From: Sediminicola luteus | GTDB lineage: Bacteria; Bacteroidota; Bacteroidia; Flavobacteriales; Flavobacteriaceae | Length of the DNA: 64,000 bases | Assembly (NCBI RefSeq): GCF_002514735.1 | Contig: NZ_NBWU01000004.1 | Span: forward strand, 372,001 to 436,000 | Direction of reading: 5' to 3' | In this document: positions 1 through 64,000 of the stretch, piece after piece | Layout of the letters: each line of letters begins with the position of its first letter | Position numbering within the stretch: position 1 is the stretch's first letter | The notes under the pieces: model-generated | The model's input: only the letters and a program-made list of their open reading frames with translations | What the model was told of the DNA's origin: nothing | Databases searched by the model: none | Position numbers and translations under genes: made by a program

Positions 1-2
1 AC

Positions 3-380
3 TACAACAGTGTTTCCGGTTTTTCCGAAAGAATCTCTTTGTTATTCGGCTTTAGAACCAAACACCTCTCACTCAAAATCATTCCCTCAATAGCACATAT
101 GGAATTGACCCATTTTATTAATGGGGAAATATTTCTTCAATTGACATTTACACAACCCCTTAAAAAAGAATGGCAATTCATGTGCCATGCGACAATACTA
201 ACACATTGGGATAAGTTCGAGGTGCATTCTAGAAGTTTCCAGCAATTAAGGGCCGGTATTTCATACAAGAACAATCAATTTGGACTGGCGGTAGACTTGG
301 ACCGATACGGAAACCAACCCATTCAAAGAACCTCTATGGGTCTTTATCTTAGAAAAACATTCATATCAACAAAAAAATGA
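3..380 (+). CDS. C-terminal fragment of a probable outer-membrane beta-barrel protein
   Basis: The frame is open from the window edge (first full codon at 3) to the TGA at 378-380, so this is the last 125 residues of a gene that begins outside the window. A TTG at 39 is only an internal codon. The fragment shows alternating polar and hydrophobic stretches and a late segment with regular beta-strand alternation (AGISYKNNQFGLAVDLD...), as in C-terminal barrel strands. The family cannot be named from the fragment. The barrel assignment is an inference from the residue pattern. Confidence 0.5.
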   Translation, partial: YNSVSGFSERISLLFGFRTKHLSLKIIPSIAHMELTHFINGEIFLQLTFTQPLKKEWQFMCHATILTHWDKFEVHSRSFQQLRAGISYKNNQFGLAVDLDRYGNQPIQRTSMGLYLRKTFISTKK

Positions 381-597
381 TACCCCCTACCCCCCCCTTT
401 TAAAGATGGCCAATTTTCTAATTAAACCAAGCCAATAGAAGAAATACGGCACCCCAAGCGGGGATATATATCCAAAATAAACCGGATAATGCGCTTTGGA
501 ATTCGAAAAAAAACCACATTTAAGGGACATAGTTATCTAACATACAGTATTTTGTAACTTTATACTAGAAACAAAAAAGTATTCAAAATCGGTCCGT

Positions 598-1464
598 ATG
601 AATATCTATGAAGTACATAAGGCAAATCCGGATGTATTTACCCAACTAACCCTAAAAAACCAGTTGTTCTGTTATTATGAGTGTCCGCAGAAAGAAAAAA
701 TTATACAACTCTACTCCAACCACAACCAAATTACCTTTACCCTTAGCGGACAAAGAAAACTACACCATGGCGATAAGCAATGGACCCTGACCCAAGAAAA
801 GGGTTTTTTGGTTAAAAGAGGCGCCTTTTTTCAAGAGATTACCGATGACTATTCTGACTGGGTTGTTTTGGTGCTATACCTTAAAGACGATTATCTGAAA
901 AAGGTTTTTGAAGAGTTCAGGCCCCATTTCGCCTTGCAAAACCTACCTAAGGTGGCTATAGATATGATCCAAAGCTTCACCTTGAACGACAAGATCCGTA
1001 ATAGTTGTCAAAGCCTACTCCCCTATTTTTCACAACCCCACCTGCTACCGGATAGCATTTTCGAGGGCAAGTTTAAAGAACTCTTGTTCAATCTACTAGT
1101 TCATCCGGAGAACAAGCAAATCTTGGCTTATATCAATCAGATCGTAGACGATTATACCATTCCCATATGGGAGGTTATGGAATCTAATTATGCCTACGAC
1201 CTAAAAATCTCGGAATATGCCGAAATCGCCAATAGAAGTACCAGTACCTTTAAGCGCGATTTCGTAAAACACTATCAAACCTCCCCGGGCAAATGGTTAA
1301 CGGCCAAAAGGCTCGAAAAGGCTACCCTGCTGCTCGAAACTTCGCAAAAACCTATTAGTGATATTACCTTTGAATGTGGTTTTAAGAACGTATCGCACTT
1401 TAGTAAGATCTTTAAAAACAAATACGACCTAAGCCCAACCGAATACAGGGAGCAGCATCGCTAA
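598..1464 (+). CDS. AraC family transcriptional regulator
   Basis: 288 residues. The N-terminal ~150 residues resemble a cupin-like sensor domain. The C-terminal ~100 residues carry the double helix-turn-helix of the AraC/XylS family, with the typical second-HTH pattern (ISDITFECGFKNVSHFSKIFK) followed by the family's SPTEYRE ending. It is a cytoplasmic DNA-binding regulator of unknown ligand. The next gene downstream on the same strand (1581) encodes a secreted DUF4242 protein with a promoter that has a good -7 box but no clear -33 box, so it is a plausible target; that link is inferred. The start is the only nearby ATG. Confidence 0.9.
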   Translation: MNIYEVHKANPDVFTQLTLKNQLFCYYECPQKEKIIQLYSNHNQITFTLSGQRKLHHGDKQWTLTQEKGFLVKRGAFFQEITDDYSDWVVLVLYLKDDYLKKVFEEFRPHFALQNLPKVAIDMIQSFTLNDKIRNSCQSLLPYFSQPHLLPDSIFEGKFKELLFNLLVHPENKQILAYINQIVDDYTIPIWEVMESNYAYDLKISEYAEIANRSTSTFKRDFVKHYQTSPGKWLTAKRLEKATLLLETSQKPISDITFECGFKNVSHFSKIFKNKYDLSPTEYREQHR

Positions 1465-1539
1465 TAGTCAAAAAAACGCTTTGGACCAAATAACAAAAAG
1501 TTTGACTTTTTAAGAAAAACCGAGACAGACGCCCTACTC

Positions 1540-1547
1540 TAAATTTG
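1540..1547 (+). promoter_or_regulatory. Bacteroidota -7 promoter box
   Basis: TAAATTTG matches the Bacteroidota TAnnTTTG box exactly, 33 bases before the ATG at 1581. No TTG element stands 19-21 bases upstream, which suggests activator dependence, possibly on the AraC protein encoded just before it. The activator link is inferred. Confidence 0.45.
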
Positions 1548-1580
1548 CAATGAATCTAGTAATCATTAAAATTTAGAATT

Positions 1581-1940
1581 ATGAAAAATCTACTCGTATT
1601 ACCGCTGTTATTGTTTTTTACGTTCAGTACCACCCACGCCCAAAAGAAAGTAGAGAACAAATCTGAAATGAAAACCTACGTTATCGAACGTATTATTCCG
1701 GGTGCCGGAGATTTAACAACTGCCGAACTGAAGGATATCTCCAAAAAATCTTGTGATGTACTTAAGGAAATGGATAGTCCCATTAACTGGATGCACAGTT
1801 ATGTAACCGACGATAAGGTCTATTGTGTTTACCAAAGCAAAAGCAAGGACTTGATCTTGGAACATGCCAAAATATGTGGTTTCCCGGCGGATTCCGTCTC
1901 TGAGGTAGCCAATGTAATTGGCCCGGAAACCGCTAAGTAA
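1581..1940 (+). CDS. Secreted DUF4242 domain protein
   Basis: 119 residues. Residues 1-20 form a signal peptide (MKNLLVLPLLLFFTFSTTHA, probable cleavage before QKK). The remaining ~90 residues begin at MKTYVIERIIPGAG and match the DUF4242 pattern, a small ferredoxin-like fold sometimes described as nickel-binding in databases. Two Cys residues are visible in the mature part (KKSCDVL and HAKICGF), and a third in KVYCVYQ. It is likely periplasmic or exported, and its substrate is unknown. It follows the AraC gene by 116 bases on the same strand. The family call is good; the role is not known. Confidence 0.8.
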   Translation: MKNLLVLPLLLFFTFSTTHAQKKVENKSEMKTYVIERIIPGAGDLTTAELKDISKKSCDVLKEMDSPINWMHSYVTDDKVYCVYQSKSKDLILEHAKICGFPADSVSEVANVIGPETAK

Positions 1941-2015
1941 TTGCCTATAACCTGCACCGGTTATCCCAGTTGTACGATACTACAGCATTTCGTAACCTTT
2001 GGCAAGCGAAAGATG

Positions 2016-2048
2016 AAAGCCGTATCCCGTAATGGAGATGCGGCTTTT
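2016..2048 (+). terminator. Rho-independent terminator after the DUF4242 gene
   Basis: AAAGCCGTA (2016-2024) pairs with TGCGGCTTT (2039-2047), with one wobble, and is followed by a short T run. It stands 75 bases after the stop at 1940. Confidence 0.55.
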
Positions 2049-2147
2049 AGCTGTGTTGAACCTTTAGTATAAACCCAAGTATTGCAAAACCCATTGCCCT
2101 AGAAAACCGTAACTTTAGACATCCTCGGTACATCAAACTAACCAAGT

Positions 2148-2534
2148 ATGCGCATAGAACATCTGGCCCTTTGGGTCTCGGATTTAGAAAAGATGAAGGC
2201 TTTTTATCTAAAGTACTTTGAGCTGGAATCCAATAAAAAATACTTCAACCCTAAAAAAGACTTTAGTTCGTATTTTTTATCCTTTGCCCATGGTGCACGT
2301 ATCGAATTGATGCACCGGCCCGATATCGCCAGTATTTTGGCGGAAGCACACCCAAAACTTGGCTTGGCCCATTTTGCCATTTCTTTAGGGTCAAAAGAAA
2401 AAGTAGATATACTAACGGAAACCATACGAAAAGATGGATACACTGTGGTTGGCGCCCCTAGAACTACTGGTGATGGGTATTATGAAAGCGTAATTTCCGA
2501 CCCGGAAGGAAACCTGATTGAGATTACCGTATAA
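2148..2534 (+). CDS. VOC superfamily (glyoxalase/bleomycin resistance fold) protein
   Basis: 128 residues, the usual size of a single-domain VOC protein with two beta-alpha-beta-beta-beta modules. The N-terminal strand MRIEHLALWVSDLEKMKAFY and the C-terminal YYESVISDPEGNLIEITV are diagnostic. The metal ligands are probably His5, a Glu near the middle (RIELMHRP) and the C-terminal Glu in LIEITV. Members include lactoylglutathione lyases and dioxygenases, and the substrate cannot be told here. It is encoded alone between a terminator and the next gene, 91 bases on. Confidence 0.88.
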   Translation: MRIEHLALWVSDLEKMKAFYLKYFELESNKKYFNPKKDFSSYFLSFAHGARIELMHRPDIASILAEAHPKLGLAHFAISLGSKEKVDILTETIRKDGYTVVGAPRTTGDGYYESVISDPEGNLIEITV

Positions 2535-2625
2535 AAAATGGGGCGAATATCACTAAAGACAAACCAATAAGTGACTACCCAGTCTCACTGAAGAATCTTA
2601 TCTTTATAACCTTAAAGACACGATT

Positions 2626-3432
2626 TTGGTAGTAGATCAATCCTATGATTTTGGGCCGGTAAGCGGCTTTCGTTTTGGTAAAACCCTTTTCGGCCCGGTA
2701 AAACTGTCTGTTTTAATCTACCATATAGACGGTCTTTTGATCGACACAGGCGCGCCCAATATGCGTGGTCCCATTCTCGACCGACTTTCCGACCTGCCCG
2801 TAAATCAGATTTTCCTGACCCACCACCACGAAGACCATTCCGGTAACGTACCTGCCCTTCAACAGGCGTTTTCTTGCAAAACCTTTACGACTACTGCCTG
2901 TGCCCAAGTAATGCGTACCCCCCCGAAAATGAGTTTGCCCCAACATATGGTTTGGGGAAAATACCAGGCTATTCACAATATGGAAGTTGTGGAAAATTGG
3001 CTTGAAACAGAAAACTATCGTTTTGAAATTATTGAACTGCCCGGACATGCTTCGGATATGGCCGGCTTGCTGGAACAGAACCAAGGCTGGTTCTTTTCTG
3101 CCGACCTTTACATACACCACTATATCACTTATTTTAAACGGGACGAGCATATGGGCCAGCAAATCGCTTCCCTCAAAAAAGCCTTGTCCCTAGATTTCGA
3201 CACCTTGTTTTGTGCCCATAATCCGCAATTGGAAGGCGGAAAGGAAAAACTACGGCAAAAATTGGCCTTTCTCGAAGATTTTAAAGGTAAGGTGGACCAA
3301 TATGCCCAAATGGGACTCGCCCCGAAAGAGATTCTCAAAAAAATGGCCCTGAAAGAAAAAACCATGATGCGTTTTATGTCAGGCGGAGAGCTATCGGTAA
3401 TCAATATGATTCGAGCGGCACTCAAACCTTGA
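2626..3432 (+). CDS. Metallo-beta-lactamase fold hydrolase
   Basis: 268 residues. The MBL signature HxHxDH is visible as THHHEDHSGN, followed by the later metal ligands in LPGHASD, FSADLYI and FCAHNPQ, so all zinc-binding positions are present. No signal peptide is seen, so it should be cytoplasmic. The start is uncertain: TTG at 2626 gives the expected N-terminus leading to the strand YHIDGLLIDTGA. The first ATG (2761) would cut off that strand, and the frame is open upstream to 2575 without an ATG. Substrates of this family range from thioesters to lactones; none can be assigned. Confidence 0.87.
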   Translation: MVVDQSYDFGPVSGFRFGKTLFGPVKLSVLIYHIDGLLIDTGAPNMRGPILDRLSDLPVNQIFLTHHHEDHSGNVPALQQAFSCKTFTTTACAQVMRTPPKMSLPQHMVWGKYQAIHNMEVVENWLETENYRFEIIELPGHASDMAGLLEQNQGWFFSADLYIHHYITYFKRDEHMGQQIASLKKALSLDFDTLFCAHNPQLEGGKEKLRQKLAFLEDFKGKVDQYAQMGLAPKEILKKMALKEKTMMRFMSGGELSVINMIRAALKP

Positions 3433-3509
3433 ACAACCCCTTGATAATAACTCGATTCAGGGTAAAACCATTCAAAACACTATCCTATCCTAAGTGCTAG
3501 ATTAACAAC

Positions 3510-3540
3510 TTGTTAAGAATTATAAATTTGCTTATCTTTA
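3510..3540 (+). promoter_or_regulatory. Bacteroidota-type promoter for the gene at 3591
   Basis: TTG at 3510-3512, a 20-base spacer, and TATCTTTA at 3533-3540 match the TTG / TAnnTTTG promoter of this phylum except for the last base. The start codon follows 50 bases later. Confidence 0.6.
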
Positions 3541-3590
3541 CCCTCGGATTCCGTTAGGCATCCCATCATCAATCAATCAAACAGCACATC

Positions 3591-4214
3591 ATGAAAACCT
3601 TATTTCCCCTTTTGGGCTTTCTCCTGTTATTCTTTGGAACTGGCCACGCCCATGAAGATGGCATCCAAATTCAAGTAATCGTTAAAAACCATACGGCCTA
3701 TCCGCTTTCGGAGGGTACTCTTTTTATAGCCGAACTAAACCAAAAAGTGGCTGTTACCGACAGTGGTTCCTTTACGTTGAACTTACCCAAAAAAGGCAAA
3801 TACCACTTCAGTTTTGCCTCGCCACAGTTTAGGGCCTATCTCGATTACCCCAAACGTATTTCGAACAAAAAGAACACCATTACTATAGTATTGACCGAGG
3901 TTAACCTAGACCAACGTATGCAACCGGATACGGCACTCCTGTGGGACGAACCCTTTTTTATCATCCATGGAAAGGAAGCAATACCTACTAACGAAAAACA
4001 AAAACGATTTACCCAAAAATATGGGGTCGTTTTTAAGGTTCAAGATTGCCGGACCGACCCCGTTAGTTTCCGATTTGCTTTGGAACACAATCGGGAAGTT
4101 TCCGATTATTTAGACGGTCGTTATGGCGATCGCTGGCGTAAAGAACTTTCCCAAACCCCTTTTGGCCTCGATTTGGATATGCCCCTTAAAGCCCGGACAT
4201 CAATAATTCCATAA
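3591..4214 (+). CDS. Secreted protein of unknown function
   Basis: 207 residues with a signal peptide at 1-20 (MKTLFPLLGFLLLFFGTGHA). Residues 21-105 look like a beta-sandwich resembling carboxypeptidase regulatory (CNA-B-like) domains. Residues 125-200 form a separate compact region with a single Cys (FKVQDC) and the run SDYLDGRYGDRWRKEL. I do not recognise the C-terminal region, though its many aromatic and charged residues suggest a conserved fold. Its own promoter lies at 3510-3540. Its 3' end overlaps the convergent M14 peptidase gene by 29 bases. Export is well supported; the function is unknown. Confidence 0.7.
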   Translation: MKTLFPLLGFLLLFFGTGHAHEDGIQIQVIVKNHTAYPLSEGTLFIAELNQKVAVTDSGSFTLNLPKKGKYHFSFASPQFRAYLDYPKRISNKKNTITIVLTEVNLDQRMQPDTALLWDEPFFIIHGKEAIPTNEKQKRFTQKYGVVFKVQDCRTDPVSFRFALEHNREVSDYLDGRYGDRWRKELSQTPFGLDLDMPLKARTSIIP

Positions 4215-5406
4215 GTACCTCGGCCGAAACCCGGCCTTTTTCCTTGATAAAATCACGAGGGGTATCGTCACCGATCTCATAGGTAACGCTTTCGGCTTTA
4301 AACTGGTTATAGAACCATCCTTTGGAGACCGGAAGCCCAATTCCACTAGGGCTATCATTGATACTATCTAGGGCCAGACCCTTTTGTATCCCGGCCAGCC
4401 AAGCCTTGGTTAAGCCCGGTTTCGTGGTTTTTACCGTCTCATCGAAAGTGTAATATACGTCTTTGTACGTACTATGGAAATCGAGTCCCATGACCACTTT
4501 GCTCTTGGCTTCGTTTACCGTGCTTACCATATGTTGGGTCAACTGTTTTATCTCATCTTGGTGGTAATGGGCCCAATCGCGGTTCATATCCACACCGCCC
4601 GTATTATGCCTAAAATGGCCTAGATCTACCCCATCCGGATTTAAAATGGGGTACACCAACACCCGATGGCTTTTAAGGAAGCCATTTTTGCCGCCTTGGT
4701 CGATCAAGGTCTCCACAAAGGCTTGCATGGCCAAATAGCCGGTTACTTCCGGTGGGTGTTGCCTACTGATAATGATCAGCGTAGGTTTCTTTTTCGTATC
4801 ACCGAATCCGATATCGAGGTATGGTAGTTCACGTCCCATTTTAGAGGTACCGGCAGTATGGGCACTAACCCCTTTATGCTGGGCCATTTGAGCCGCCCAG
4901 GCCCCTACCCGCTTACTATCGTGAATTTCTTGGGCCGCCACCCATAGGGTATCCGAAGACAGCTGAAGTTTTAAAGTAGCCGATTTGTCGGCATGTACTT
5001 GGACCATGGCAGTATCTAGCAATTGCCACTGCTCCCCGTCGGTACTGATCTTTGGGGCATACCTATGAAAATGATCGCCATAATCGAGATGGATATATCT
5101 TGTAATTTCGGTATCGGCCCAAAGTTTAAAGGCGTACCACGGACTCGGGTTAATGGGACTGTTCTCTGGTCGGATCAAAGCCCGTATGGTGGAATCATTC
5201 TCCCGTTCAAATCCGTTTAAACGGGCCGAGGCAAATTGGTTTGAAGCTTGAACGCCCAACACACTGAACTGTTTTTTTTCTTGAAGTTCAATAGGTTTGC
5301 TAGTCGTATCAACAGCTTTAGGGAAATTATGGGTGCTGTATTTATACCCACTACAAGAGGCCAAAACGAAAAAGGCCAAGACTCCAATTCTTTTCACATA
5401 CGTCAT
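4186..5406 (-). CDS. M14 family zinc carboxypeptidase lipoprotein
   Basis: 406 residues. The lipobox LASC places the lipidated Cys at 18, so the protein is anchored in an envelope membrane. The M14 peptidase domain covers about 190-400: HPPE (His217, Glu220) gives the first zinc ligands, LNPDGVDLGHFRHNTGGVDMNRDW carries the substrate-binding Arg, FHST holds the third zinc ligand, and TYEIGDDT near the end carries the catalytic Glu. Residues 20-180 form an N-terminal beta-rich domain. It probably trims peptides or peptidoglycan fragments. A second M14 gene lies at 10540. Confidence 0.88.
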   Translation of the reverse strand: MTYVKRIGVLAFFVLASCSGYKYSTHNFPKAVDTTSKPIELQEKKQFSVLGVQASNQFASARLNGFERENDSTIRALIRPENSPINPSPWYAFKLWADTEITRYIHLDYGDHFHRYAPKISTDGEQWQLLDTAMVQVHADKSATLKLQLSSDTLWVAAQEIHDSKRVGAWAAQMAQHKGVSAHTAGTSKMGRELPYLDIGFGDTKKKPTLIIISRQHPPEVTGYLAMQAFVETLIDQGGKNGFLKSHRVLVYPILNPDGVDLGHFRHNTGGVDMNRDWAHYHQDEIKQLTQHMVSTVNEAKSKVVMGLDFHSTYKDVYYTFDETVKTTKPGLTKAWLAGIQKGLALDSINDSPSGIGLPVSKGWFYNQFKAESVTYEIGDDTPRDFIKEKGRVSAEVLMELLMSGL

Positions 5407-5536
5407 TTAAAAGCTACATTCTAGGTTTGAATCATCTGTTTGGTTTCGATTAAGAAACCGCTATAAACCACCCAATGTAACCAAAGGTTGTGAAAAGAAA
5501 AAGAATCTTGGCCCAATACTTTTGAAACCTCTTGAA

Positions 5537-6067
5537 CTATAGCGCTTGGGAAAATTTTTCCAAGGCCTGATCAAAAGTTTTTTGCAGTTCCCCATCGGCC
5601 AAACCGTTTTCGGTAAAATTTTGGCCAAATGACGGTAGGGCGAACTGAGCTACCACCTGGGCCCCCAAATGCGGAAAACTTTGGGCGGCTGTGGCCAAAA
5701 CCGTGGCCCCACCCCTACCTCCGGGCGATGTAGCCATTAACAACATAGGTTTCTCCTTCCAGATTTTCATATCGATTCGCGATACCCAGTCCATGGCATT
5801 TTTAAAGGCGGCACTGTACGATCCGTTGTGCTCGGCCAAGGAAAGTACAATACCATCGGCACCAGCCAATGTATCGTTCAATTTTTGGGCGTTCTCGGGA
5901 ATTCCGGCTTCACCTTCAAGATCTACACTATACAGCGGTAGTTCGAAATCGTTCAAATTTAAAGGTTGCACCTGTACATTTGGTACTTGATGCGCGGCAT
6001 AGCTAGCCCATTGGGCATTGATGGATTTTTTACTGGTACTTCCCCCTAAGGCAATAATTGTTTTCAT
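5537..6067 (-). CDS. NADPH-dependent FMN reductase family protein
   Basis: 176 residues, typical for the flavodoxin-like FMN_red family. The phosphate-binding loop GGSTSKKSINAQWA (residues 8-21) binds the FMN phosphate. LSLAEHNGSYSAAFKNAMDWVSR is the conserved family signature (usually PEYNGSxPGxLKNAIDW). It reduces flavins, quinones or chromate-like substrates in the cytoplasm. The divergence-free arrangement with the MarR gene 37 bases upstream on the same strand suggests co-transcription and regulation by that repressor. Confidence 0.88.
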   Translation of the reverse strand: MKTIIALGGSTSKKSINAQWASYAAHQVPNVQVQPLNLNDFELPLYSVDLEGEAGIPENAQKLNDTLAGADGIVLSLAEHNGSYSAAFKNAMDWVSRIDMKIWKEKPMLLMATSPGGRGGATVLATAAQSFPHLGAQVVAQFALPSFGQNFTENGLADGELQKTFDQALEKFSQAL

Positions 6068-6104
6068 GATGTGTAACGTTTTTTGAGTTATACCCTTGCG
6101 GGCA

Positions 6105-6536
6105 TTATGATTTTATATTCGATTTTAATTTCTTGATCAATGCCGCCAAGGTCTCTAGTTCGGCCTCGGTCAGGTTCTCTGCCATGGGATCGTGAAGGGC
6201 AGCCACTTTTATGTCGAGTTTTTCCAACAATTCCAGGCCGGCATCCGTGATGACAATATCCATTTTCCTGCGATCGGTACTACATAAAGTCCTCTCAACC
6301 AAACCTCTACCTTCCAATTTATCGACAATACGGGTTACATTGCTCGATTTTTGCAACATACGCTCTAAAATGGTGTTTACGGACAAGGGTTTCCCTTTCG
6401 CCCCGCGCAGGATCCGCAATACATTGAACTGGGGTTCGTAAATATCAAATTCCCGTAATTCTTGACTCACCCTATGGGTAATCCAATGTCCGGTTTTGAT
6501 TATTTCCATGACCGCTTCGTAATAGGCCTTATTCAT
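6105..6536 (-). CDS. MarR family transcriptional regulator
   Basis: 143 residues with the winged-helix MarR fold at about 30-110. NVLRILRGAKGKPLSVNTILERMLQKSSNVTRIVDKLEGRGLVERTLCSTDRRKMDIVITDAGLELL contains the recognition helix (SSNVTRIVDKLE) and the wing with the conserved DRR. It is first in a likely two-gene unit with the FMN reductase, so it may sense oxidants or quinones and repress its own operon; that is inferred. One Cys sits in the wing region (LCSTDRR), where redox-sensing MarR proteins may differ. Confidence 0.9.
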   Translation of the reverse strand: MNKAYYEAVMEIIKTGHWITHRVSQELREFDIYEPQFNVLRILRGAKGKPLSVNTILERMLQKSSNVTRIVDKLEGRGLVERTLCSTDRRKMDIVITDAGLELLEKLDIKVAALHDPMAENLTEAELETLAALIKKLKSNIKS

Positions 6537-6651
6537 GTCAGTACATTATTTGTAGGTACAAATATAACACAAAAAACAATCCCCTACCTTAACAAGATGT
6601 TAAAACAGGGGATTATATCTAAAGGTTAAATTCATCATTTATAGTTTCTAA

Positions 6652-6700
6652 TGCGCTTCGACTGCCTTCCTTCGGCAGACACGGCGCTCAGCATGACATA
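6652..6700. repeat. CTTCGACTGC-type dispersed intergenic repeat, long form
   Basis: CTTCGACTGC, then a short hairpin insert with CTGCC/GGCAG arms, then GGCGCTCAG and TGACAT. The same frame of conserved halves recurs at 33379-33424 and 49862-49909; a short form without the insert stands at 49829-49853. It lies in the gap between the MarR promoter and fhs. Confidence 0.7.
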
Positions 6701-6755
6701 ATAAGACCGTTTTGATGCACCTTAGATAAAATAACAACAACAAATCGAAATCAGA

Positions 6756-8426
6756 CTATGACAACCCAATGACATTTCCCTCGGAGTCCAAGTCCATTTG
6801 CTCTGCGGCAGGTACCAATGGCAATCCCGGCATCCGCATCACTTTACCGGCAATAGGCACCAAGAATCCGGCCCCATTGGCCACTTCGATATCGCGAATA
6901 TGCAATACAAAATCTTTGGGCGCCCCTACCGCTTTGGCATTATCACTAAAGGAATACTGGGTTTTGGCAATACAAACCGGCAAGGTGTCGAGTCCGTTTT
7001 CATGAAGCGATTTCAACATTTTTAAGGCAGCAGCCGAATAATTCACCCGAGCCGCCCCATAAATTCGCTTGGCTATGGCCTCTACCTTTTCCTCAAAACT
7101 CAAACGAAGGTCGTACAACAGTTTAAAATCGTTTTTGCCTGCCTCGATCTCATCTACCACCGCCTGGGCCACCAAAGTACAACCGGCACCACCCTTGGCC
7201 CAGCCTTGGCTTAATTCGGCCCGAACACCTTCGGCACTGCAGAGTTCCTTTAATCGGTTCAATTCTTCTTGAGTATCGGTAGGAAAGGTATTGATAGCCA
7301 CCACCGGATTAACCCCGAATTTTCTCATATTGGTAATATGGCGCCTTAAATTGGGCATTCCGGCCTCCATAGCAGCCACATTGGGCTCTTTTACCTGATC
7401 CTTAGCCACGCCCCCATGGAATTTTAAAGCCTTTACTGTGGCCACCAAAACCACGGCCTTGGGTTTTAGGTTCCCGTACCTACATTTGATATCGAAGAAT
7501 TTCTCCGCCCCTAAATCAGCTCCGAAGCCAGCTTCGGTCACCACATAATCGGAAAGTGACAAGCCCATTTTAGTACCGATGATCGAATTGGTTCCTTGGG
7601 CAATATTCGCAAAAGGTCCGCCATGTAACATGGCCGGATTCCCCTCTAAAGTTTGTACCAAATTGGGTTTTATGGCGTCTTTCAACAAGATAGCCATGGC
7701 CCCGGTTACTCCAAATGCCTTGGCAAATACCGGTTTTTTATCGAAGGTGAAGCCTACGAGTATATTATCTATACGCTCCTTAAGTTCGTCTATGGTATTC
7801 GATAGGCATAAAATGGCCATGATTTCGGAAGCTGGGGTAATATTAAAGCCATCTTCGCGTGGTACGCCGTTAAAGGTCCCCCCTAGCCCTATGGTAATCT
7901 GACGCAGGGCTCGGTCGTTCATATCCATCACCCGTTTCCAAAGTACGGTTCTGGGGTCTAGGCCTACACTGCGTTTTCCGTGTTGTATATTGTTATCAAT
8001 GGCCGCGGCCAACAGATTGTTCGCTTTTTCAATAGCGGCAAAATCGCCCGTAAAATGCAGGTTGATATCTTCCATAGGCACCACTTGGGAGTAGCCCCCT
8101 CCTGCGGCACCACCCTTCATACCAAAAACGGGTCCCAAAGAAGGCTCGCGCAATACGGCCATGGTCTTTTTCCCGATTTTGTTCAGACCGTCAGTCAATC
8201 CGATGGATACGGTGGTCTTGCCCTCTCCGGCCGGTGTTGGCGACATGGCACTGACCAAAACCAGATTTCCTTGGGCTACTTGGTCTTCGTTGATATATTT
8301 TAAAGGAAGTTTGGCCTTAAACCGTCCGTACTGTTCTAAATCGGTATCGGCAATACCTAATTTTTCAGAAATTTCGGTAATGGGTTGTAATTCGGCCTTT
8401 TGTGCTATCTCTAAATCGACATTCAT
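6756..8426 (-). CDS. fhs: Formate--tetrahydrofolate ligase
   Basis: 556 residues, the normal length for this ATP-dependent ligase, which makes 10-formyl-tetrahydrofolate from formate and tetrahydrofolate in cytoplasmic one-carbon metabolism. The P-loop TPAGEGKTT sits at about 65-73 and is followed by the family-specific LREPSLGPVFGMKGGAAGGGYSQVVPMEDINLHFTGD block and EAGFGADLGAEKFFDIKCR. All are hallmarks of the enzyme. It appears monocistronic, with the nearest gene upstream encoding an ion channel 100 bases away on the same strand. Confidence 0.97.
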   Translation of the reverse strand: MNVDLEIAQKAELQPITEISEKLGIADTDLEQYGRFKAKLPLKYINEDQVAQGNLVLVSAMSPTPAGEGKTTVSIGLTDGLNKIGKKTMAVLREPSLGPVFGMKGGAAGGGYSQVVPMEDINLHFTGDFAAIEKANNLLAAAIDNNIQHGKRSVGLDPRTVLWKRVMDMNDRALRQITIGLGGTFNGVPREDGFNITPASEIMAILCLSNTIDELKERIDNILVGFTFDKKPVFAKAFGVTGAMAILLKDAIKPNLVQTLEGNPAMLHGGPFANIAQGTNSIIGTKMGLSLSDYVVTEAGFGADLGAEKFFDIKCRYGNLKPKAVVLVATVKALKFHGGVAKDQVKEPNVAAMEAGMPNLRRHITNMRKFGVNPVVAINTFPTDTQEELNRLKELCSAEGVRAELSQGWAKGGAGCTLVAQAVVDEIEAGKNDFKLLYDLRLSFEEKVEAIAKRIYGAARVNYSAAALKMLKSLHENGLDTLPVCIAKTQYSFSDNAKAVGAPKDFVLHIRDIEVANGAGFLVPIAGKVMRMPGLPLVPAAEQMDLDSEGNVIGLS

Positions 8427-8526
8427 TTTTGTTGGAGTTTTTGCAAATTTCGTAATTCCAACGCAATTTTATTGTGATTATAGTCATAGCATTGCCGACG
8501 ATCTTAGCCGACCCTATGCCAAGCTA

Positions 8527-9231
8527 CTAATTTTTCTTGCGTTTGTTGCCTTGGCGGATGTATTTTTCCAAGACCACGGCCATAATGATCACATTGTAAA
8601 ATTGGCCCACCATACCCAATAAAAATGATGCTTTACGGGCCACTGGACTCACCGGGACTATATCACCATAACCGATGGTAAGCAAGGTTACGTAGCTGTA
8701 GTACAAGAGTTCATCGAGACGGGCCTCCCAACCTATTTCGCCTTCACTTAAACCCCTAAAAGCCCCATTATCATCCATATAAATCGAGGTACAGAGAAAA
8801 AATCCCATTAATCCCAATGAGATAAAACCACTTATGGATCCAAAGATGACCCTACGATCCACCCATTTGGCATCCCAAACCTGCTTGATCAAATTCAAGG
8901 TTACCACCGCGAAAAAAGAAAAATAAGTGGCCATCATCACATAATTGCCCCAACGCCCTATCTCAGCATCACGATCAAAGGGCGAGCCTACCAAGAAAAT
9001 GGTCAGTAATAACAAAGCCGCAAAAAAGATAATGGTCTTTTTAAGTTTGGCGATCAACACCATACCAGCCAACAGGTTCAACCATAAGAAAATGGGACTG
9101 ATAATATTGGCATAGACCGCTCCGGGGAAGAACAAGGGTCCGAACAGTAGGATCACTTGGGTAATGAAGAAGTTTATAAACCGGTGTTCGTACAACCAAT
9201 CTTTGGCCGATTTCCATAGGGTACGGGGCAT
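8527..9231 (-). CDS. Ion channel family membrane protein (potassium channel-like)
   Basis: 234 residues from the ATG at 9231; a longer frame begins with TTG at 9288 but the ATG gives a cleaner N-terminus (MPRTLWKSAKDW). Several hydrophobic spans are visible, then the pore region LLYYSYVTLLTIGYGDIVPVSPVARK with the potassium selectivity filter TIGYGD, and a final membrane helix before KYIRQGNKRKK. No voltage-sensor arginine ladder and no C-terminal RCK domain are seen. It should conduct potassium across the inner membrane. The gating signal is unknown. Confidence 0.85.
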   Translation of the reverse strand: MPRTLWKSAKDWLYEHRFINFFITQVILLFGPLFFPGAVYANIISPIFLWLNLLAGMVLIAKLKKTIIFFAALLLLTIFLVGSPFDRDAEIGRWGNYVMMATYFSFFAVVTLNLIKQVWDAKWVDRRVIFGSISGFISLGLMGFFLCTSIYMDDNGAFRGLSEGEIGWEARLDELLYYSYVTLLTIGYGDIVPVSPVARKASFLLGMVGQFYNVIIMAVVLEKYIRQGNKRKKN

Positions 9232-9365
9232 AACACATTTATTTAATACCGTTGTGGCACGAAAATTGGATCTAAGGCCCAAAGCCAATAGGCCGACAAT
9301 ACATTGGCCCCGGTGTTGAATACTTAAAGTAAAAATAAGACGTTATGTTAACAACTCAAAAGACG

Positions 9366-10457
9366 ATGAAAATGAAAATTAACGCGCTGTTTACCGGCCT
9401 TATCATGGCCTTTCTATTGATTTCTTGTGGAAATTCGGACGATGATGTGGCTTTCGGACTCAATACCGGTAGCCTAGGATTGGGTAAAGAAGTGGACCCA
9501 TGCTTGGGCTTAGGGGAAAGCGATTTGGTACTCTCCATACAAGATCAATACACCAGTTTACCCGGAAAAATATCGATTCTCTTTAAAGTATCCGAGACCG
9601 ATGGCACCCCAGTAGCCGGACTCAAAGCCGAGCAATTTACCATTTACGAGCAAGGCCGTAACGATGCTTGTTTCAATACCATTTCGGCCTCGGAATCCTT
9701 TGCACGCATTTCGCCCAACGCCCAAAAATTCAACAACCATACGCTATTGGTTCTCGATCTAAGTAATAGTGTACTAAGCGGTAGTTTGACCGAACTGAAA
9801 ACCGCATCGAATAGTTTTATAGATCAGGTTTTTCCTGACAACCCCAGCAGTGCCTTTAAAATGGGCATCTATTGGTTCGATGGGGAAGCCGAATTACATC
9901 AACTGCATGACTTCAGTGCCGATCCGGAAGCATTGAAAGCTGCAATAGATGACATTAAAACGGATATTAGCAACGATCCATCTACCAATCTATATGGTGC
10001 CGTAATCGAGGCTACCGACAAGGCCGAAGCTATTATTGCCCAAAACAAAAAGGAAGAAGTTATAGGCGCGGCCTCTATCGTTGTATTTACCGATGGTACC
10101 GATCAGGCAGCCCGTTTTTCTGAAAGTGAGGTAACCAATAAAGTAAAGAACGCCAATGCCAATATTTCTTACTTTACCATAGGTTTGGGCTCGGAAATCG
10201 ATACGCAAATATTGGCCGAAATCGGTAAAACCGCCAGCGTTATAGCCCAAGACAAAGCCGAATTGGAGGCTACCTTTAATGCCATCTCGGTAAAAGTGGC
10301 CAATCAGGCAAACAGTTTTTATTTGTTTGAATACTGTACGCCCAAACGTGACGGTAGTGGCGAAAACAATTTGGCCATCAAATTGCAGCACAACAACCTA
10401 CAAGGGGCGGTTCAGACCAAATTCAACGCTTCCGGATTTACGGGAGGTTGTGAGTAA
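9366..10457 (+). CDS. Lipoprotein with von Willebrand factor A domain
   Basis: 363 residues from the ATG at 9366, which gives a standard lipoprotein signal (lipobox LISC, Cys21). An ATG at 9345 is the alternative. The VWA domain runs from about 120 to 330. Its MIDAS motif DLSNS (DxSxS) is seen in LLVLDLSNSVLSG, with a later Thr/Asp in FTDGTDQAAR, so metal binding is likely. Residues 25-110 carry a beta-rich domain. It probably sits on the envelope and mediates protein contacts. Its transcript ends at the perfect palindrome 10484-10523. Confidence 0.85.
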   Translation: MKMKINALFTGLIMAFLLISCGNSDDDVAFGLNTGSLGLGKEVDPCLGLGESDLVLSIQDQYTSLPGKISILFKVSETDGTPVAGLKAEQFTIYEQGRNDACFNTISASESFARISPNAQKFNNHTLLVLDLSNSVLSGSLTELKTASNSFIDQVFPDNPSSAFKMGIYWFDGEAELHQLHDFSADPEALKAAIDDIKTDISNDPSTNLYGAVIEATDKAEAIIAQNKKEEVIGAASIVVFTDGTDQAARFSESEVTNKVKNANANISYFTIGLGSEIDTQILAEIGKTASVIAQDKAELEATFNAISVKVANQANSFYLFEYCTPKRDGSGENNLAIKLQHNNLQGAVQTKFNASGFTGGCE

Positions 10458-10483
10458 TCAAAAGCTAGAAAAACAAGATTATA

Positions 10484-10523
10484 AAAAAGCCCTTTTGAAA
10501 TGATCATTTCAAAAGGGCTTTTT
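10484..10523. terminator. Bidirectional terminator, 40-bp perfect palindrome
   Basis: A 40-base perfect inverted repeat centred on GATC (10502-10505), with AAAAA at one end and TTTTT at the other. It lies between the convergent VWA lipoprotein gene and the M14 peptidase gene and can stop transcription in both directions. Confidence 0.9.
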
Positions 10524-10539
10524 CTTTTTTGAGGTTGGA

Positions 10540-12021
10540 TCAACGCTGCATCACGCTATTTTTAAATTCCCCTCGCATATTCGCCAGTTCCAATAGGAAA
10601 CCATTAACCACCACATGGGTTCGATTCCCTTCCTTTTCCAAAAAGAAATTTGGGGCCATTCCTACCCCAAGCCGGAGTTCTTCTGCCATTTCGAAGTCTT
10701 CGTGCACCGGAATGATCGGTAAGCCGAAATCCATGGTATCGGAATCCGGGAATTGGGCAATCTTTACATACAGATACCCTTCTTTTAAAAGTTCGGTCGC
10801 TTGGGTTGCCGTCAATTCCGATAAGGTGGCTAGGGTCTTGGGGTATACTTTTCCGGGCTTTGCCATATAACCCTTGGCATTAAAGGTTTCATAACCATAA
10901 AAGGTAGAAAGGTCTCCCTGATCTACTATTCGAGCTTGGTAGTAAAAATCGTGATGCCCTTCACGATCCACCTCATTCCTATAAATACCCAAATCGAGGG
11001 TATAGTTTTTACCAAGTAAAGGATAGGTCACCTCCTCGATTTTAAGATCCAACATTTTACGGTCGTTCCGAGGGATTTTTTCATAATCCGCTATATCTAT
11101 ACGCTTATACTCCCCTGTGGCTATGGTATAGATGGCCGAAAGGATGGAAACATAGTTCAACTTTCTTATTTCCTGTTTTTCGCGGTCTTGGGCCATTCCC
11201 CCCGATTCGATCAAAATCAAAGAGGTGCCCCATTTCTGTATGTTATCACCAAAGGCCCGAGGCTCAAAGGCATCTGAATAACGTCCCACTTGTCCGGGGG
11301 CATATTTCTGAATGATGTCGTTCATAAATACGATTACCTTCATGGCATTGGCCCTTACTTCGTTAATGTTGGTCTCATAATCGTAGGCAGTAGCCAGATA
11401 GGATATAGTCGCCGGCCGATCGGTACGTTCGGCATTATAATAGCGACTTTGATCGTGAAGGTTAAAACCAAAATCGGCATCCAAACTATCGCGTACCCGT
11501 TTTAAGGTACGGCCTTCTGGGGATTGCAAGCGTAAGGCGTCGCGATTAATGTCTATACCCAAGGCATTGCGTCGCATAAAACGTTCGGCCCCATCGGGGT
11601 TTAGCATCGGTAAAAAGTGAAGCCGGCAATTTTTTAAGATTTCCGCCTTTTCCTCAGCAAAATCCGGACTCTCCAAAAAGCGGAAGATATCAAAGATCGC
11701 CTGGGTGGCCGTAGGTTCATCGCCATGCATTTGCGACCAGAGGTATATATCTACATCCCCACTACCAATACTTACCAGCGACAGGGAACGGCCTTCAATC
11801 GAGTTACCGACCTTTTGTACCGTAAAAGCCGGGTTTTGGGCATAATGCGCCAACAAGGGCTGTAATTGCTGATGTTTGATCCTTCTTTTATCTAAGCTGG
11901 GCTCTTTGTAATTTTCATAGGTATCATACAGTTTGTCGGTAAGGTTGCCTTGACCATAGGCTGCCGTACCAATCAGTATTCCCAATACCCATAGTATCTT
12001 ATGTTTGCTTAAACGATTCAT
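10540..12021 (-). CDS. M14 family zinc carboxypeptidase (exported)
   Basis: 493 residues. Signal peptide at 1-23 (…IGTAAYG). The M14 domain begins near residue 60. HGDE gives the zinc ligands His99 and Glu102, MLNPDGAERFMRRNALGIDINRDA contains the substrate-binding Arg/Asn-Arg pair, NLHDQSR provides the third ligand, and LIESGG holds the catalytic Glu. A C-terminal domain of about 180 residues follows the peptidase domain. It starts at the last base of the stop of the upstream amidase gene (TAATG), so the two are translationally coupled. Both probably act on cell-wall peptides in the periplasm. Confidence 0.9.
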   Translation of the reverse strand: MNRLSKHKILWVLGILIGTAAYGQGNLTDKLYDTYENYKEPSLDKRRIKHQQLQPLLAHYAQNPAFTVQKVGNSIEGRSLSLVSIGSGDVDIYLWSQMHGDEPTATQAIFDIFRFLESPDFAEEKAEILKNCRLHFLPMLNPDGAERFMRRNALGIDINRDALRLQSPEGRTLKRVRDSLDADFGFNLHDQSRYYNAERTDRPATISYLATAYDYETNINEVRANAMKVIVFMNDIIQKYAPGQVGRYSDAFEPRAFGDNIQKWGTSLILIESGGMAQDREKQEIRKLNYVSILSAIYTIATGEYKRIDIADYEKIPRNDRKMLDLKIEEVTYPLLGKNYTLDLGIYRNEVDREGHHDFYYQARIVDQGDLSTFYGYETFNAKGYMAKPGKVYPKTLATLSELTATQATELLKEGYLYVKIAQFPDSDTMDFGLPIIPVHEDFEMAEELRLGVGMAPNFFLEKEGNRTHVVVNGFLLELANMRGEFKNSVMQR

Positions 12022-12680
12022 TATTTTGCTTTTGGAGTGGTTTTATAGTTGTGTTTTTTATTGGCCCGTTTCACCCGTTTTACGAATTTGGGTCCGGGAT
12101 CCGTTTTTTGGGTACGGTAAGCGGCATCTTTTTCCAACCAAAGGGCATGTCCTTCAAATTGAGTGTATTCATAATGCCCAATTACATACTCAATATCATA
12201 AGTATCAGAAAGATAATCTACCAACCAAATATTTGCTTTTAGTTGGGCCTTGGTTAAAGGTAGGGTTTCTCCTCCACCCACATTTTCGATACCTATGGCG
12301 CAATGGTTTAATCCAATAACATGGCGCGCCATGGTGGTTTCGGGCAACAATCTATAAATGGTGCCATCTCGATCTACCAAAAACTGGGCGGAAACGTTTA
12401 AGGCCCCGGCACCTTTGATCTCGGGCCGCCAATTGGGCAATTTGGCCGGATTAAAAGCCTCAAAGCTTTTTTCCAAAGTCGGAATAACCGTCCAGTGCAA
12501 TACTATCATTTTGGGAGTAATAACAGGTTCCTCCTGCTTCAGGCCATAACGTTCCGATAAATACTCGAGACTGAGCTGCTTGCGTTCTTCATCAAAAACA
12601 ATCGGCCTATCGACAATGGTATGTGTAGTTGTACAAGAAAACAAGGTACTGAGACAAATAAAAACAAGGAGATGCTTCAT
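12021..12680 (-). CDS. N-acetylmuramoyl-L-alanine amidase lipoprotein
   Basis: 219 residues, lipobox LFSC with Cys16. The amidase_2/PGRP domain covers about 50-190: VLHWTV carries the first zinc His, NVSAQFLVDRDGTIYRLLPE is the family core, RHVIGLNHCAIGIENVGG follows, and YVIGHYEYTQF holds a further His. It cleaves the amide bond between muramic acid and the stem peptide in the periplasm. Its stop overlaps the M14 start by one base, which suggests that glycan-peptide cutting and peptide trimming are produced together. Confidence 0.9.
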   Translation of the reverse strand: MKHLLVFICLSTLFSCTTTHTIVDRPIVFDEERKQLSLEYLSERYGLKQEEPVITPKMIVLHWTVIPTLEKSFEAFNPAKLPNWRPEIKGAGALNVSAQFLVDRDGTIYRLLPETTMARHVIGLNHCAIGIENVGGGETLPLTKAQLKANIWLVDYLSDTYDIEYVIGHYEYTQFEGHALWLEKDAAYRTQKTDPGPKFVKRVKRANKKHNYKTTPKAK

Positions 12681-12870
12681 GGTATAGTTTAGTTGGATTT
12701 AAAGGTACGAAGAACCATAGGAAATTCAGTTCGAGCCTAGGTAATACCATTCCAAAATCAACTAAAAAACCATATCATATTATCTGGACAAACAAGTTGC
12801 GCCTATTCCTGAAAAGCTATATTAGTATTATGTATATTAGCCGGAAACGAACCCGCTTATCCCCTCTGCT

Positions 12871-14205
12871 ATGAAATGGATCAAACGTATTTTTCTGGCC
12901 CTAATCGTTATTTTGGCCGTAGTTATCTATACCCAATACCCCAAACTGAATATTATCTCGGGCTATACGGCCAAAAACATGGCGTCTACCGTGTTTTATG
13001 CCCAAAGGAGTGCAGAATCGGTAAATCAGAATGACCATCAGGTGCCTTTAATCGAATTGGGACAGGCCCAGGTGAATGCCGATGAAAAATCGGCCAGTGC
13101 CACGGTTAAAGGCCTTTTGGAACGTACCGCGGTCTATAGAGACGGTTTGGGCGCCGCCCTATTGGTGGAGGGCTATGATTCTGAAATTTGGGAACGCAAA
13201 CCCATTCGGCGTCAAAGACGCTCTAATTTTGCCTATCCTTATGGCGATGGAGCCCAAATCGATACCATTTTTGCCCATGTAGACTACGACAGGATCGAAA
13301 AGGCCTTGGATATGGTTTTTGCCTATCCGGACAGCATCCGTACCCGTACGGCCCTCATAATTCATAAAGATCAAATATTGGCCGAGCGCTATGTAGATGG
13401 TTTTGATAAAACCACTCCAATACTAGGTTGGTCCATGACAAAAAGTGTTTTGGCCACCCTATACGGCATATTGGAAAAAGAAAATGGTCTGGACGTGCAA
13501 CAAAAACCCGATTTGGCACTTTGGCAAGAAGATGATCGTAAGCACATTACTTATCACGACCTACTACAAATGGAAAGTGGTTTGGCTTGGGACGAAGATT
13601 ATAGCGGCATTTCCGATGTTACCAAAATGTTGTTCTTGGAAATCGACATGCCCAGTGTAGCCTGGAACAAAAAGGCCATGGCCCAACCCGGGGAAATTTT
13701 CAATTATTCCTCCGGCACCTCCAACCTGCTATCGGGCCTGTTGCGCAAACAGTTTAATGACCATCAATCCTATTTAGACTTCCCGTACACCCACCTCATC
13801 GATCGTATTGGTATGCACAGTATGTTGTTAGAGACCGACCTCAACGGAAATTTCGTAGGCTCGTCTTATGGGTGGGCCAATACCCGCGATTGGGGCAAAT
13901 TCGGCCTATTATACCTGCACCGGGGTAATTGGAATGGTGACCAGCTCTTTAACCCTAGTTGGGCCGATTATGTAGCCACACCCAATCGGAAATCGAATGG
14001 AAAATACGGAGCCCATTTTTGGCTGAACGCCAACGGACAATACCCCGATGTACCCACCGATATGTATTCTGCCAATGGGTATCAGGGACAACATGTGTTT
14101 ATTATCCCCTCTAAAGAGTTAGTGGTGGTTCGCACCGGATTGGCCGAAGACCCCGACTTTAACATCAATGGTTTTCTTGGGGAAATCGTTAAGGCTATCC
14201 AATAA
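12871..14205 (+). CDS. Serine hydrolase, beta-lactamase/penicillin-binding fold
   Basis: 444 residues with one N-terminal membrane segment (5-21). The active-site SxxK is SMTK at 188-191 in the context GWSMTKSVLATL, and NYSSGTSN serves as the second (YxN-like) motif. DEDYSGISDVTKMLF and SSYGWANTRDWGKFGLLYLHRG are typical of the AmpC-like beta-lactamase-related family (including 6-aminohexanoate dimer hydrolase-like proteins). It is a membrane-anchored periplasmic hydrolase with unknown substrate. It is monocistronic, followed by 600 bases with no protein gene. Confidence 0.87.
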   Translation: MKWIKRIFLALIVILAVVIYTQYPKLNIISGYTAKNMASTVFYAQRSAESVNQNDHQVPLIELGQAQVNADEKSASATVKGLLERTAVYRDGLGAALLVEGYDSEIWERKPIRRQRRSNFAYPYGDGAQIDTIFAHVDYDRIEKALDMVFAYPDSIRTRTALIIHKDQILAERYVDGFDKTTPILGWSMTKSVLATLYGILEKENGLDVQQKPDLALWQEDDRKHITYHDLLQMESGLAWDEDYSGISDVTKMLFLEIDMPSVAWNKKAMAQPGEIFNYSSGTSNLLSGLLRKQFNDHQSYLDFPYTHLIDRIGMHSMLLETDLNGNFVGSSYGWANTRDWGKFGLLYLHRGNWNGDQLFNPSWADYVATPNRKSNGKYGAHFWLNANGQYPDVPTDMYSANGYQGQHVFIIPSKELVVVRTGLAEDPDFNINGFLGEIVKAIQ

Positions 14206-14417
14206 ATTCCTAATTAAATCCCGGCATTCCATTTCAAGAGACTTGGTACGAAATGTTTTATTAACCCCTGCAATTAAGGCTATACCTGAATTGCAAGAAT
14301 ACATTCAAACCGTGGGTTAAATCCCATGGGTTTCAGCAAAATCTTGTTGTTGGTTTCTACTACAAGCTACAAACTGTACTGGCTACACCACAGCTTTTAC
14401 CCCCTTGGCAACAATCA

Positions 14418-14449
14418 TTTCATCGATGAACTACACTGCTGTACTTTAG
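14418..14449 (+). promoter_or_regulatory. Promoter of small transcription unit, copy 1
   Basis: TTTC (14418-14421), a 20-base spacer and TACTTTAG (14442-14449), close to the Bacteroidota TTTG / TAnnTTTG promoter. ACACTGCT and AGTAGTGT form an inverted repeat around the -7 box. Copy 2 has the same spacing. Confidence 0.45.
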
Positions 14450-14534
14450 TAGTGTAATTAAAAAAAAGGAGTTAATTTTTTCATTTTCATAGTGTTCTCG
14501 TAAAAGGGTCTTGGCCATACACCAAGACCTTTTT
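14450..14534 (+). ncRNA. Candidate small RNA, copy 1 of a tandem duplication
   Basis: A block of about 80 bases after the promoter-like box. It has a purine-rich start, a conserved core (GTTAATTTTTTCATTTTCAT then AGTGTTCTCGTAAAAG) and a terminator hairpin GGTCTTGG (14507-14514) / CCAAGACC (14522-14529) with a T run at 14530-14534. No ORF of useful length is present. The whole arrangement recurs at 14682-14763. A leader or transcript end of another kind is possible, but no gene follows on this strand. Confidence 0.5.
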
Positions 14535-14649
14535 CTTTGCCCTTAATTGAAACCCTTAGATATAGCCCTAACTCCAGTGGGTAATCAAAACAAGAAAATC
14601 GTAAGAATTGGACTACTTACCACAATTTCTCCTAAGTTCACAACAAAAC

Positions 14650-14681
14650 TTTCGCTACTAAGCCAGATGCCAGTACTTTAG
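14650..14681 (+). promoter_or_regulatory. Promoter of small transcription unit, copy 2
   Basis: TTTC (14650-14653), a 20-base spacer and TACTTTAG (14674-14681). The spacer sequence differs from copy 1 while its length and both boxes are kept, which supports a promoter role. Confidence 0.45.
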
Positions 14682-14763
14682 CAGTGTAATATTAAAGGAA
14701 GTTAATTTTTCATTTTCATAGTGTTCTCGTAAAAGGGTCTTGGTCAAAAACCAAGACCTTTTT
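14682..14763 (+). ncRNA. Candidate small RNA, copy 2 of a tandem duplication
   Basis: The core of copy 1 is repeated nearly base for base, with the hairpin GGTCTTGG (14736-14743) / CCAAGACC (14751-14758) and T run 14759-14763. The loop differs (TCAAAAA against CCATACA) while the stem is identical, as expected if the stem is under selection. The hairpin may also serve as terminator for menB on the other strand, whose stop is 49 bases away. Confidence 0.5.
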
Positions 14764-14811
14764 CATTTTTCACTATTCCCAAAATTAATAAAGCCTTCTG
14801 GTATTCCGCCC

Positions 14812-15654
14812 TTAAGGAATCCATCTGTCCTTACCAAAGTTGGGTTTTCTCTTTTCCAAGAAAGCATTCCTACCTTCAATGGCCTCGTTGGTCATATAGG
14901 CCAAACGCGTAGCTTCGCCGGCAAATACCTGTTGCCCCACCATGCCGTCGTCGGTAAGGTTCATGGCGAATTTTAGCATTTTAATCGATGTTGGCGATTT
15001 TTCCAAAATTTCTTGGGCCCATTGGTATGCGGTATCTTCCAATTCATCATGTGGTATTACCGCATTTACCATACCCATTTCATAAGCCTCTTGGGCCGAA
15101 TAGTTTCTACCTAAAAAGAAGATTTCCCGTGCCTTTTTCTGTCCCACCATCTTAGCCAAATAGGCCGAACCATAGCCCCCATCGAAACTGGTAACATCGG
15201 CATCGGTCTGTTTAAAAATGGCATGCTCTTTACTGGCCAAGCTCATATCGCAAACCACATGCAAGCTATGCCCACCACCTACGGCCCAACCGGGTACTAC
15301 AGCGATAACCACTTTGGGCATAAAACGGATCAAGCGTTGTACCTCGAGTATATTCAAACGATGGTAGCCATCATCACCCACATAGCCTTGGTGTCCCCGT
15401 GCTTTTTGGTCCCCTCCACTACAAAAGGCATACACCCCATCTTTGGTAGAAGGGCCTTCGGCCGACAGTAAAATTACCCCGATACTGGTATCTTCCTGGG
15501 CATCGTAAAACGCATCATATAGCTCGCTGGTCGTTTTAGGCCTAAACGCATTGCGCACATTGGGGCGGTTAAATGCGATACGGGCCACCCCGTCACATTT
15601 TTTATAGGTAATGTCTTCGTATTCCTTGGCAGTTTTCCAGGCAATAGTTCCCAT
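14812..15654 (-). CDS. menB: 1,4-dihydroxy-2-naphthoyl-CoA synthase
   Basis: 280 residues from the ATG at 15654 (a GTG at 15678 is less likely, as MenB normally starts just before the WKTAKEYEDI motif). It belongs to the crotonase fold. YAFCSGGDQKARG is the oxyanion-hole and bicarbonate region, VVPGWAVGGGHSLHVVCDMSLAS is the conserved core, and TDADVTSFDGGYGSAYLAK carries the active-site Asp. It closes the second ring in menaquinone synthesis in the cytoplasm, which fits the menaquinone-based respiration of Bacteroidota. Confidence 0.97.
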   Translation of the reverse strand: MGTIAWKTAKEYEDITYKKCDGVARIAFNRPNVRNAFRPKTTSELYDAFYDAQEDTSIGVILLSAEGPSTKDGVYAFCSGGDQKARGHQGYVGDDGYHRLNILEVQRLIRFMPKVVIAVVPGWAVGGGHSLHVVCDMSLASKEHAIFKQTDADVTSFDGGYGSAYLAKMVGQKKAREIFFLGRNYSAQEAYEMGMVNAVIPHDELEDTAYQWAQEILEKSPTSIKMLKFAMNLTDDGMVGQQVFAGEATRLAYMTNEAIEGRNAFLEKRKPNFGKDRWIP

Positions 15655-15699
15655 AGATCGTTCTTGTTTTAGGGCCACTAAGATAAGGGCAATGGGTTA

Positions 15700-16395
15700 A
15701 TTATTCAATGTACCCCTGTAACGATGTACCAATTTGTTAATGTGTTAATTTGAAGATGGGTTAGAAAGTTCGAAGTACCAAGTGGGAAGTACGAAGTGAA
15801 AAAAATTAGTGGAATTCGTGAAATTTGGGTCAAACTGTGTTAATGGAGCAATTTAGTAATGTATCGATGTAGCTATGGGGTAATTTGATGATACACCGAT
15901 TTGAAGATTTGAAAATGAGTTGATTTGAAAATGGGGCAGAAAGTTCGAGATACCAAGTGGGAAGTACGAAGTGGAAAGAAAAAATTAGTAGAATTCCTGA
16001 AATTCGTGTCAACCCGGATGAATGTTGCAATTTAGAAATGTATCGATGTAGCTATGGGGTAATTTGATGATACACCGATTTGAAGATTTGAAAATGAGTT
16101 GATTTGAAAATGGGGCAGAAAGTTCGAGATACCAAGTGGGAAGTACGAAGTGGAAAGAAAAAATTAGTAGAATTCCTGAAATTCGTGTCAACCCGGATTA
16201 ATGTTGCAATTTAGAAATGTACCGATGTAGCAATGGGGTAATTTGATGATACACCGATTTGAAAATTTGAAAATGAGTTGATTTGAAAATGGGGCAGGAA
16301 GTTCGAGGTACCAAGTGGGAAGTACATTAGTGTAATTAGCCGAATTCGTGTAAACCAGTGTTAATGAAGCAATTTTACAATGTACCGATTGGTAG
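15700..16395. repeat. Tandem array of a 179-bp repeat
   Basis: Equivalent positions (GTATCGATGTAG or GTACCGATGTAG) occur at 15861, 16040 and 16219, giving a period of exactly 179 bases. Two copies are nearly identical, a third is slightly diverged, and degenerate partial copies stand at both ends. Each unit is a patchwork of three simple motifs: GATTTGAAGATTTGAAAATG-like, GTGGGAAGTACGAA and TTAGTAGAATTC. It fills the gap between menB and the glycosyltransferase gene. ORFs inside are repeat artefacts. Confidence 0.9.
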
Positions 16396-16404
16396 ATAAA
16401 GCTA

Positions 16405-17628
16405 CTATTTATTTTTGGCCTCGATCCATTTGGACAAATATTTGGTGCTATTCATGTGATGATGGCGCAGCATGGCCCCGATAAGGTTATGGGTACGATG
16501 GTTATTCAAGTTTTTTGCCAGTTTATCCAACAAATTCGCAATTTCTTTCGTATAGAAAGCAAAACCAAAAGAACTCAGTAATTTTTCCCGATTCACCATA
16601 CATGCCTCCCAAGATTCGGTGTGGCTATATAGATGCACAGCCTGTTCAATGTAGTCGGTTGTACTGGTACAAATAGCACCGGGCCATACCAAACCTTCTT
16701 GTGCCATGCCTTCAGCGCCAATGGCCGTTGTAACCGTTGGGGTGCCCTGTTTTATACCTTCGAGCACCTTACCCTTTAGTCCGGCACCAAAACGTAAGGG
16801 GGCCAAATTTACCCTAGCTTGTGCCATGGTCTGGCCTACATCTTTACACCAACCCTGTACCAAAAAGCCCTTTTCAGGTTTATGTAACTGCCGTACCGAC
16901 TCGGGTATATGACCGCCATAGATATGCAACTCGGCCTGGGGTAATCGCTGCCGGATACCTGGCCATATTTCGTTATACAACCACCGAAATCCATCTACAT
17001 TTGGGGCATGTAGGCCATTGCCTATGCAAACAAAATGTTCCCGTTCCCCGTAGCCGGGCAGATTTTTGGGAATATCGGTCTCCTTCAGCAAAAAAGGCAA
17101 ATAGACTAAAATACTTTTGGGCACCCCAAATCGGGCCAACCAATCCATTTCGAATAGGGAAATGATCAAGGTAAGATCACAACGATAAATACTGGCCATT
17201 TCCCTAAGCGTCAGTTCTTGGGATAACCAATGGGTTTCGGAAAAAGATTCTTGGGCAGCAACGGCCTTTTTACGGGCCATGCGAAGTGAATGGAGGTCTT
17301 CGGAATCCAGAATACGCATAGCATCCGGACAATTCTCGGCCACTCGCCAACCAAACTGTTCTTCGGCAATAAAACGATCGAAAAGCACAAAATCTGGTGC
17401 CAAATCACTTACAAAAACATCAAAACTGGCATCGTTCAGGGCAATTTGATGAGGCGATACCCCTAGCTCGGTCAATGGGGTCGTCAAATCGTTTAGAGGA
17501 GCCGTTACCGTAAAATGAACGGTAAAATCCCACGATTGAAACATTTCAATAAGCTGCATCATTCGAATACCGGCGGCCGTGGCTTGGGGCTCGGGCCAAA
17601 CGGTAGCTATGATCAGAAGCTTTTTCAA
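16405..17628 (-). CDS. Glycosyltransferase, GT4-like (GT-B fold)
   Basis: 407 residues. The N-terminal Rossmann half starts MKKLLIIATVWPEPQATAAGIRMMQLI. The C-terminal half has HFVCIGNGLHAPNVDGFRWLYNEIWPGIRQRLPQAELHIYGGH and the donor-binding run KGKVLEGIKQGTPTVTTAIGAEGM, which fits GT4-type sugar-nucleotide transferases. The acceptor is unknown. The start is TTG, lying two codons after the TAG of the helicase gene and in the same frame, with no ATG nearby; translation coupling is likely. The call as a glycosyltransferase is firm and its substrate is open. Confidence 0.82.
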   Translation of the reverse strand: MKKLLIIATVWPEPQATAAGIRMMQLIEMFQSWDFTVHFTVTAPLNDLTTPLTELGVSPHQIALNDASFDVFVSDLAPDFVLFDRFIAEEQFGWRVAENCPDAMRILDSEDLHSLRMARKKAVAAQESFSETHWLSQELTLREMASIYRCDLTLIISLFEMDWLARFGVPKSILVYLPFLLKETDIPKNLPGYGEREHFVCIGNGLHAPNVDGFRWLYNEIWPGIRQRLPQAELHIYGGHIPESVRQLHKPEKGFLVQGWCKDVGQTMAQARVNLAPLRFGAGLKGKVLEGIKQGTPTVTTAIGAEGMAQEGLVWPGAICTSTTDYIEQAVHLYSHTESWEACMVNREKLLSSFGFAFYTKEIANLLDKLAKNLNNHRTHNLIGAMLRHHHMNSTKYLSKWIEAKNK

Positions 17629-17631
17629 AAC

Positions 17632-19188
17632 CTACATTAATTCGGCGAACTTTTGCGAGATATTCAGGCGTAATTTACGCTCATAATCTTCTTGCAACCA
17701 TTCTTTATAGTTCTTGGTATTGTTCATAATGCAATACGAATATTGCTTTACCCGGTATTCGATCTCTTCCTTGAGTTCTTTGGCCAAAATACGGGCATCG
17801 AAAACATCTTCACTGTTTTCTACACAAATCTGGGCGTGTTGCTCAATACTCTTTTCCAATACCAATTTCGACTTTAACCCTTGGGCCAACACTTGCTTAT
17901 AGGTTTCCTTAATATCGAAATCTACACTTTCCGAAGCCGCAAATTTGGCACGGAGCTCATCGGGCATGGCATATACGAACTCCCGTTCAATTTCCTCATC
18001 GTTACGAATGTTCTCCAGAAAGAAATCGGGGAAAAGGAAAATCTCCTGCCAATCTATAGGGGCGTCCCACATACCGAAACGGGCAATATTGTTCCCCAAA
18101 TCGATTACATTGAACTCCTTTTTATTTGGCAATACCCTAGAACCACGACCGATCATCTGGAAATACAAAGTCAAGGAACGCGTGGCACGGTTTAAGATTA
18201 TGGTTTCTACCGAAGGTTCATCGAAACCCGTGGTAAGAATACTGACTGATGTTAAAATAGCATCGGGAGTCTTGGAAAACCACTCCAAAATTTCCTTGCG
18301 TTCGGCAGTGGAGTTCCTATTGTCTAAATGGCGTACGTTATACCCTGCCTTTTTAAAGAGGTCGTACACATACAAAGAAGTACTGATACCATTATTAAAG
18401 ATTAGGGTTTTAGTCCCTAAGGCAATGTTTCGGTATGAAGAAAGCAATTTGCCCAACATACTCTGGTTACCATACAATTCGTCGGAAGATTTTACGGTAT
18501 AGTCTCCATTGGAACCGATCTTTAAGCTTCGAAGGCTTACATCTTGATGGTACATATTGGCCTCAGCCAAAAATTTCTTTTTGATCAAGCTCTCAATAGA
18601 CTCCCCGATAATCAACTTTTTATAGTTGTCTTTCATGGGAAGTTTAATATTCGAACTCAATGGTGTGGCCGTAACCCCTAGAATTGAACTATCTTCAAAA
18701 TATTTGAACAGCTTACGGAACGAGTTATAATGGGCCTCATCGATTATGACCAAGCCGATATCATGAATGGTTACCTTTTCGTCTTGTAGACGGTTGTTCA
18801 AGGTTTCTACCATGGCCACATAGCACATATAGTCGCCTTCGTCATTAACCTCTTTGACCTCACTATTAATAATCATATTGCTTACCCCAAACCCCTCGAG
18901 CATCTTTGAGGTTTGTCGGCTCAGCTCTATACGATGGGTAAGCACCACAACCTTTTTTTGGGTCTTTTCAATAAAACGACGTGTAATCTCAGAGAACACG
19001 ACCGTCTTACCCCCTCCCGTAGGCAACTGGTACAACATATTGATGTTATAGTCCGATTCTTCCAAACACTGGAAAATAGATTGAAGATCCTGCTCTTGGT
19101 AATCGTATAATTTCTTTTGAGGGGCGTGGTTCTTGACTTCCAAATGGTGTTGATTAGCGTTAGGGCTCTTTTCAAAAAAACCCTCCAA
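17632..19188 (-). CDS. DEAD/DEAH-box superfamily 2 helicase
   Basis: 518 residues. Walker A PTGGGKT at 56-62, the DEAH box in VIIDEAHYN near 150, motif III-like VTATPL, and the C-terminal helicase lobe with DAILTSVSILTTGFDEPSVETIILNRATRSLTLYFQMIGRGSRV (Q..GR..R). This is the UvrB/type III restriction ResIII-like family. It acts on nucleic acid in the cytoplasm with ATP; no nuclease domain is seen. No ATG fits the start, so TTG at 19188 is used; the first ATG lies inside the helicase motif region. Only 3 bases separate it from the glycosyltransferase gene. Confidence 0.85.
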   Translation of the reverse strand: MEGFFEKSPNANQHHLEVKNHAPQKKLYDYQEQDLQSIFQCLEESDYNINMLYQLPTGGGKTVVFSEITRRFIEKTQKKVVVLTHRIELSRQTSKMLEGFGVSNMIINSEVKEVNDEGDYMCYVAMVETLNNRLQDEKVTIHDIGLVIIDEAHYNSFRKLFKYFEDSSILGVTATPLSSNIKLPMKDNYKKLIIGESIESLIKKKFLAEANMYHQDVSLRSLKIGSNGDYTVKSSDELYGNQSMLGKLLSSYRNIALGTKTLIFNNGISTSLYVYDLFKKAGYNVRHLDNRNSTAERKEILEWFSKTPDAILTSVSILTTGFDEPSVETIILNRATRSLTLYFQMIGRGSRVLPNKKEFNVIDLGNNIARFGMWDAPIDWQEIFLFPDFFLENIRNDEEIEREFVYAMPDELRAKFAASESVDFDIKETYKQVLAQGLKSKLVLEKSIEQHAQICVENSEDVFDARILAKELKEEIEYRVKQYSYCIMNNTKNYKEWLQEDYERKLRLNISQKFAELM

Positions 19189-19283
19189 AATTAACCAAAT
19201 AAATAGGATATGTAAAGGCGGTAGGCTAAAAGTTCTGTGAAATGAGGGAGAAGCCTTAAAAACAAGGGGTTAAAAAGCCCTAT

Positions 19284-19787
19284 TTAATCAACAATATCCA
19301 AGGCTGCCTCGAATTTTTCGAAAAAGGGATAGTCCCGGGCCTCTTCAAACGATTTTAAAACACGGTTTTTATGTTCAGGCCAAATGCCTTGTTGCACACA
19401 ATAGGTTATCCATTCCGTAAAAGAAACCGACATACTTTTATAAAAGGCATCGGCCACCCGTTTCTCCCGCACAAAGGTTTGCATGAGCTCGAGGTTAAAG
19501 CCCATAAAATCGGCCAAGAGACTGGGATCCATGCCCAATAAACGGAATTTTTTAATATAGGCATTCGCCTTTGATCTTCGGGCCTTGGGTCTACGTCCGT
19601 TCAAGGGGAAATATTCTTTGGAAATCTTTTCCTTGGCCTGTAAGATCAGTTTGTCTTCCTTGGGCGCCACGGCAAAATCGTAATACTCTTTTACTTCCGG
19701 AAATTTCTCGTACAACGCAAGTAATTGCTCACGTAACGCAGCTTCTTGAAGTTCGTTAAAATAGGCTTTGACCTGTTTTTTGGACAT
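19284..19787 (-). CDS. DUF6155 family protein
   Basis: 167 residues from the ATG at 19787 (MSKKQVKAYFNELQ). A longer frame up to 19904 has a hydrophobic leader without sense and is rejected. The protein is alpha-helical and charged, with GRRPKARRSKANAYIKKFRLLGMDPSLLADFM in the middle. I place it in DUF6155 from its overall pattern, and its function is not known. It is transcribed separately, downstream of the terminator at 19961-19985. Confidence 0.7.
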   Translation of the reverse strand: MSKKQVKAYFNELQEAALREQLLALYEKFPEVKEYYDFAVAPKEDKLILQAKEKISKEYFPLNGRRPKARRSKANAYIKKFRLLGMDPSLLADFMGFNLELMQTFVREKRVADAFYKSMSVSFTEWITYCVQQGIWPEHKNRVLKSFEEARDYPFFEKFEAALDIVD

Positions 19788-19904
19788 CTCTTTTTCTTCT
19801 GGAAGGTAAAAATAACCGAATGTGGCGAATTGGCCATACAGTAAACTACCTCGGTGTATTCGCACGAGACATATGAACCAAATATGTATTTTATTAAAAG
19901 ACAA

Positions 19905-19926
19905 GCCTGCCTACTTTTTGGCAGGC
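19905..19926 (-). terminator. Possible hairpin GCCTGCC/GGCAGGC upstream of DUF6155
   Basis: GCCTGCC (19905-19911) and GGCAGGC (19920-19926) form a 7-bp stem; on the minus strand a T-rich stretch follows. It may be a second terminator for the operon above or a leader structure. The evidence is weak. Confidence 0.35.
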
Positions 19927-19960
19927 AAGCCTCGAGGTATTAAACCCTTTTGGCGGTGCC

Positions 19961-19985
19961 AAAAAAAACCGCCTCTGGGGCGGTT
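19961..19985 (-). terminator. Rho-independent terminator ending the small-ORF unit
   Basis: On the minus strand AACCGCC pairs with GGCGGTT (19967-19973 with 19979-19985), followed by eight T residues (19961-19968). It stands 23 bases after the stop of the second small ORF. Confidence 0.8.
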
Positions 19986-20008
19986 CAAATCTTTATGGTT
20001 GAATTGTA

Positions 20009-20110
20009 CTAATAGTAACTCAAACGGTTAATGTTCTGATCATTTAGAATCTCATTCAAATCCTGAATAAAATTCAAGTAGGCTGCATTGTCTTGATTCT
20101 TGTTCATCAT
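20009..20110 (-). CDS. Small protein of 33 residues, paralogue 2
   Basis: Frame from ATG at 20110 (a second ATG at 20107) to TAG at 20009, with the sequence core AAYLNFIQDLNEILNDQNI. It aligns residue by residue with the ORF at 20151-20249 (YLNFIQDLNEIL against YLKFLKELNEIL), with conservative changes. This is stronger evidence for coding than length alone. The predicted fold is a single amphipathic helix. There is no signal peptide. It lies downstream of the YaiO gene on the same strand and before a terminator. Function is unknown. Confidence 0.55.
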   Translation of the reverse strand: MMNKNQDNAAYLNFIQDLNEILNDQNINRLSYY

Positions 20111-20150
20111 ATAATTCAATTTAGATTTGGGGTCTTTCTTACGCGAGCAT

Positions 20151-20249
20151 TTATAGGTAATCGAGCTCTATTAACTCATTAACGCTTAAAATCTCATTTA
20201 ATTCTTTGAGGAACTTTAAATATTCCTCACCATAGGTGTCATACAACAT
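20151..20249 (-). CDS. Small protein of 32 residues, paralogue 1
   Basis: ATG at 20249, TAA at 20151. The core GEEYLKFLKELNEILSVNEL matches paralogue 2. The two stop-to-start gap is 40 bases, consistent with one transcript. Its start lies 137 bases past the stop of the YaiO-like gene, without a terminator between them, so it may be the end of the exopolysaccharide operon. Coding status is inferred from the conserved pair; translation has not been shown. Confidence 0.55.
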   Translation of the reverse strand: MLYDTYGEEYLKFLKELNEILSVNELIELDYL

Positions 20250-20385
20250 AGATTAAATAAATAGGTCAAAAAAATTGTTTTGTAAATGGGGACTATAAAC
20301 ATATGTATTTCTAGCGGTTGTTACAAGTAAAATGTGGTGAAGCCCCTTATTTCTGTTGTGAATATGACCCCACTTTACCGTTCGT

Positions 20386-21648
20386 CTAGAATCGGGTGGT
20401 AAATCGGAGTCCGGCCGATACGCTCCAATAAAAACGGTCGGCATCGAATACCAATTCCTGATGTTGCACACCAAGCTGGAATTTCCATAAATCACGGCCT
20501 TTTGCCGCCGGCATCTGATAGTCTAGGAACAACTGCCTGGATTCTAAATACAATACGGTTTTCGACAAAAGCTCGCCATCTACCACCAACTGTTTAAAAT
20601 CGGGCATAAACCCATAACCAGCAATCAATCCCAAATATTGTTTTGGTCTTTTACCATACTTTCGGGCGGTAAGCGTCATTGAAAAACTAGGTTTGGCATC
20701 GGGAATCGGCGTTACATAAGGGCGGGCACTAAAATAATAGTCCCCGGAATACAAGCCCAAGGAACCCGTGTAAATCAAGGATGAGGAAGAATCGCTAAAA
20801 TCGTAGAAGCGACCACCCAACGAGGCCTCCATTTTATTCGGGAAGCTTTTGTAGACCTCTGCCCTAGCCCTATGCCTCGGGAAAATCGTGGCCCCTGAGT
20901 AAGCATAGGCCACATCGGCATACACATCCTTCCCGAATTTCGGGTAGACCTCACCTCCTATTTGCAGCCCATTGGTATTAAATCTGTTGGCAAAATCGGT
21001 CTGTACCGCCCATTTACCCCATTCCGATTCTTTGGCATAGCGTAGACTTAGGGTTACAGCAGGATCATATACAATATCATAAACCTCCAAGGTGCTACCC
21101 ACCTCTATTTCTTGCTTACGTACCTTCTCATCCAATTGTTTCTGTAAACCTTGTACAGCAACATCTTCCGGATGGCGAACCCTATAATTGTCTATGTATT
21201 CCTGGGCCATATCCGGTACATCCATAGCCACTAAGACCTGACTCTTTAAGCGTTGTAAACGGGCGTCTAGGGGTAAATACTTTAATGCTTTATTACACAA
21301 ACCCAAGGCTACAGTAAGGTTCTGGGCATAGATCTCATTTTTTATGGCTGCTTCCCAAACCTCTAAATTGCGTCTTTCTTTCGAGGTGATTTTATTGAAC
21401 TCCTTTCTGGCCTGATCATATTTGCCTTCCCAGCTTAAGGTTTTGGCCAACAGGTTACGAACATCTGCATAGTTCGGATACGCTTCCAAAATACGGTTTA
21501 AAGTATCCCTCGCCTGTGTTCTTTTTCCGGAGAAGGCCATTTGCCTGGCATTAAAAAAAGATTCATCTGGGTTGCCCTGATATGCCAAATCTTGGGCCCA
21601 CATAAAATGTACCCCGAAACAAAACCAAAAACATAGTATTATTCTCAT
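20386..21648 (-). CDS. YaiO family outer-membrane beta-barrel protein with TPR region
   Basis: 420 residues. Signal peptide 1-18 (MRIILCFWFCFGVHFMWA). Residues 20-165 hold tetratricopeptide-like helices (QARDTLNRILEAYPNYADVRNLLAKTLSWEGKYDQARKEF). The rest, from about 180, is the YaiO-type barrel: many aromatic strands ending in WSVSAGLRFTTRF with a terminal Phe, the outer-membrane insertion signal. It is last in the polysaccharide operon and starts at the stop of the TPR membrane protein (TAATG). It probably forms the outer-membrane exit pore of a surface polysaccharide. Confidence 0.87.
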   Translation of the reverse strand: MRIILCFWFCFGVHFMWAQDLAYQGNPDESFFNARQMAFSGKRTQARDTLNRILEAYPNYADVRNLLAKTLSWEGKYDQARKEFNKITSKERRNLEVWEAAIKNEIYAQNLTVALGLCNKALKYLPLDARLQRLKSQVLVAMDVPDMAQEYIDNYRVRHPEDVAVQGLQKQLDEKVRKQEIEVGSTLEVYDIVYDPAVTLSLRYAKESEWGKWAVQTDFANRFNTNGLQIGGEVYPKFGKDVYADVAYAYSGATIFPRHRARAEVYKSFPNKMEASLGGRFYDFSDSSSSLIYTGSLGLYSGDYYFSARPYVTPIPDAKPSFSMTLTARKYGKRPKQYLGLIAGYGFMPDFKQLVVDGELLSKTVLYLESRQLFLDYQMPAAKGRDLWKFQLGVQHQELVFDADRFYWSVSAGLRFTTRF

Positions 21649-22775
21649 TAGGGTTGCGGTGGGTTTAGGGAGTCAAGACCCTTGGCCGGGGCTTGGGCCA
21701 ATTGGGCCAAACGGGCATTTAGTTTTTTGATACGAGCGCTTAAGTCCTCGTTCAAAGCTTCGGCATTTTGTAAACTGTTGATATAGGGCAGCGCCTTTTC
21801 TTCTTCCCCAGACCAAAGGAAAACATCGAAAAGGGCACTATAGGCATCTTGGTAATTGGGGTTTTCTGCCACCAAATGGGCTAGTAAAGGTTCGGCCTTA
21901 TCGAACTGTCTTTGCCAAGCATATATACGGCCCAACAAAATCTTCGCATCCAATTGCTCTGGCGTGTAATATACTATATATGAAGCCAATAAAGCAGCAC
22001 GTTCAAACTTTTTATCGAACCCTAACTGCCTAGCTTTTAGGTAAGCTAAATCTAAATCGTCGGTATACATGGTATGCTGCAACCAGAGTCTGTCGTATTT
22101 GGAAAATGGGAATGCTTCGCCACTTGGGGCCAATAACGAGGCCCGATCCAATTTGGCACGTGCCCCATCTTTCGAACCTACCGAAGTAAGCAGCCACTCG
22201 ACCAAAAACTGGGTTTTGTTTTCATACAAGGCCCGTTTACCCAAGGTATAGGTACATAAAAACATGCTCAGCATAACCAAGGTCACCGGAAACATACGGC
22301 CTACCCAGTGCGTTAACCCATCTAAATAGGTCAACACCTTCGGATACACCGCCCGAACCAAGAAGAAACCTACGACAACTATGGGTAAATAAATATACCA
22401 ACCATCTAAAATGGCATAGAGTCCACCTATAGGAAAAGGCAAGCCTTCCCGAATAAAAAAAGCGGTCAGGAACAGCTCTAGATCTAATATGGCCACAAAA
22501 ACAAGTTCTATCTTATTTTGGGCTGCAGTAACACTTTGTTTACGCCATTTTTTATAGAGAAAAACCAAAACCACGGAAACTAGGGCCGCATAACCCAATT
22601 GATGGGCCCAAGCCAAAAACAGACTTTGATTGACCAGCGTATCGAAAGCGCCCAGTTGCCATAAGACCAATTGCTGTACAAAGGCCAGCACCATCAACAT
22701 ACCGGCAAAGGCCAAGGCACGCCCAATAAAAGGCCCTAAAGAGGGTTTGGCATTATGTTGAACCGAATCACGCAT
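21648..22775 (-). CDS. TPR-containing inner-membrane protein
   Basis: 375 residues from the ATG at 22775, the start that overlaps the glycosyltransferase stop by only 8 bases (the longer frame at 22865 would overlap by 98). About five hydrophobic helices lie in the first 180 residues. The C-terminal part is periplasmic or cytoplasmic with tetratricopeptide helices (DAKILLGRIYAWQRQFDKAEPLLAHLVAENPNYQDAYSALFDVFLWSGEEEKALPYI), and ends in a Pro-rich tail. It probably links the synthase to the outer-membrane barrel, as TPR proteins do in PNAG, alginate and cellulose systems. That role is inferred from the operon. Confidence 0.8.
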   Translation of the reverse strand: MRDSVQHNAKPSLGPFIGRALAFAGMLMVLAFVQQLVLWQLGAFDTLVNQSLFLAWAHQLGYAALVSVVLVFLYKKWRKQSVTAAQNKIELVFVAILDLELFLTAFFIREGLPFPIGGLYAILDGWYIYLPIVVVGFFLVRAVYPKVLTYLDGLTHWVGRMFPVTLVMLSMFLCTYTLGKRALYENKTQFLVEWLLTSVGSKDGARAKLDRASLLAPSGEAFPFSKYDRLWLQHTMYTDDLDLAYLKARQLGFDKKFERAALLASYIVYYTPEQLDAKILLGRIYAWQRQFDKAEPLLAHLVAENPNYQDAYSALFDVFLWSGEEEKALPYINSLQNAEALNEDLSARIKKLNARLAQLAQAPAKGLDSLNPPQP

Positions 22776-24204
22776 TGGCAGGTTTACTAAATCCTTTACG
22801 GGTAATGGTACCCCAACCCGATTGGATCTTAAACAATTTTTTATAATTGCCCCTAACGGCCGCAAAAGTCACCAAAGGGTGGAAAAACAAGGGTTCGGTA
22901 AGTGCACAGACCATAAGGATCAATAGGTCTTTGGTCTTTTTATACTCGTTATAGGAATATACATCCCATAAAATGGCATAGAATGAGAACATGACCATAA
23001 AAGCATAAATGGTAATGCTGATACCTATGAAAAAATCCCAATTTAAAATACCGGCAAAGTAAAAGGCGATAATGGAAAAGAAGCCAAAGAACTCCAGTAA
23101 AGGGGCCAACCATTCGTAGAAAAACCAATACGGATAGCTGATCATACCCAACCTACCATATTTGGGATTAAAGAACATTTCTTTGTGTTTGTACAAAGTC
23201 TCCAGGTTTCCCCGGGTCCAACGGTCACGTTGGTTCAATAATATTTTCGGGCTTTCGGGAACTTCGGTCCAACAAAGGGGATCCGGAATATATTCTACGG
23301 TATATGGAAGCCCCCGATCATGCATATAACGACGCATTCGGAAAACGATTTCCATATCCTCGCCCACGGTATCGGTATCATAAAGTCCGGCCGCTAGGGC
23401 AATCTCCCTATCGAAAAAACCAAAAGCCCCTGAAATTATCAAAAGGCTATCGATACGGCCCCAGGCCATTCTTCCCAAAAGAAAGGAACGGGTATATTCA
23501 AGCAACTGATAACGGGCCAACCAATTTGTAGGCAAGTTGATCTGTTCCAATTTCCCACCTGAAATCTGGCACGAATTGGCCACACGTATCACACCACCTA
23601 CGGCAATTACCCGTTGTTTAGACCGCTGATAGAACGCTTTAACTACATGTAAAAGGGCATCGGGTAATAACAAGCAATCCACATCGATACAGCCCACATA
23701 TTTGTTTTGGGAAAGTTGCATTCCCGCATTCAAGGCATCGGATTTACCCCCATTGGCCTTATCGATTACGGTGAGTTTGGCATAGGCCTTTTTTCGCGAT
23801 TTATAGATACCTGCCACGGGCTTGGCGCGCCAATCGCTAGGCACTTGCCTATCGGTCTTGTACAAATCAAAGGCAGCGATCATTTTTTCCATGGTATCGT
23901 CTTTGCTACCATCGTTGACCACCATAACCTCAAACTCTACATACCGAAGTGACAATAACGAACGAATGTTCTCTACAATGGTGAGTCCCTCGTTATAGGC
24001 CGGGGCAATTATGGTAATACTGGGCGCCAAAGGCGACGCCATAATCTTGGAAAGATCGCCAAAACTGTTTTTGTGTTTATAATGAAATGAATTACGGGCA
24101 GAAAGGTAGGCCATGGAAATAAAGACCAACAGGAGCACCACGGTAAATATCAAGAATATGATACTGAGGTAATCCCCTATTATTTTTACGATCTCTATAT
24201 TCAT
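22768..24204 (-). CDS. Family 2 glycosyltransferase, PgaC/BcsA-like synthase
   Basis: 478 residues. One membrane span at 12-35, a GT-A catalytic domain at 55-330, and further spans at the C-terminus. Motifs include the nucleotide-binding PAYNEG and VVNDGSKDDT, the DxD of GCIDVDCLLLPDALL, the acceptor Asp of TVGEDMEIVFRM, and QRDRWTRGN, equivalent to the QxxRW box of processive beta-glycan synthases. It polymerises a sugar, perhaps N-acetylglucosamine, across the inner membrane. The sugar cannot be determined from the sequence alone. Confidence 0.88.
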   Translation of the reverse strand: MNIEIVKIIGDYLSIIFLIFTVVLLLVFISMAYLSARNSFHYKHKNSFGDLSKIMASPLAPSITIIAPAYNEGLTIVENIRSLLSLRYVEFEVMVVNDGSKDDTMEKMIAAFDLYKTDRQVPSDWRAKPVAGIYKSRKKAYAKLTVIDKANGGKSDALNAGMQLSQNKYVGCIDVDCLLLPDALLHVVKAFYQRSKQRVIAVGGVIRVANSCQISGGKLEQINLPTNWLARYQLLEYTRSFLLGRMAWGRIDSLLIISGAFGFFDREIALAAGLYDTDTVGEDMEIVFRMRRYMHDRGLPYTVEYIPDPLCWTEVPESPKILLNQRDRWTRGNLETLYKHKEMFFNPKYGRLGMISYPYWFFYEWLAPLLEFFGFFSIIAFYFAGILNWDFFIGISITIYAFMVMFSFYAILWDVYSYNEYKKTKDLLILMVCALTEPLFFHPLVTFAAVRGNYKKLFKIQSGWGTITRKGFSKPANA

Positions 24205-24213
24205 TTTCCTGTT

Positions 24214-26091
24214 TTAGGAGGGTCTATTCTCCGGTTTTGGAAATCCGTCCAATGAAAAATTCAGGTCGAACAGGTTAAACCCTTTCACCTCTTCGGCCTC
24301 TACATCAAGGCTTTTTAATGAAAAACAGTACTCTAAAGAAGCCTTTTCCTTAGATGTTATTTCTGATTCCGGTTGTTCCTTTTCTATGGTTTTTGCTTGT
24401 ATAACGCTATCGATCCCAATTGCCGTAGGACTGCTGGTCCACTGTAAACCACCAAGGTTAACGTGTTCTTCAGGGTTGTTTTTTTGAGGTATTTCTTCCC
24501 GAGATTCCTCTTCGCAAGTAACGGGTATACGGTCTAATATGGCCAAACGTACTTTACCGATTTGCTTGGCAAAGCCCTTTGGGGCGTCTTTGGCGTAATG
24601 CTCTAAAAACTCCATGTCTTTAGCATCGGCCAGCTCTTCCATTTGCTCTAGCAAATACCATTGCGAGCTTTCATCGGCCCTATCGAATAATTGGGACCAA
24701 ACACTATAATGCTCTGGCAAATCAGCACTTGGGTCTTCGAAAGGAAACCAGGCTTCCTCCGGTGGTTCGGTATCTTGGAATGCCTTCCATTCAAGATGGG
24801 TATCATCCTGAACTTCTTCCTTCTCCTTCGCTTTATTTTCCTGCAATGCTTCCGAATCGTAAGAACCTTCTTCATCGGGCATAGACTGCATTTGTATGTC
24901 CAAGGCCCCCAACAGATTGGGTAAGGCCAAGGGCACTTGGGTTTCTTCGGACTGCGGTTTATCTTCTTCTACTAATACCTCTTTTTCTTTTTCTTCAGGC
25001 TCCCTTCCCTCTGATGTAACCATTAGGCTTGAAACAGTATGCATTGTGTCTTCAAAACTAAGGACTTCGGTTTCTTCAGTTTCAACATTTTCTGTGGTTT
25101 CCGGTTCCGGTTCACCCAAATCGGGCATAACCACATTACCAATCGCATTTAAGGCATGCATAGCCTTGCTTGTTAATGTGCTGGAGTGTTCCCGGTCACG
25201 GACTTTCTGTAAAAATTCGAGATAAGACTCATCACCCAAGACCGCAAAAACATCGAGTACCTCTAAACGCACGTCGCCATTAAGGTTCCAATACTGTTTT
25301 ACCAATTCAGGTAACGCTTTCAGTACCCCGAATTTTTTGATACAGTCCAGCGCCTCGCGCTTTACCTCATTGTTTCGGTGTGCTATTAAACTTACCAAAG
25401 CTGCATCCGCATCATTTTGATGGTAATGTTTCATTAGACGCAGGGCAAAAAGAACCACATCCCTATTTTTGGAATTCAGCCAATTCTTAAAACGCGGGGG
25501 ATCAAAATCTTTGGCCAAACGGAGCACCTCTAACAGTTTCAGTTGTTGCCACTCCGAAATTCCGTAACGGGTCGTATCTAAAAACAAACGGATGCCATCG
25601 GCATTCAAGGTCACCAAGGCGATTTCGGCCTGTTTCCGAACTACCGAACGTTTATCGTTTAAAAATTCGGCGATAATCCCATAGGCATCACTAACCTCCA
25701 TCCAGGTGAGTTCTATAATACCCTGGGCCACTACCTCCCAACGCCAACTATTTAGTTTGGTCTTGGAATACTCTTGAAGCCCTAGATACTTGTATAGGGC
25801 ACAAAGTCTTTTCTTGGCATCGCCCGAAACATCGGAACGCAAATCGAACAGAATCTCGGCCAAGGCTTTTCGGTAATAGGCATCTTTGGCCAATTCTTTT
25901 AGTTCAATGACCAAGTTCAAATAGGCTTTTTTCTCCGAGGCGTCTACTTGGGTATCGTCATAGAATAAAAATTCACTCACCTTAGGCGTGAGCTCCCGTT
26001 TTTTGGGACGGGTTTTACCCTGAAGGAAGGACTTTTGGTTTTTCACCAAAAATATCCCCAAAAAGTAAAAGAGGGTCAGACCTAAGAACAA
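24214..26091 (-). CDS. HEAT-repeat membrane protein
   Basis: About 625 residues. An N-terminal hydrophobic segment (LTLFYFLGIFLV) anchors it; residues 45-330 carry HEAT-like helical repeats (for example DVRLEVLDVFAVLGDESYLEFLQKVRDREHSST), followed by a long acidic, low-complexity stretch and a further helical region. No ATG exists in frame near the start. TTG at 26091 lies inside the membrane helix, while the frame is open to 26181, so the true start may be a rare ATT at 26172 overlapping the response-regulator stop. It is a scaffold in the polysaccharide operon by context. Confidence 0.75.
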   Translation of the reverse strand: MFLGLTLFYFLGIFLVKNQKSFLQGKTRPKKRELTPKVSEFLFYDDTQVDASEKKAYLNLVIELKELAKDAYYRKALAEILFDLRSDVSGDAKKRLCALYKYLGLQEYSKTKLNSWRWEVVAQGIIELTWMEVSDAYGIIAEFLNDKRSVVRKQAEIALVTLNADGIRLFLDTTRYGISEWQQLKLLEVLRLAKDFDPPRFKNWLNSKNRDVVLFALRLMKHYHQNDADAALVSLIAHRNNEVKREALDCIKKFGVLKALPELVKQYWNLNGDVRLEVLDVFAVLGDESYLEFLQKVRDREHSSTLTSKAMHALNAIGNVVMPDLGEPEPETTENVETEETEVLSFEDTMHTVSSLMVTSEGREPEEKEKEVLVEEDKPQSEETQVPLALPNLLGALDIQMQSMPDEEGSYDSEALQENKAKEKEEVQDDTHLEWKAFQDTEPPEEAWFPFEDPSADLPEHYSVWSQLFDRADESSQWYLLEQMEELADAKDMEFLEHYAKDAPKGFAKQIGKVRLAILDRIPVTCEEESREEIPQKNNPEEHVNLGGLQWTSSPTAIGIDSVIQAKTIEKEQPESEITSKEKASLEYCFSLKSLDVEAEEVKGFNLFDLNFSLDGFPKPENRPS

Positions 26092-26167
26092 GAAGGTCAG
26101 ATCCCATAATAGATTGGTATGGATTTTAGGGCCAATGGCTAAAAAGGGCGCTATGTTTGATAAAGCT

Positions 26168-26542
26168 TTAATGCCTGATTTTTAGTTCTTTTCTCACCCT
26201 AGCCGTTAGTTCGGAAGGATTAACGGGTTTGGTCACAAAATCGTTGGCCCCCATATCGAAGGCATCAAGTACGTTTTTTTCATTTCCGGCAGACGAAATC
26301 ATGATAATAGGCATTTTAGAACCCAATTCATTTCGAACATGGTCCAGTAGCTCGAAGCCCGACATATAGGGCAACATAATATCACAAATGAAAAGATCCG
26401 GAAGCCCAGATTCCAATTGGGTCATTACCGTTTTTCCGTCCGGGGCCACAACCACCTCGAAACCTTCTTTTTGAAGTCTATACTCCAAGAGTCTGGCCAG
26501 CATTTCATCGTCTTCAGCAAGTAATAAGCGTGTCTTCATCAT
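26168..26542 (-). CDS. Single-domain response regulator
   Basis: 124 residues from ATG 26542 (ATG 26539 is also possible). A receiver domain only: the acidic pair in LLLAEDDEML, the phosphoacceptor Asp in LFICDIMLPY, the Thr/Ser in IMISSAG, and Lys in VTKPVNP. There is no output domain, so it must act by protein contact, perhaps on the HEAT protein or synthase encoded next. It is the likely target of the hybrid kinase encoded 20 bases upstream. Confidence 0.92.
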   Translation of the reverse strand: MMKTRLLLAEDDEMLARLLEYRLQKEGFEVVVAPDGKTVMTQLESGLPDLFICDIMLPYMSGFELLDHVRNELGSKMPIIMISSAGNEKNVLDAFDMGANDFVTKPVNPSELTARVRKELKIRH

Positions 26543-26561
26543 CAATCCGCAATGGGGTTCC

Positions 26562-28334
26562 TTACATATCCAATTCCGTCATTTTTCGATCTAGGGCCGC
26601 ACTAACCAAGGGAAACTCCTCCACAAAGCATCCGTAAAGGAATTTAATGTGTTTTACATCTGGCTCTTGCTCACAGGCCGGTTGTAGCTGACAAACCAAT
26701 TTATGCAGGTTATGTACCTTTAGCATCGCCAGACCCGCCTTTATCTTGTGACAGCCTTGGGCTATACTATCCATATCGCCATTGTCTAAGGCAATTCGGG
26801 TTTTACCGATAAACTCCAGGCAGTTTTGTTTAAACAACCGTACCAGCTCGGCCAATAAGGTCTTATCGCCCATACATTCTTCCAAAACCGCCTTCAGATC
26901 TAATGCAGTTCCGTTATCGGATGGCATACCTCCTTCTAAGCTAAAAGCTCCGGATTCCCTTGTTTCCATATCTTCATTATAAGTTTTGGCCCAACATAAT
27001 TTCCCCATCAACTCTTTGGCGCTATAGGGTTTTAACAAATAATCTTGAATTCCGTAAGCCTCACAAGCCTCACGATCTTTAATACCGAAATCGGCCGTTA
27101 CGGCGATTACCGGCACTTTTCGAATATGTTCCAGTACATGGTTACGGATACGTTCCGTAGCCTCGAAACCATTGATTCCCGGCATTCGCAGATCCATCAG
27201 AACCAAATCTATTTCTTGTATAGTCAACAGTTTTAGGGCATCTTCGGCATTTGGAGCCAAAAACACCTCACAATCCCAAGCGTCTAACCTCTTAAGGAGT
27301 AGTTCACCATTCATAGGGTTGTCTTCTACCACCAATACTTTGGTTCCGGCAATCTTGCGAATATCTTTCAGACTGACCGTTTCCGAAGTATTGGAATCAG
27401 ACTTGGCCTTAGAATTCCCTTTGACCCTATAAGGCAGACTAAAGGTAAAGGTGGTGCCCACACCAGGCCTACTGGCCACGGCCAAAGAACCGTTTTGATT
27501 CTCTATGATTTCTTTTACGATACTAAGCCCTAACCCATAACCACCCACATTGGCGCAGCGTTCTTTGGAACCTTGGGAATACGGCTCGAATATTTTGACG
27601 AGATCTTCTTTAGCAATACCCGAACCGGTATCACTTACTTGAAAATCGAGTTCTACATAGTCTTCGAGACGTTTTTCTAAACTGACTTTTAAACAAATCT
27701 CACCTTCTGTAACGAATTTGATGGCATTGCCCAAAAGGTTCAACAATACCTGGGAAAGCTTGGACGGATCACCGATTACGGTTTCAGGGATATTGGGGTC
27801 TATATCGATCTCCAAACGCACCTCCTTCCCCAAGATGAGGGTATTACAGAGGTACATGGCATTTCTAACGATACTGAACGGATTAAACTCCACTTGCTCG
27901 GCAGGTACCATCCCCTGACCAAGCTGGGTATATTCCATAAGTTCATTCACCAAATCCAGCAAATTGAAGGAAGCAACCTTTATTGCCTTTAAAAATTCGT
28001 TTTGTTCTTGATTAAGTTCGGTCTCCGAAAGAAGTTGGGTAAACCCTAAGATACCATTCAAAGGAGTTCTTAATTCGTGGCTAACCTTAGCCACCAAGGC
28101 CAAATCTTCACGTTGGTTATCGGCCTTACCTTCTTCCCCTTGAACGCCAATTACGTACCCGTCGGGGTTCCAGTTGGCTTTGGGGTTATATACTTTTTCC
28201 TCTAGTCGGTCTTTAAAGTGGCTAAACGAGTTTTTTAAACGAGAAGCCTCCTCTAAGGAAAGTTCTTCGTACGAAAAGCTCTTCAACTTACCTTCTAGAT
28301 CCGATAATTGTGATAATAGTTCCCTGGTATCCAT
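26562..28334 (-). CDS. Hybrid histidine kinase with receiver and Hpt domains
   Basis: 590 residues from ATG 28334 (the frame extends to a GTG at 28376). No membrane span. Domain order: N-terminal coiled region; HisKA with KVSHELRTPLNGILG; HATPase with GNAIKFV, DTGSGIAKE and GYGLGLSIV; receiver with VVEDNPMN, LVLMDLRMPG and LLKPYSAKE; and a C-terminal Hpt with GCHKIKAGLAM. A full phosphorelay can therefore run within one protein to the single-domain regulator. It is first in the polysaccharide operon and should control synthesis in response to a cytoplasmic or partner-borne signal. Confidence 0.92.
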   Translation of the reverse strand: MDTRELLSQLSDLEGKLKSFSYEELSLEEASRLKNSFSHFKDRLEEKVYNPKANWNPDGYVIGVQGEEGKADNQREDLALVAKVSHELRTPLNGILGFTQLLSETELNQEQNEFLKAIKVASFNLLDLVNELMEYTQLGQGMVPAEQVEFNPFSIVRNAMYLCNTLILGKEVRLEIDIDPNIPETVIGDPSKLSQVLLNLLGNAIKFVTEGEICLKVSLEKRLEDYVELDFQVSDTGSGIAKEDLVKIFEPYSQGSKERCANVGGYGLGLSIVKEIIENQNGSLAVASRPGVGTTFTFSLPYRVKGNSKAKSDSNTSETVSLKDIRKIAGTKVLVVEDNPMNGELLLKRLDAWDCEVFLAPNAEDALKLLTIQEIDLVLMDLRMPGINGFEATERIRNHVLEHIRKVPVIAVTADFGIKDREACEAYGIQDYLLKPYSAKELMGKLCWAKTYNEDMETRESGAFSLEGGMPSDNGTALDLKAVLEECMGDKTLLAELVRLFKQNCLEFIGKTRIALDNGDMDSIAQGCHKIKAGLAMLKVHNLHKLVCQLQPACEQEPDVKHIKFLYGCFVEEFPLVSAALDRKMTELDM

Positions 28335-28504
28335 GTTTGCATCTTTGCCGAATGTTGTAAGAATGGTTGTAGCCACCTAACCACATTCCGCTTTAGTTTA
28401 GACCCAAGGTTCATATAAGGCGTTATACCGCCAATTATTTGTTATATACCCACCCAAAAGTGTTGTATAAATACGTATTTTGTGGGCATAACTAAGTAAC
28501 CACT

Positions 28505-29812
28505 ATGAGACAGTACATCGCATTATTTTGCATTTTATCGGTTTTTTCTTGCAAAGAAGCTGAGAAAAAGACGGAAAAACCTTCAGAAGAAACTATGGAA
28601 GAGAAAGCCGTACGGATTCACAAAAACGTCATTACCATCGACACCCACGACGATTTTAACGTGGCTAATTTTACCGACAGCATTAACTACACCCAACGTC
28701 TAGATACCCAAGTAAACCTACCCAATATGGATGATGGTGGCTTGGATGTTTCCTGGCTAATCGTGTATACAGGTCAGGGTACTTTAGATGCCGAAGGTTA
28801 TGCCAAGGCCAAGGAAAATGCCATGGCCAAATTCGACGCCATACATCGGTTGTGTAAGGAAATCGCTCCGGATCAAATCGAATTGGCGGTAAATTCGGAA
28901 GAAGTCAGGCGTATTCACAAAAGCGGAAAAAAAGTAGCCATGATAGGGGTCGAGAACGCCTACCCAATAGGTTTGGACATGTCGAACTTTCAAAAATACT
29001 ATGACCTAGGTGCACGATATATTTCCTTATCGCATAACGGGCATAGCCAATTCTGTGATTCCAATACAGGCGAAGAAAACGACGAATGGCTGCATAATGG
29101 CCTAAGTGACTTAGGAAAAGAGGCCGTGGTTGAAATGAACCGTTTAGGAATTATGATCGATGTTTCGCATCCCTCTAAAGAATCCATGAAGCAAATGATC
29201 GCCTTGAGCAAGGCCCCCATAATCGCCTCCCACTCTTCGGCAAGGGCCCTTTGTAACCATAGCCGAAATTTGGACGATGAGCAATTACAACTCATGAAAG
29301 AAAACGGTGGTGTGGTACAGACCGTGGCTTTTTCTTCGTACTTAAGCACCGAAAAGCATGAAGCCCGCGATGCCTATATGAAAGAAATAAAACAAGCCGT
29401 GGCCGATTCGATGCAGGTAAAATGGTTGAAATCAAGAGCGGAATTCGCCACCTTGACCGAAGCGGAAAAGGAAGCCTTTATGGGATACTACCCCAAGGTG
29501 AACAAAATTGCCGAAGCCAAGGCAGCCAAGGATTCCAATGCCCCTGAGGGCGTAACCGTGGCCGATTTTGTTGATCATATCGATTATATGGTAGAAAAAA
29601 TCGGAATCGATCATGTGGGTATCAGCTCCGATTTTGACGGTGGTGGCGGAATCGGCGGTTGGAACGATGCTTCCGAAACCCTGAACGTAACCAAAGAATT
29701 GGTAAAACGCGGGTATACCGAAGAAGAAATCGCCAAGTTATGGGGCGAAAATCTTTTACGTGTTTTGGATGAGGTTGAGGCCATAGCCAAAAAACTGCAA
29801 GCCGAAGGATAA
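28505..29812 (+). CDS. Membrane dipeptidase (M19) lipoprotein
   Basis: 435 residues. The lipobox VFSC gives Cys16. The M19 renal-dipeptidase fold covers about 35-420. Zinc ligands are visible in TIDTHDDF (HxD), GVENAYPIG (Glu), DVSHPSKESM (His) and ASHSSARALCNHSRN (His), and SSDFDGGGG holds the substrate-binding Asp. It hydrolyses dipeptides in the periplasm, perhaps peptidoglycan or dietary ones. It is monocistronic and followed by a strong terminator. Confidence 0.94.
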   Translation: MRQYIALFCILSVFSCKEAEKKTEKPSEETMEEKAVRIHKNVITIDTHDDFNVANFTDSINYTQRLDTQVNLPNMDDGGLDVSWLIVYTGQGTLDAEGYAKAKENAMAKFDAIHRLCKEIAPDQIELAVNSEEVRRIHKSGKKVAMIGVENAYPIGLDMSNFQKYYDLGARYISLSHNGHSQFCDSNTGEENDEWLHNGLSDLGKEAVVEMNRLGIMIDVSHPSKESMKQMIALSKAPIIASHSSARALCNHSRNLDDEQLQLMKENGGVVQTVAFSSYLSTEKHEARDAYMKEIKQAVADSMQVKWLKSRAEFATLTEAEKEAFMGYYPKVNKIAEAKAAKDSNAPEGVTVADFVDHIDYMVEKIGIDHVGISSDFDGGGGIGGWNDASETLNVTKELVKRGYTEEEIAKLWGENLLRVLDEVEAIAKKLQAEG

Positions 29813-29833
29813 TCCCCCAAAACGACAGCATTA

Positions 29834-29869
29834 AAGACCTTGACTTACTACAAGTTAAGGTCTTTTTTT
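29834..29869 (+). terminator. Rho-independent terminator after the dipeptidase gene
   Basis: AAGACCTTGACTT (29834-29846) pairs with AAGTTAAGGTCTT (29852-29864), with one mismatch, then a T run to 29869. The ~380 bases after it, up to the start at 30253, hold nothing I can recognise. Confidence 0.85.
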
Positions 29870-30252
29870 ACACTAAAACTTTAAATAGTGCATTAGATTA
29901 TACCGATTAGTCCCCTTTTACCATACCTCATCCAGCAAATTGAGGTCAAGGCAAATGTATTCGACAAAGTTCGGTTAAAAAACAAGTCTTACACAGGATC
30001 AAACTTTTACATACACCCAATACATCTAACCTCCTATAAAAAAAGATATTACAAACCAACAAACCTATAACAGAAATTGTTCATAAACCCGTTAACAACT
30101 CTGATTTATGCAAGTAGAGCAAAAGAACGGATCGGTTAACTTTAAATAAAGCAAAACCGAGTTGGGTGTTATAGAAACCAAGCTTTGAAAAGTTTTAAAG
30201 TTTTTCAATACCGAGCCCAGCCTGAATTCGCTTGACATCTAAACCCAAGAAG

Positions 30253-30666
30253 ATGAACGAAAGAAGCCCTCGTCTACTCAAAATACGACCCGATATACCC
30301 AGTTCTAAAATCAGAGCCCAGATGAGTTCGGGCGAATACTTCCAAAATGCGGTATTACGGCCTGTAATCAAATTCCAGAACAACCTTTTGTTGGAAGTTT
30401 TCCAGAATTACATCCGAAAGCACAAAAACGCATTTTACAACCTATCCTTTGAAAAACGTCTGGATTATATAGAAAATGCCATCCATAAAGACATCAAGTT
30501 CCGTAATAGCCTAAAAGGCATGATTATCGGGCAGTTTACCGTAGAAGAATACGGGGAATATATCAAAGATAGTTCGGCCCTAAATAAACGTATGATGGGC
30601 ATGGTCATTGAACGCCTAAAAGATCAGGTGCAATATTTTGAGGCTGAGGAATTTGTATTAGGCTAA
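30253..30666 (+). CDS. Conserved protein of unknown function
   Basis: 137 residues from ATG 30253 (the TTG at 30232 adds little). Helical, basic and without signal peptide. The sequence has a strongly ordered middle, LRPVIKFQNNLLLEVFQNYIRKHKNAFYNLSFEKRLDYIENAIHKDIKFRNSLKGMIIGQFTVEEY, which I recall as a conserved Flavobacteriaceae protein that is sometimes mislabelled glyoxalase. It has no glyoxalase motif. The gene overlaps the convergent DUF2461 gene by 4 bases at the stop. Function unknown. Confidence 0.65.
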   Translation: MNERSPRLLKIRPDIPSSKIRAQMSSGEYFQNAVLRPVIKFQNNLLLEVFQNYIRKHKNAFYNLSFEKRLDYIENAIHKDIKFRNSLKGMIIGQFTVEEYGEYIKDSSALNKRMMGMVIERLKDQVQYFEAEEFVLG

Positions 30667-31346
30667 TCCAAAAGCGACTCTCCATTCAGGTCCGTAGTCA
30701 GAATGGCACTCATCAAGTCTAAAAAGGGCCGTATAGCCTCAAAAGCAGCATTGACCTGATTTTGAAAATTGGCCGATACTACCGCTTTGTCACTAAAGTT
30801 CTTAACGAATATGAATTGTTTTTTACGGATCAGCTCAATATCCGGATGTTCTTTGGAAAAGCCTTTCGGTGCTGTTTTGACCCCATCGCCCTGCAATTCG
30901 CCCCAAGCTTTCTTTAAGGCAGGGTTCGCCAACACTTCCTTGAACTCGCTGGCATCTAGTTCCAATTCTTTACGGATGCGTAACAAATCTGCTTTCTCTG
31001 GGGCCCAAAAACCTGTTGCTATAAAACTACCGCCAGGTTGTATATGCACATAGTACCCCCCGCGTAAAGCCGCACCGGCCCTCACAAAATGACCCGAAAG
31101 ATGCATTTTATAGGGCGTTTTATCGGCTGAAAAACGTACGTCGCGGTAAATACGGAACATTTTCAGCTTTTCAATAGCGTCATGCACTTCCATTTTGGCC
31201 TGTAAAGTCTCCATAAAGCCTTTCACCTCCCCAAGGGCGGCATGGTAATCGGATTTATGTTCCGTAAACCATTCTTTATGGTTATTGGCCTTCAATTCGG
31301 TTAAAAACCCTAAAGTGTCTGCTGAAATTCGAGTGGTACTATCCAT
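30663..31346 (-). CDS. DUF2461 family protein
   Basis: 227 residues from ATG 31346. The family hallmark LTELKANNHKEWFTEHKSDY at the N-terminus, IYRDVRFSADKTPYKMHLSGHF and GGYYVHIQPGGSFIATGFWAPE are all present, as in the TIGR02453 group. It is a soluble cytoplasmic protein of unknown role. The conserved Arg/Asp/Lys/Pro and Gly-rich stretches suggest a ligand-binding pocket. Convergent with the gene at 30253. Confidence 0.88.
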   Translation of the reverse strand: MDSTTRISADTLGFLTELKANNHKEWFTEHKSDYHAALGEVKGFMETLQAKMEVHDAIEKLKMFRIYRDVRFSADKTPYKMHLSGHFVRAGAALRGGYYVHIQPGGSFIATGFWAPEKADLLRIRKELELDASEFKEVLANPALKKAWGELQGDGVKTAPKGFSKEHPDIELIRKKQFIFVKNFSDKAVVSANFQNQVNAAFEAIRPFLDLMSAILTTDLNGESLLD

Positions 31347-31434
31347 ACACAAATCTACTATTTTAAGTTAAACTTAACCCTATTTCGCTTTACCCTATCA
31401 ATTTAATAGATAATTTTGGTCGGTAGAAAAATTG

Positions 31435-31595
31435 TAACTAATCAGTGTCGCAGGTTTTGAAGCGAGAAATAGGGATTTTGGGTGCTGTTGAAGTGATTTT
31501 TTTCAAAGCATAGCACCGCTATGTGAGAAAAAAAATCACAAAAACAGAGCGCAAAAGACCATTTCGTAGCCAAAATAGGGGACTCTGATTAGTTA
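31435..31595. repeat. 161-bp imperfect palindrome, MITE-like
   Basis: The arms begin TAACTAATCAG and end CTGATTAGTTA, and match along about 75 bases each with mismatches and a few gaps. The centre is CATAGC-ACC-GCTATG (31509-31523). On either strand it would fold into one long hairpin. It ends 13 bases before cysE. No ORF lies in it. It may be a miniature mobile element or a repeat family; only one copy lies in this window. Confidence 0.8.
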
Positions 31596-31608
31596 CTAAA
31601 AATTAAAG

Positions 31609-32400
31609 ATGGAGAAAAAGGAAATCCTGACGCAAATCCGGGTACAAAAGAAGTTACCCAATTTAAAATACGGACTAAAAAAGGAGGCCGAAGCCTTTAC
31701 CGACCGCTTGTTCCATACCCTTTTTGATGCCGAGGCCGATCTGGAAAATGAATTGGACACCCTTGCAACTCAATTCAGTACCTTGGTCGCCCTGGCCTGT
31801 TGGGAAACCGGCAAAAGCTGCCACGAGACCTGGGACACCTATGTAAAAGGGTTACCCCAGATTCTGAGTAAACTCAATGCCGATGCCGCCGCCATCCATG
31901 CCTGTGATCCCGCCTCCCTATCGCTTGAGGAGGTCTATTTGGCCTATCCCGGCTTTTTGGCCATCGCAGTATATCGTTTGGCCCATCCGTTGTACTTATT
32001 AGGGTTTCCGTTAGTACCCCGCTTGATGACGGAATATGCCCATCGCGAGACCGGGGTAGACATACATCCGGGTGCCCAGATTGGGGAATCGTTCTTTATT
32101 GATCATGCCACAGGAGTGGTAATCGGACAGACCGCCGTGATACACAACCATGTAAAAATATACCAAGGGGTTACCTTAGGCGCCTTGTATGTAGATAAAG
32201 ATCTGGGAAACACCAAACGCCATCCTACCATAGAATCGCATGTAACCATATACGCCAATGCTACCATTTTAGGGGGCGATACCGTTATCGGTAGCCACAG
32301 TACCATTGGTGGTAACGCTTGGATTACCCAATCGGTGCCCCCACATTCCAAAGTTTACCACAACGCCCAAAATTCCATTAAAACCAATACCCATGCCTAA
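31609..32400 (+). CDS. cysE: Serine O-acetyltransferase
   Basis: 263 residues. The N-terminal helical half (1-130) is followed by a left-handed beta-helix with hexapeptide repeats (GVDIHPGAQIGESFFIDHATGVVIGQTAVIHNHVKIYQGVTLGAL), then WITQSVPPHSKVYHN. It acetylates serine with acetyl-CoA as the first step of cysteine synthesis in the cytoplasm. It overlaps the cysteine synthase gene by 8 bases, so the two form an operon. The palindrome at 31435-31595 lies just upstream. Confidence 0.94.
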   Translation: MEKKEILTQIRVQKKLPNLKYGLKKEAEAFTDRLFHTLFDAEADLENELDTLATQFSTLVALACWETGKSCHETWDTYVKGLPQILSKLNADAAAIHACDPASLSLEEVYLAYPGFLAIAVYRLAHPLYLLGFPLVPRLMTEYAHRETGVDIHPGAQIGESFFIDHATGVVIGQTAVIHNHVKIYQGVTLGALYVDKDLGNTKRHPTIESHVTIYANATILGGDTVIGSHSTIGGNAWITQSVPPHSKVYHNAQNSIKTNTHA

Positions 32401-33274
32401 CGATTTATTGTCTTTGATCGGTAACACCCCTATGGTGCGATCCCGAGTATTGAACACCAACCCGAATGTTGCGGTATATTTTAAATTGGAAGGCCAAAAC
32501 CCTGGGGGCAGTGTAAAAGATCGAGCCGCCCTCAATATGATCCAAACCGGCTTGGCAACAGGTAACATAGACCAAAACACCAAATTAATAGAGGCTACGA
32601 GCGGTAATACCGGAATCGCCTTGGCCATGATCGCGCGTTCCTACGGACTCGATATAGAACTGGTTATGCCCGAAAGTGCCACCAAAGAACGGGTACAGAC
32701 CATGCGGGCCTATGGGGCCAAAGTTACCCTGACCCCTGCCGATATCGGTATTGAAGGTGCGCGAGACTATGTAATGGACAAAGTGGCCAGCGATGGTTAT
32801 GTGATGCTGGATCAATTTGGGAATGCCGCCAATTGGCAGGCCCATTACCAAAGTACCGGGCCCGAGATCTGGGCCGATACCCAAGGCCAGATTACCCATT
32901 TTGTCTCGGCCATGGGCACCACGGGCACCATTACCGGTACCGCAACCTATTTAAAAGAACAGAATCCGGCCATTACCATTGTTGGGGCCCAGCCTGCCGA
33001 AGGCTCGAAAATTCCGGGAATCCGAAAATGGTCACCCGATTATGTACCGGCTATTTTTGATCCGAGCAAAGTTGACCAAACCCAAGATGTCTCTGCCTCG
33101 GAGGCCCAGCAAATGGCCAAAAGAATGGCGCAGGAAGAAGGTATTTTCTGCGGTATTAGTAGCGGTGGGGCCGCCACCATTGCCCTGCGCCTGGCCCAAA
33201 CCTTGGAAAAAGGATGTATCGTTAGTATTGTCTGTGATCGGGGCGACCGCTATTTATCATCCGATATTTTTTAA
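32393..33274 (+). CDS. cysM: Cysteine synthase (O-acetylserine sulfhydrylase), CysM type
   Basis: 293 residues from ATG 32393 (the frame opens earlier inside cysE). The PLP-binding Lys is in FKLEGQNPGGSVKDRAAL, the phosphate loop is TSGNTGIALAM, and AMGTTGTITGTATYL and GISSGGAATIAL complete the fold type II signature. It makes cysteine from O-acetylserine and sulfide. It is the second gene of the cysE-cysM unit, with the start overlapping the cysE stop in ATGCCTAA. Confidence 0.93.
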   Translation: MPNDLLSLIGNTPMVRSRVLNTNPNVAVYFKLEGQNPGGSVKDRAALNMIQTGLATGNIDQNTKLIEATSGNTGIALAMIARSYGLDIELVMPESATKERVQTMRAYGAKVTLTPADIGIEGARDYVMDKVASDGYVMLDQFGNAANWQAHYQSTGPEIWADTQGQITHFVSAMGTTGTITGTATYLKEQNPAITIVGAQPAEGSKIPGIRKWSPDYVPAIFDPSKVDQTQDVSASEAQQMAKRMAQEEGIFCGISSGGAATIALRLAQTLEKGCIVSIVCDRGDRYLSSDIF

Positions 33275-33330
33275 ACTGAGTTCGATTAATTGGAATAGAT
33301 AACATATCTGAATTACTTTAGAATACACTC

Positions 33331-33424
33331 ATGTCAGCGCAGTCGAAAGCCTATAAAAGTTCTATGGCAAAAAAAGCCCTTCGACTGCCTGCCTGTCGGC
33401 TGACACGGCGCTCAGGAAGACATA
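33331..33424. repeat. CTTCGACTGC-type repeat pair in opposite orientations
   Basis: A short form on the minus strand (ATGTCAGCGCAGTCGAA, 33331-33347) and a long form on the plus strand (CTTCGACTGC, insert with GCCTGTCGGC, GGCGCTCAG, 33379-33424), separated by about 30 bases. The rest of the 359-base gap (33425-33633) contains nothing I recognise. Confidence 0.7.
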
Positions 33425-33633
33425 GCTCGGCAACTAAGCGTAAAACATGCTGGCTACATACTTATGTTTTTTTGTAGGAAAAGATTAAAAAAAAGGCGCC
33501 GAAAATCAGTTCACCACAACTTTTTAGACTTCCACAACAAAGTGGCTTCCGTTAAACGATTTTACGTCAGAAAAAGGGATCTGCCTCGTTTTTATTACCG
33601 AATATTGTCCCATAAAAACCTACGTAATCGCTT

Positions 33634-34113
33634 ATGGCCCTGTTTAGAATACTGCCATGGAAGGCCCTTGTCGTGCTGTCATATCTTTTATTGATTTGCC
33701 TAATCGTGTTAAACTTTTATGGCTTGTACAGTAATCGATTTTACTTTTTTAAGTTCGACAATTACATCTTACCCCTACTAGCGGTAGTACATTTCATCTA
33801 TTTGTTCGTAATCCGTTTTAAAATCCGGGAAATGGAATACCCCGACCCCCAAATGCGTAATTTGGAATATGTGTTATACATTATCCTATCGGTATATGTA
33901 TTCAAAGCTTTCGATACCCTGTTTACGGTATTGAGTTATAACGATTACGACCACCATTTGATCCCGGAAACCTTTCTCCCCATCGGTATCACCATATTTA
34001 TCTTGTATCTAGTGCTCATGTACGTTACCTTTTCGCTCTTTTTGTTCCGAAAAGAACATATCGGTGCCTATGATTTTGAAAGCCTTAACGAAAAAATTGA
34101 TCCCTGGCCTTGA
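33634..34113 (+). CDS. Small integral membrane protein of unknown function
   Basis: 159 residues with four predicted membrane segments: about 9-30, 43-61, 78-98 and 114-137. There is a basic N-terminus and an acidic C-terminal tail. No catalytic motif is visible, though the short loops carry many Tyr and Asp residues (YNDYDHH). It lies alone between cysM and the two-component pair. A terminator follows at 34136-34164. The family is not recognised. Confidence 0.65.
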   Translation: MALFRILPWKALVVLSYLLLICLIVLNFYGLYSNRFYFFKFDNYILPLLAVVHFIYLFVIRFKIREMEYPDPQMRNLEYVLYIILSVYVFKAFDTLFTVLSYNDYDHHLIPETFLPIGITIFILYLVLMYVTFSLFLFRKEHIGAYDFESLNEKIDPWP

Positions 34114-34135
34114 CCTACTTATGCAGGGAATCACC

Positions 34136-34164
34136 AAGCCTCGACATCTGTTGGGGCTTTTTTT
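34136..34164 (+). terminator. Rho-independent terminator after the membrane protein gene
   Basis: AAGCCTC (34136-34142) pairs with GGGGCTT (34153-34159), with one wobble, followed by a T run. The following 300 bases to the response regulator hold nothing else I can support. Confidence 0.6.
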
Positions 34165-34501
34165 ATACTCTAGAATAATGGATATTAATGTAGGTTTTCA
34201 CCACCAATCGCTTCTGGATGCCCTTGGAACCACCATTTTTCTTGGTTAAAGAAACCACCTTCCGAAAACTTTTGGGCAACAGAAGGCCTCAACAATTTCT
34301 AGAACAAACTTTTGGCCAATACCCTCCCCCTAGCCACACCAAACCTAGCCAAACCCAATAAAGTCCACTGTAAGGAAAGGTTTAAAGTTCCGGCAAATCC
34401 ACCACAAATAGGCATAAGGGGTACTTTATCATAGATCGTGATACTTTGGTGAACCCTTTTTTGTTGTATTGCAAACAGCTATGCCCTTGAACACGGAACC
34501 C

Positions 34502-35200
34502 ATGAAGCAGATCCTTATTATAGAAGACGACCCGGCCATCGTAGAATTGCTTGAAATACATCTTCAAGACCAATTTTATACCACCTCCAAGGCCTTAGAT
34601 GGCATTTTAGGCTTGGACATGGCCCTAAAAGAATCATTTGATCTAATTATACTGGACTTGAACCTACCCGGAATGGATGGTGTAGAGGTCTGTAAACGTA
34701 TCCGGGTCGAAAAAGAGGTCCCCATTATCATGCTTACTGCTAAATCAGAGGAAATCGATAGGGTGTTGGGCCTAGAGATCGGTGCCGACGATTATATCAC
34801 CAAACCTTTTAGCGTTCGCGAATTTATGGCCCGGGTTAAAGCCGTTATGCGCCGCTCGGGCAGTAAAAAAAGGAAAGAAGATTCGTCAAGCGTTATGGAT
34901 TACAACCACTTATTGATCGATATAGACAAACGGAAAGTGGTATTGGAAGGCAACCGTATCGAACTATCGCCCAAAGAATTCGAGCTATTGGCTCTAATGG
35001 CGGCCCATCCGGGTAAGAACTACAGCCGTACCGAATTACTGAACCTCATCTGGGGCTATAATTTTGAAGGCTATGAGCATACGGTCAACTCCCACATCAA
35101 TCGGCTTCGCGCCAAAATCGAAAAAGACATGTCGCATCCGCAGTATATACTGACCAGCTGGGGTGTTGGCTATAAGTTCAACGAAGACATGACCGCATAA
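34502..35200 (+). CDS. OmpR-family response regulator
   Basis: 232 residues from ATG 34502 (ATG 34481 is the alternative). The receiver domain has IIEDDPAIV, the phosphoacceptor Asp in LIILDLNLPG, IMLTAKSEEID and DDYITKPF. The C-terminal winged helix covers about 135-230 with HPGKNYSRTELLNLIWGYNFEGYEHTVNSHINRLRAKIE. It binds DNA when phosphorylated by the kinase encoded immediately downstream; the two genes share one base (TAATG). Confidence 0.93.
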   Translation: MKQILIIEDDPAIVELLEIHLQDQFYTTSKALDGILGLDMALKESFDLIILDLNLPGMDGVEVCKRIRVEKEVPIIMLTAKSEEIDRVLGLEIGADDYITKPFSVREFMARVKAVMRRSGSKKRKEDSSSVMDYNHLLIDIDKRKVVLEGNRIELSPKEFELLALMAAHPGKNYSRTELLNLIWGYNFEGYEHTVNSHINRLRAKIEKDMSHPQYILTSWGVGYKFNEDMTA

Positions 35201-36687
35201 TGGAAAATCAGCATACCCTTACACCCAAACTTATTAAGAAACTATGGATCGCTTTTACCACGCTTATCCTTTTAATGGGACTGAGTTACGTATTGATCAC
35301 AGCCTATTTTGCCAACAAATACAACCAGCGGATCATTCAGCAGGTGAACTGGAACGTGGCCCAACACGTTATTGAGGAAAAATTTGCCGAGACCCCACCC
35401 TTTCTGGAAGACGGCAGCGTCAACAAAGCCCTTTTCGGTGACTTGATGCACGATATGATGGCCGTAAACCGGGGCATAGAGGTGTATCTTTTAGACCCGG
35501 AAGGCACCATACTCTATTCTGTGGTATTGGACCATGAAAAAGGAGCGCCGGTGCGCAAGATAGACCTGGCCCCTGTTCAAGAATTCCTGGGGCAAACCGG
35601 CGATAAAATCGTTCTGGGCGATGACCCCAGGGGAATGGACCAACGTAAGATATTTTCGGCCGCACCTTTTGAGGTAGATGGTAAATCGGGTTATATCTAT
35701 ATTATTTTAGCCGGAAAGGAGTTTGACCTGATCAGTAGCAACCTCTTAGGCTCCTATTTTTTAAAGCTAGGATTGGGTACTACCCTACTCACTATGCTTT
35801 TCGCGGCCTGTATAGCCTTGCTCAGCATTTGGTTCCTGACCAAGAACCTACGCGAGATCATTAAGATTATTAAACAATTTCAGGAAGGCGATCTTAAGGC
35901 GCGTATCCCTGATCCCGAAAAATCGGATATTGCCCCTTATGCACTCTCTTTTAACGAAATGGCCGATACCATAGTAGACAATATTGAAAAAATACAATCG
36001 GTCGATAGTCTACGCCGGGAATTGATCGCCAATGTTTCGCACGATCTCCGTACCCCTTTGGCCATCATGAAAGGGTATGTAGAGACCATGGTCATGAAAA
36101 AGGACAGCCTACCGCCGACCGAAATGGAGCGTTATTTACAAACCACCCACGACAGTACCGAAAGATTATCACGATTGATCGATCAACTCTTTCAATATTC
36201 CAAACTGGAAGCCGAGCAGGTGAGCCCCCAAAAAGAACCTTTTTCCATTAAAGAACTGTCTTATGACCTGATTGCCAAATTCAAGGTTTTGGCCGAGAAA
36301 AAGGGAATAGACTTGCATTTAGAATATTCCGATACCAATTATATGGTCTTCGCCGATGTGGGCCTTGTTGAACGTGCCATTCAAAACCTGTTGGAAAATG
36401 CCTTAAAATACACTCCGGCCCAAGGCGCGGTAACCCTTTGCCTTAAAAAACTAGGGGAACAGGTAGAAGTACGCGTTACCGATACGGGTGTGGGAATTGC
36501 CCAAAACGAACAAGCCCATATTTTTGATCGCTACCGCCAATTGCCTACGGCCGACAAAAAAATGGGATCAGGTTTAGGTTTGGCCATTGTCAAAAAAATC
36601 ATGGACCTACACCAAACCACCATAACCGTTTTAAGCAAACCCCAAGAAGGCAGCTCTTTTGTGTTTCAATTACCGGCCTATTCATAA
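35200..36687 (+). CDS. Sensor histidine kinase
   Basis: 495 residues. Two membrane segments (about 12-34 and 188-212) flank a periplasmic sensor of about 150 residues, which looks like a PAS or similar fold. After a HAMP linker (NLREIIKIIKQFQEGDLKARI) come HisKA with ANVSHDLRTPLAIMKG, and HATPase with QNLLENALKYTP, DTGVGIAQ and GSGLGLAIV. A standard EnvZ-type kinase paired with the OmpR-type regulator. The signal is not evident. The two sulfatase genes follow after about 300 bases, but control of them is only a guess. Confidence 0.93.
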   Translation: MENQHTLTPKLIKKLWIAFTTLILLMGLSYVLITAYFANKYNQRIIQQVNWNVAQHVIEEKFAETPPFLEDGSVNKALFGDLMHDMMAVNRGIEVYLLDPEGTILYSVVLDHEKGAPVRKIDLAPVQEFLGQTGDKIVLGDDPRGMDQRKIFSAAPFEVDGKSGYIYIILAGKEFDLISSNLLGSYFLKLGLGTTLLTMLFAACIALLSIWFLTKNLREIIKIIKQFQEGDLKARIPDPEKSDIAPYALSFNEMADTIVDNIEKIQSVDSLRRELIANVSHDLRTPLAIMKGYVETMVMKKDSLPPTEMERYLQTTHDSTERLSRLIDQLFQYSKLEAEQVSPQKEPFSIKELSYDLIAKFKVLAEKKGIDLHLEYSDTNYMVFADVGLVERAIQNLLENALKYTPAQGAVTLCLKKLGEQVEVRVTDTGVGIAQNEQAHIFDRYRQLPTADKKMGSGLGLAIVKKIMDLHQTTITVLSKPQEGSSFVFQLPAYS

Positions 36688-36734
36688 GTACTGCTGCAAA
36701 CTCAGTCCATAACAATGGCCAAACATCAAGGATT

Positions 36735-36758
36735 CTAGGCTCTTAGTATTGAGCCTAG
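36735..36758. repeat. Short inverted repeat CTAGGCTC/GAGCCTAG
   Basis: An 8-bp perfect stem (36735-36742 with 36751-36758) with an 8-base loop, 48 bases after the kinase stop. No T run follows, so a terminator is only possible. The rest of the 297-base gap shows nothing firm. Confidence 0.4.
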
Positions 36759-36984
36759 GTTGTACTTTTAACTTCCGGTTTAGCTACGGGCGTATCCCCT
36801 TTATCTATATGGGTTTCCATAGTACTTTAGTATTTACTATATTTCCAAACCAAACATTCTTTCATTTTCCTTAAAAATTGGTGGCATGGTTTAAGGAATC
36901 TCTAAAAATCACCCTGCGGATTAATCCTAGGGTGCTATGAAAGGGTCTAGAGGAGTATAAACTTTATCCGAAACCAAGGAAACC

Positions 36985-38400
36985 ATGCGTAAGACCACCA
37001 ATTACCTGATTCCCCTACTTTTTTGTGCCGTTTTTGGCGGTAACGCCCAATCACCCAATATCATTTTGGTAATGACCGACGATCAAGGTTGGCTAGATGC
37101 CGGCTTTAACGGCAATACCGAAATACAAACACCCCATCTCGATAAAATGGCCTCCGACGGCATTATTCTAGATCGATTTTATTCCGCCTCGGCCGTATGT
37201 TCCCCAACCCGGGCCAGTGTGGTCACTGGCAGGAATCCGTTGCGTATGGGTATTCCTAACGCCAATACGGGGCACCTAAAAACACAGGAATTGACTTTGG
37301 CGGAAATATTAAAAACCCAAGGTTATGCCACCGGACATTTCGGAAAATGGCACTTAGGTACCCTGACTACACAAGAAAAAGATGCCAACCGCGGGGGTCA
37401 GGAAAAAAACGCTCAGCATTTTAGCATACCTAGTATGCACGGCTACGATACCTTTTTCTGTACCGAATCTAAAGTACCGACCTACGACCCTATGCGGGTA
37501 CCTCAAAGTTTTGATGCCGGTGAAAGCAAACGCTATGGCTGGAAAGCCGTGGAAGGCCAACGAAAAGATACCACCTACGGCACCTTCTATTGGGACGGAC
37601 ACGAACAAAAGGTCACCCAAAACCTGAAGGGAGACGATAGCCAGGTTATTATGGATCGTGTGATTCCTTTCATGGAAATGTCGGTAAAGGCCCAAAAGCC
37701 ATTTTTCAGCACCATATGGTTCCATACACCGCATTTACCAGTAGTGGCCGATAGCGCCCAACGTGCCCAATACGCCAAACTCGATTTGAGGAAACAAATC
37801 TATTACGGTACCCTGACCGCCATGGACCAGCAAATGGGACGCTTATGGGAAAAATTGGAAAAAATGGGGGTGGCCGAAAACACCATGATATGGTTTTGTA
37901 GCGATAATGGCCCCGAGAACCGTACGCCCGGAAGCGCTGGCAAATTCAGGGCCCGTAAAAGAAGCCTGTACGAAGGCGGAGTTAGGGTACCTGCTTTCGT
38001 CATTTGGAAAAAAGTACTACAAGGTGGTAGTAGGAATACCACTCCCATGGTTACCAGCGACTATTTACCTACCCTATTGGAGGTTTTAAACATAAAGTAC
38101 CCGAGCACACATCCGTTGGATGGGGAAAGTGTTTGGACAAATCTTTCAAAAGGAAAGCATGAGCGAAAAAAACCGATAGGCTTTTTATACGGCAACCAAT
38201 ATTCTTTGGTGAACAACCGCTATAAATACCTGAGCCCTGATAAGGGTAAAACCTATGAATTATACGATTTGATCAACGATCCGGAAGAAAAGCATAATAT
38301 TATTTCAGAAAACCGGGCCTTGGCCCAAAAAATGCACGCCGAACTCAACTCTTGGATGGTGGCCGTAGATGCGAGTGCAGCGGGTAAAGACTATAAATAA
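36985..38400 (+). CDS. Sulfatase, formylglycine type (S1 family), exported
   Basis: 471 residues. Signal peptide 1-22 (…FGGNA). The S1 sulfatase core has VMTDDQGW with the calcium-binding Asp pair, the formylglycine site CSPTRASVVTGRN (Cys in CxPxR), GKWHLG, and WFCSDNGPENRTPG as the second metal site. It cleaves sulfate esters from sulfated sugars, probably algal or animal polysaccharides. It needs a formylglycine-generating enzyme, not in this window. It is followed by the second sulfatase gene after 16 bases. Confidence 0.93.
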   Translation: MRKTTNYLIPLLFCAVFGGNAQSPNIILVMTDDQGWLDAGFNGNTEIQTPHLDKMASDGIILDRFYSASAVCSPTRASVVTGRNPLRMGIPNANTGHLKTQELTLAEILKTQGYATGHFGKWHLGTLTTQEKDANRGGQEKNAQHFSIPSMHGYDTFFCTESKVPTYDPMRVPQSFDAGESKRYGWKAVEGQRKDTTYGTFYWDGHEQKVTQNLKGDDSQVIMDRVIPFMEMSVKAQKPFFSTIWFHTPHLPVVADSAQRAQYAKLDLRKQIYYGTLTAMDQQMGRLWEKLEKMGVAENTMIWFCSDNGPENRTPGSAGKFRARKRSLYEGGVRVPAFVIWKKVLQGGSRNTTPMVTSDYLPTLLEVLNIKYPSTHPLDGESVWTNLSKGKHERKKPIGFLYGNQYSLVNNRYKYLSPDKGKTYELYDLINDPEEKHNIISENRALAQKMHAELNSWMVAVDASAAGKDYK

Positions 38401-38416
38401 CCGTCAAACCTATTTT

Positions 38417-39856
38417 ATGAAAGTCATCCCTTTTAGAATTTTTACGGCCATCGCGCTTTTGGGAGTGGTATTGTTTTCTTGTAAGGAAGCCCCTAAGACC
38501 GAAGCTCCGGCCAAAAAGCCCAATGTGGTCTTTATTTTTGCTGACGACCACAGTTACAACGCCTTAAGCAATTTAGGCGCAGATCAAGTGTACACCCCCA
38601 ATTTGGATCGATTGCGAAAAAACGGTACCGATTTCTCCCACACCTATAATATGGGCGGCTGGAACGGGGCCATCTGTGTTGCCTCTAGAGCCATGATCAA
38701 TACCGGACAATATATATGGAACGCCCGCCGTACCGATTCCTTGGTGCGTAAAGGCCAACCCACGAACCCATACTGGAGCGAGTATATGCAACAAGCCGGG
38801 TACGACACCTATATGACCGGTAAATGGCATGTATCGCGTAAGGCCGAAGAATTGTTCAATACGGTGGGTCATGTACGTGGTGGTATGCCCCGAAGCGTAA
38901 AAACAGCCTACAACCGCCCTTTAAGTGTTAACGATACTGTTTGGAAATCTACCGATACCATAAACGGTGGCTTTTGGGCCGGCGGCACCCATTGGAGTGA
39001 GGTCGTGGCCAACGATGCGCTTCAGTTCATTGACAGTGCCAAGACCAAAGAGAATCCGTTTTTTATGTATTTGGCCTTTAACGCCCCACATGATCCGAGG
39101 CAAGCGCCGCAGGAGTATTTAGATAAATATCCGTTGGATCAGGTAGCCGTTCCAGAGACTTTTTTAGAGGAGTACCCTTATCACGAAGAAATGGGTGCGG
39201 GCAAAAAGTTACGTGACGAGCGCTTGGCTCCCTATCCGCGTACCCCCTACTCCATTCAGGTACATCGCAAGGAATATTATGCCCTGATAAGTCATATGGA
39301 CACCCAAATCGGTAAGATCCTCGATGCTTTGGAAGCCACGGGCGAAATGGACAATACCTATATCGTGTTTACCGCCGATCATGGTCTATCCGTGGGCCAA
39401 CATGGCCTTTTGGGTAAACAGAATATGTACGACCACAGTGTACGGGTACCCTTTTATGTAGTGGGCCCCGATGTACCAAAAGGAAAAACCATAGATGCCC
39501 CCATTTATTTACAAGATGTGATGCCTACTACCTTGGAATGGGCCCAACAAGCCATACCCGAGCATGTTGAATTCAGTAGCTTGGTACCTTTGATCCAAGG
39601 TAAGGGCAAGGCCCATTTACCCTATATCTACGGGGCCTATACCGAAAACCAACGTATGGTACGTACCGACAGTCATAAACTGATATGGTACCCCAAGGCT
39701 GAAAAAATACGTCTATTCGATTTGAAAAAAGATCCCTTGGAAGAAAACGATGTGGCCGAAGATGCCAATTATGCCGAGGTCAAAACCGATTTGATCGAAA
39801 AATTACAGTCTTTACAGCAAGACATGCACGATCCCATTCCCACTATCGGGAAATAA
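38417..39856 (+). CDS. Sulfatase, formylglycine type (S1 family), lipoprotein
   Basis: 479 residues from ATG 38417 (the longer frame starts inside the previous gene). The lipobox LFSC marks a lipidated Cys. FADDHSYNAL gives the metal-binding Asp pair, and the modification site is CVASRAMINTG, the CxAxR variant of the motif. GKWHVSRK and VFTADHGLSVGQHG follow. Its substrate is unknown; its divergence from the first sulfatase suggests a different sulfate position or sugar. Together they point to use of sulfated polysaccharides, typical of marine flavobacteria. Confidence 0.92.
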   Translation: MKVIPFRIFTAIALLGVVLFSCKEAPKTEAPAKKPNVVFIFADDHSYNALSNLGADQVYTPNLDRLRKNGTDFSHTYNMGGWNGAICVASRAMINTGQYIWNARRTDSLVRKGQPTNPYWSEYMQQAGYDTYMTGKWHVSRKAEELFNTVGHVRGGMPRSVKTAYNRPLSVNDTVWKSTDTINGGFWAGGTHWSEVVANDALQFIDSAKTKENPFFMYLAFNAPHDPRQAPQEYLDKYPLDQVAVPETFLEEYPYHEEMGAGKKLRDERLAPYPRTPYSIQVHRKEYYALISHMDTQIGKILDALEATGEMDNTYIVFTADHGLSVGQHGLLGKQNMYDHSVRVPFYVVGPDVPKGKTIDAPIYLQDVMPTTLEWAQQAIPEHVEFSSLVPLIQGKGKAHLPYIYGAYTENQRMVRTDSHKLIWYPKAEKIRLFDLKKDPLEENDVAEDANYAEVKTDLIEKLQSLQQDMHDPIPTIGK

Positions 39857-39864
39857 ACAACGGA

Positions 39865-42162
39865 TCAGAAACCGTTAGATGGGCGTACCGACTCTTCCCT
39901 AGTGTCGTTACGTCCATTCTTCTTTTTCCCAAAACTATAATTCATTTTGAACCACAAAGGAAGGGCCGGAAGGGCCACATCACTCGCCTGGGTGGTATAA
40001 AAGTCCGAAGCGGTCTTAGTGGTCGTATAGGAATTGAATCGTTTGGCAAAGGGTAGGCCAGAATTGACCGCAAGGGTAAAATTCTTGTTAAGGGCCTTTT
40101 GTATGGAGACAAAGTAAAGTACATCGGCCCGGGTTTTCCCTTGAAAATTGATCCGAGGGCTATTGGCCGAGGCATTTAGCGCGAATTGCCAACCAGTTGC
40201 CCTACTATAGAGTAAACTGCCCCCGCCCTCAATAACCCATCCTTCTCGTGTTGAACTATCGGTCAAGGCTTTTAAGGGTTCGGTATGGTCATAAGAGGTT
40301 TTTATAAACCCGCCAACATCCATATTTTTACCCAAGGCGATTTGGGTATTGAGAAAAGCCCCAATACTTTGCCTTGCTCCAAGGTTCATTGCCTGATCCA
40401 AAAAATAACCTTCGGGTTGTATATGGGTATATAGCCCCTGTACATCTTGGGTATGGCCATAAAACAAGGCCCATTGATACCTATTGTCATTTTTGGCATA
40501 ACTATATTTTGCCTCCACATAATGGTTTATGGCCGGTCGCAATTCCGGATTGCCTCTTTGAATGGTTACGGGATTATGGAACTGCGGACTCGGGTTTAAT
40601 TGATGCCACGATGGTCTAAAGAGCTTTTTGGCATAGGTTACAAACAGTTTCGCCTGCTTTATATCGTGCTCCAAAACCAAGGTCGGTAACACATTGAAGG
40701 TTCTGTCGGAAACTTGGGCCTGACCTAGACTTGTTCTAGCAAATTCCCCTCGTGTTCCGATTTTAATGCCCCAGTTTTTCCACTTCTTCCGATATTCGAT
40801 ATACGATGCCCCAACCCATTCCTTGAAATCGAAACTTTGGAATACCGGATCGTTCAAATGGCGATACCTAAAGTATAACCCTGCCTTAAGCCTTCCTTTT
40901 TCCTTGAGATCATAGCCCGTATCGAAGCGCAGTTTGTAAAAGGTCTGTGCTGTTTCTTGATCGGCCTTTACGGTTTGGTCGGCATACACATAAGCCGTAT
41001 TTCGTGATGCCCGTAAATCGGAAAATGCGGTGTTGAGACTATAATCCCAAAGCTCATTTTCGCCATTTAGGGTCAGGGCGTGGTATTGCTCGCGATTGGC
41101 ATCATCATCCCATCGTTCTCCTTGTGCTTCCCAAGTTTCCTCGGCCCTTTCAAGGTATTGCGAAAATGCCCCGATCAGCTCATTTGAAAAATAGGTGTAG
41201 GTTCCATAATAATCCAACCGCCATTGCTTTGAAAACGGATACGATAGCCCAAAGTGACCTGTTTGGGCCGTATTCCTTTGGTCGTATTCCATATGCGATT
41301 GCCAGTATACGTCTTGGTCAAAAATGGTCTTGGATTCCTTATTTTTCTGATCCAGATACACCCATTCCCCATTATAGGAAGCGAAAATGTCGAGTTTACC
41401 CATGCTATAGCCTAAGTCCAAAGACGGAAAGGCGTATACCAAGTCGGATCGGGTTGGGATATCTACCACAAGGTTCCCATAAAGGGACTCCACATTCGCC
41501 TTACTGACGATAAAATTTAAAACAACCCCTACATCCGCTGCAACACTACTATCATTTTCCAAAACCTCGACCCGTTTTACAAAGGCCATATCCAAACGTT
41601 TGAGATAAGACAAGGGACGATCCACCCCATTCACCCTAACCCTTAGGTTACCGGTACCCTGATAGCGGATCGTTTTATTCAAATCCACCGTAATACCTGG
41701 GATAAATTTCACCACATCGGTCGCGGTAAAACTATTGGCCTGTACTTCTTTGTTTATGGTATAGGAGGTAACCCCCATACCCGTAGTATTTCGGTCTACC
41801 TCCGCAATTAGCACCACTTCATCCAAGGTTTCGGCAGAGGGGCTCATCCAAATGGTTGTAGGCGGCATTTTGGGGTTAAGCTGCATCGTCTCTTTACGGG
41901 TCGCATACCCCAAGGACGAAAAAGTTAGGGTATATTTTCCCAAATGCAAGGGGCCCAAAGAAAACACCCCCTTTTCATCGGTAATACAGCCTTTCCATTC
42001 ACCCGCAATTTCCGTAACCACATTCACAAAGGGTAACGGACTTAGTGTAGTACTATCCAAAACCTTTCCATTTAGCCAAACTTCCTCTTGGGCTTGGGCT
42101 ACACTAAAACTGAAGACCAGCAAGGCGATACCCAAAAATCCTTTTTTAAAAAGCATATCCAT
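39865..42162 (-). CDS. TonB-dependent receptor-like outer membrane protein
   Basis: 765 residues from ATG 42162. A signal peptide (VFSFSVAQA), then a CarboxypepD_reg-like domain (about 28-105: NGKVLDSTTLSPLPFVNVV...), a plug domain (about 130-215, with GMGVTSYTINKEVQANSFTATDVVKFIPGI) and a large beta-barrel of the OMP_b-brl_3 type. It lacks a SusD-like partner, so this is not a classical polysaccharide-utilisation transporter. Ligand unknown. It converges on the sulfatase genes 9 bases away and is separated from the LytTR gene by about 130 bases. Confidence 0.85.
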   Translation of the reverse strand: MDMLFKKGFLGIALLVFSFSVAQAQEEVWLNGKVLDSTTLSPLPFVNVVTEIAGEWKGCITDEKGVFSLGPLHLGKYTLTFSSLGYATRKETMQLNPKMPPTTIWMSPSAETLDEVVLIAEVDRNTTGMGVTSYTINKEVQANSFTATDVVKFIPGITVDLNKTIRYQGTGNLRVRVNGVDRPLSYLKRLDMAFVKRVEVLENDSSVAADVGVVLNFIVSKANVESLYGNLVVDIPTRSDLVYAFPSLDLGYSMGKLDIFASYNGEWVYLDQKNKESKTIFDQDVYWQSHMEYDQRNTAQTGHFGLSYPFSKQWRLDYYGTYTYFSNELIGAFSQYLERAEETWEAQGERWDDDANREQYHALTLNGENELWDYSLNTAFSDLRASRNTAYVYADQTVKADQETAQTFYKLRFDTGYDLKEKGRLKAGLYFRYRHLNDPVFQSFDFKEWVGASYIEYRKKWKNWGIKIGTRGEFARTSLGQAQVSDRTFNVLPTLVLEHDIKQAKLFVTYAKKLFRPSWHQLNPSPQFHNPVTIQRGNPELRPAINHYVEAKYSYAKNDNRYQWALFYGHTQDVQGLYTHIQPEGYFLDQAMNLGARQSIGAFLNTQIALGKNMDVGGFIKTSYDHTEPLKALTDSSTREGWVIEGGGSLLYSRATGWQFALNASANSPRINFQGKTRADVLYFVSIQKALNKNFTLAVNSGLPFAKRFNSYTTTKTASDFYTTQASDVALPALPLWFKMNYSFGKKKNGRNDTREESVRPSNGF

Positions 42163-42296
42163 CACTTGATTTTTGTACAAAGTGAGGGCCTACGGATTCT
42201 TCGCGCAATTTTATGTGATGGGAGTCGTGTTTTTGTTACTTATGGAGCAAAAAGCTAAAAATATGGGCTGAAATGCAAGGAATTTGGTTTGGGTGA

Positions 42297-43124
42297 CTAA
42301 CCCAGTTTTTCCAATACCGTATCGAATTCGGTGGTTTTGTTGCGGGAAACGGGAATCTGTGCATCTATGTTCGTTAACCGTAAACGATAGCCCATACTGT
42401 TTCCGCTTTTAGCTTCTATTTTATACAGGTTGACCATATAGGAACGGTGCGATCGGTAGATAAAGGGAAAATTTTTTAACTGGGCCTCCATTTTGTTCAT
42501 ACTTGAACGAAGTAGCTTATGGGTCACCTCCTGTCCAGAATCGTAAAACAATTTGACGTAATTCCCCTCCGCTTCCAAATAAATGAGATTTTCGGGATCT
42601 ATGTCCAAGAACTCCTTTTTTAGCTCGGATCGGATTCTTATGCTTTGGTTTTTTGTTGGTGTTCCAGCTTCTTTAGAGAATTTGAAATGGCCGTACCACC
42701 ATAAAATAAGTACGGGTAAAGAGCCTCCTAAATAAGTATTACCCATCGAGTCAAAAAAAGTAGCCCAATGCCATCTGGAATTCGGATGGGCCTCTAGGGC
42801 AAATCCGAGAAAATAGCCCACAACACCACCGAAGCTTAGGACCAAAACCATAAAGAGTAAGGCATTGCCCAGGTTATATTCCCGCAAGTATTTACGAAGT
42901 AAAAACAGAAAAGGGATCAAGGCCAAAACAGAGCCCAATACATACATGGCCAAAACCGGATAATATCCAAATTTCTCCGAGGTATTAAAAAACAAGGGTT
43001 TGTAAATAGCCACAAAAAGAACGGATAGCAATCCAAAGCCTAAAGCCCCCTTAAGCGGGTGCATAAGCATATAGTGTGGGGGCGTTTTTCGCTTAAAAAA
43101 ATTTAAATAGCTTGTTATTCCCAT
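42297..43124 (-). CDS. LytTR-family regulator with membrane domain
   Basis: 275 residues from ATG 43124 (a TTG at 43157 extends the frame). Four hydrophobic helices fill about residues 24-150. The LytTR DNA-binding domain covers about 175-275 with LIYLEAEGNYVKLFYDSG and FIYRSHRSYMVNLYKIEAKSG. The membrane part may sense a signal directly without a kinase, as in other Bacteroidota proteins of this layout. The receptor gene downstream on the same strand may be its target; this is inferred from adjacency. Confidence 0.87.
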   Translation of the reverse strand: MGITSYLNFFKRKTPPHYMLMHPLKGALGFGLLSVLFVAIYKPLFFNTSEKFGYYPVLAMYVLGSVLALIPFLFLLRKYLREYNLGNALLFMVLVLSFGGVVGYFLGFALEAHPNSRWHWATFFDSMGNTYLGGSLPVLILWWYGHFKFSKEAGTPTKNQSIRIRSELKKEFLDIDPENLIYLEAEGNYVKLFYDSGQEVTHKLLRSSMNKMEAQLKNFPFIYRSHRSYMVNLYKIEAKSGNSMGYRLRLTNIDAQIPVSRNKTTEFDTVLEKLG

Positions 43125-43187
43125 ACTTATCAAAAGTAAGGCGAATACTGAAAACAAAACATATTTTTAGCCATATGATGGTCTAAA

Positions 43188-43808
43188 CTACTTCCTATGC
43201 CGTTTTTCCAAGACCTTTTCAATATCGGCAAGGGAATAGCCTTTGGCCTGTAGTAAAATCAAATAATGGAACAACAGATCGGAGGACTCTTCCAAAAAGA
43301 GGTGGTCGTTTGTATCCATCGCCTCGATAACGGTTTCTACGGCTTCTTCCCCCACTTTTTGGGCCACCTTATTGATCCCCTTTTGGAACAAGCTGGAAAC
43401 ATAACTCGGTTTCCTGCCACCGGCCTCATGGTCTTCGGCCTGGGCTTTTCGCTGGGCGATAACCTCTTCTAATTTGCTTATAAAACCGAAAGAAGGGGTA
43501 TTGGCCTCAGCCCAACAAGTATCCGTGCCTTTGTGGCAAGTAGGCCCTTGCGGGTGTACTTTTATCAGCAGGGCATCTTGATCACAATCCAATTTAATAT
43601 CGGCCACCAACAAATAGTTTTCACTGGACTCCCCTTTGGTCCAAAGACGTTGTTTGGAGCGGCTGTAAAAAGTGGCCTTACCTGATTTTTGGGTTTCGGC
43701 CAGGGCCTCGGCATCCATATAACCCAACATGAGAACATTTTTGGTGGTTACATCTTGTATTATAGCGGGCACCAAGCCGTCTTTATATTTTTGGAAATTT
43801 ACGTTCAT
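43188..43808 (-). CDS. hisIE: Phosphoribosyl-AMP cyclohydrolase / phosphoribosyl-ATP pyrophosphohydrolase
   Basis: 206 residues, both steps in one chain. The N-terminal HisI half has MLGYMDAEAL, the zinc-binding DCDQDALL and CHKGTDTCW. The C-terminal HisE half has ARKPSYVSSLF-like GRKPSYVSSLFQKGINKVAQKVGEEAVETVIEAM, with the helical NTP pyrophosphatase motif. These are steps 2 and 3 of histidine synthesis. It is the last gene of the operon, 15 bases after hisF. Confidence 0.96.
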   Translation of the reverse strand: MNVNFQKYKDGLVPAIIQDVTTKNVLMLGYMDAEALAETQKSGKATFYSRSKQRLWTKGESSENYLLVADIKLDCDQDALLIKVHPQGPTCHKGTDTCWAEANTPSFGFISKLEEVIAQRKAQAEDHEAGGRKPSYVSSLFQKGINKVAQKVGEEAVETVIEAMDTNDHLFLEESSDLLFHYLILLQAKGYSLADIEKVLEKRHRK

Positions 43809-43823
43809 AACTGATGGGTTTGC

Positions 43824-44585
43824 TTAACTTTCGATACGTACCGCTACTCCGGCCGCGTTTAAATTCTCTTTTAATTCGGGGATTCCGATTTCCTTGAAAT
43901 GGAACACACTGGCCGCTAGGGCCGCATCGGCCTTACCTGCGACAAAGGTATCGGTAAAATGCGACATATGGCCCGCACCACCCGAGGCGATTATGGGTAT
44001 ATTCACCAATTCGGACAACTGGGCCAAAGCTTCATTGGCGAAGCCATTTTTGGTGCCATCGTGATCCATGGAAGTGAACAAAATTTCGCCTGCACCTCTT
44101 TTTTCCACTTCTTGGGCCCAGGCGAACAAATCGAGTTCGGTGGGTACCTTACCCCCTACCAAATGTACTTTCCATTGGTCGTCGATCTGTTTGGCATCAA
44201 TGGCCACTACTACACATTGGGCCCCAAATTTTTCGGAGAGTTCATTTATCAATTCCGGGCGTTTTACCGCTGCGGAGTTTATGGAGACTTTGTCGGCCCC
44301 GTTCCGTAAGAGGATGTCGACATCTTCCACAGCAGAGATACCACCACCAACCGTAAATGGGATATTGATTTTCTGGGCCACCCGTCGTACCAGATCCGCT
44401 AGGGTACGTCGGCGTTCCTCTGTGGCCGAAATATCGAGAAATACCAATTCATCGGCCCCGGTTTGGGCATAAATGGCCGCCAGTTCCACGGGATCTCCCG
44501 CATCGCGCAGGTCTACAAAATTGACCCCCTTTACGGTTCTACCGTTTTTAATATCGAGACAAGGGATAATACGTTTCTTTAACAT
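43824..44585 (-). CDS. hisF: Imidazole glycerol phosphate synthase subunit HisF
   Basis: 253 residues, a (beta/alpha)8 barrel. [19 protein letters not shown] carries the first catalytic Asp, VVAIDAKQ the second, and PFTVGGGI and [12 protein letters not shown] the phosphate-binding loops. It works with HisH to form the imidazole ring and release AICAR. The gene stands 90 bases downstream of the four-helix-bundle gene, unlike the close packing elsewhere in this operon. Confidence 0.97.
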
Positions 44586-44620
44586 CTTAACTTAATTAAT
44601 TTTCGCACAATGATTTAAGT

Positions 44621-44671
44621 GTGAAGTACCAAGTTTTAGGTACGAAGTACGATTTTCGAAGTTCGAGGTTA
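44621..44671. repeat. Repeat cluster flanking the four-helix-bundle gene, hisF side
   Basis: GTGAAGTACCAAG (44621-44633), GGTACGAAGTACGA (44639-44652) and CGAAGTTCGAGGTTA (44657-44671). These are degenerate versions of the GTGGGAAGTACGAA motif found in the 14-bp array and of the motif on the other side of the gene. Confidence 0.6.
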
Positions 44672-44675
44672 TTAA

Positions 44676-45023
44676 TTACATATTCTTTTTAACTGTTTTA
44701 ATAGAGGCCACTATTATGGCAAGAACTTGATTCGCCTCACTTAACAAATCTTCTATTTTCTGATTACGCTCGGGAATTACCTCGGCAAACAGCTCCAACC
44801 AATATATGGTTTCATCAGCCTCTTCTTCTACAATTTTTAACTTATTTAAAAAATCCGCTGTGCTTTTAGCCCTTTGAGCTGCACGGTAATTGGCCCCTAC
44901 GGAGGCCGAACAACGTATAAGCTGTCTTGCCCAAGCATCATATTCACGGGATTTGGGAACGTCTCGACAAAACAACCAACAGGCTATCGCTAGTTTTTTT
45001 GTTCGTTGTTTTAAATCTTGCAT
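44676..45023 (-). CDS. Four-helix-bundle protein (23S rRNA IVP-like, TIGR02436)
   Basis: 115 residues. The family signature RCSASVGANYRAAQRAKS (about residues 37-54) and the following FLNKLKIVEEEADETIYWLELF are clear. The family includes proteins encoded in intervening sequences of 23S rRNA genes and Avd, the accessory protein of diversity-generating retroelements. Most members have no known role. It is inserted in the his operon on the coding strand, has its own flanking repeats on both sides, and a 14-bp tandem array just upstream. It has no his-related function. No reverse transcriptase is nearby. Confidence 0.93.
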   Translation of the reverse strand: MQDLKQRTKKLAIACWLFCRDVPKSREYDAWARQLIRCSASVGANYRAAQRAKSTADFLNKLKIVEEEADETIYWLELFAEVIPERNQKIEDLLSEANQVLAIIVASIKTVKKNM

Positions 45024-45073
45024 AACCGTTTTTCTTTATATTTTCATTTCCTCTTTTAATTTCCCGCTATAAT

Positions 45074-45104
45074 TACGAGGTTCTAAGTACGAAGTACGAG
45101 GTTA
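45074..45104. repeat. Repeat cluster flanking the four-helix-bundle gene, 5' side
   Basis: ATTACGAGG-like start and AAGTACGAAGTACGAGGTTA (45085-45104). It resembles the hisF-side cluster in the same orientation, so the two may be direct repeats bounding an insert of about 0.5 kb. Confidence 0.55.
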
Positions 45105-45220
45105 AAATTCTTTGTGCATTAATCCTAAACCAGCAAAACTTTCGAATTGAATGTGATTGTTGTCGTTTTATTATCTTAATTTAATTCTATATGTTCTATT
45201 CTCTCTATTCTATCCCCAAA

Positions 45221-45370
45221 TTCGTACTTCCCACTTCGTACTTCCGACTTCGTACTTCCCACTTCGTACTTCCCACTTCGTACTTCCCACTTCGTACTTC
45301 CCACTTCGTACTTCCCACTTCGTACTTCCCACTTCGTACTTCCGACTTCGTACCTCCCACTTCGAACTTA
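45221..45370. repeat. Tandem array of a 14-bp unit
   Basis: Ten full units of TTCGTACTTCCCAC from 45221 to 45360, two with a C-to-G change (CCGAC) and one with CCTCCCAC, plus a decayed eleventh unit. On the minus strand the unit reads GTGGGAAGTACGAA, the same 14-mer present once per 179-bp unit at 15.7-16.4 kb. It ends within 12 bases of the DinB stop. The unit is not a multiple of three and its three frames are open, giving false ORFs. Confidence 0.95.
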
Positions 45371-45372
45371 GA

Positions 45373-45864
45373 CTACAGTTCCAATCCGTCATAAAACCCT
45401 AGGTCTTTACTCTTGAGTGCCTTTACGTAGAAAGCTATTTGTCCCGTATGGTAGGAATAATGCTCTATGGCATGAAACACCATGGCCAACCCAGAGTAAT
45501 GATAACATTGTACTTCTTTTTTAGTTTCGTAGGCCTCATCGGAAGCTTCCAAAATCTTGGTTTTAGCTTGATCGACTACCTGACGTAACATTTCCAACAG
45601 TTCTTGTTTCGAAAGACCGGTTTTGGCATCAAATTCTTGGTCGCGCTCCCTTGTATCGCGTTCCCCGCCCAATCCGGAAATCACATATTGGGTTATGTTT
45701 CCACAAAGATGCAAAATCAGATTGGCTATACTATTCGATTGGGCATTCGGTCTTTGCCAAACCTCCTCGTCTGAGATATGGGTAAGTGCCTTTTGGATCT
45801 TTTCGGTATTCTCATCGAGCCGGGCCAAGGCCTGTGCTTTAAAATCGATCAACAACGCACTCAT
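45373..45864 (-). CDS. DinB-like (DUF1572-type) putative metal-dependent hydrolase
   Basis: 163 residues, four-helix DinB/YfiT fold. Metal ligands are probably the His of ILHLCGN (about residue 52) and the two of [12 protein letters not shown] (about 132-140), spaced as in the family. Many are thiol-dependent transferases or hydrolases with unknown substrates. The start overlaps the hisA stop by 4 bases (ATGA), so it is translated with hisA. It has no known role in histidine synthesis. Confidence 0.85.
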
Positions 45865-46583
45865 GAGATGATGTAATTTTCCAATTGTTTTAAAGAAATG
45901 CGGTTTTCGTAAATCGCTTTTCCAATGATGACCCCTTCACAGCCCAATTCGGCCAGTTTGGGTAGCTCATCAAAAGTAGAGATACCCCCACTGGCAATTA
46001 GTTTGGCCTTGGGCGTTCGCTCCAAAATCTCGGTATACAAGGCAAACGATGGCCCTTGTAGCATGCCGTCTTTGGCAATATCGGTGCAGATAACATAAGA
46101 CACACCCTGATCGCAATATTGGTCAATAAAAGCTACCACATCTTCATTAGACGACTCTAACCAACCTGAAACGGCCACCTTTCGGTCTTTGGCATCGGCC
46201 CCAAGAATAATACGGTCGGCCCCATGCTTCTCTAACCAGTTGATAAAAGTATCGGGTTGTTTTACCGCTATACTGCCCCCGGTAATCTGTTGGGCCCCAC
46301 TCTCAAAAGCGATATGCAGGTCCTCGTCGGATTTGAGTCCACCCCCGAAATCGATTTTAAGATTGGTTTTGGACGCGATGGTCTCCAACACCTTATGATT
46401 GATAATACGTTTTGATTTGGCTCCATCGAGATCTACCAAATGTAGGTATTCAATACCATGATCCTCGAACATTTTGGCCACCTCTAACGGATTTTCATTG
46501 TACACCTTTTTGGTATCGTAATCCCCTTTGGATAGGCGAACACATTTTCCTTCAATTATATCTATGGCTGGGATAATTCGCAT
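45861..46583 (-). CDS. hisA: Phosphoribosylformimino-AICAR ribotide isomerase
   Basis: 240 residues, a (beta/alpha)8 barrel. [21 protein letters not shown] has the first catalytic Asp, [11 protein letters not shown] and [12 protein letters not shown] are the phosphate loops, and [15 protein letters not shown] carries the second Asp. This is the fourth step of histidine synthesis. It is followed by the DinB gene with a 4-base overlap, and lies 19 bases after the GNAT gene. Confidence 0.97.
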
Positions 46584-46602
46584 AGGTCAGTAATACGTTG
46601 AT

Positions 46603-47043
46603 TTAAAATTTATCTTCTTGAATTCTTTTAAACATCCAAACTTCCGGGTCATTGGGTCGTTCAAAACCGAATTGTTGGTACAGTCCGTGGGCATCTTTTG
46701 TTTTTAGCCCCACGCCCCTCACCTCTTGTAAGGACGGATGGTCTAGTATCGATTGGATTAAAAATTTTCCCAAACCCTGGCCTTGGTATTCGGGTGAAAT
46801 GAACACATCCATCAACCAGGCAAACACCACATAGTCGGTTGCGATCCGGGCAAAACCTAGCTGCTGGCCACTCTCCTTTTCAAACAAACCAAAACATAAA
46901 GAGTTCGCTATCGCCTTTTGCATACGTGCTTTGCTCCGCCCTTTGGCCCAATACGATTGGTCGCTCAAATAGGCCTGGATAAAATCGAAATCCAAACGGC
47001 TTTTGTCGGTATCACATTCGTATATACTTGCCAAATTGCTCAT
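46603..47043 (-). CDS. GNAT family N-acetyltransferase within the his operon
   Basis: 146 residues. The acetyl-CoA motif A is VFISPEYQGQGLGKFLIQSIL (Q/RxxGxG/A), and YQQFGFERPND is motif B. The acceptor is unknown. It lies 2 bases from the hisH start side and 19 bases before hisA, so it is in the operon. A second unrelated GNAT occurs at 51208. Neither is required for the pathway, since all enzymes are present. Confidence 0.87.
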   Translation of the reverse strand: MSNLASIYECDTDKSRLDFDFIQAYLSDQSYWAKGRSKARMQKAIANSLCFGLFEKESGQQLGFARIATDYVVFAWLMDVFISPEYQGQGLGKFLIQSILDHPSLQEVRGVGLKTKDAHGLYQQFGFERPNDPEVWMFKRIQEDKF

Positions 47044-47045
47044 TT

Positions 47046-47627
47046 TTATAGCGATAGAAAATTAGCCAAGATACGCTCGCCAATACCCCCACTCTTTTCT
47101 GGGTGGAATTGCGTCCCATAGAAATTGTTTTTACCCAATGCCGCCGAATACCATAGCCCATAGTTGGTTTGGGCAATCGTATCGGCTCCTAGGGCCACAT
47201 AATAACTATGCACCATATAAATATCGGAAGCCTCGGTAACCCCAGTAAACAAAGGACCTTTTAGGTTTTCGATGGCATTCCATCCTATTTGGGGCACTTT
47301 TACCGAATCGGGAAAACGGACCACCTTTTCCTCAAAAATACCGAGGCCATCGGTATCGCCTTCCTCAGAATGGGCACACATGAGTTGCATACCCAAACAG
47401 ATACCCAAAACCGGTTGTTTTAATATGGGGATCAAAGTATTGAGCCCGCTGTGTTTTAGCTTGGTCATAGCCGCCTGAGCGGCACCGACACCCGGAAAAA
47501 TAACCTTATCCGCCCCACTTATGGCATCGATATCGTGGGTTACCTTGCCTGAATAGCCCAAACGTTCGAGTGCAAAACAAACACTCTGTACATTACCGGC
47601 CCCGTAATCTATAATAGCGATTTCCAT
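47046..47627 (-). CDS. hisH: Imidazole glycerol phosphate synthase subunit HisH
   Basis: 193 residues, class I glutamine amidotransferase. GAGNVQSVCFAL starts the fold, the nucleophile Cys is in LGICLGMQLM, and the His-Glu pair is in GTQFHPEKSGG. It supplies ammonia to HisF. It starts 1 base after hisB ends and is followed by the GNAT gene. Confidence 0.97.
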   Translation of the reverse strand: MEIAIIDYGAGNVQSVCFALERLGYSGKVTHDIDAISGADKVIFPGVGAAQAAMTKLKHSGLNTLIPILKQPVLGICLGMQLMCAHSEEGDTDGLGIFEEKVVRFPDSVKVPQIGWNAIENLKGPLFTGVTEASDIYMVHSYYVALGADTIAQTNYGLWYSAALGKNNFYGTQFHPEKSGGIGERILANFLSL

Positions 47628-47628
47628 A

Positions 47629-48762
47629 TTATAACACCCCTTTTGTTGAAGGTAAGACCATTTTCTCTGGATCTCGTTTTACGGCCATTTTTATGGCTTT
47701 GGCCCAGGCCTTAAAAATGGCTTCGATCTTATGATGCTCGTTGGTACCTTCGGCCTTAATATTGAGATTGGCCTTGGCCCCATCTGAAAAGGACTTAAAG
47801 AAATGGAAAAACATTTCGGTGGGCATTTTACCTACCATTTCCCGTTTAAAATCGGCTTCCCAAACCAACCAGTTACGCCCTCCAAAGTCAATGGCCACCT
47901 GGGCCAGGCAATCGTCCATGGGTAAACAGAAGCCATACCGTTCTACCCCAAGTTTGTTACCCAAGGCCTGGGCAAAACACTCGCCCAAGGCAATGGCCGT
48001 ATCTTCTATGGTATGGTGCTCATCGACCTCAAGGTCGCCTTGTACCTTAATATTTAGGTCCATTTGCCCGTGCCGCGCCAATTGATCTAACATATGGTCA
48101 AAAAAAGCAATGCCCGTATCTATTTCCGACTGGCCGCTACCATCGAGATTTAGCCCGATTTGTATTTGGGTCTCATGGGTATTGCGCTCGAGCTGGGCGC
48201 TACGGGATTCCAATTTCAAGAAACGATAAATAGCCTCCCAATCGTTGCTCTCCAAGGCAATGTACTCTTGAAGTTCATTTTCAGAAGATTCGGTCTCCCC
48301 CATGCCCAAATGCGTATTGTCGTTGATAAAGATGCCTTTGGCCCCCAAGTTTTTGGCCAGTTCTACATCGGTCAAACGATCGCCGATCACAAAAGAATTC
48401 TCTAAATCGTATTCTTCAGAAAAATAAGAGGTCAACAAGCCCGTACCGGGTTTACGCGTTGGGGCATTGTCTTTAGGAAAAGTACGGTCGATAAAGACCT
48501 CGGAAAAGACTACACCCTCATTTTCAAAGGCTTTAAGTATAAAATTATGCACCGGCCAAAACGTGTCTTCCGGAAAAACCGAGGTGCCCAAACCATCTTG
48601 ATTGGTAATCATGACCAGTTCGTAATCCAATTCCTTGGCAATCTTACCCAAATAAGTAAACACTTTGGGGTAGAATACCATTTTTTCGAAGGCATCGATC
48701 TGTTCGTCAACGGTTTCCTTGATTATGGTGCCGTCGCGATCTATAAACAATACTTTTTTCAT
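47629..48762 (-). CDS. hisB: Bifunctional histidinol-phosphatase / imidazoleglycerol-phosphate dehydratase
   Basis: 377 residues. The N-terminal HAD phosphatase (1-165) has the nucleophile motif DRDGTII and ITNQDGLGT. The C-terminal dehydratase has the metal-binding [22 protein letters not shown] and [16 protein letters not shown]. It catalyses steps 6 and 8, so no separate hisN is needed. Confidence 0.97.
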
Positions 48763-48763
48763 T

Positions 48764-49807
48764 TTAGGCTATCGATTTTAATGCTGTTATCAATTTTCGA
48801 TTCTCTTCCGGGGTACCCACGGTAAAACGAAGTGTATTTTCACATAAAGCTTGGGTGGTCCTATTCCGAATTACTATCCCGGCCGCCAACAATTGGTCGT
48901 AGCGTCGGTTGGCATCGTCTACCCGGGCCAACACAAAATTAGCGTCGGAAGGGAAAACCTCGGTTACAAACGGAATAGCCCCTAGTGCTTGTTCCATCAC
49001 ATTTCTTTCCGAAAGAATGTTTTGAATTTCTTGGGCTACCCCTGCCCTATCCTGCAAACGTTCCAGTGCTTTTAATTGGGTCAACTGGTTTACGTTATAT
49101 GGGGGTTTAATCTTATTGAGTATCGCAATAATTTCTAGAGAAGCCCAACACAATCCCAATCGGATACCAGCCATACCATAAGCTTTGGAGAGGGTTTGTG
49201 TAACTACCAGGTTCGGGTATTTGTACAATTGGGAAACACAACTCTCTTGATTGGAAAAGTCGATATAAGCCTCATCTACCACTACGATTCCCTTAAATCC
49301 GCTTAGTAAATCATGCATAGATTTCGTATCGAAACTATTGGACGTTGGGTTATTGGGCGAACAAAGAAAAAGTAATTTACTTTGGGGGCTTTGCGTTTCG
49401 AGGATTTTCGATACCTGCGGCTGAAAGTCAGCATTTAGGGTAATTTCGGTAACCCCAACATTATTGATACCGGCCAATACCTGATACATACCATAGGTGG
49501 GCGGAAGGGTTATGATATAATCCTGCCCCGGTTCACAAAAAGCCCGGAATAAGAGATCCAAAACTTCATCGCTACCATTGCCCAATAACAAATGATCGGC
49601 CGGAGCGCCTTTAATGTCCGCTAATACATTTTTTACGGAGCGCTGATAAGGATCAGGATAGCGGTTTACACCCGATTCATAGGGGTTTTCGTTAGCATCG
49701 AGAAAAACCATTTCCGACCCATCCGAGACATATTCGTCACGGGCCGAGGAATACGGTTTTAGATTTTTAACGCTTTCGCGGGTGATTTTATCTAGGTTGA
49801 AATTCAT
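48764..49807 (-). CDS. hisC: Histidinol-phosphate aminotransferase
   Basis: 347 residues, PLP-dependent fold type [33 protein letters not shown] and the PLP Lys in [16 protein letters not shown] are visible. It is step 7 of the pathway. The 115 bases before it (towards hisD) hold a dispersed repeat, the only wide gap in the first half of the operon. Confidence 0.97.
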
Positions 49808-49828
49808 TTTGTTTTTGTTCTAAAGGGT

Positions 49829-49909
49829 CTTCGACTGCGCTCAGACTGACATGCTTACTATCTTCGACTGCCTGCCTGCCTGCCTGCCGGAGGACATGGC
49901 GCTCAGTGA
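49829..49909. repeat. CTTCGACTGC-type repeats, short and long form side by side
   Basis: Short form CTTCGACTGCGCTCAG with TGACAT (49829-49853), and a long form (49862-49909) where the insert is an expanded CTGC run (CCTGCCTGCCTGCC) closing with CCGGAGGACATG. The pair shows that the insert sits between the two halves of one conserved core. It lies between hisD and hisC, inside the operon. Confidence 0.75.
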
Positions 49910-49922
49910 CCGACTTCCTACT

Positions 49923-51206
49923 TCATTTTATATCTTTTAACCTCAGGCAAACGGCATTTTTATGGGCCTGTAATCCTTCCGCCTCGGCCATTTTTTCTAT
50001 AGCCGGACCAATTTGGGCCAACCCATGGGGTGTAATTTGCTGAAAGGTGATACTCTTTTGAAAACTACCCAAATTTACCCCGCTATACTGTTTGGCATAG
50101 CCATTGGTGGGCAAGGTATGGTTGGTACCCGAGGCATAATCCCCGGCACTTTCAGGGGTATGGTTACCAATAAAGACCGAACCTGCATTTTGGAGTCCAT
50201 CGATATAAAAATCGAGATCTTTTACACAAATAATAAAGTGTTCTGGACCATATTGATTGATCAAATCCAAGCTTTCTTGGGCATCTTCCAACAAAATCAA
50301 TTTCGAATTGGCAATGGCCTTTTCGGCAATGTCTTTTCGGGGTAAATCGAGTAACTGACGACTTACTTCGGTATTTACCTGCTCGATCATCGCCTTACTA
50401 TTAGAAACCAAAAGTACTTGGGAATCGGGGCCATGCTCGGCCTGACTCAATAAATCACTGGCCACATAGGCCGCATTCGCCGTATCGTCGGCCAATACCA
50501 ATAATTCTGAAGGTCCGGCAGGCATATCAATGGCCAATCCAAAACGGGTAGCCAACTGTTTGGCCACGGTAACGTATTGGTTACCAGGACCAAAAATTTT
50601 GTATACTTGGGGCACGGTCTCAGTACCAAAGGTCATGGCCGCAATGGCCTGTATACCACCTACCTTATAAATCTTTTCGAGTCCGCATAAATGGGCGGTA
50701 TACAAAATAGCCGGGTGTATCTTGCCTTCGGCATCGGGTGGGGTACACAAAATCACTTCGTTACAACCCGCGATTTGAGCCGGTACGGCCAACATGAGAA
50801 TGGTAGAGAACAAAGGGGCCGACCCTCCCGGAATATAGAGTCCCACCTTTTCAATGGCCCGCTTTTCTTGCCAGCAATGTACTCCCGGAGCGGTCTCAAC
50901 ACTCACCCTATCGGTAAGCTGCGCCCTATGGAAACTTTCAATATTGGTTTTGGCCAGTTTTATGGCCTCTTTTAGATCAGGATCCAACTCCGCTATGGCC
51001 ACATGTACTTCTGGGCTACTTACGGTCAAGGTCTCCAACACCACCTTATCATACACTTCAGTATAGGCCTTAAGTGCTGCATCGCCTTCTGCCGCTACGC
51101 TGTTAAAAATGCGTTGGGCCAAGGGTTCAATAGCCTCATAGGTAGCCGTTGGTCTTTGCAATATTTCCTTCCATTGGGCCCGATTCGGGTTCTCAATAAT
51201 TCGCAT
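49923..51206 (-). CDS. hisD: Histidinol dehydrogenase
   Basis: 427 residues. PGGSAPLFSTILMLAVPAQIAGC, GGIQAIAAMTFGTETVPQVYKIFGPGNQYVTVAK and the zinc/active-site SEHGPDSQVLLVS-like stretch QAEHGPDSQ, followed by ESAGDYASGTNHTLPT, are all typical. It oxidises histidinol to histidine with NAD. The stop is 115 bases before hisC, with a repeat in between; the gene upstream is the first GNAT gene, 1 base away. Confidence 0.97.
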   Translation of the reverse strand: MRIIENPNRAQWKEILQRPTATYEAIEPLAQRIFNSVAAEGDAALKAYTEVYDKVVLETLTVSSPEVHVAIAELDPDLKEAIKLAKTNIESFHRAQLTDRVSVETAPGVHCWQEKRAIEKVGLYIPGGSAPLFSTILMLAVPAQIAGCNEVILCTPPDAEGKIHPAILYTAHLCGLEKIYKVGGIQAIAAMTFGTETVPQVYKIFGPGNQYVTVAKQLATRFGLAIDMPAGPSELLVLADDTANAAYVASDLLSQAEHGPDSQVLLVSNSKAMIEQVNTEVSRQLLDLPRKDIAEKAIANSKLILLEDAQESLDLINQYGPEHFIICVKDLDFYIDGLQNAGSVFIGNHTPESAGDYASGTNHTLPTNGYAKQYSGVNLGSFQKSITFQQITPHGLAQIGPAIEKMAEAEGLQAHKNAVCLRLKDIK

Positions 51207-51207
51207 C

Positions 51208-51639
51208 TCAATTCATTTTTTGGATATAGTGGTAACCTACCGCTTCAAATCCTTGGTTTTGCCAGAATTCCTGGCCTTTTTTATTCCCGAGGTAACAATT
51301 CAATTCTGCCGATTGGCAACCTTGGTTTTTGGCATAATCTAAAATCCATGACACTAGGTTTTCACCAATGCCTTTGCCCCTAAATTCGGGTAAAATACAG
51401 ACATTGTCCAGTTCTATATGCTTTCCTGTATAGATTTTATGCAAAATCCAAATTCCGGAAATACCGATCAACGAATCCCCATCAAAGGCCCCTACACATT
51501 GGTAATTATGCAGTTTCATCTGCTCGAGGCGAGCCCATAATTCCGCATCGGGTATATCTGGGTTTAGCAATCGAAGTAGAGGGATTATCCCTGCCAAATC
51601 ATCCTTGTCAATAAACCGAATGTCAATCGCTATTGACAT
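51208..51639 (-). CDS. GNAT family N-acetyltransferase between hisG and hisD
   Basis: 143 residues. Motif A is VCILPEFRGKGIGENLVSWIL (RxxGxG), with LNCYLGNKKGQEFWQNQGFEAVGYHYIQ as motif B. It begins on the last base of the hisG stop (TAATG) and ends 1 base from hisD, so it is tightly built into the operon. Acceptor unknown. It could act on an intermediate, on histidine, or on a protein; nothing in the sequence decides. Confidence 0.88.
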   Translation of the reverse strand: MSIAIDIRFIDKDDLAGIIPLLRLLNPDIPDAELWARLEQMKLHNYQCVGAFDGDSLIGISGIWILHKIYTGKHIELDNVCILPEFRGKGIGENLVSWILDYAKNQGCQSAELNCYLGNKKGQEFWQNQGFEAVGYHYIQKMN

Positions 51640-52496
51640 TACAACACCATTTTCTCAATAGGGCATACCAAAATACCTTCGGCCCCGGCCTGTTTCAATT
51701 CATCGATCATTTCCCAGAACCTATCTTTTTGCAAAACGGTATGTACCGAACTCCACCCTTCTTCAGCCAAAGGCAATACGGTGGGGCTACGCATTCCGGG
51801 TAACAATTTAAGAATGGTATCCAACTTTTCGTTAGGGGCGTTCAACAATACATATTTGGCCTCACGGGCCTGCAAAACCGATTGAATGCGGAATCTGATC
51901 TTTTCCAGAATCGCCCTCCTTGCATCTGATATTTTGGGCGATACCGCCAAAACCGCCTCCGATGTAAACATGATCTCGACCTCCTTTAGGTTGTTCTTGA
52001 ACAAAGTACTGCCACTGGAAACGATATCGCAAATGGCATCGGCCAATCCGATATTGGGTGCGATCTCTACCGAACCATTGATGATATGCAGCTCGGCCGA
52101 TACGCCTTTTTCGGCCAAATAATTTTTAACCGTATTCGGATAGGAAGTGGCTATACGCTTGCCCTCAAAGTCGGTAACCGAGTTATAGGCTACGCCCTTA
52201 GGAACGGCCAGCGATACCTTACATTTCGAAAAGCCCAAACGATCGGTAAAGTCGATATCGGCACCTTTTTCGACCAAAACATTCTCTCCGATTATGGCAA
52301 TGTCCACTACACCATCTCGCAGGTATTGGGGTATATCGCCATTACGAAGGTAAAACACCTCCAAAGGAAAATTACGGGCCGAAGCCTTTAACTGATCCTT
52401 CCCATTTTCTATAGAGATACCGCAGTCTTTTAAGATTTTTAAGGAATCTTGGTTAAGTCTTCCGCTTTTTTGAACCGCAATCCTGATTTTTTCCAT
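51639..52496 (-). CDS. hisG: ATP phosphoribosyltransferase, long form
   Basis: 285 residues: the long, self-sufficient HisG with a C-terminal ACT-like regulatory domain (about 210-285: APNEKLDTILKLLPGMRSPTVLPLAEEGWSSVHTVLQ), so feedback inhibition by histidine is expected and no HisZ is needed. The catalytic core has RIAVQKSGRLN at the start and AIIGENVLVEKG and DAICDIVSSGSTL. It is the first step of the pathway and the first enzyme gene of the operon, preceded by the leader peptide and attenuator. Confidence 0.97.
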   Translation of the reverse strand: MEKIRIAVQKSGRLNQDSLKILKDCGISIENGKDQLKASARNFPLEVFYLRNGDIPQYLRDGVVDIAIIGENVLVEKGADIDFTDRLGFSKCKVSLAVPKGVAYNSVTDFEGKRIATSYPNTVKNYLAEKGVSAELHIINGSVEIAPNIGLADAICDIVSSGSTLFKNNLKEVEIMFTSEAVLAVSPKISDARRAILEKIRFRIQSVLQAREAKYVLLNAPNEKLDTILKLLPGMRSPTVLPLAEEGWSSVHTVLQKDRFWEMIDELKQAGAEGILVCPIEKMVL

Positions 52497-52629
52497 GCTA
52501 ATTAATCTATGTTTTCTATTTGATTGATTATTTCCTTTTCCACTTAGATCCCGCTTTTCAGCGGGATTTGTTCAACTATTTGTTTTGATTTCGTTGCTCC
52601 GCAACTTTCAAAACAAGGGTTTCACTAAC

Positions 52630-52661
52630 AAAAAAAACCCGTTTGATCTCTCAAACGGGTT
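52630..52661 (-). terminator. Attenuator terminator of the his operon
   Basis: On the minus strand, AACCCGTTTGA (52651-52661) pairs with TCAAACGGGTT (52636-52646) over a 4-base loop, followed by a T run to 52630. It lies between the His-rich leader peptide and hisG, 134 bases before the hisG start, so it must be passed for expression. Confidence 0.85.
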
Positions 52662-52690
52662 TTACTATTTTGTAGGTACACAAAACAATC

Positions 52691-52750
52691 TCACCTCGCC
52701 TGAGCGTGGAAGTGAAAATGATGGTGATGTGTACGACTGTTGTTCTTCAT
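52691..52750 (-). CDS. Histidine leader peptide
   Basis: 19 residues, MKNNSRTHHHHFHFHAQAR, with six His in a span of eight positions; ATG at 52748-52750 and TGA at 52691-52693. It is upstream of the terminator and hisG on the same strand. The ribosome should stall at the His codons when charged histidyl-tRNA is scarce, letting an antiterminator form. The His run makes the call strong although the ORF is short. Leader peptides of this type are best known in gamma-proteobacteria. Confidence 0.88.
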   Translation of the reverse strand: MKNNSRTHHHHFHFHAQAR

Positions 52751-52929
52751 TACGGTGTAAAAGTAATCGGTTTTTTTAAAACACAAAACCTAAAACGATA
52801 AACATTTTATGCCGCTATTGTTATTTTTATGTGAATACGTTGAAACAAAGACCGCTTTGCTAAAAGAATATCATGATACTCATAATATGTTTCGATTGCC
52901 AACACCAAACTACTCTTGAGTGATTATTA

Positions 52930-53532
52930 CTAGCGGATGATAATCGTATTCTTCTTTTCGATATTCTCTTTGGTCTTGGTAAGGATATGTATGACCGGAA
53001 ATTGAAAATCGTTGCCATAGTCTACCTGGCCAATTCTAACTTCCAAAATATAGGCCGGATCAATTTTCAAAGTACCAGGATCTTCATAAATAAACTCATG
53101 GTTAACTACATATAGAGCCTTTCCTTTAACATCGGTATACTGTCTTTGCAAATCATATAGGGTGATTAATCTCCTAATTAACGCTTTTGGTACCTCTAGC
53201 TCTAAAATGGCATCATAGGCTTTCCCGGCAAAAACCGTATCCTTGCGAATAACATTAATGTTCTTGATTTTCCCTTGATCAATAAAGTGCCCGGATTGAA
53301 AAGGAATCAATTCATCCCCTACTTTTATAATAGGCTCTATACCATGCCCGAAACCCGGATATTTGGCATCTTTAACAACATCAAAGTCGACATTATAGGT
53401 CCGTTTTACCGTTTTCCTATTAGATTGAAGGCCCGCAGGTTTTCCTTTTAGCTCATCTAAAACGTTTTTCTTTTGACCATATAGGCCAAATGAACAGCAT
53501 AACACAACCAGTAATGGCCATTTGAAGGTCAT
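52930..53532 (-). CDS. Secreted protein of unknown function
   Basis: 200 residues from ATG 53532 (the longer frame uses TTG). Signal peptide at 1-19 (MTFKWPLLVVLCCSFGLYG). The mature part is mixed alpha/beta with a Lys- and Asp-rich surface, and has no family motif I recognise. It follows the prohibitin gene by 9 bases, so it may be co-transcribed with it, and is separated from the his leader by about 180 bases. The function is unknown. Confidence 0.65.
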   Translation of the reverse strand: MTFKWPLLVVLCCSFGLYGQKKNVLDELKGKPAGLQSNRKTVKRTYNVDFDVVKDAKYPGFGHGIEPIIKVGDELIPFQSGHFIDQGKIKNINVIRKDTVFAGKAYDAILELEVPKALIRRLITLYDLQRQYTDVKGKALYVVNHEFIYEDPGTLKIDPAYILEVRIGQVDYGNDFQFPVIHILTKTKENIEKKNTIIIR

Positions 53533-53541
53533 CCCATCCAA

Positions 53542-54357
53542 TTATTGGTTCCCCAAAATCAAAGGCAATCCATCGTCGCCAGAACCTACCACAACTACCT
53601 TGGCATTGGGCGATTCGGCCAGTTTTAGGGTGGCATCGATACCCTTGTCCTGCAATATCTTATCGGTCAAAGAGGCACTTAAAATGCGGTTGGCATCGGC
53701 TTTACCTTGAGCCTCGATACGTACTTTTTCCGCCTCTTTTTGAGCCGTAACCAATCGGAACTCGTATTCCAAGGATTCTTGCTCTTGTTTAAGCTTTCGC
53801 TCGATAGCCTCTTTAATGGTATTGGGTAGGGTTACATCACGAACCAAAATCTCATTAAGTTGGATATATTGGTCCCCCACAATTTTTTTGGTTTCCTCGA
53901 AAATCTCGGCCTGAATGGCATCCCGCTTGGAGGAATACAACTGTTCCGGGGTATAACGACCCACTACCGAACGTGCAGCAGAACGAATAGCCGGAAGCAA
54001 AATACGATCAATATATTGCTCACTCTTCTCTTTGTGGAGCTTGCCCAATTCGTCATATTTAGGTTGAAACCAAGCTGAGGCATCCAATTGAATATCCAAA
54101 CCATTGGAAGACAACACCTTCATTTTCTCAAAAACCTCTTGTTGTCTTACCTCATAAACAAAAACCTTATTCCATGGAGCTACGATATGGAAGCCCTCTC
54201 CCATTGGGGGTTCATCGGTAACCACACCGCCACCAAAAGTTTTGTACAATACGCCCGCTTCACCCGAACCAATGGTTACGGCCGATTTGGCGATAACGAT
54301 AAAAAGTATAATAATCACCAACAAAGTCGGCAATGCAATTTTTGGTAATTTTTCCAT
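53542..54357 (-). CDS. Prohibitin/SPFH domain membrane protein
   Basis: 271 residues from ATG 54357; the longer frame at 54411 would overlap the upstream gene. One membrane span at about 9-25, then the SPFH/PHB domain (about 25-200: GSGEAGVLYKTFGGGVVTDEPPMGEGFHIVAPW) and a coiled coil (about 180-235) with KQEQESLEYEFRLVTAQKEAEKVRIEAQGKADANRIL. Proteins of this kind form rings in the membrane and act as scaffolds or protease regulators. It overlaps no gene and lies 11 bases after the stop of the VWA-like protein gene. Confidence 0.92.
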   Translation of the reverse strand: MEKLPKIALPTLLVIIILFIVIAKSAVTIGSGEAGVLYKTFGGGVVTDEPPMGEGFHIVAPWNKVFVYEVRQQEVFEKMKVLSSNGLDIQLDASAWFQPKYDELGKLHKEKSEQYIDRILLPAIRSAARSVVGRYTPEQLYSSKRDAIQAEIFEETKKIVGDQYIQLNEILVRDVTLPNTIKEAIERKLKQEQESLEYEFRLVTAQKEAEKVRIEAQGKADANRILSASLTDKILQDKGIDATLKLAESPNAKVVVVGSGDDGLPLILGNQ

Positions 54358-54367
54358 TTGAAAAGTA

Positions 54368-56401
54368 TTATAAGTATCCGTTATATTTTCTGATAAACCA
54401 CTCCAAGCCAAGGCATAAGGCCACTAAAGCCAATAGCCATTTGAAATCGATTAAAGATACCTTTTTTTCCTGGCTTTTTTGCACCGGAAGCCAACGATCA
54501 TTTTGCAACAATTCAGCCTTTAGTTGCTCAAATTGATCGGGCAAAAAGGCCATGCCGTTATTATAATCAGCAAAGCGCTGCATTTTACCAAAGTCGGCAC
54601 TGAGCTGTTGCTGCTCCAAATTAAAAGGCAATATGGTAAAGGCCCCAGATTTGATCAGACCTTCTTTTTTGTTCTCTACGGAAAACGTATAGTCGCCCAC
54701 GGCCAATTGGCGCAGGTCAGCTTCGTAAAAATTCCCTTTTAAAACCATGGGAATTTCGGTTTCAGCACCATTCCCTGTCAATTTCAATGAAAGACTGGCT
54801 TTAGCATCGAAAACAAACGTCTTATCGAAATATTTGGCGGTAATCACGGCTTCCCTTGCCCCTCGAAACACATTTTGATAATCGACCGACAGCCGGGTTT
54901 TGGATTTATTCGCTGACAAAAAGCCCACCAATTTATCCATAAGTCCGTCAAAACCTTCGAAATTCCCTTGATTACGATAGTCTTGCATACGCCATTTCCA
55001 GATGCCTTCACCGAAAAGAATGGCCTCCCTGTTTTCATTACCCATCAAAGTCGCCAATAAGGGTTCACCTATGAGTCCGCCTTTAACCTCTTGCTCCAAT
55101 AACTGCTCATGCTCCCTATGGATAATAGTCTCGCCCAATTCGGTTTCCAGGGGCGGATAACGCTCCAAGCTCCAAGAATCGGCAGCGAAATAAGAGAAGC
55201 CCCCGTTTTTTACGGGAATGGTTTCTTCATTGGCCCCTAAGGTAGTTTTTTGAAAGGCGGATTGAATTTGGTTTAAAAAGCCCCAATCGGTTTTTGGCCC
55301 CGTAATCGTGAAAAGATTGGCATTGCTGTTCTTTAAATAAGTATACAATTGGGTAAACGACCTATTGGGCTGATAGAGGATATACAGATCGGCCTCTGGT
55401 ACTTGTCCGCCAGCCAAAGGTTTTCGTAAATCGAGGAACTCAAAAGTACGTTGTCCGTTTTTTTCTATCGCTTTTTTCAGCGCACCCATATCCGGATGCA
55501 ACATAGTGGAACAAAACAACACCTTGACCCGTTCGTCTACCACCTCTATGGCCAATTGTCTTTGGTTGTTTTGGGTATTCCGCTCATTTTCCAAGGGTCG
55601 TAAACGGACCGAAATCGGTAAGATACCTATCCGTTCGGCCTTGATATCGGTTTGGATTTTGACCGTATTCTTTATCGCATCGAATGCAAGGGTTTCGGAA
55701 AAGGCCTTTTTTCCATCTACCCAAATCTCCAGATTGCTACGTGCACTCCCCTTTCCTTTATAATGTACATAGGCTTCAATAGGAAATCGATTATCGAGAA
55801 AGGCATACGGATTCAGTTGAATACGCCCTAAAGCCAGATCACGATACTGGGTGGTATCGCCCACCGTAAGGGTGTACAGACCCATTTTTTCGGGTACTTG
55901 TACGTACTCGTAGTCTTGGCCTTGGGTTTGGTGCCCGTCGGAAATCATGACCGTAGCCACTTTTTCTTTAATGAAAAGGTTTTCCAGTCCTTTTACGCCT
56001 TTCGCCAAATTGGAAACTTCACCTGTACAAGCCAGGGAATCAAGGGTAGTTAGTTTTTCAGCGATGGCGAATTGCTCCAGGTCGAAACGATCGAGCAACT
56101 CACTGCTGTTTCGAAAGTTTTCCAGTAAATCAGAGGTTTGTTGCTCGCCGCGTACCGCTTCAATAGACGCCGAAACATCTGTTAATAATACCAGTTTCGC
56201 CTTTTGAATATAAAGTTCCCTACTTACCATTTTAGGATCAACCAATAACAACAAGATCCCAAAAATCGATAGAAAACGAAAAAAGGAAAGATAAATATGT
56301 AATCTACCTTTCCTTTTGTTTTTATAATAATATTGAAATACCACCAGCAGCAAGGCCAACACGGCACAAGCGATTATCCATAAAAAGGTGGGTAATTCCA
56401 T
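54368..56401 (-). CDS. VWA-like membrane protein of unknown function
   Basis: 677 residues. Two membrane spans at about 7-25 and 36-56, a VWA-like domain from about 65 (VLLTDVSASIEAVRGEQ, matching the DxSxS MIDAS pattern) to 190 (MISDGHQTQGQDY), a long beta-rich periplasmic region, and a last span at about 656-672. Similar proteins are often annotated as BatA-like or hypothetical in Bacteroidota. It may form an envelope complex with the prohibitin encoded next. Role unknown. Confidence 0.8.
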   Translation of the reverse strand: MELPTFLWIIACAVLALLLVVFQYYYKNKRKGRLHIYLSFFRFLSIFGILLLLVDPKMVSRELYIQKAKLVLLTDVSASIEAVRGEQQTSDLLENFRNSSELLDRFDLEQFAIAEKLTTLDSLACTGEVSNLAKGVKGLENLFIKEKVATVMISDGHQTQGQDYEYVQVPEKMGLYTLTVGDTTQYRDLALGRIQLNPYAFLDNRFPIEAYVHYKGKGSARSNLEIWVDGKKAFSETLAFDAIKNTVKIQTDIKAERIGILPISVRLRPLENERNTQNNQRQLAIEVVDERVKVLFCSTMLHPDMGALKKAIEKNGQRTFEFLDLRKPLAGGQVPEADLYILYQPNRSFTQLYTYLKNSNANLFTITGPKTDWGFLNQIQSAFQKTTLGANEETIPVKNGGFSYFAADSWSLERYPPLETELGETIIHREHEQLLEQEVKGGLIGEPLLATLMGNENREAILFGEGIWKWRMQDYRNQGNFEGFDGLMDKLVGFLSANKSKTRLSVDYQNVFRGAREAVITAKYFDKTFVFDAKASLSLKLTGNGAETEIPMVLKGNFYEADLRQLAVGDYTFSVENKKEGLIKSGAFTILPFNLEQQQLSADFGKMQRFADYNNGMAFLPDQFEQLKAELLQNDRWLPVQKSQEKKVSLIDFKWLLALVALCLGLEWFIRKYNGYL

Positions 56402-56415
56402 AAATGCGATGTCTA

Positions 56416-57162
56416 CTAGGTAAGCATTCCCCCGTCTACATTTAGTACCTGACCGGTTACATAGGCCGAAAGATCGGAAGCGAAATACACACAGGCATTG
56501 GCCACATCTTCGGGCGTACCGCCACGTTTTAACGGAATACCGTTTCTCCAGCCTTCCACAACTTTTTCATCCAATTTGGCGGTCATTTCGGTTTCGATAA
56601 ATCCAGGGGCTATGGCATTGCAACGAATGTTTCTAGAACCTAACTCCAAGGCCACGGATTTGGTAAAGCCGATCATACCAGCCTTTGAGGCCGCATAGTT
56701 GGCCTGACCCGCATTTCCTTTTACCCCAACCACGCTACTCATGTTCACGATGGAACCTTTACGCTGTTTTAGCATAGTGCGTTGTACGGCCTTGGTCATA
56801 TTAAAAATAGACTTGAGGTTGATTTCGATAACGGCATCAAAATCGGCTTCGGACATACGCATCAACAAATTGTCTTTGGTAATACCGGCGTTATTGATCA
56901 ATACATCAATACTATCAAAATCTTTATTTACCTCGGCGATCAAAGCTTCGGCCTGCTCAAAACTAGCGGCATTACTTTTATAAGCCTTGGCTTTAACACC
57001 CATGGCGCTAAGGTCTTTCTCTAAAGCTAAAGCCGGAGCCTCACTGGAACTATAGGTAAATGCGACATTGGCACCGTGCTGGGCGAATACTTCGGCAATA
57101 CCTTTACCTATACCCCTACTGGCACCGGTAATGATCACATTTTTTCCTTCCAAAAGTTTCAT
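56416..57162 (-). CDS. fabG: 3-oxoacyl-[acyl-carrier-protein] reductase
   Basis: 248 residues, classical short-chain dehydrogenase. The NADPH-binding GASRGIGKGIA, NNAGITKDN, the catalytic Ser in NMSSVVGVKGNAGQANYAASKAG with Tyr and Lys of YAASK, and the family-specific PGFIETEMT are visible. It reduces beta-ketoacyl-ACP in the fatty-acid elongation cycle. It is first of a probable unit with the VWA-like gene. Confidence 0.95.
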   Translation of the reverse strand: MKLLEGKNVIITGASRGIGKGIAEVFAQHGANVAFTYSSSEAPALALEKDLSAMGVKAKAYKSNAASFEQAEALIAEVNKDFDSIDVLINNAGITKDNLLMRMSEADFDAVIEINLKSIFNMTKAVQRTMLKQRKGSIVNMSSVVGVKGNAGQANYAASKAGMIGFTKSVALELGSRNIRCNAIAPGFIETEMTAKLDEKVVEGWRNGIPLKRGGTPEDVANACVYFASDLSAYVTGQVLNVDGGMLT

Positions 57163-57188
57163 CTATTCTTGTTTTAGGTTTTGGTAAG

Positions 57189-57196
57189 CAAATATA
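57189..57196 (-). promoter_or_regulatory. -7 promoter box upstream of fabG
   Basis: TATATTTG on the minus strand is an exact TAnnTTTG match, about 27 bases before the fabG start. No good -33 element was found at the usual spacing. Confidence 0.4.
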
Positions 57197-57269
57197 TCAA
57201 TTATTACCAAGGTATTTGGGAATGAAACCCGCTAAACCAGTCTGGTAAAACTGGGGAGCTTGGCATAAG

Positions 57270-57302
57270 AAAAAGGCTGTATATCCTTACAGATACACAG
57301 CC
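57270..57302 (-). terminator. Rho-independent terminator after the M16 peptidase gene
   Basis: GGCTGTGTAT pairs with ATATACAGCC (57293-57302 with 57275-57284) on the minus strand, followed by T residues (57270-57274). It lies 23 bases after the stop at 57325. Confidence 0.7.
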
Positions 57303-57324
57303 ATAATTCATTAACCTATCAGAT

Positions 57325-60291
57325 TTAATCTTTTATCGGGGCTGGTTTTTCATAGTTGAACAGATAATCGACATCCAATTCCTGTACCTTGCCCAATCGG
57401 GAAAGGGCGTTGACATCGACGTCTTTTTTATTACCTACTACCATAACATCGTAATCGCCGCCTTTAATATTCTCATTAAAGAAACCTTTTAGATCATCAA
57501 AACTCATATTCTTGATGGTATTATAGATCTCTTCTTTATTATTCTGGGTAAGCCCTCGTTTTTTAAGCCCCTCATACGACCAGAAAATTCGGGATTTTGT
57601 GGTACGTTCTGCGGCCAACTTCTTTAAGGTAGACGCTTTGGCGGCCTCAAAATTCTCCTGGGCTTCAGGCATATTCTCCATCAATTCCATCATGGCATCT
57701 ACGGCTTGGTTCAATTTATTGGCCTGGGTACCTACATAAGCATAGGTATAATCGGGCTCTCCTGCCTTATCCGCAGCACCATAGGCCGAAAAGGCTGAAT
57801 ATGCCAATGATTTGGATTCGCGTATCTCTTGGAATACGATAGACGATAAGCCAGAACCGAAATAGGTATTGAACAATCGGGTCGCTGCCATTTTCGAGGG
57901 ATCGAAAGTATCTCCTTTTGAGAGGAACAACATTTCAGCCTGAACCATATCGTAGTCCACAAAATAGACATTACCACCGGTTTCTTTCCTTTCGTAAGTT
58001 TTAGGATTTGGATAGGCTTTCAACTCACCATCTATTTGATGATGGGCAGCTAAGGCCTCGGTGGCTTGGTTAAGGTCCTTACCATAATAGAACAAACGGT
58101 GCTGATACCCTTTCAGGTTTTTGATTTCGGCCACCATTTCTTTGGAATCCATTGCTTTAAGTTCTTCGATGGTGTAGATATCGCGCAATCTCGAATTCTC
58201 ACCGAATTCCCCATAACTAAAGAGTCCGCGCCACATGATCTGGCCTTTATTGGCCTTGGTATCTTGACGTCCTTTCGCGATTTTCAATACATATTTATCC
58301 CAGGTTTCTTGGTCGGCCTGGGCATTGGCCCATAAATCTTCCAACAAGGCCAAACCTTTCCCAAGATTTTCCCGTAAACCGGAAACATAAATAGTGGTAC
58401 GATCACTTCCTGTACGCACCCCATAGTTCACCCCAAGCTTATAAAAGTCTTTGCTCACTTCTTCTGGGGTTTTCTCATGTGTACCCAAATACTCTAAATA
58501 CCCAGCGGCCAAACCAAGCTTTTTGTTATGGTCGTTGCCCATATCGAAAATTAGGTTCAACTCGGCCAAATCGTTGGTAGTATTGGGAATATAGGCCATG
58601 CTCAGTCCATTTTCCAAGGTAGAGGTTTGAATAGCCTTGTCGTAGTCGACAAACTCAGGCTGAAGGTCCGGGGAGGTCATTTTATCGAAGCCTTGTACGA
58701 ATTCAGACTTCTTACCACGGTTCAATTCTATAGGCGTAATGCCCGGGTTTTCTACTTTGACCAAGTCTTTGGTCTCCCCTTGGCGTTTATATACCACGGC
58801 GTAATTGTTGGTGTAGAAAGCGTTGGCAAAATCGACCAATTCTTGTTTGGTTACCTTTTTCATCTTCTCGAACATGGAAATGCGATCTTTCCAGTCCTGG
58901 AATTGGGTAAAGGCCTTTACATACTGGTAAGCCACCCCATTGGTATTTTCATATTGACGGATTTCGTTCAACTTTAAATCATTGATAACCGCATCGATAA
59001 GCCAATCTTCGAAATTCCCTTTTTTAACCTCTTCTATCTGCCCCAAAATAAGGTCTTTTACCTCTTCTAGGCTTTGGCCCGATTTCGGGTTTCCATAAAA
59101 CTGGTGCATACCGTAATCGTTCAAAAAAGTGGTGTACGAACCAGCTCCTTGCACCATTTGTTTTTGATTCAGGTTCAAATCGATCAAACCGGCCGTGGAA
59201 TTGTTCAAAATCATATCGACCAACATCAATTTGATTTCATCTTCGCTACCGATACCTTGCGAACGGAAAGCGATATTGACCCTTTCATTCTCCGGGCCGA
59301 ATACCTCAACCTCGGCAGGCGCCGTCATAGCTGCTTCTACCGGACGTTCAGGATGGGTAACCTCTTGATATTTAAAGTTCCCAAAAGCCTTATCTACTTT
59401 TTGGATGGTCTCATCAAATTCTAAATCCCCTACCAAAATCACCGCCATATTGTTAGGCACATAATAGGTATTGAAATAATTGTTGATCGCTACCATTGAG
59501 GGGTTCTTCAAATGCTCGGAGGTACCGATCGTAGTCTGTTGTCCGTATGGGTGGGTCGGGAACAAAGCTTTGTTAAGGGCAAAGGCCGCCCTTCGGAAAT
59601 CACTGTCCTGACTGCGGTTAAACTCTTCGTACACCGCCTCTAACTCGGTATGGAAAATACGCAATACCACCTGGCTAAAGCGTTCACTTTCAACATGCAA
59701 CCATTTATCCAGACCGTTTGAAGGAATTTTATTCACATACACGGTCTCTTCGTGCCAGGTCCAAGCATTGGTGCCCTCTGCCCCTAAGGAACTGATCATT
59801 TTATCGTATTCGTTGGCTATGGATATCTGGGAAGCGGCCACCGAAGTTTCATCGATCTGTTTGTAAATGGCCTTCTTTTTCTCGGGATCCTGTTCGGCCT
59901 TATGGGCCTCATACAGATTTGAAATAGAATCGAGCAATACTTTTTCGGCCGCCCAATCTTGGGTTCCGAATTCGTCGGTGCCCTTGAACATCATATGCTC
60001 TAGGTAGTGGGCCAGTCCGGTATTATCGGCAGGATCGTACACCGACCCGGCACGTACCGGAATAAAGGTCTGGATTTTGGGCTCGGTTTTATTTTGGCTC
60101 AAATACACTTTTAACCCGTTCTTTAAGGTATAGAGCCTCAGTCCCGTAGGATCGTTGGATACGGTTTCGTATTCATAACCGTTGGCATCGGTTTGGGTGT
60201 TTACGGCAAAGGTAGCCTCGGGCTCCTTTTCTTTACAGGCGGTGAACAAAGTGGCCACGACCAGCAATAACAAGCTTAATTTTTTCTTCAT
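57325..60291 (-). CDS. M16 family zinc metallopeptidase lipoprotein (insulinase type)
   Basis: 988 residues, the length of a single chain with two M16 repeats. The lipobox LFTAC gives Cys19. The active site HxxEH is HYLEH in AHYLEHMMFKGTDE, near residue 95, with the third ligand Glu about 80 residues later (ELEAVYEEFNRSQDSD). The second half (from about 560) is the usual inactive partner, closing as a chamber. It degrades peptides in the periplasm. Confidence 0.95.
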   Translation of the reverse strand: MKKKLSLLLLVVATLFTACKEKEPEATFAVNTQTDANGYEYETVSNDPTGLRLYTLKNGLKVYLSQNKTEPKIQTFIPVRAGSVYDPADNTGLAHYLEHMMFKGTDEFGTQDWAAEKVLLDSISNLYEAHKAEQDPEKKKAIYKQIDETSVAASQISIANEYDKMISSLGAEGTNAWTWHEETVYVNKIPSNGLDKWLHVESERFSQVVLRIFHTELEAVYEEFNRSQDSDFRRAAFALNKALFPTHPYGQQTTIGTSEHLKNPSMVAINNYFNTYYVPNNMAVILVGDLEFDETIQKVDKAFGNFKYQEVTHPERPVEAAMTAPAEVEVFGPENERVNIAFRSQGIGSEDEIKLMLVDMILNNSTAGLIDLNLNQKQMVQGAGSYTTFLNDYGMHQFYGNPKSGQSLEEVKDLILGQIEEVKKGNFEDWLIDAVINDLKLNEIRQYENTNGVAYQYVKAFTQFQDWKDRISMFEKMKKVTKQELVDFANAFYTNNYAVVYKRQGETKDLVKVENPGITPIELNRGKKSEFVQGFDKMTSPDLQPEFVDYDKAIQTSTLENGLSMAYIPNTTNDLAELNLIFDMGNDHNKKLGLAAGYLEYLGTHEKTPEEVSKDFYKLGVNYGVRTGSDRTTIYVSGLRENLGKGLALLEDLWANAQADQETWDKYVLKIAKGRQDTKANKGQIMWRGLFSYGEFGENSRLRDIYTIEELKAMDSKEMVAEIKNLKGYQHRLFYYGKDLNQATEALAAHHQIDGELKAYPNPKTYERKETGGNVYFVDYDMVQAEMLFLSKGDTFDPSKMAATRLFNTYFGSGLSSIVFQEIRESKSLAYSAFSAYGAADKAGEPDYTYAYVGTQANKLNQAVDAMMELMENMPEAQENFEAAKASTLKKLAAERTTKSRIFWSYEGLKKRGLTQNNKEEIYNTIKNMSFDDLKGFFNENIKGGDYDVMVVGNKKDVDVNALSRLGKVQELDVDYLFNYEKPAPIKD

Positions 60292-60345
60292 ACTGTTTTT
60301 AGGTTCATTGATTATTATGAATAGACATCCAAGGTATTTGGATAC

Positions 60346-60378
60346 AAAAAAACCATCAACGAAAACATTGATGGTTTT
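60346..60378 (-). terminator. Rho-independent terminator after sucD
   Basis: AAAACCATCAA (60349-60359) pairs with TTGATGGTTTT (60368-60378); on the minus strand it ends in a T run at 60346-60352. It lies 40 bases after the sucD stop. Confidence 0.8.
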
Positions 60379-60417
60379 TATATGATGTAATATAGTAAAT
60401 AACCGTATACCAGTTAC

Positions 60418-61290
60418 CTAACTTAATACTTCTTTAACTTTGACACCGATCTCAGCTGGTGAATCCACTACATGGATACCGCATTCGCTCATGATGCGCT
60501 TTTTGGCTTGGGCAGTATCGTCGCTACCCCCTACAATAGCACCGGCATGACCCATGGTACGCCCGGCAGGAGCAGTCTCCCCGGCGATAAAACCAACGAT
60601 AGGCTTTTTGCTACCACTTTCTTTATACCATTTGGCGGCCTCGGCTTCCAATTGTCCGCCGATCTCACCGATCATAACCACACATTCGGTTTCTGGATCG
60701 TTAATCAATAATTCAACAGCCTCCTTGGTAGTGGTTCCGATGATAGGATCCCCACCGATTCCGATAGCGGTAGTAATACCCAATCCTTGACGTACCACCT
60801 GATCAGAGGCTTCATAGGTCAATGTACCTGATTTGGAAACGATACCCACGGTTCCTTTCTTGAAAACGAAACCGGGCATAATACCTACTTTGGCTTCTTC
60901 TGGAGTAATTACCCCCGGACAGTTAGGTCCAATCAAACGACAATCCTTACCTTGTATATAATCATAAGCCTTAACCATATCGGCCACAGGAATACCTTCG
61001 GTAATGGTAATGATAACCTTGATACCGGCATCGGCAGCTTCCATAATCGCATCGGCGGCAAAAGCTGGTGGCACGAAAATAATGGTCGTATCGGCACCTA
61101 CTTGCTTCACTGCATCTTCAACGGTGTTGAAAACCGGCTTTCCTAGGTGCTCTTGCCCCCCTTTTCCTGGAGTTACACCACCTACAACATTGGTACCATA
61201 CTCAATCATCTGGCTGGCGTGAAAAGTACCTTCACTACCTGTAAAACCTTGTACGATGATATTAGAGTCTTTATTAACTAAAACGCTCAT
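60418..61290 (-). CDS. sucD: Succinyl-CoA ligase, alpha subunit
   Basis: 290 residues. [33 protein letters not shown] binds CoA, GPNCPGVI and [10 protein letters not shown] are conserved, and the phosphorylated His is in [14 protein letters not shown]. It joins the beta subunit (SucC, elsewhere) to make succinyl-CoA with ATP or GTP in the TCA cycle. It has its own promoter and terminator. Confidence 0.97.
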
Positions 61291-61313
61291 GGATTCATTT
61301 TTTTAAAACAAGA

Positions 61314-61344
61314 CAAAAATAAGGGTTTGGTATAGAATGACGAA
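61314..61344 (-). promoter_or_regulatory. Promoter of sucD
   Basis: On the minus strand, TTC (61342-61344), a 20-base spacer and TATTTTTG (61314-61321), an exact TAnnTTTG box. The start codon is about 24 bases downstream. Confidence 0.55.
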
Positions 61345-61392
61345 GTATAAAACTAGCTTTTTTCCTTCGCCATCTTGCCTTCCTTTTTAGTT

Positions 61393-62337
61393 TTAGTGAT
61401 TGTTCTTTTTCTTTAGTTGTTCTACGAGATCCGGAATTTGACGCAAGGCCGCCAACTCTTTATATTTCTTTCTAATATCGTCTGCGGGCGAACCGAAATA
61501 ACTCTTTTTACCTTCTAAGGATTTACTTACACCAGATTGCGCTGAAATAACCGCTTTGGTCCCAATGGTAATACCACTAGTTATACCGACTTGGCCCCAA
61601 ATGGTGACCTCATCTTCTATTACAACACAACCGGCCACTCCAACTTGGGAAGCGATCAAACATTTTTCGCCAATTACCGTATCGTGCCCCACTTGTACCT
61701 GATTGTCCAACTTACTCCCTTTTTTTATGGTGGTATCGCCAGTAACCCCACGATCTATGGTACATTGGGCACCCAATTCCACCTGGTCTTCCAGCACCAC
61801 CCTGCCCCCAGAACGCAAACGATCGAACCCGGTGGGGCGGTTTTTGTAGTAAAAGGCATCGGCTCCTAAAATGGTTCCGGCATGTATGATCACATTATCC
61901 CCGATAACACAGTCGTCATAAATAACCACATTGGGATATATAAGACAGTTTTTACCGATCACCACATTATTCCCAATAAATACATTGGGTTGTATTACCG
62001 TACCTTCCCCTATTTGAGCGGTCTTGGACACGGCTTCATTCGCCGGTGTAAACGGATTAAAGTGTTGGGTAAGGGTATTGAAATCGCGAAAAGGATCATC
62101 GGAAACCAATAAGGCCTTCCCCTCAGGGCAAGCGACCTCTTTATTTATCAAAACCACGGTAGCCTTGGATTCCAAAGCTTTATCGTAGTATTTGGGGTGA
62201 TCTACGAATACGATATCTCCCGGTTCCACCACGTGGATTTCGTTCATACCCAAAACTGGAAAATCTTCGGGCCCCACATAGGTACTCCCAATCAACTGGG
62301 CGATTTGCCCCAAGGTTTGGGGGTTAGCAAATTTCAT
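61393..62337 (-). CDS. lpxD: UDP-3-O-acylglucosamine N-acyltransferase-like protein
   Basis: 314 residues. An N-terminal LpxD non-repeat domain (1-110) is followed by hexapeptide repeats of a left-handed beta-helix ([33 protein letters not shown]...), with [23 protein letters not shown] holding the probable catalytic His. It adds the second hydroxyacyl chain in lipid A synthesis. It is shorter than E. coli LpxD (about 340), and a second lpxD often exists in Bacteroidota, so it may be a variant. Confidence 0.85.
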
Positions 62338-62345
62338 AGCAAAGC

Positions 62346-62912
62346 TTATTCCTTGATACGCTCCATATAGGTACCCTTCTCGGTCTCTAACTTGATCTTA
62401 TCGCCTTCATTGATAAACAAAGGTACGTTTACGCGGGCGCCCGTCTCAACCGTAGCAGGCTTTGTGGCATTGGTAGCGGTATTCCCTTTTACACCCGGTT
62501 CGGTATGGGTAACCTCTAAAATGACATGGGCCGGCATTTCGACAGAAAGTGGCATTTGATCTTCGGTATTGAACAAAATACTTACCGTTTCACCTTCTTT
62601 AAGCAAACCCGGATTATCCAAGGTACTCTCTTGCAAGGTAATCTGGTTGTAATCTTGGGTATCCATAAAGTGATAGGTCTCCCCTTCTGGATACAAATAT
62701 TGGTATGAACGGGTCTCTACACGAACATCGTCTATTTTATGGCCGGCGGAAAAGGTATTGTCGATAACCTTGCCCGAAGTAACACTTTTTAGTTTGGTAC
62801 GGACAAAAGCCGGACCTTTACCCGGTTTTACGTGAAGGAATTCAATGATTTTATAGATATCGTGGTTGTACTTGATGCACAATCCTTTTCTGATGTCGGA
62901 CGTATTTGCCAT
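62346..62912 (-). CDS. efp: Elongation factor P
   Basis: 188 residues, three beta-barrel domains. The tip of domain I is [13 protein letters not shown], with a Lys at the usual modification position. The C-terminus [47 protein letters not shown] matches the family signature. It relieves ribosome stalling at polyproline. It lies between lpxA and lpxD, a common order in this phylum. Confidence 0.97.
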
Positions 62913-62922
62913 AAATGTGTAT

Positions 62923-63708
62923 TTAATTGGTACTAAAATAACCTTTCATGATCCCACGCTGGGAATCTCTGATGAACTGAAGGATCTCGTCCCTTTCCGG
63001 GGTAGCCTCCATTTCGGCTTCAATGATTCGGGAAGCCTGGGTATTGTTATAACTTTTTTGATATAGGATGCGGTAAATATTCTGTATTTCCCTGATTTTA
63101 TCGGTACTATATCCCCTACGCCTCAAACCTATGGAGTTAATACCCACATAAGATAAAGGTTCACGGGCCGCTTTAACATAGGGCGGTACATCTTTACGCA
63201 CTAAAGAACCTCCGGTAACAAAGGCATGATCCCCTACGGAAACGAATTGATGTACGGCCACAAAACCTGCCAAAACCACATTATCACCAATATTAATATG
63301 TCCGGCCAAGGTGGTATTGTTCGAAAAAATACAATTGTCTCCCACGATACAATCATGTGCAACGTGACAATAGGCCATAATCAGGCAATTCTTCCCGATT
63401 TGGGTCTTCATTCGGTCAGAGGTACCTTTATTAATGGTGGCACACTCTCGAATAGTGGTATTATCGCCAATGATTACCGTGGTATCTTCCCCATTGTACT
63501 TTAAATCTTGGGGTGTAGCTGAAATTACAGAACCCGGAAAAATGTTACAGTTCTTTCCGATACGGGCCCCTTCCATAATGGTTACATTGGAACCGATCCA
63601 TGTACCTTCACCAATCTCTACATTATTATGTATGGTGGTAAAGGGCTCTACCACTACGTTCTTTGCTATTTTGGCACCGGGGTGCACATAAGCCAGGGGT
63701 TGATTCAT
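62923..63708 (-). CDS. lpxA: UDP-N-acetylglucosamine acyltransferase
   Basis: 261 residues. Hexapeptide-repeat beta-helix in the first 190 residues, with YCHVAHDCIVGDNC containing the catalytic His, and the C-terminal helical domain INSIGLRRRGYSTDKIREIQNIYR. First step of lipid A synthesis, on the cytoplasmic side. It is separated from the FabZ domain gene by 1 base. Confidence 0.96.
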   Translation of the reverse strand: MNQPLAYVHPGAKIAKNVVVEPFTTIHNNVEIGEGTWIGSNVTIMEGARIGKNCNIFPGSVISATPQDLKYNGEDTTVIIGDNTTIRECATINKGTSDRMKTQIGKNCLIMAYCHVAHDCIVGDNCIFSNNTTLAGHINIGDNVVLAGFVAVHQFVSVGDHAFVTGGSLVRKDVPPYVKAAREPLSYVGINSIGLRRRGYSTDKIREIQNIYRILYQKSYNNTQASRIIEAEMEATPERDEILQFIRDSQRGIMKGYFSTN

Positions 63709-63709
63709 A

Positions 63710-64000
63710 CTATTGTTTCTTTACGATTTGAGCCATCATCTCGGCCTCACAGACCAGTTTGCCGTTGGCGTAGGCGTAGGCCTGCATATGACAAATACCC
63801 CTACGAATCGGGGAAATAAGGCTACAATGGAATATAAGCGTATCGCCGGGAAGCACCTTTCTTTTAAACTTGACATTATCTATTTTCATGAACAAGGTCA
63901 GGTAGTTCTCGGGATCCGGTACGGTACTCAGTACCAATATACCCCCGGTTTGGGCCATGGCCTCTATCTGTAATACCCCAGGCATTACCGGGGCATCGGG
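63710..64000 (-). CDS. fabZ: C-terminal part of a FabZ domain protein, probably an LpxC-FabZ fusion
   Basis: The frame is open to the window edge; the ATG at 63985 is internal (MPGVLQIEAMAQ is a conserved inner motif), so the gene starts outside. The visible 96 residues, with the helix MPGVLQIEAMAQTGG and FKRKVLPGDTL, are the hot-dog fold of beta-hydroxyacyl-ACP dehydratase. In Bacteroidota the gene just before lpxA is usually a fused lpxC-fabZ; that it is so here is an inference, as the upstream half is not seen. Confidence 0.88.
   Translation of the reverse strand, partial: PDAPVMPGVLQIEAMAQTGGILVLSTVPDPENYLTLFMKIDNVKFKRKVLPGDTLIFHCSLISPIRRGICHMQAYAYANGKLVCEAEMMAQIVKKQ

Follow-up and report, generated by a model that had tools for sequence, protein, structure and literature searches.

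BcsR and BcsF are small subunits of cellulose synthase. A tiny protein of another kind is Sda of Bacillus subtilis, a 46-aa inhibitor of KinA and KinB (PMC8534201). On the side of transcription, LytTR sites consist of 9-bp repeats placed 12 bp apart just upstream of a promoter, often of the ACCAC type (PMC6193735), and the sigma-A promoters of flavobacteria carry a -7 box with the consensus TAnnTTTG (PMC9723704). A locus that invites comparison with these systems lies in a 64,000-nucleotide stretch of the genome of Sediminicola luteus (contig NZ_NBWU01000004.1), here called the window. It holds two very short genes, A and B, whose products fall below the size of usual gene calls and match nothing in Pfam, NCBIfam or the PDB (Table 1).

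Table 1. Coordinates of the microprotein genes, their promoter and neighbouring features in the window
Feature	Position	Strand	Remarks
Microprotein gene A	20151-20249	minus	32 aa, MLYDTYGEEYLKFLKELNEILSVNELIELDYL; basis: ORF and translation, family conservation, pN/pS 0.10
Microprotein gene B	20009-20110	minus	33 aa from ATG at 20110, MMNKNQDNAAYLNFIQDLNEILNDQNINRLSYY; basis: ORF, B in 51/56 loci, pN/pS 0.27
Direct repeat, upstream half-site ACAACAGAA	20351-20359	minus	
Direct repeat, downstream half-site ACCACATTT	20330-20338	minus	
-33-type element TTG	20324-20326	minus	20 nt from -7 box
-7-type box TATGTTTA	20296-20303	minus	sigma-A type, compare TAnnTTTG
YaiO barrel gene	20386-21648	minus	Pfam YaiO E 3.4e-55; upstream neighbour, outside the putative A-B unit
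Intrinsic terminator 1, after gene B	19966-19986	minus	
Intrinsic terminator 2	19903-19932	minus	
Hybrid histidine kinase (HisKA, HATPase, receiver, HPt)	26562-28376	minus	N-terminal domain (50 aa) found alongside the pair
Single-domain response regulator	26168-26545	minus	same operon as hybrid kinase

A preliminary description of this DNA proposed that the two ORFs encode paralogous microproteins, and this is borne out. Both contain the motif YLxFxxxLNEIL, their ungapped BLOSUM62 score of 53 was matched by none of 20000 shuffles, and hhalign relates family A to family B with a probability of 95.5% (E 1.4e-8); the similarity is far beyond chance. The alignment had also been called gap-free, which holds for the core, whereas MAFFT sets one gap near the N-terminus. 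An alternative TTG start upstream of the ATG of gene B would lengthen its product to 36 aa.

The pair is widespread within one family. A two-sequence profile recovers it in other genera of Flavobacteriaceae (E 1e-16 to 1e-9), and a profile of ORF-A matches 74 of 397 sampled family genomes in 44 of 237 genera, mostly at 1e-17 to 1e-20; a phylum-wide search gave no convincing member outside the family. Genera with the microproteins include Allomuricauda, Flagellimonas, Robiginitalea, Maribacter, Arenibacter, Croceitalea, Muriicola, Eudoraea, Euzebyella and Pseudozobellia. Among 56 loci read closely, 51 carry A followed by B at a distance of 18-60 nt (locus L114 being counted here), and five carry A alone. 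From these A-only genomes B is absent genome-wide; a single match below 0.01, in G326, turned out to be A.

Had relatives shown stops or frameshifts, or had purifying selection been lacking, this would have spoken against these ORFs; instead, all 56 loci have an open frame for A and 51 of them one for B. For A, 50 sequences give an average pN/pS of 0.10, and 44 sequences of B average 0.27; with synonymous sites near saturation, the real values are probably lower still. A is extremely well conserved, with 18 of its 32 positions invariant among 50 A+B sequences. It is therefore almost certain, as far as comparative sequence can tell, that A and B are genuine coding genes under purifying selection. 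That they are instead leader peptides, or incidental ORFs on a small RNA, might be suggested by their shortness, their place between operons and the single conserved element upstream. Residues are kept while codons vary freely, however, and this codon pattern refutes the idea; the window shows two strong terminators downstream of B, a search of its whole length against Rfam returned no match, and a non-coding origin is thus extremely improbable.

The distribution also hints at how the pair came about. In an rpoB tree, the A-only genera g22 and g102 sit on basal branches of the family, outside a clade (support 100/99) that comprises all ten A+B genomes used together with G057, which has A only. 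Because A-only genera branch basally, the simplest reading is that A would be the older gene and that B arose through its duplication. On the same simplest reading, B would have been lost in G057, and A in the sister clade that carries neither gene.

Across relatives, the synteny of A and B is kept together with an upstream element, as the sequences show. In 50 of the 56 loci, this nearly invariant element begins 90-151 nt upstream of A and reads TT-n-ACAACA-aaAa-N8-TwCACCACAwTT-t-r-TTG, followed after mostly exactly 20 nt by TAnGTTTA; the A-only loci are without it. It can be parsed as a 9-12-9 direct repeat (ACAACAnAA-N12-ACCACAnTT, period 21) abutting TTG-N20-TAnGTTTA, and in the window a one-base displacement against the repeat affects the TTG and the -7 box alike, which leaves the N20 spacing intact. 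The repeat (20330-20359) occurs once in the window, against 0.06 copies expected by chance, and in eight genomes searched the copies away from the pair were two-mismatch ones only, at about the rate of a reversed control pattern. The A-B pair thus very probably has its own promoter, and transcription would start from a sigma-A-type TTG-N20-TAnGTTTA sequence. The two 9-bp direct repeats, 12 bp apart and just upstream of this promoter, have the arrangement of LytTR sites, and a candidate activator, most likely of the LytTR family, would bind there and drive the pair. Other repeats in the window include an intergenic tandem array at 15732-16389, with a 179-bp unit in three full copies (87-100%) and partial ones at both ends, and two 74-bp copies at 14465-14538 and 14694-14767 that are 89% identical, lie 229 bp apart and each bear an apparent terminator hairpin.

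Upstream of the pair runs a polysaccharide operon with the order hybrid kinase, receiver, HEAT protein, GT2, TPR protein and YaiO. The preliminary description placed the microproteins at its end, with no terminator after YaiO and a strong one behind the second ORF. Those observations stand: there is no terminator-like site between the end of YaiO at 20386 and A, and B is followed by two strong terminators. As a position, the end of the operon is correct; as a transcription unit, it is not upheld. Apart from the promoter, 13 of the 51 A+B loci have a gene on the opposite strand between YaiO and the pair, so that co-transcription with the synthase genes does not hold generally, while some read-through from YaiO into the pair is possible in the window. 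The intervening gene F20 (L033, L038, L073 and others) encodes about 430 aa and by eye resembles a glycerophosphodiester phosphodiesterase. A and B thus appear to form a self-standing two-gene unit rather than the tail of the polysaccharide operon.

The same evidence bears on the suggestion that the microproteins are small accessory subunits of the glycan synthase formed by GT2, the TPR protein and YaiO. In most relatives the pair does neighbour YaiO, which lies upstream at 44 of the 51 A+B loci. Nevertheless, linkage to the synthase genes is not strict, with no YaiO in the stretch read at seven A+B loci (L032, L071, L081, L092, L097, L103 and L108), six of which still have the kinase upstream, whole or reduced. 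Moreover, A alone occurs away from any such operon, and neither protein has a membrane segment. Because of the separate promoter, the intervening gene in 13 relatives and the seven loci lacking YaiO, the subunit proposal is unsupported; it is already largely refuted by the losses and very improbable.

For the products themselves, AlphaFold2 predicts one helix each, spanning residues 2-31 in A and 4-24 in B (pLDDT 76-77). The 18-residue helical moment of A is 0.37-0.50 for windows starting at residues 1-8, the net charges are -6 for A and -2 for B, and inspection finds no signal peptide or membrane span in either. Each product would accordingly be a single acidic cytosolic helix. Searches of Pfam, NCBIfam and PDB sequences gave nothing usable, PDB matches at E 0.2 or worse being regarded as chance; the peptide MLYDTYGEEY was not found in paper texts, and literature searches for YaiO in flavobacteria and for small proteins of this clade returned nothing on the locus. 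Interpretations as RiPP precursor, toxin-antitoxin system or leader peptide were dropped in view of strict residue conservation, the non-hydrophobic character of A and B and the lack of a maturase-like gene among the Pfam-scanned neighbours. Regulators, a class already offered in the preliminary description, seem the likeliest: A and B would act in trans by binding another protein, as small regulators of signalling or transcription and not as synthase subunits. The leading candidates for that partner are the neighbouring phosphorelay and a sigma factor.

The N-terminal 50-aa domain of the upstream kinase has 64 strong matches in the 397 genomes, and all 64 fall among the 74 genomes with A. In several relatives the kinase core is lost or split, with the N-terminal domain and HPt often left upstream; such trimming, in one piece or split, was noted in L097, L103, L210, L213-L216 and L221. 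Co-occurrence is nonetheless weak evidence, because one genome (G411) keeps the pair without the domain and the A+B genomes tested form a single clade; it may reflect common descent alone. G411 also has no close receiver homologue, and A alone is kept in five genomes without the domain. By hhalign, the B profile is weakly similar to the kinase N-terminus (7%, P 0.005; 6 of 1000 column shuffles) and the A profile shows no similarity, so kinship with the domain, suggestive for B and absent for A, is not claimed. The best window-wide matches of both profiles are to the HEAT-repeat protein of the kinase operon and were taken as generic helix similarity. By analogy with Sda, the target of A and B might be this phosphorelay, through the kinase N-terminal domain and HPt, which is the most likely single partner even if, taken alone, the assignment is doubtful.

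On the other side, 49 of the 51 A+B loci have a convergent rpoD after the pair, which could mean that A and B target RNA polymerase or a sigma factor and tune the use of a second or the canonical RpoD. The adjacent gene is indeed a second paralogue: genomes tested that have it also carry a canonical copy elsewhere, and twelve adjacent-type copies are set apart from the canonical ones in that set of genomes with support of 100/100. The convergent second paralogue was noted downstream of the pair in relatives L268-L277. Against such a role, the genome of the window keeps A and B with a canonical RpoD (G000:C4) and a 59% relative (G000:C1) and no adjacent-type copy, a single RpoD of canonical type is present in those A-only genomes where the protein was found, and convergent neighbours need no functional link. 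Action on RNA polymerase or RpoD is accordingly quite unlikely. In three genomes lacking A (G010, G014 and G024), no A-like ORF turned up next to the RpoD copies. In two genomes that do not have the pair (L290 and L294), a short ORF resembling ribosomal protein S21 by eye comes downstream of one of the two RpoD copies.

Both neighbourhoods might also be no more than inherited position, with A and B binding each other and a core, family-wide target in the ribosome, division or metabolism. Two findings fit such a target: A-only genera keep A in three settings that are unrelated to one another, and none of the neighbours is present throughout. The tight retention of the locus with rpoD and the kinase in dozens of genera, on the other hand, suggests more than chance order, even though gene order is also kept among related genomes. 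A core target is unlikely, if far from negligible. The phosphorelay ranks ahead of it and of RpoD by a small margin. Taken together, the favored account of a self-standing, activator-controlled regulatory pair that would act in trans, most likely on the phosphorelay, is tentative as a whole and falls somewhat short of an even chance. More tentative again is the broader proposal that A and B represent a new, unannotated family of helix-only paired regulators in marine Flavobacteriaceae, that each genome switches them on through a single dedicated LytTR-type promoter, and that they determine the output of either a phosphorelay or a duplicated housekeeping sigma factor. At 32 and 33 aa, the proteins had been overlooked in this marine family. 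With one promoter, two genes and two candidate targets, they offer a precise and easily tested case of microprotein regulation in Bacteroidota, within marine environmental genera, and at their locus a duplicated RpoD and a hybrid kinase that has been trimmed repeatedly have stayed together.

Compared with the small subunits of glycan synthases such as BcsR and BcsF, A and B share the location of a small protein gene beside a GT2 synthase locus, but they have a promoter that is probably their own, persist where synthase genes are missing and have no membrane segment. Like Sda, A and B are predicted to be tiny cytosolic helical proteins, and their genes lie near a histidine kinase phosphorelay. 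They differ in being a paralogous pair of 32-33 aa, each with one helix predicted at moderate confidence rather than a helical hairpin; no sequence relation to Sda was found, nor did the Pfam, NCBIfam and PDB sequence searches link them to any known family or any solved structure, and binding of a kinase is a proposal by analogy. The control region compares best with LytTR-activated promoters such as those of hdrRM and brsRM (PMC6193735). Although the A-B promoter is of the flavobacterial TTG/TAnnTTTG and not the -35/-10 type, the repeat sits closer to it and the LytTR regulator is here putative, the two have in common a 9-12-9 direct repeat directly upstream with an ACCAC-type half-site.
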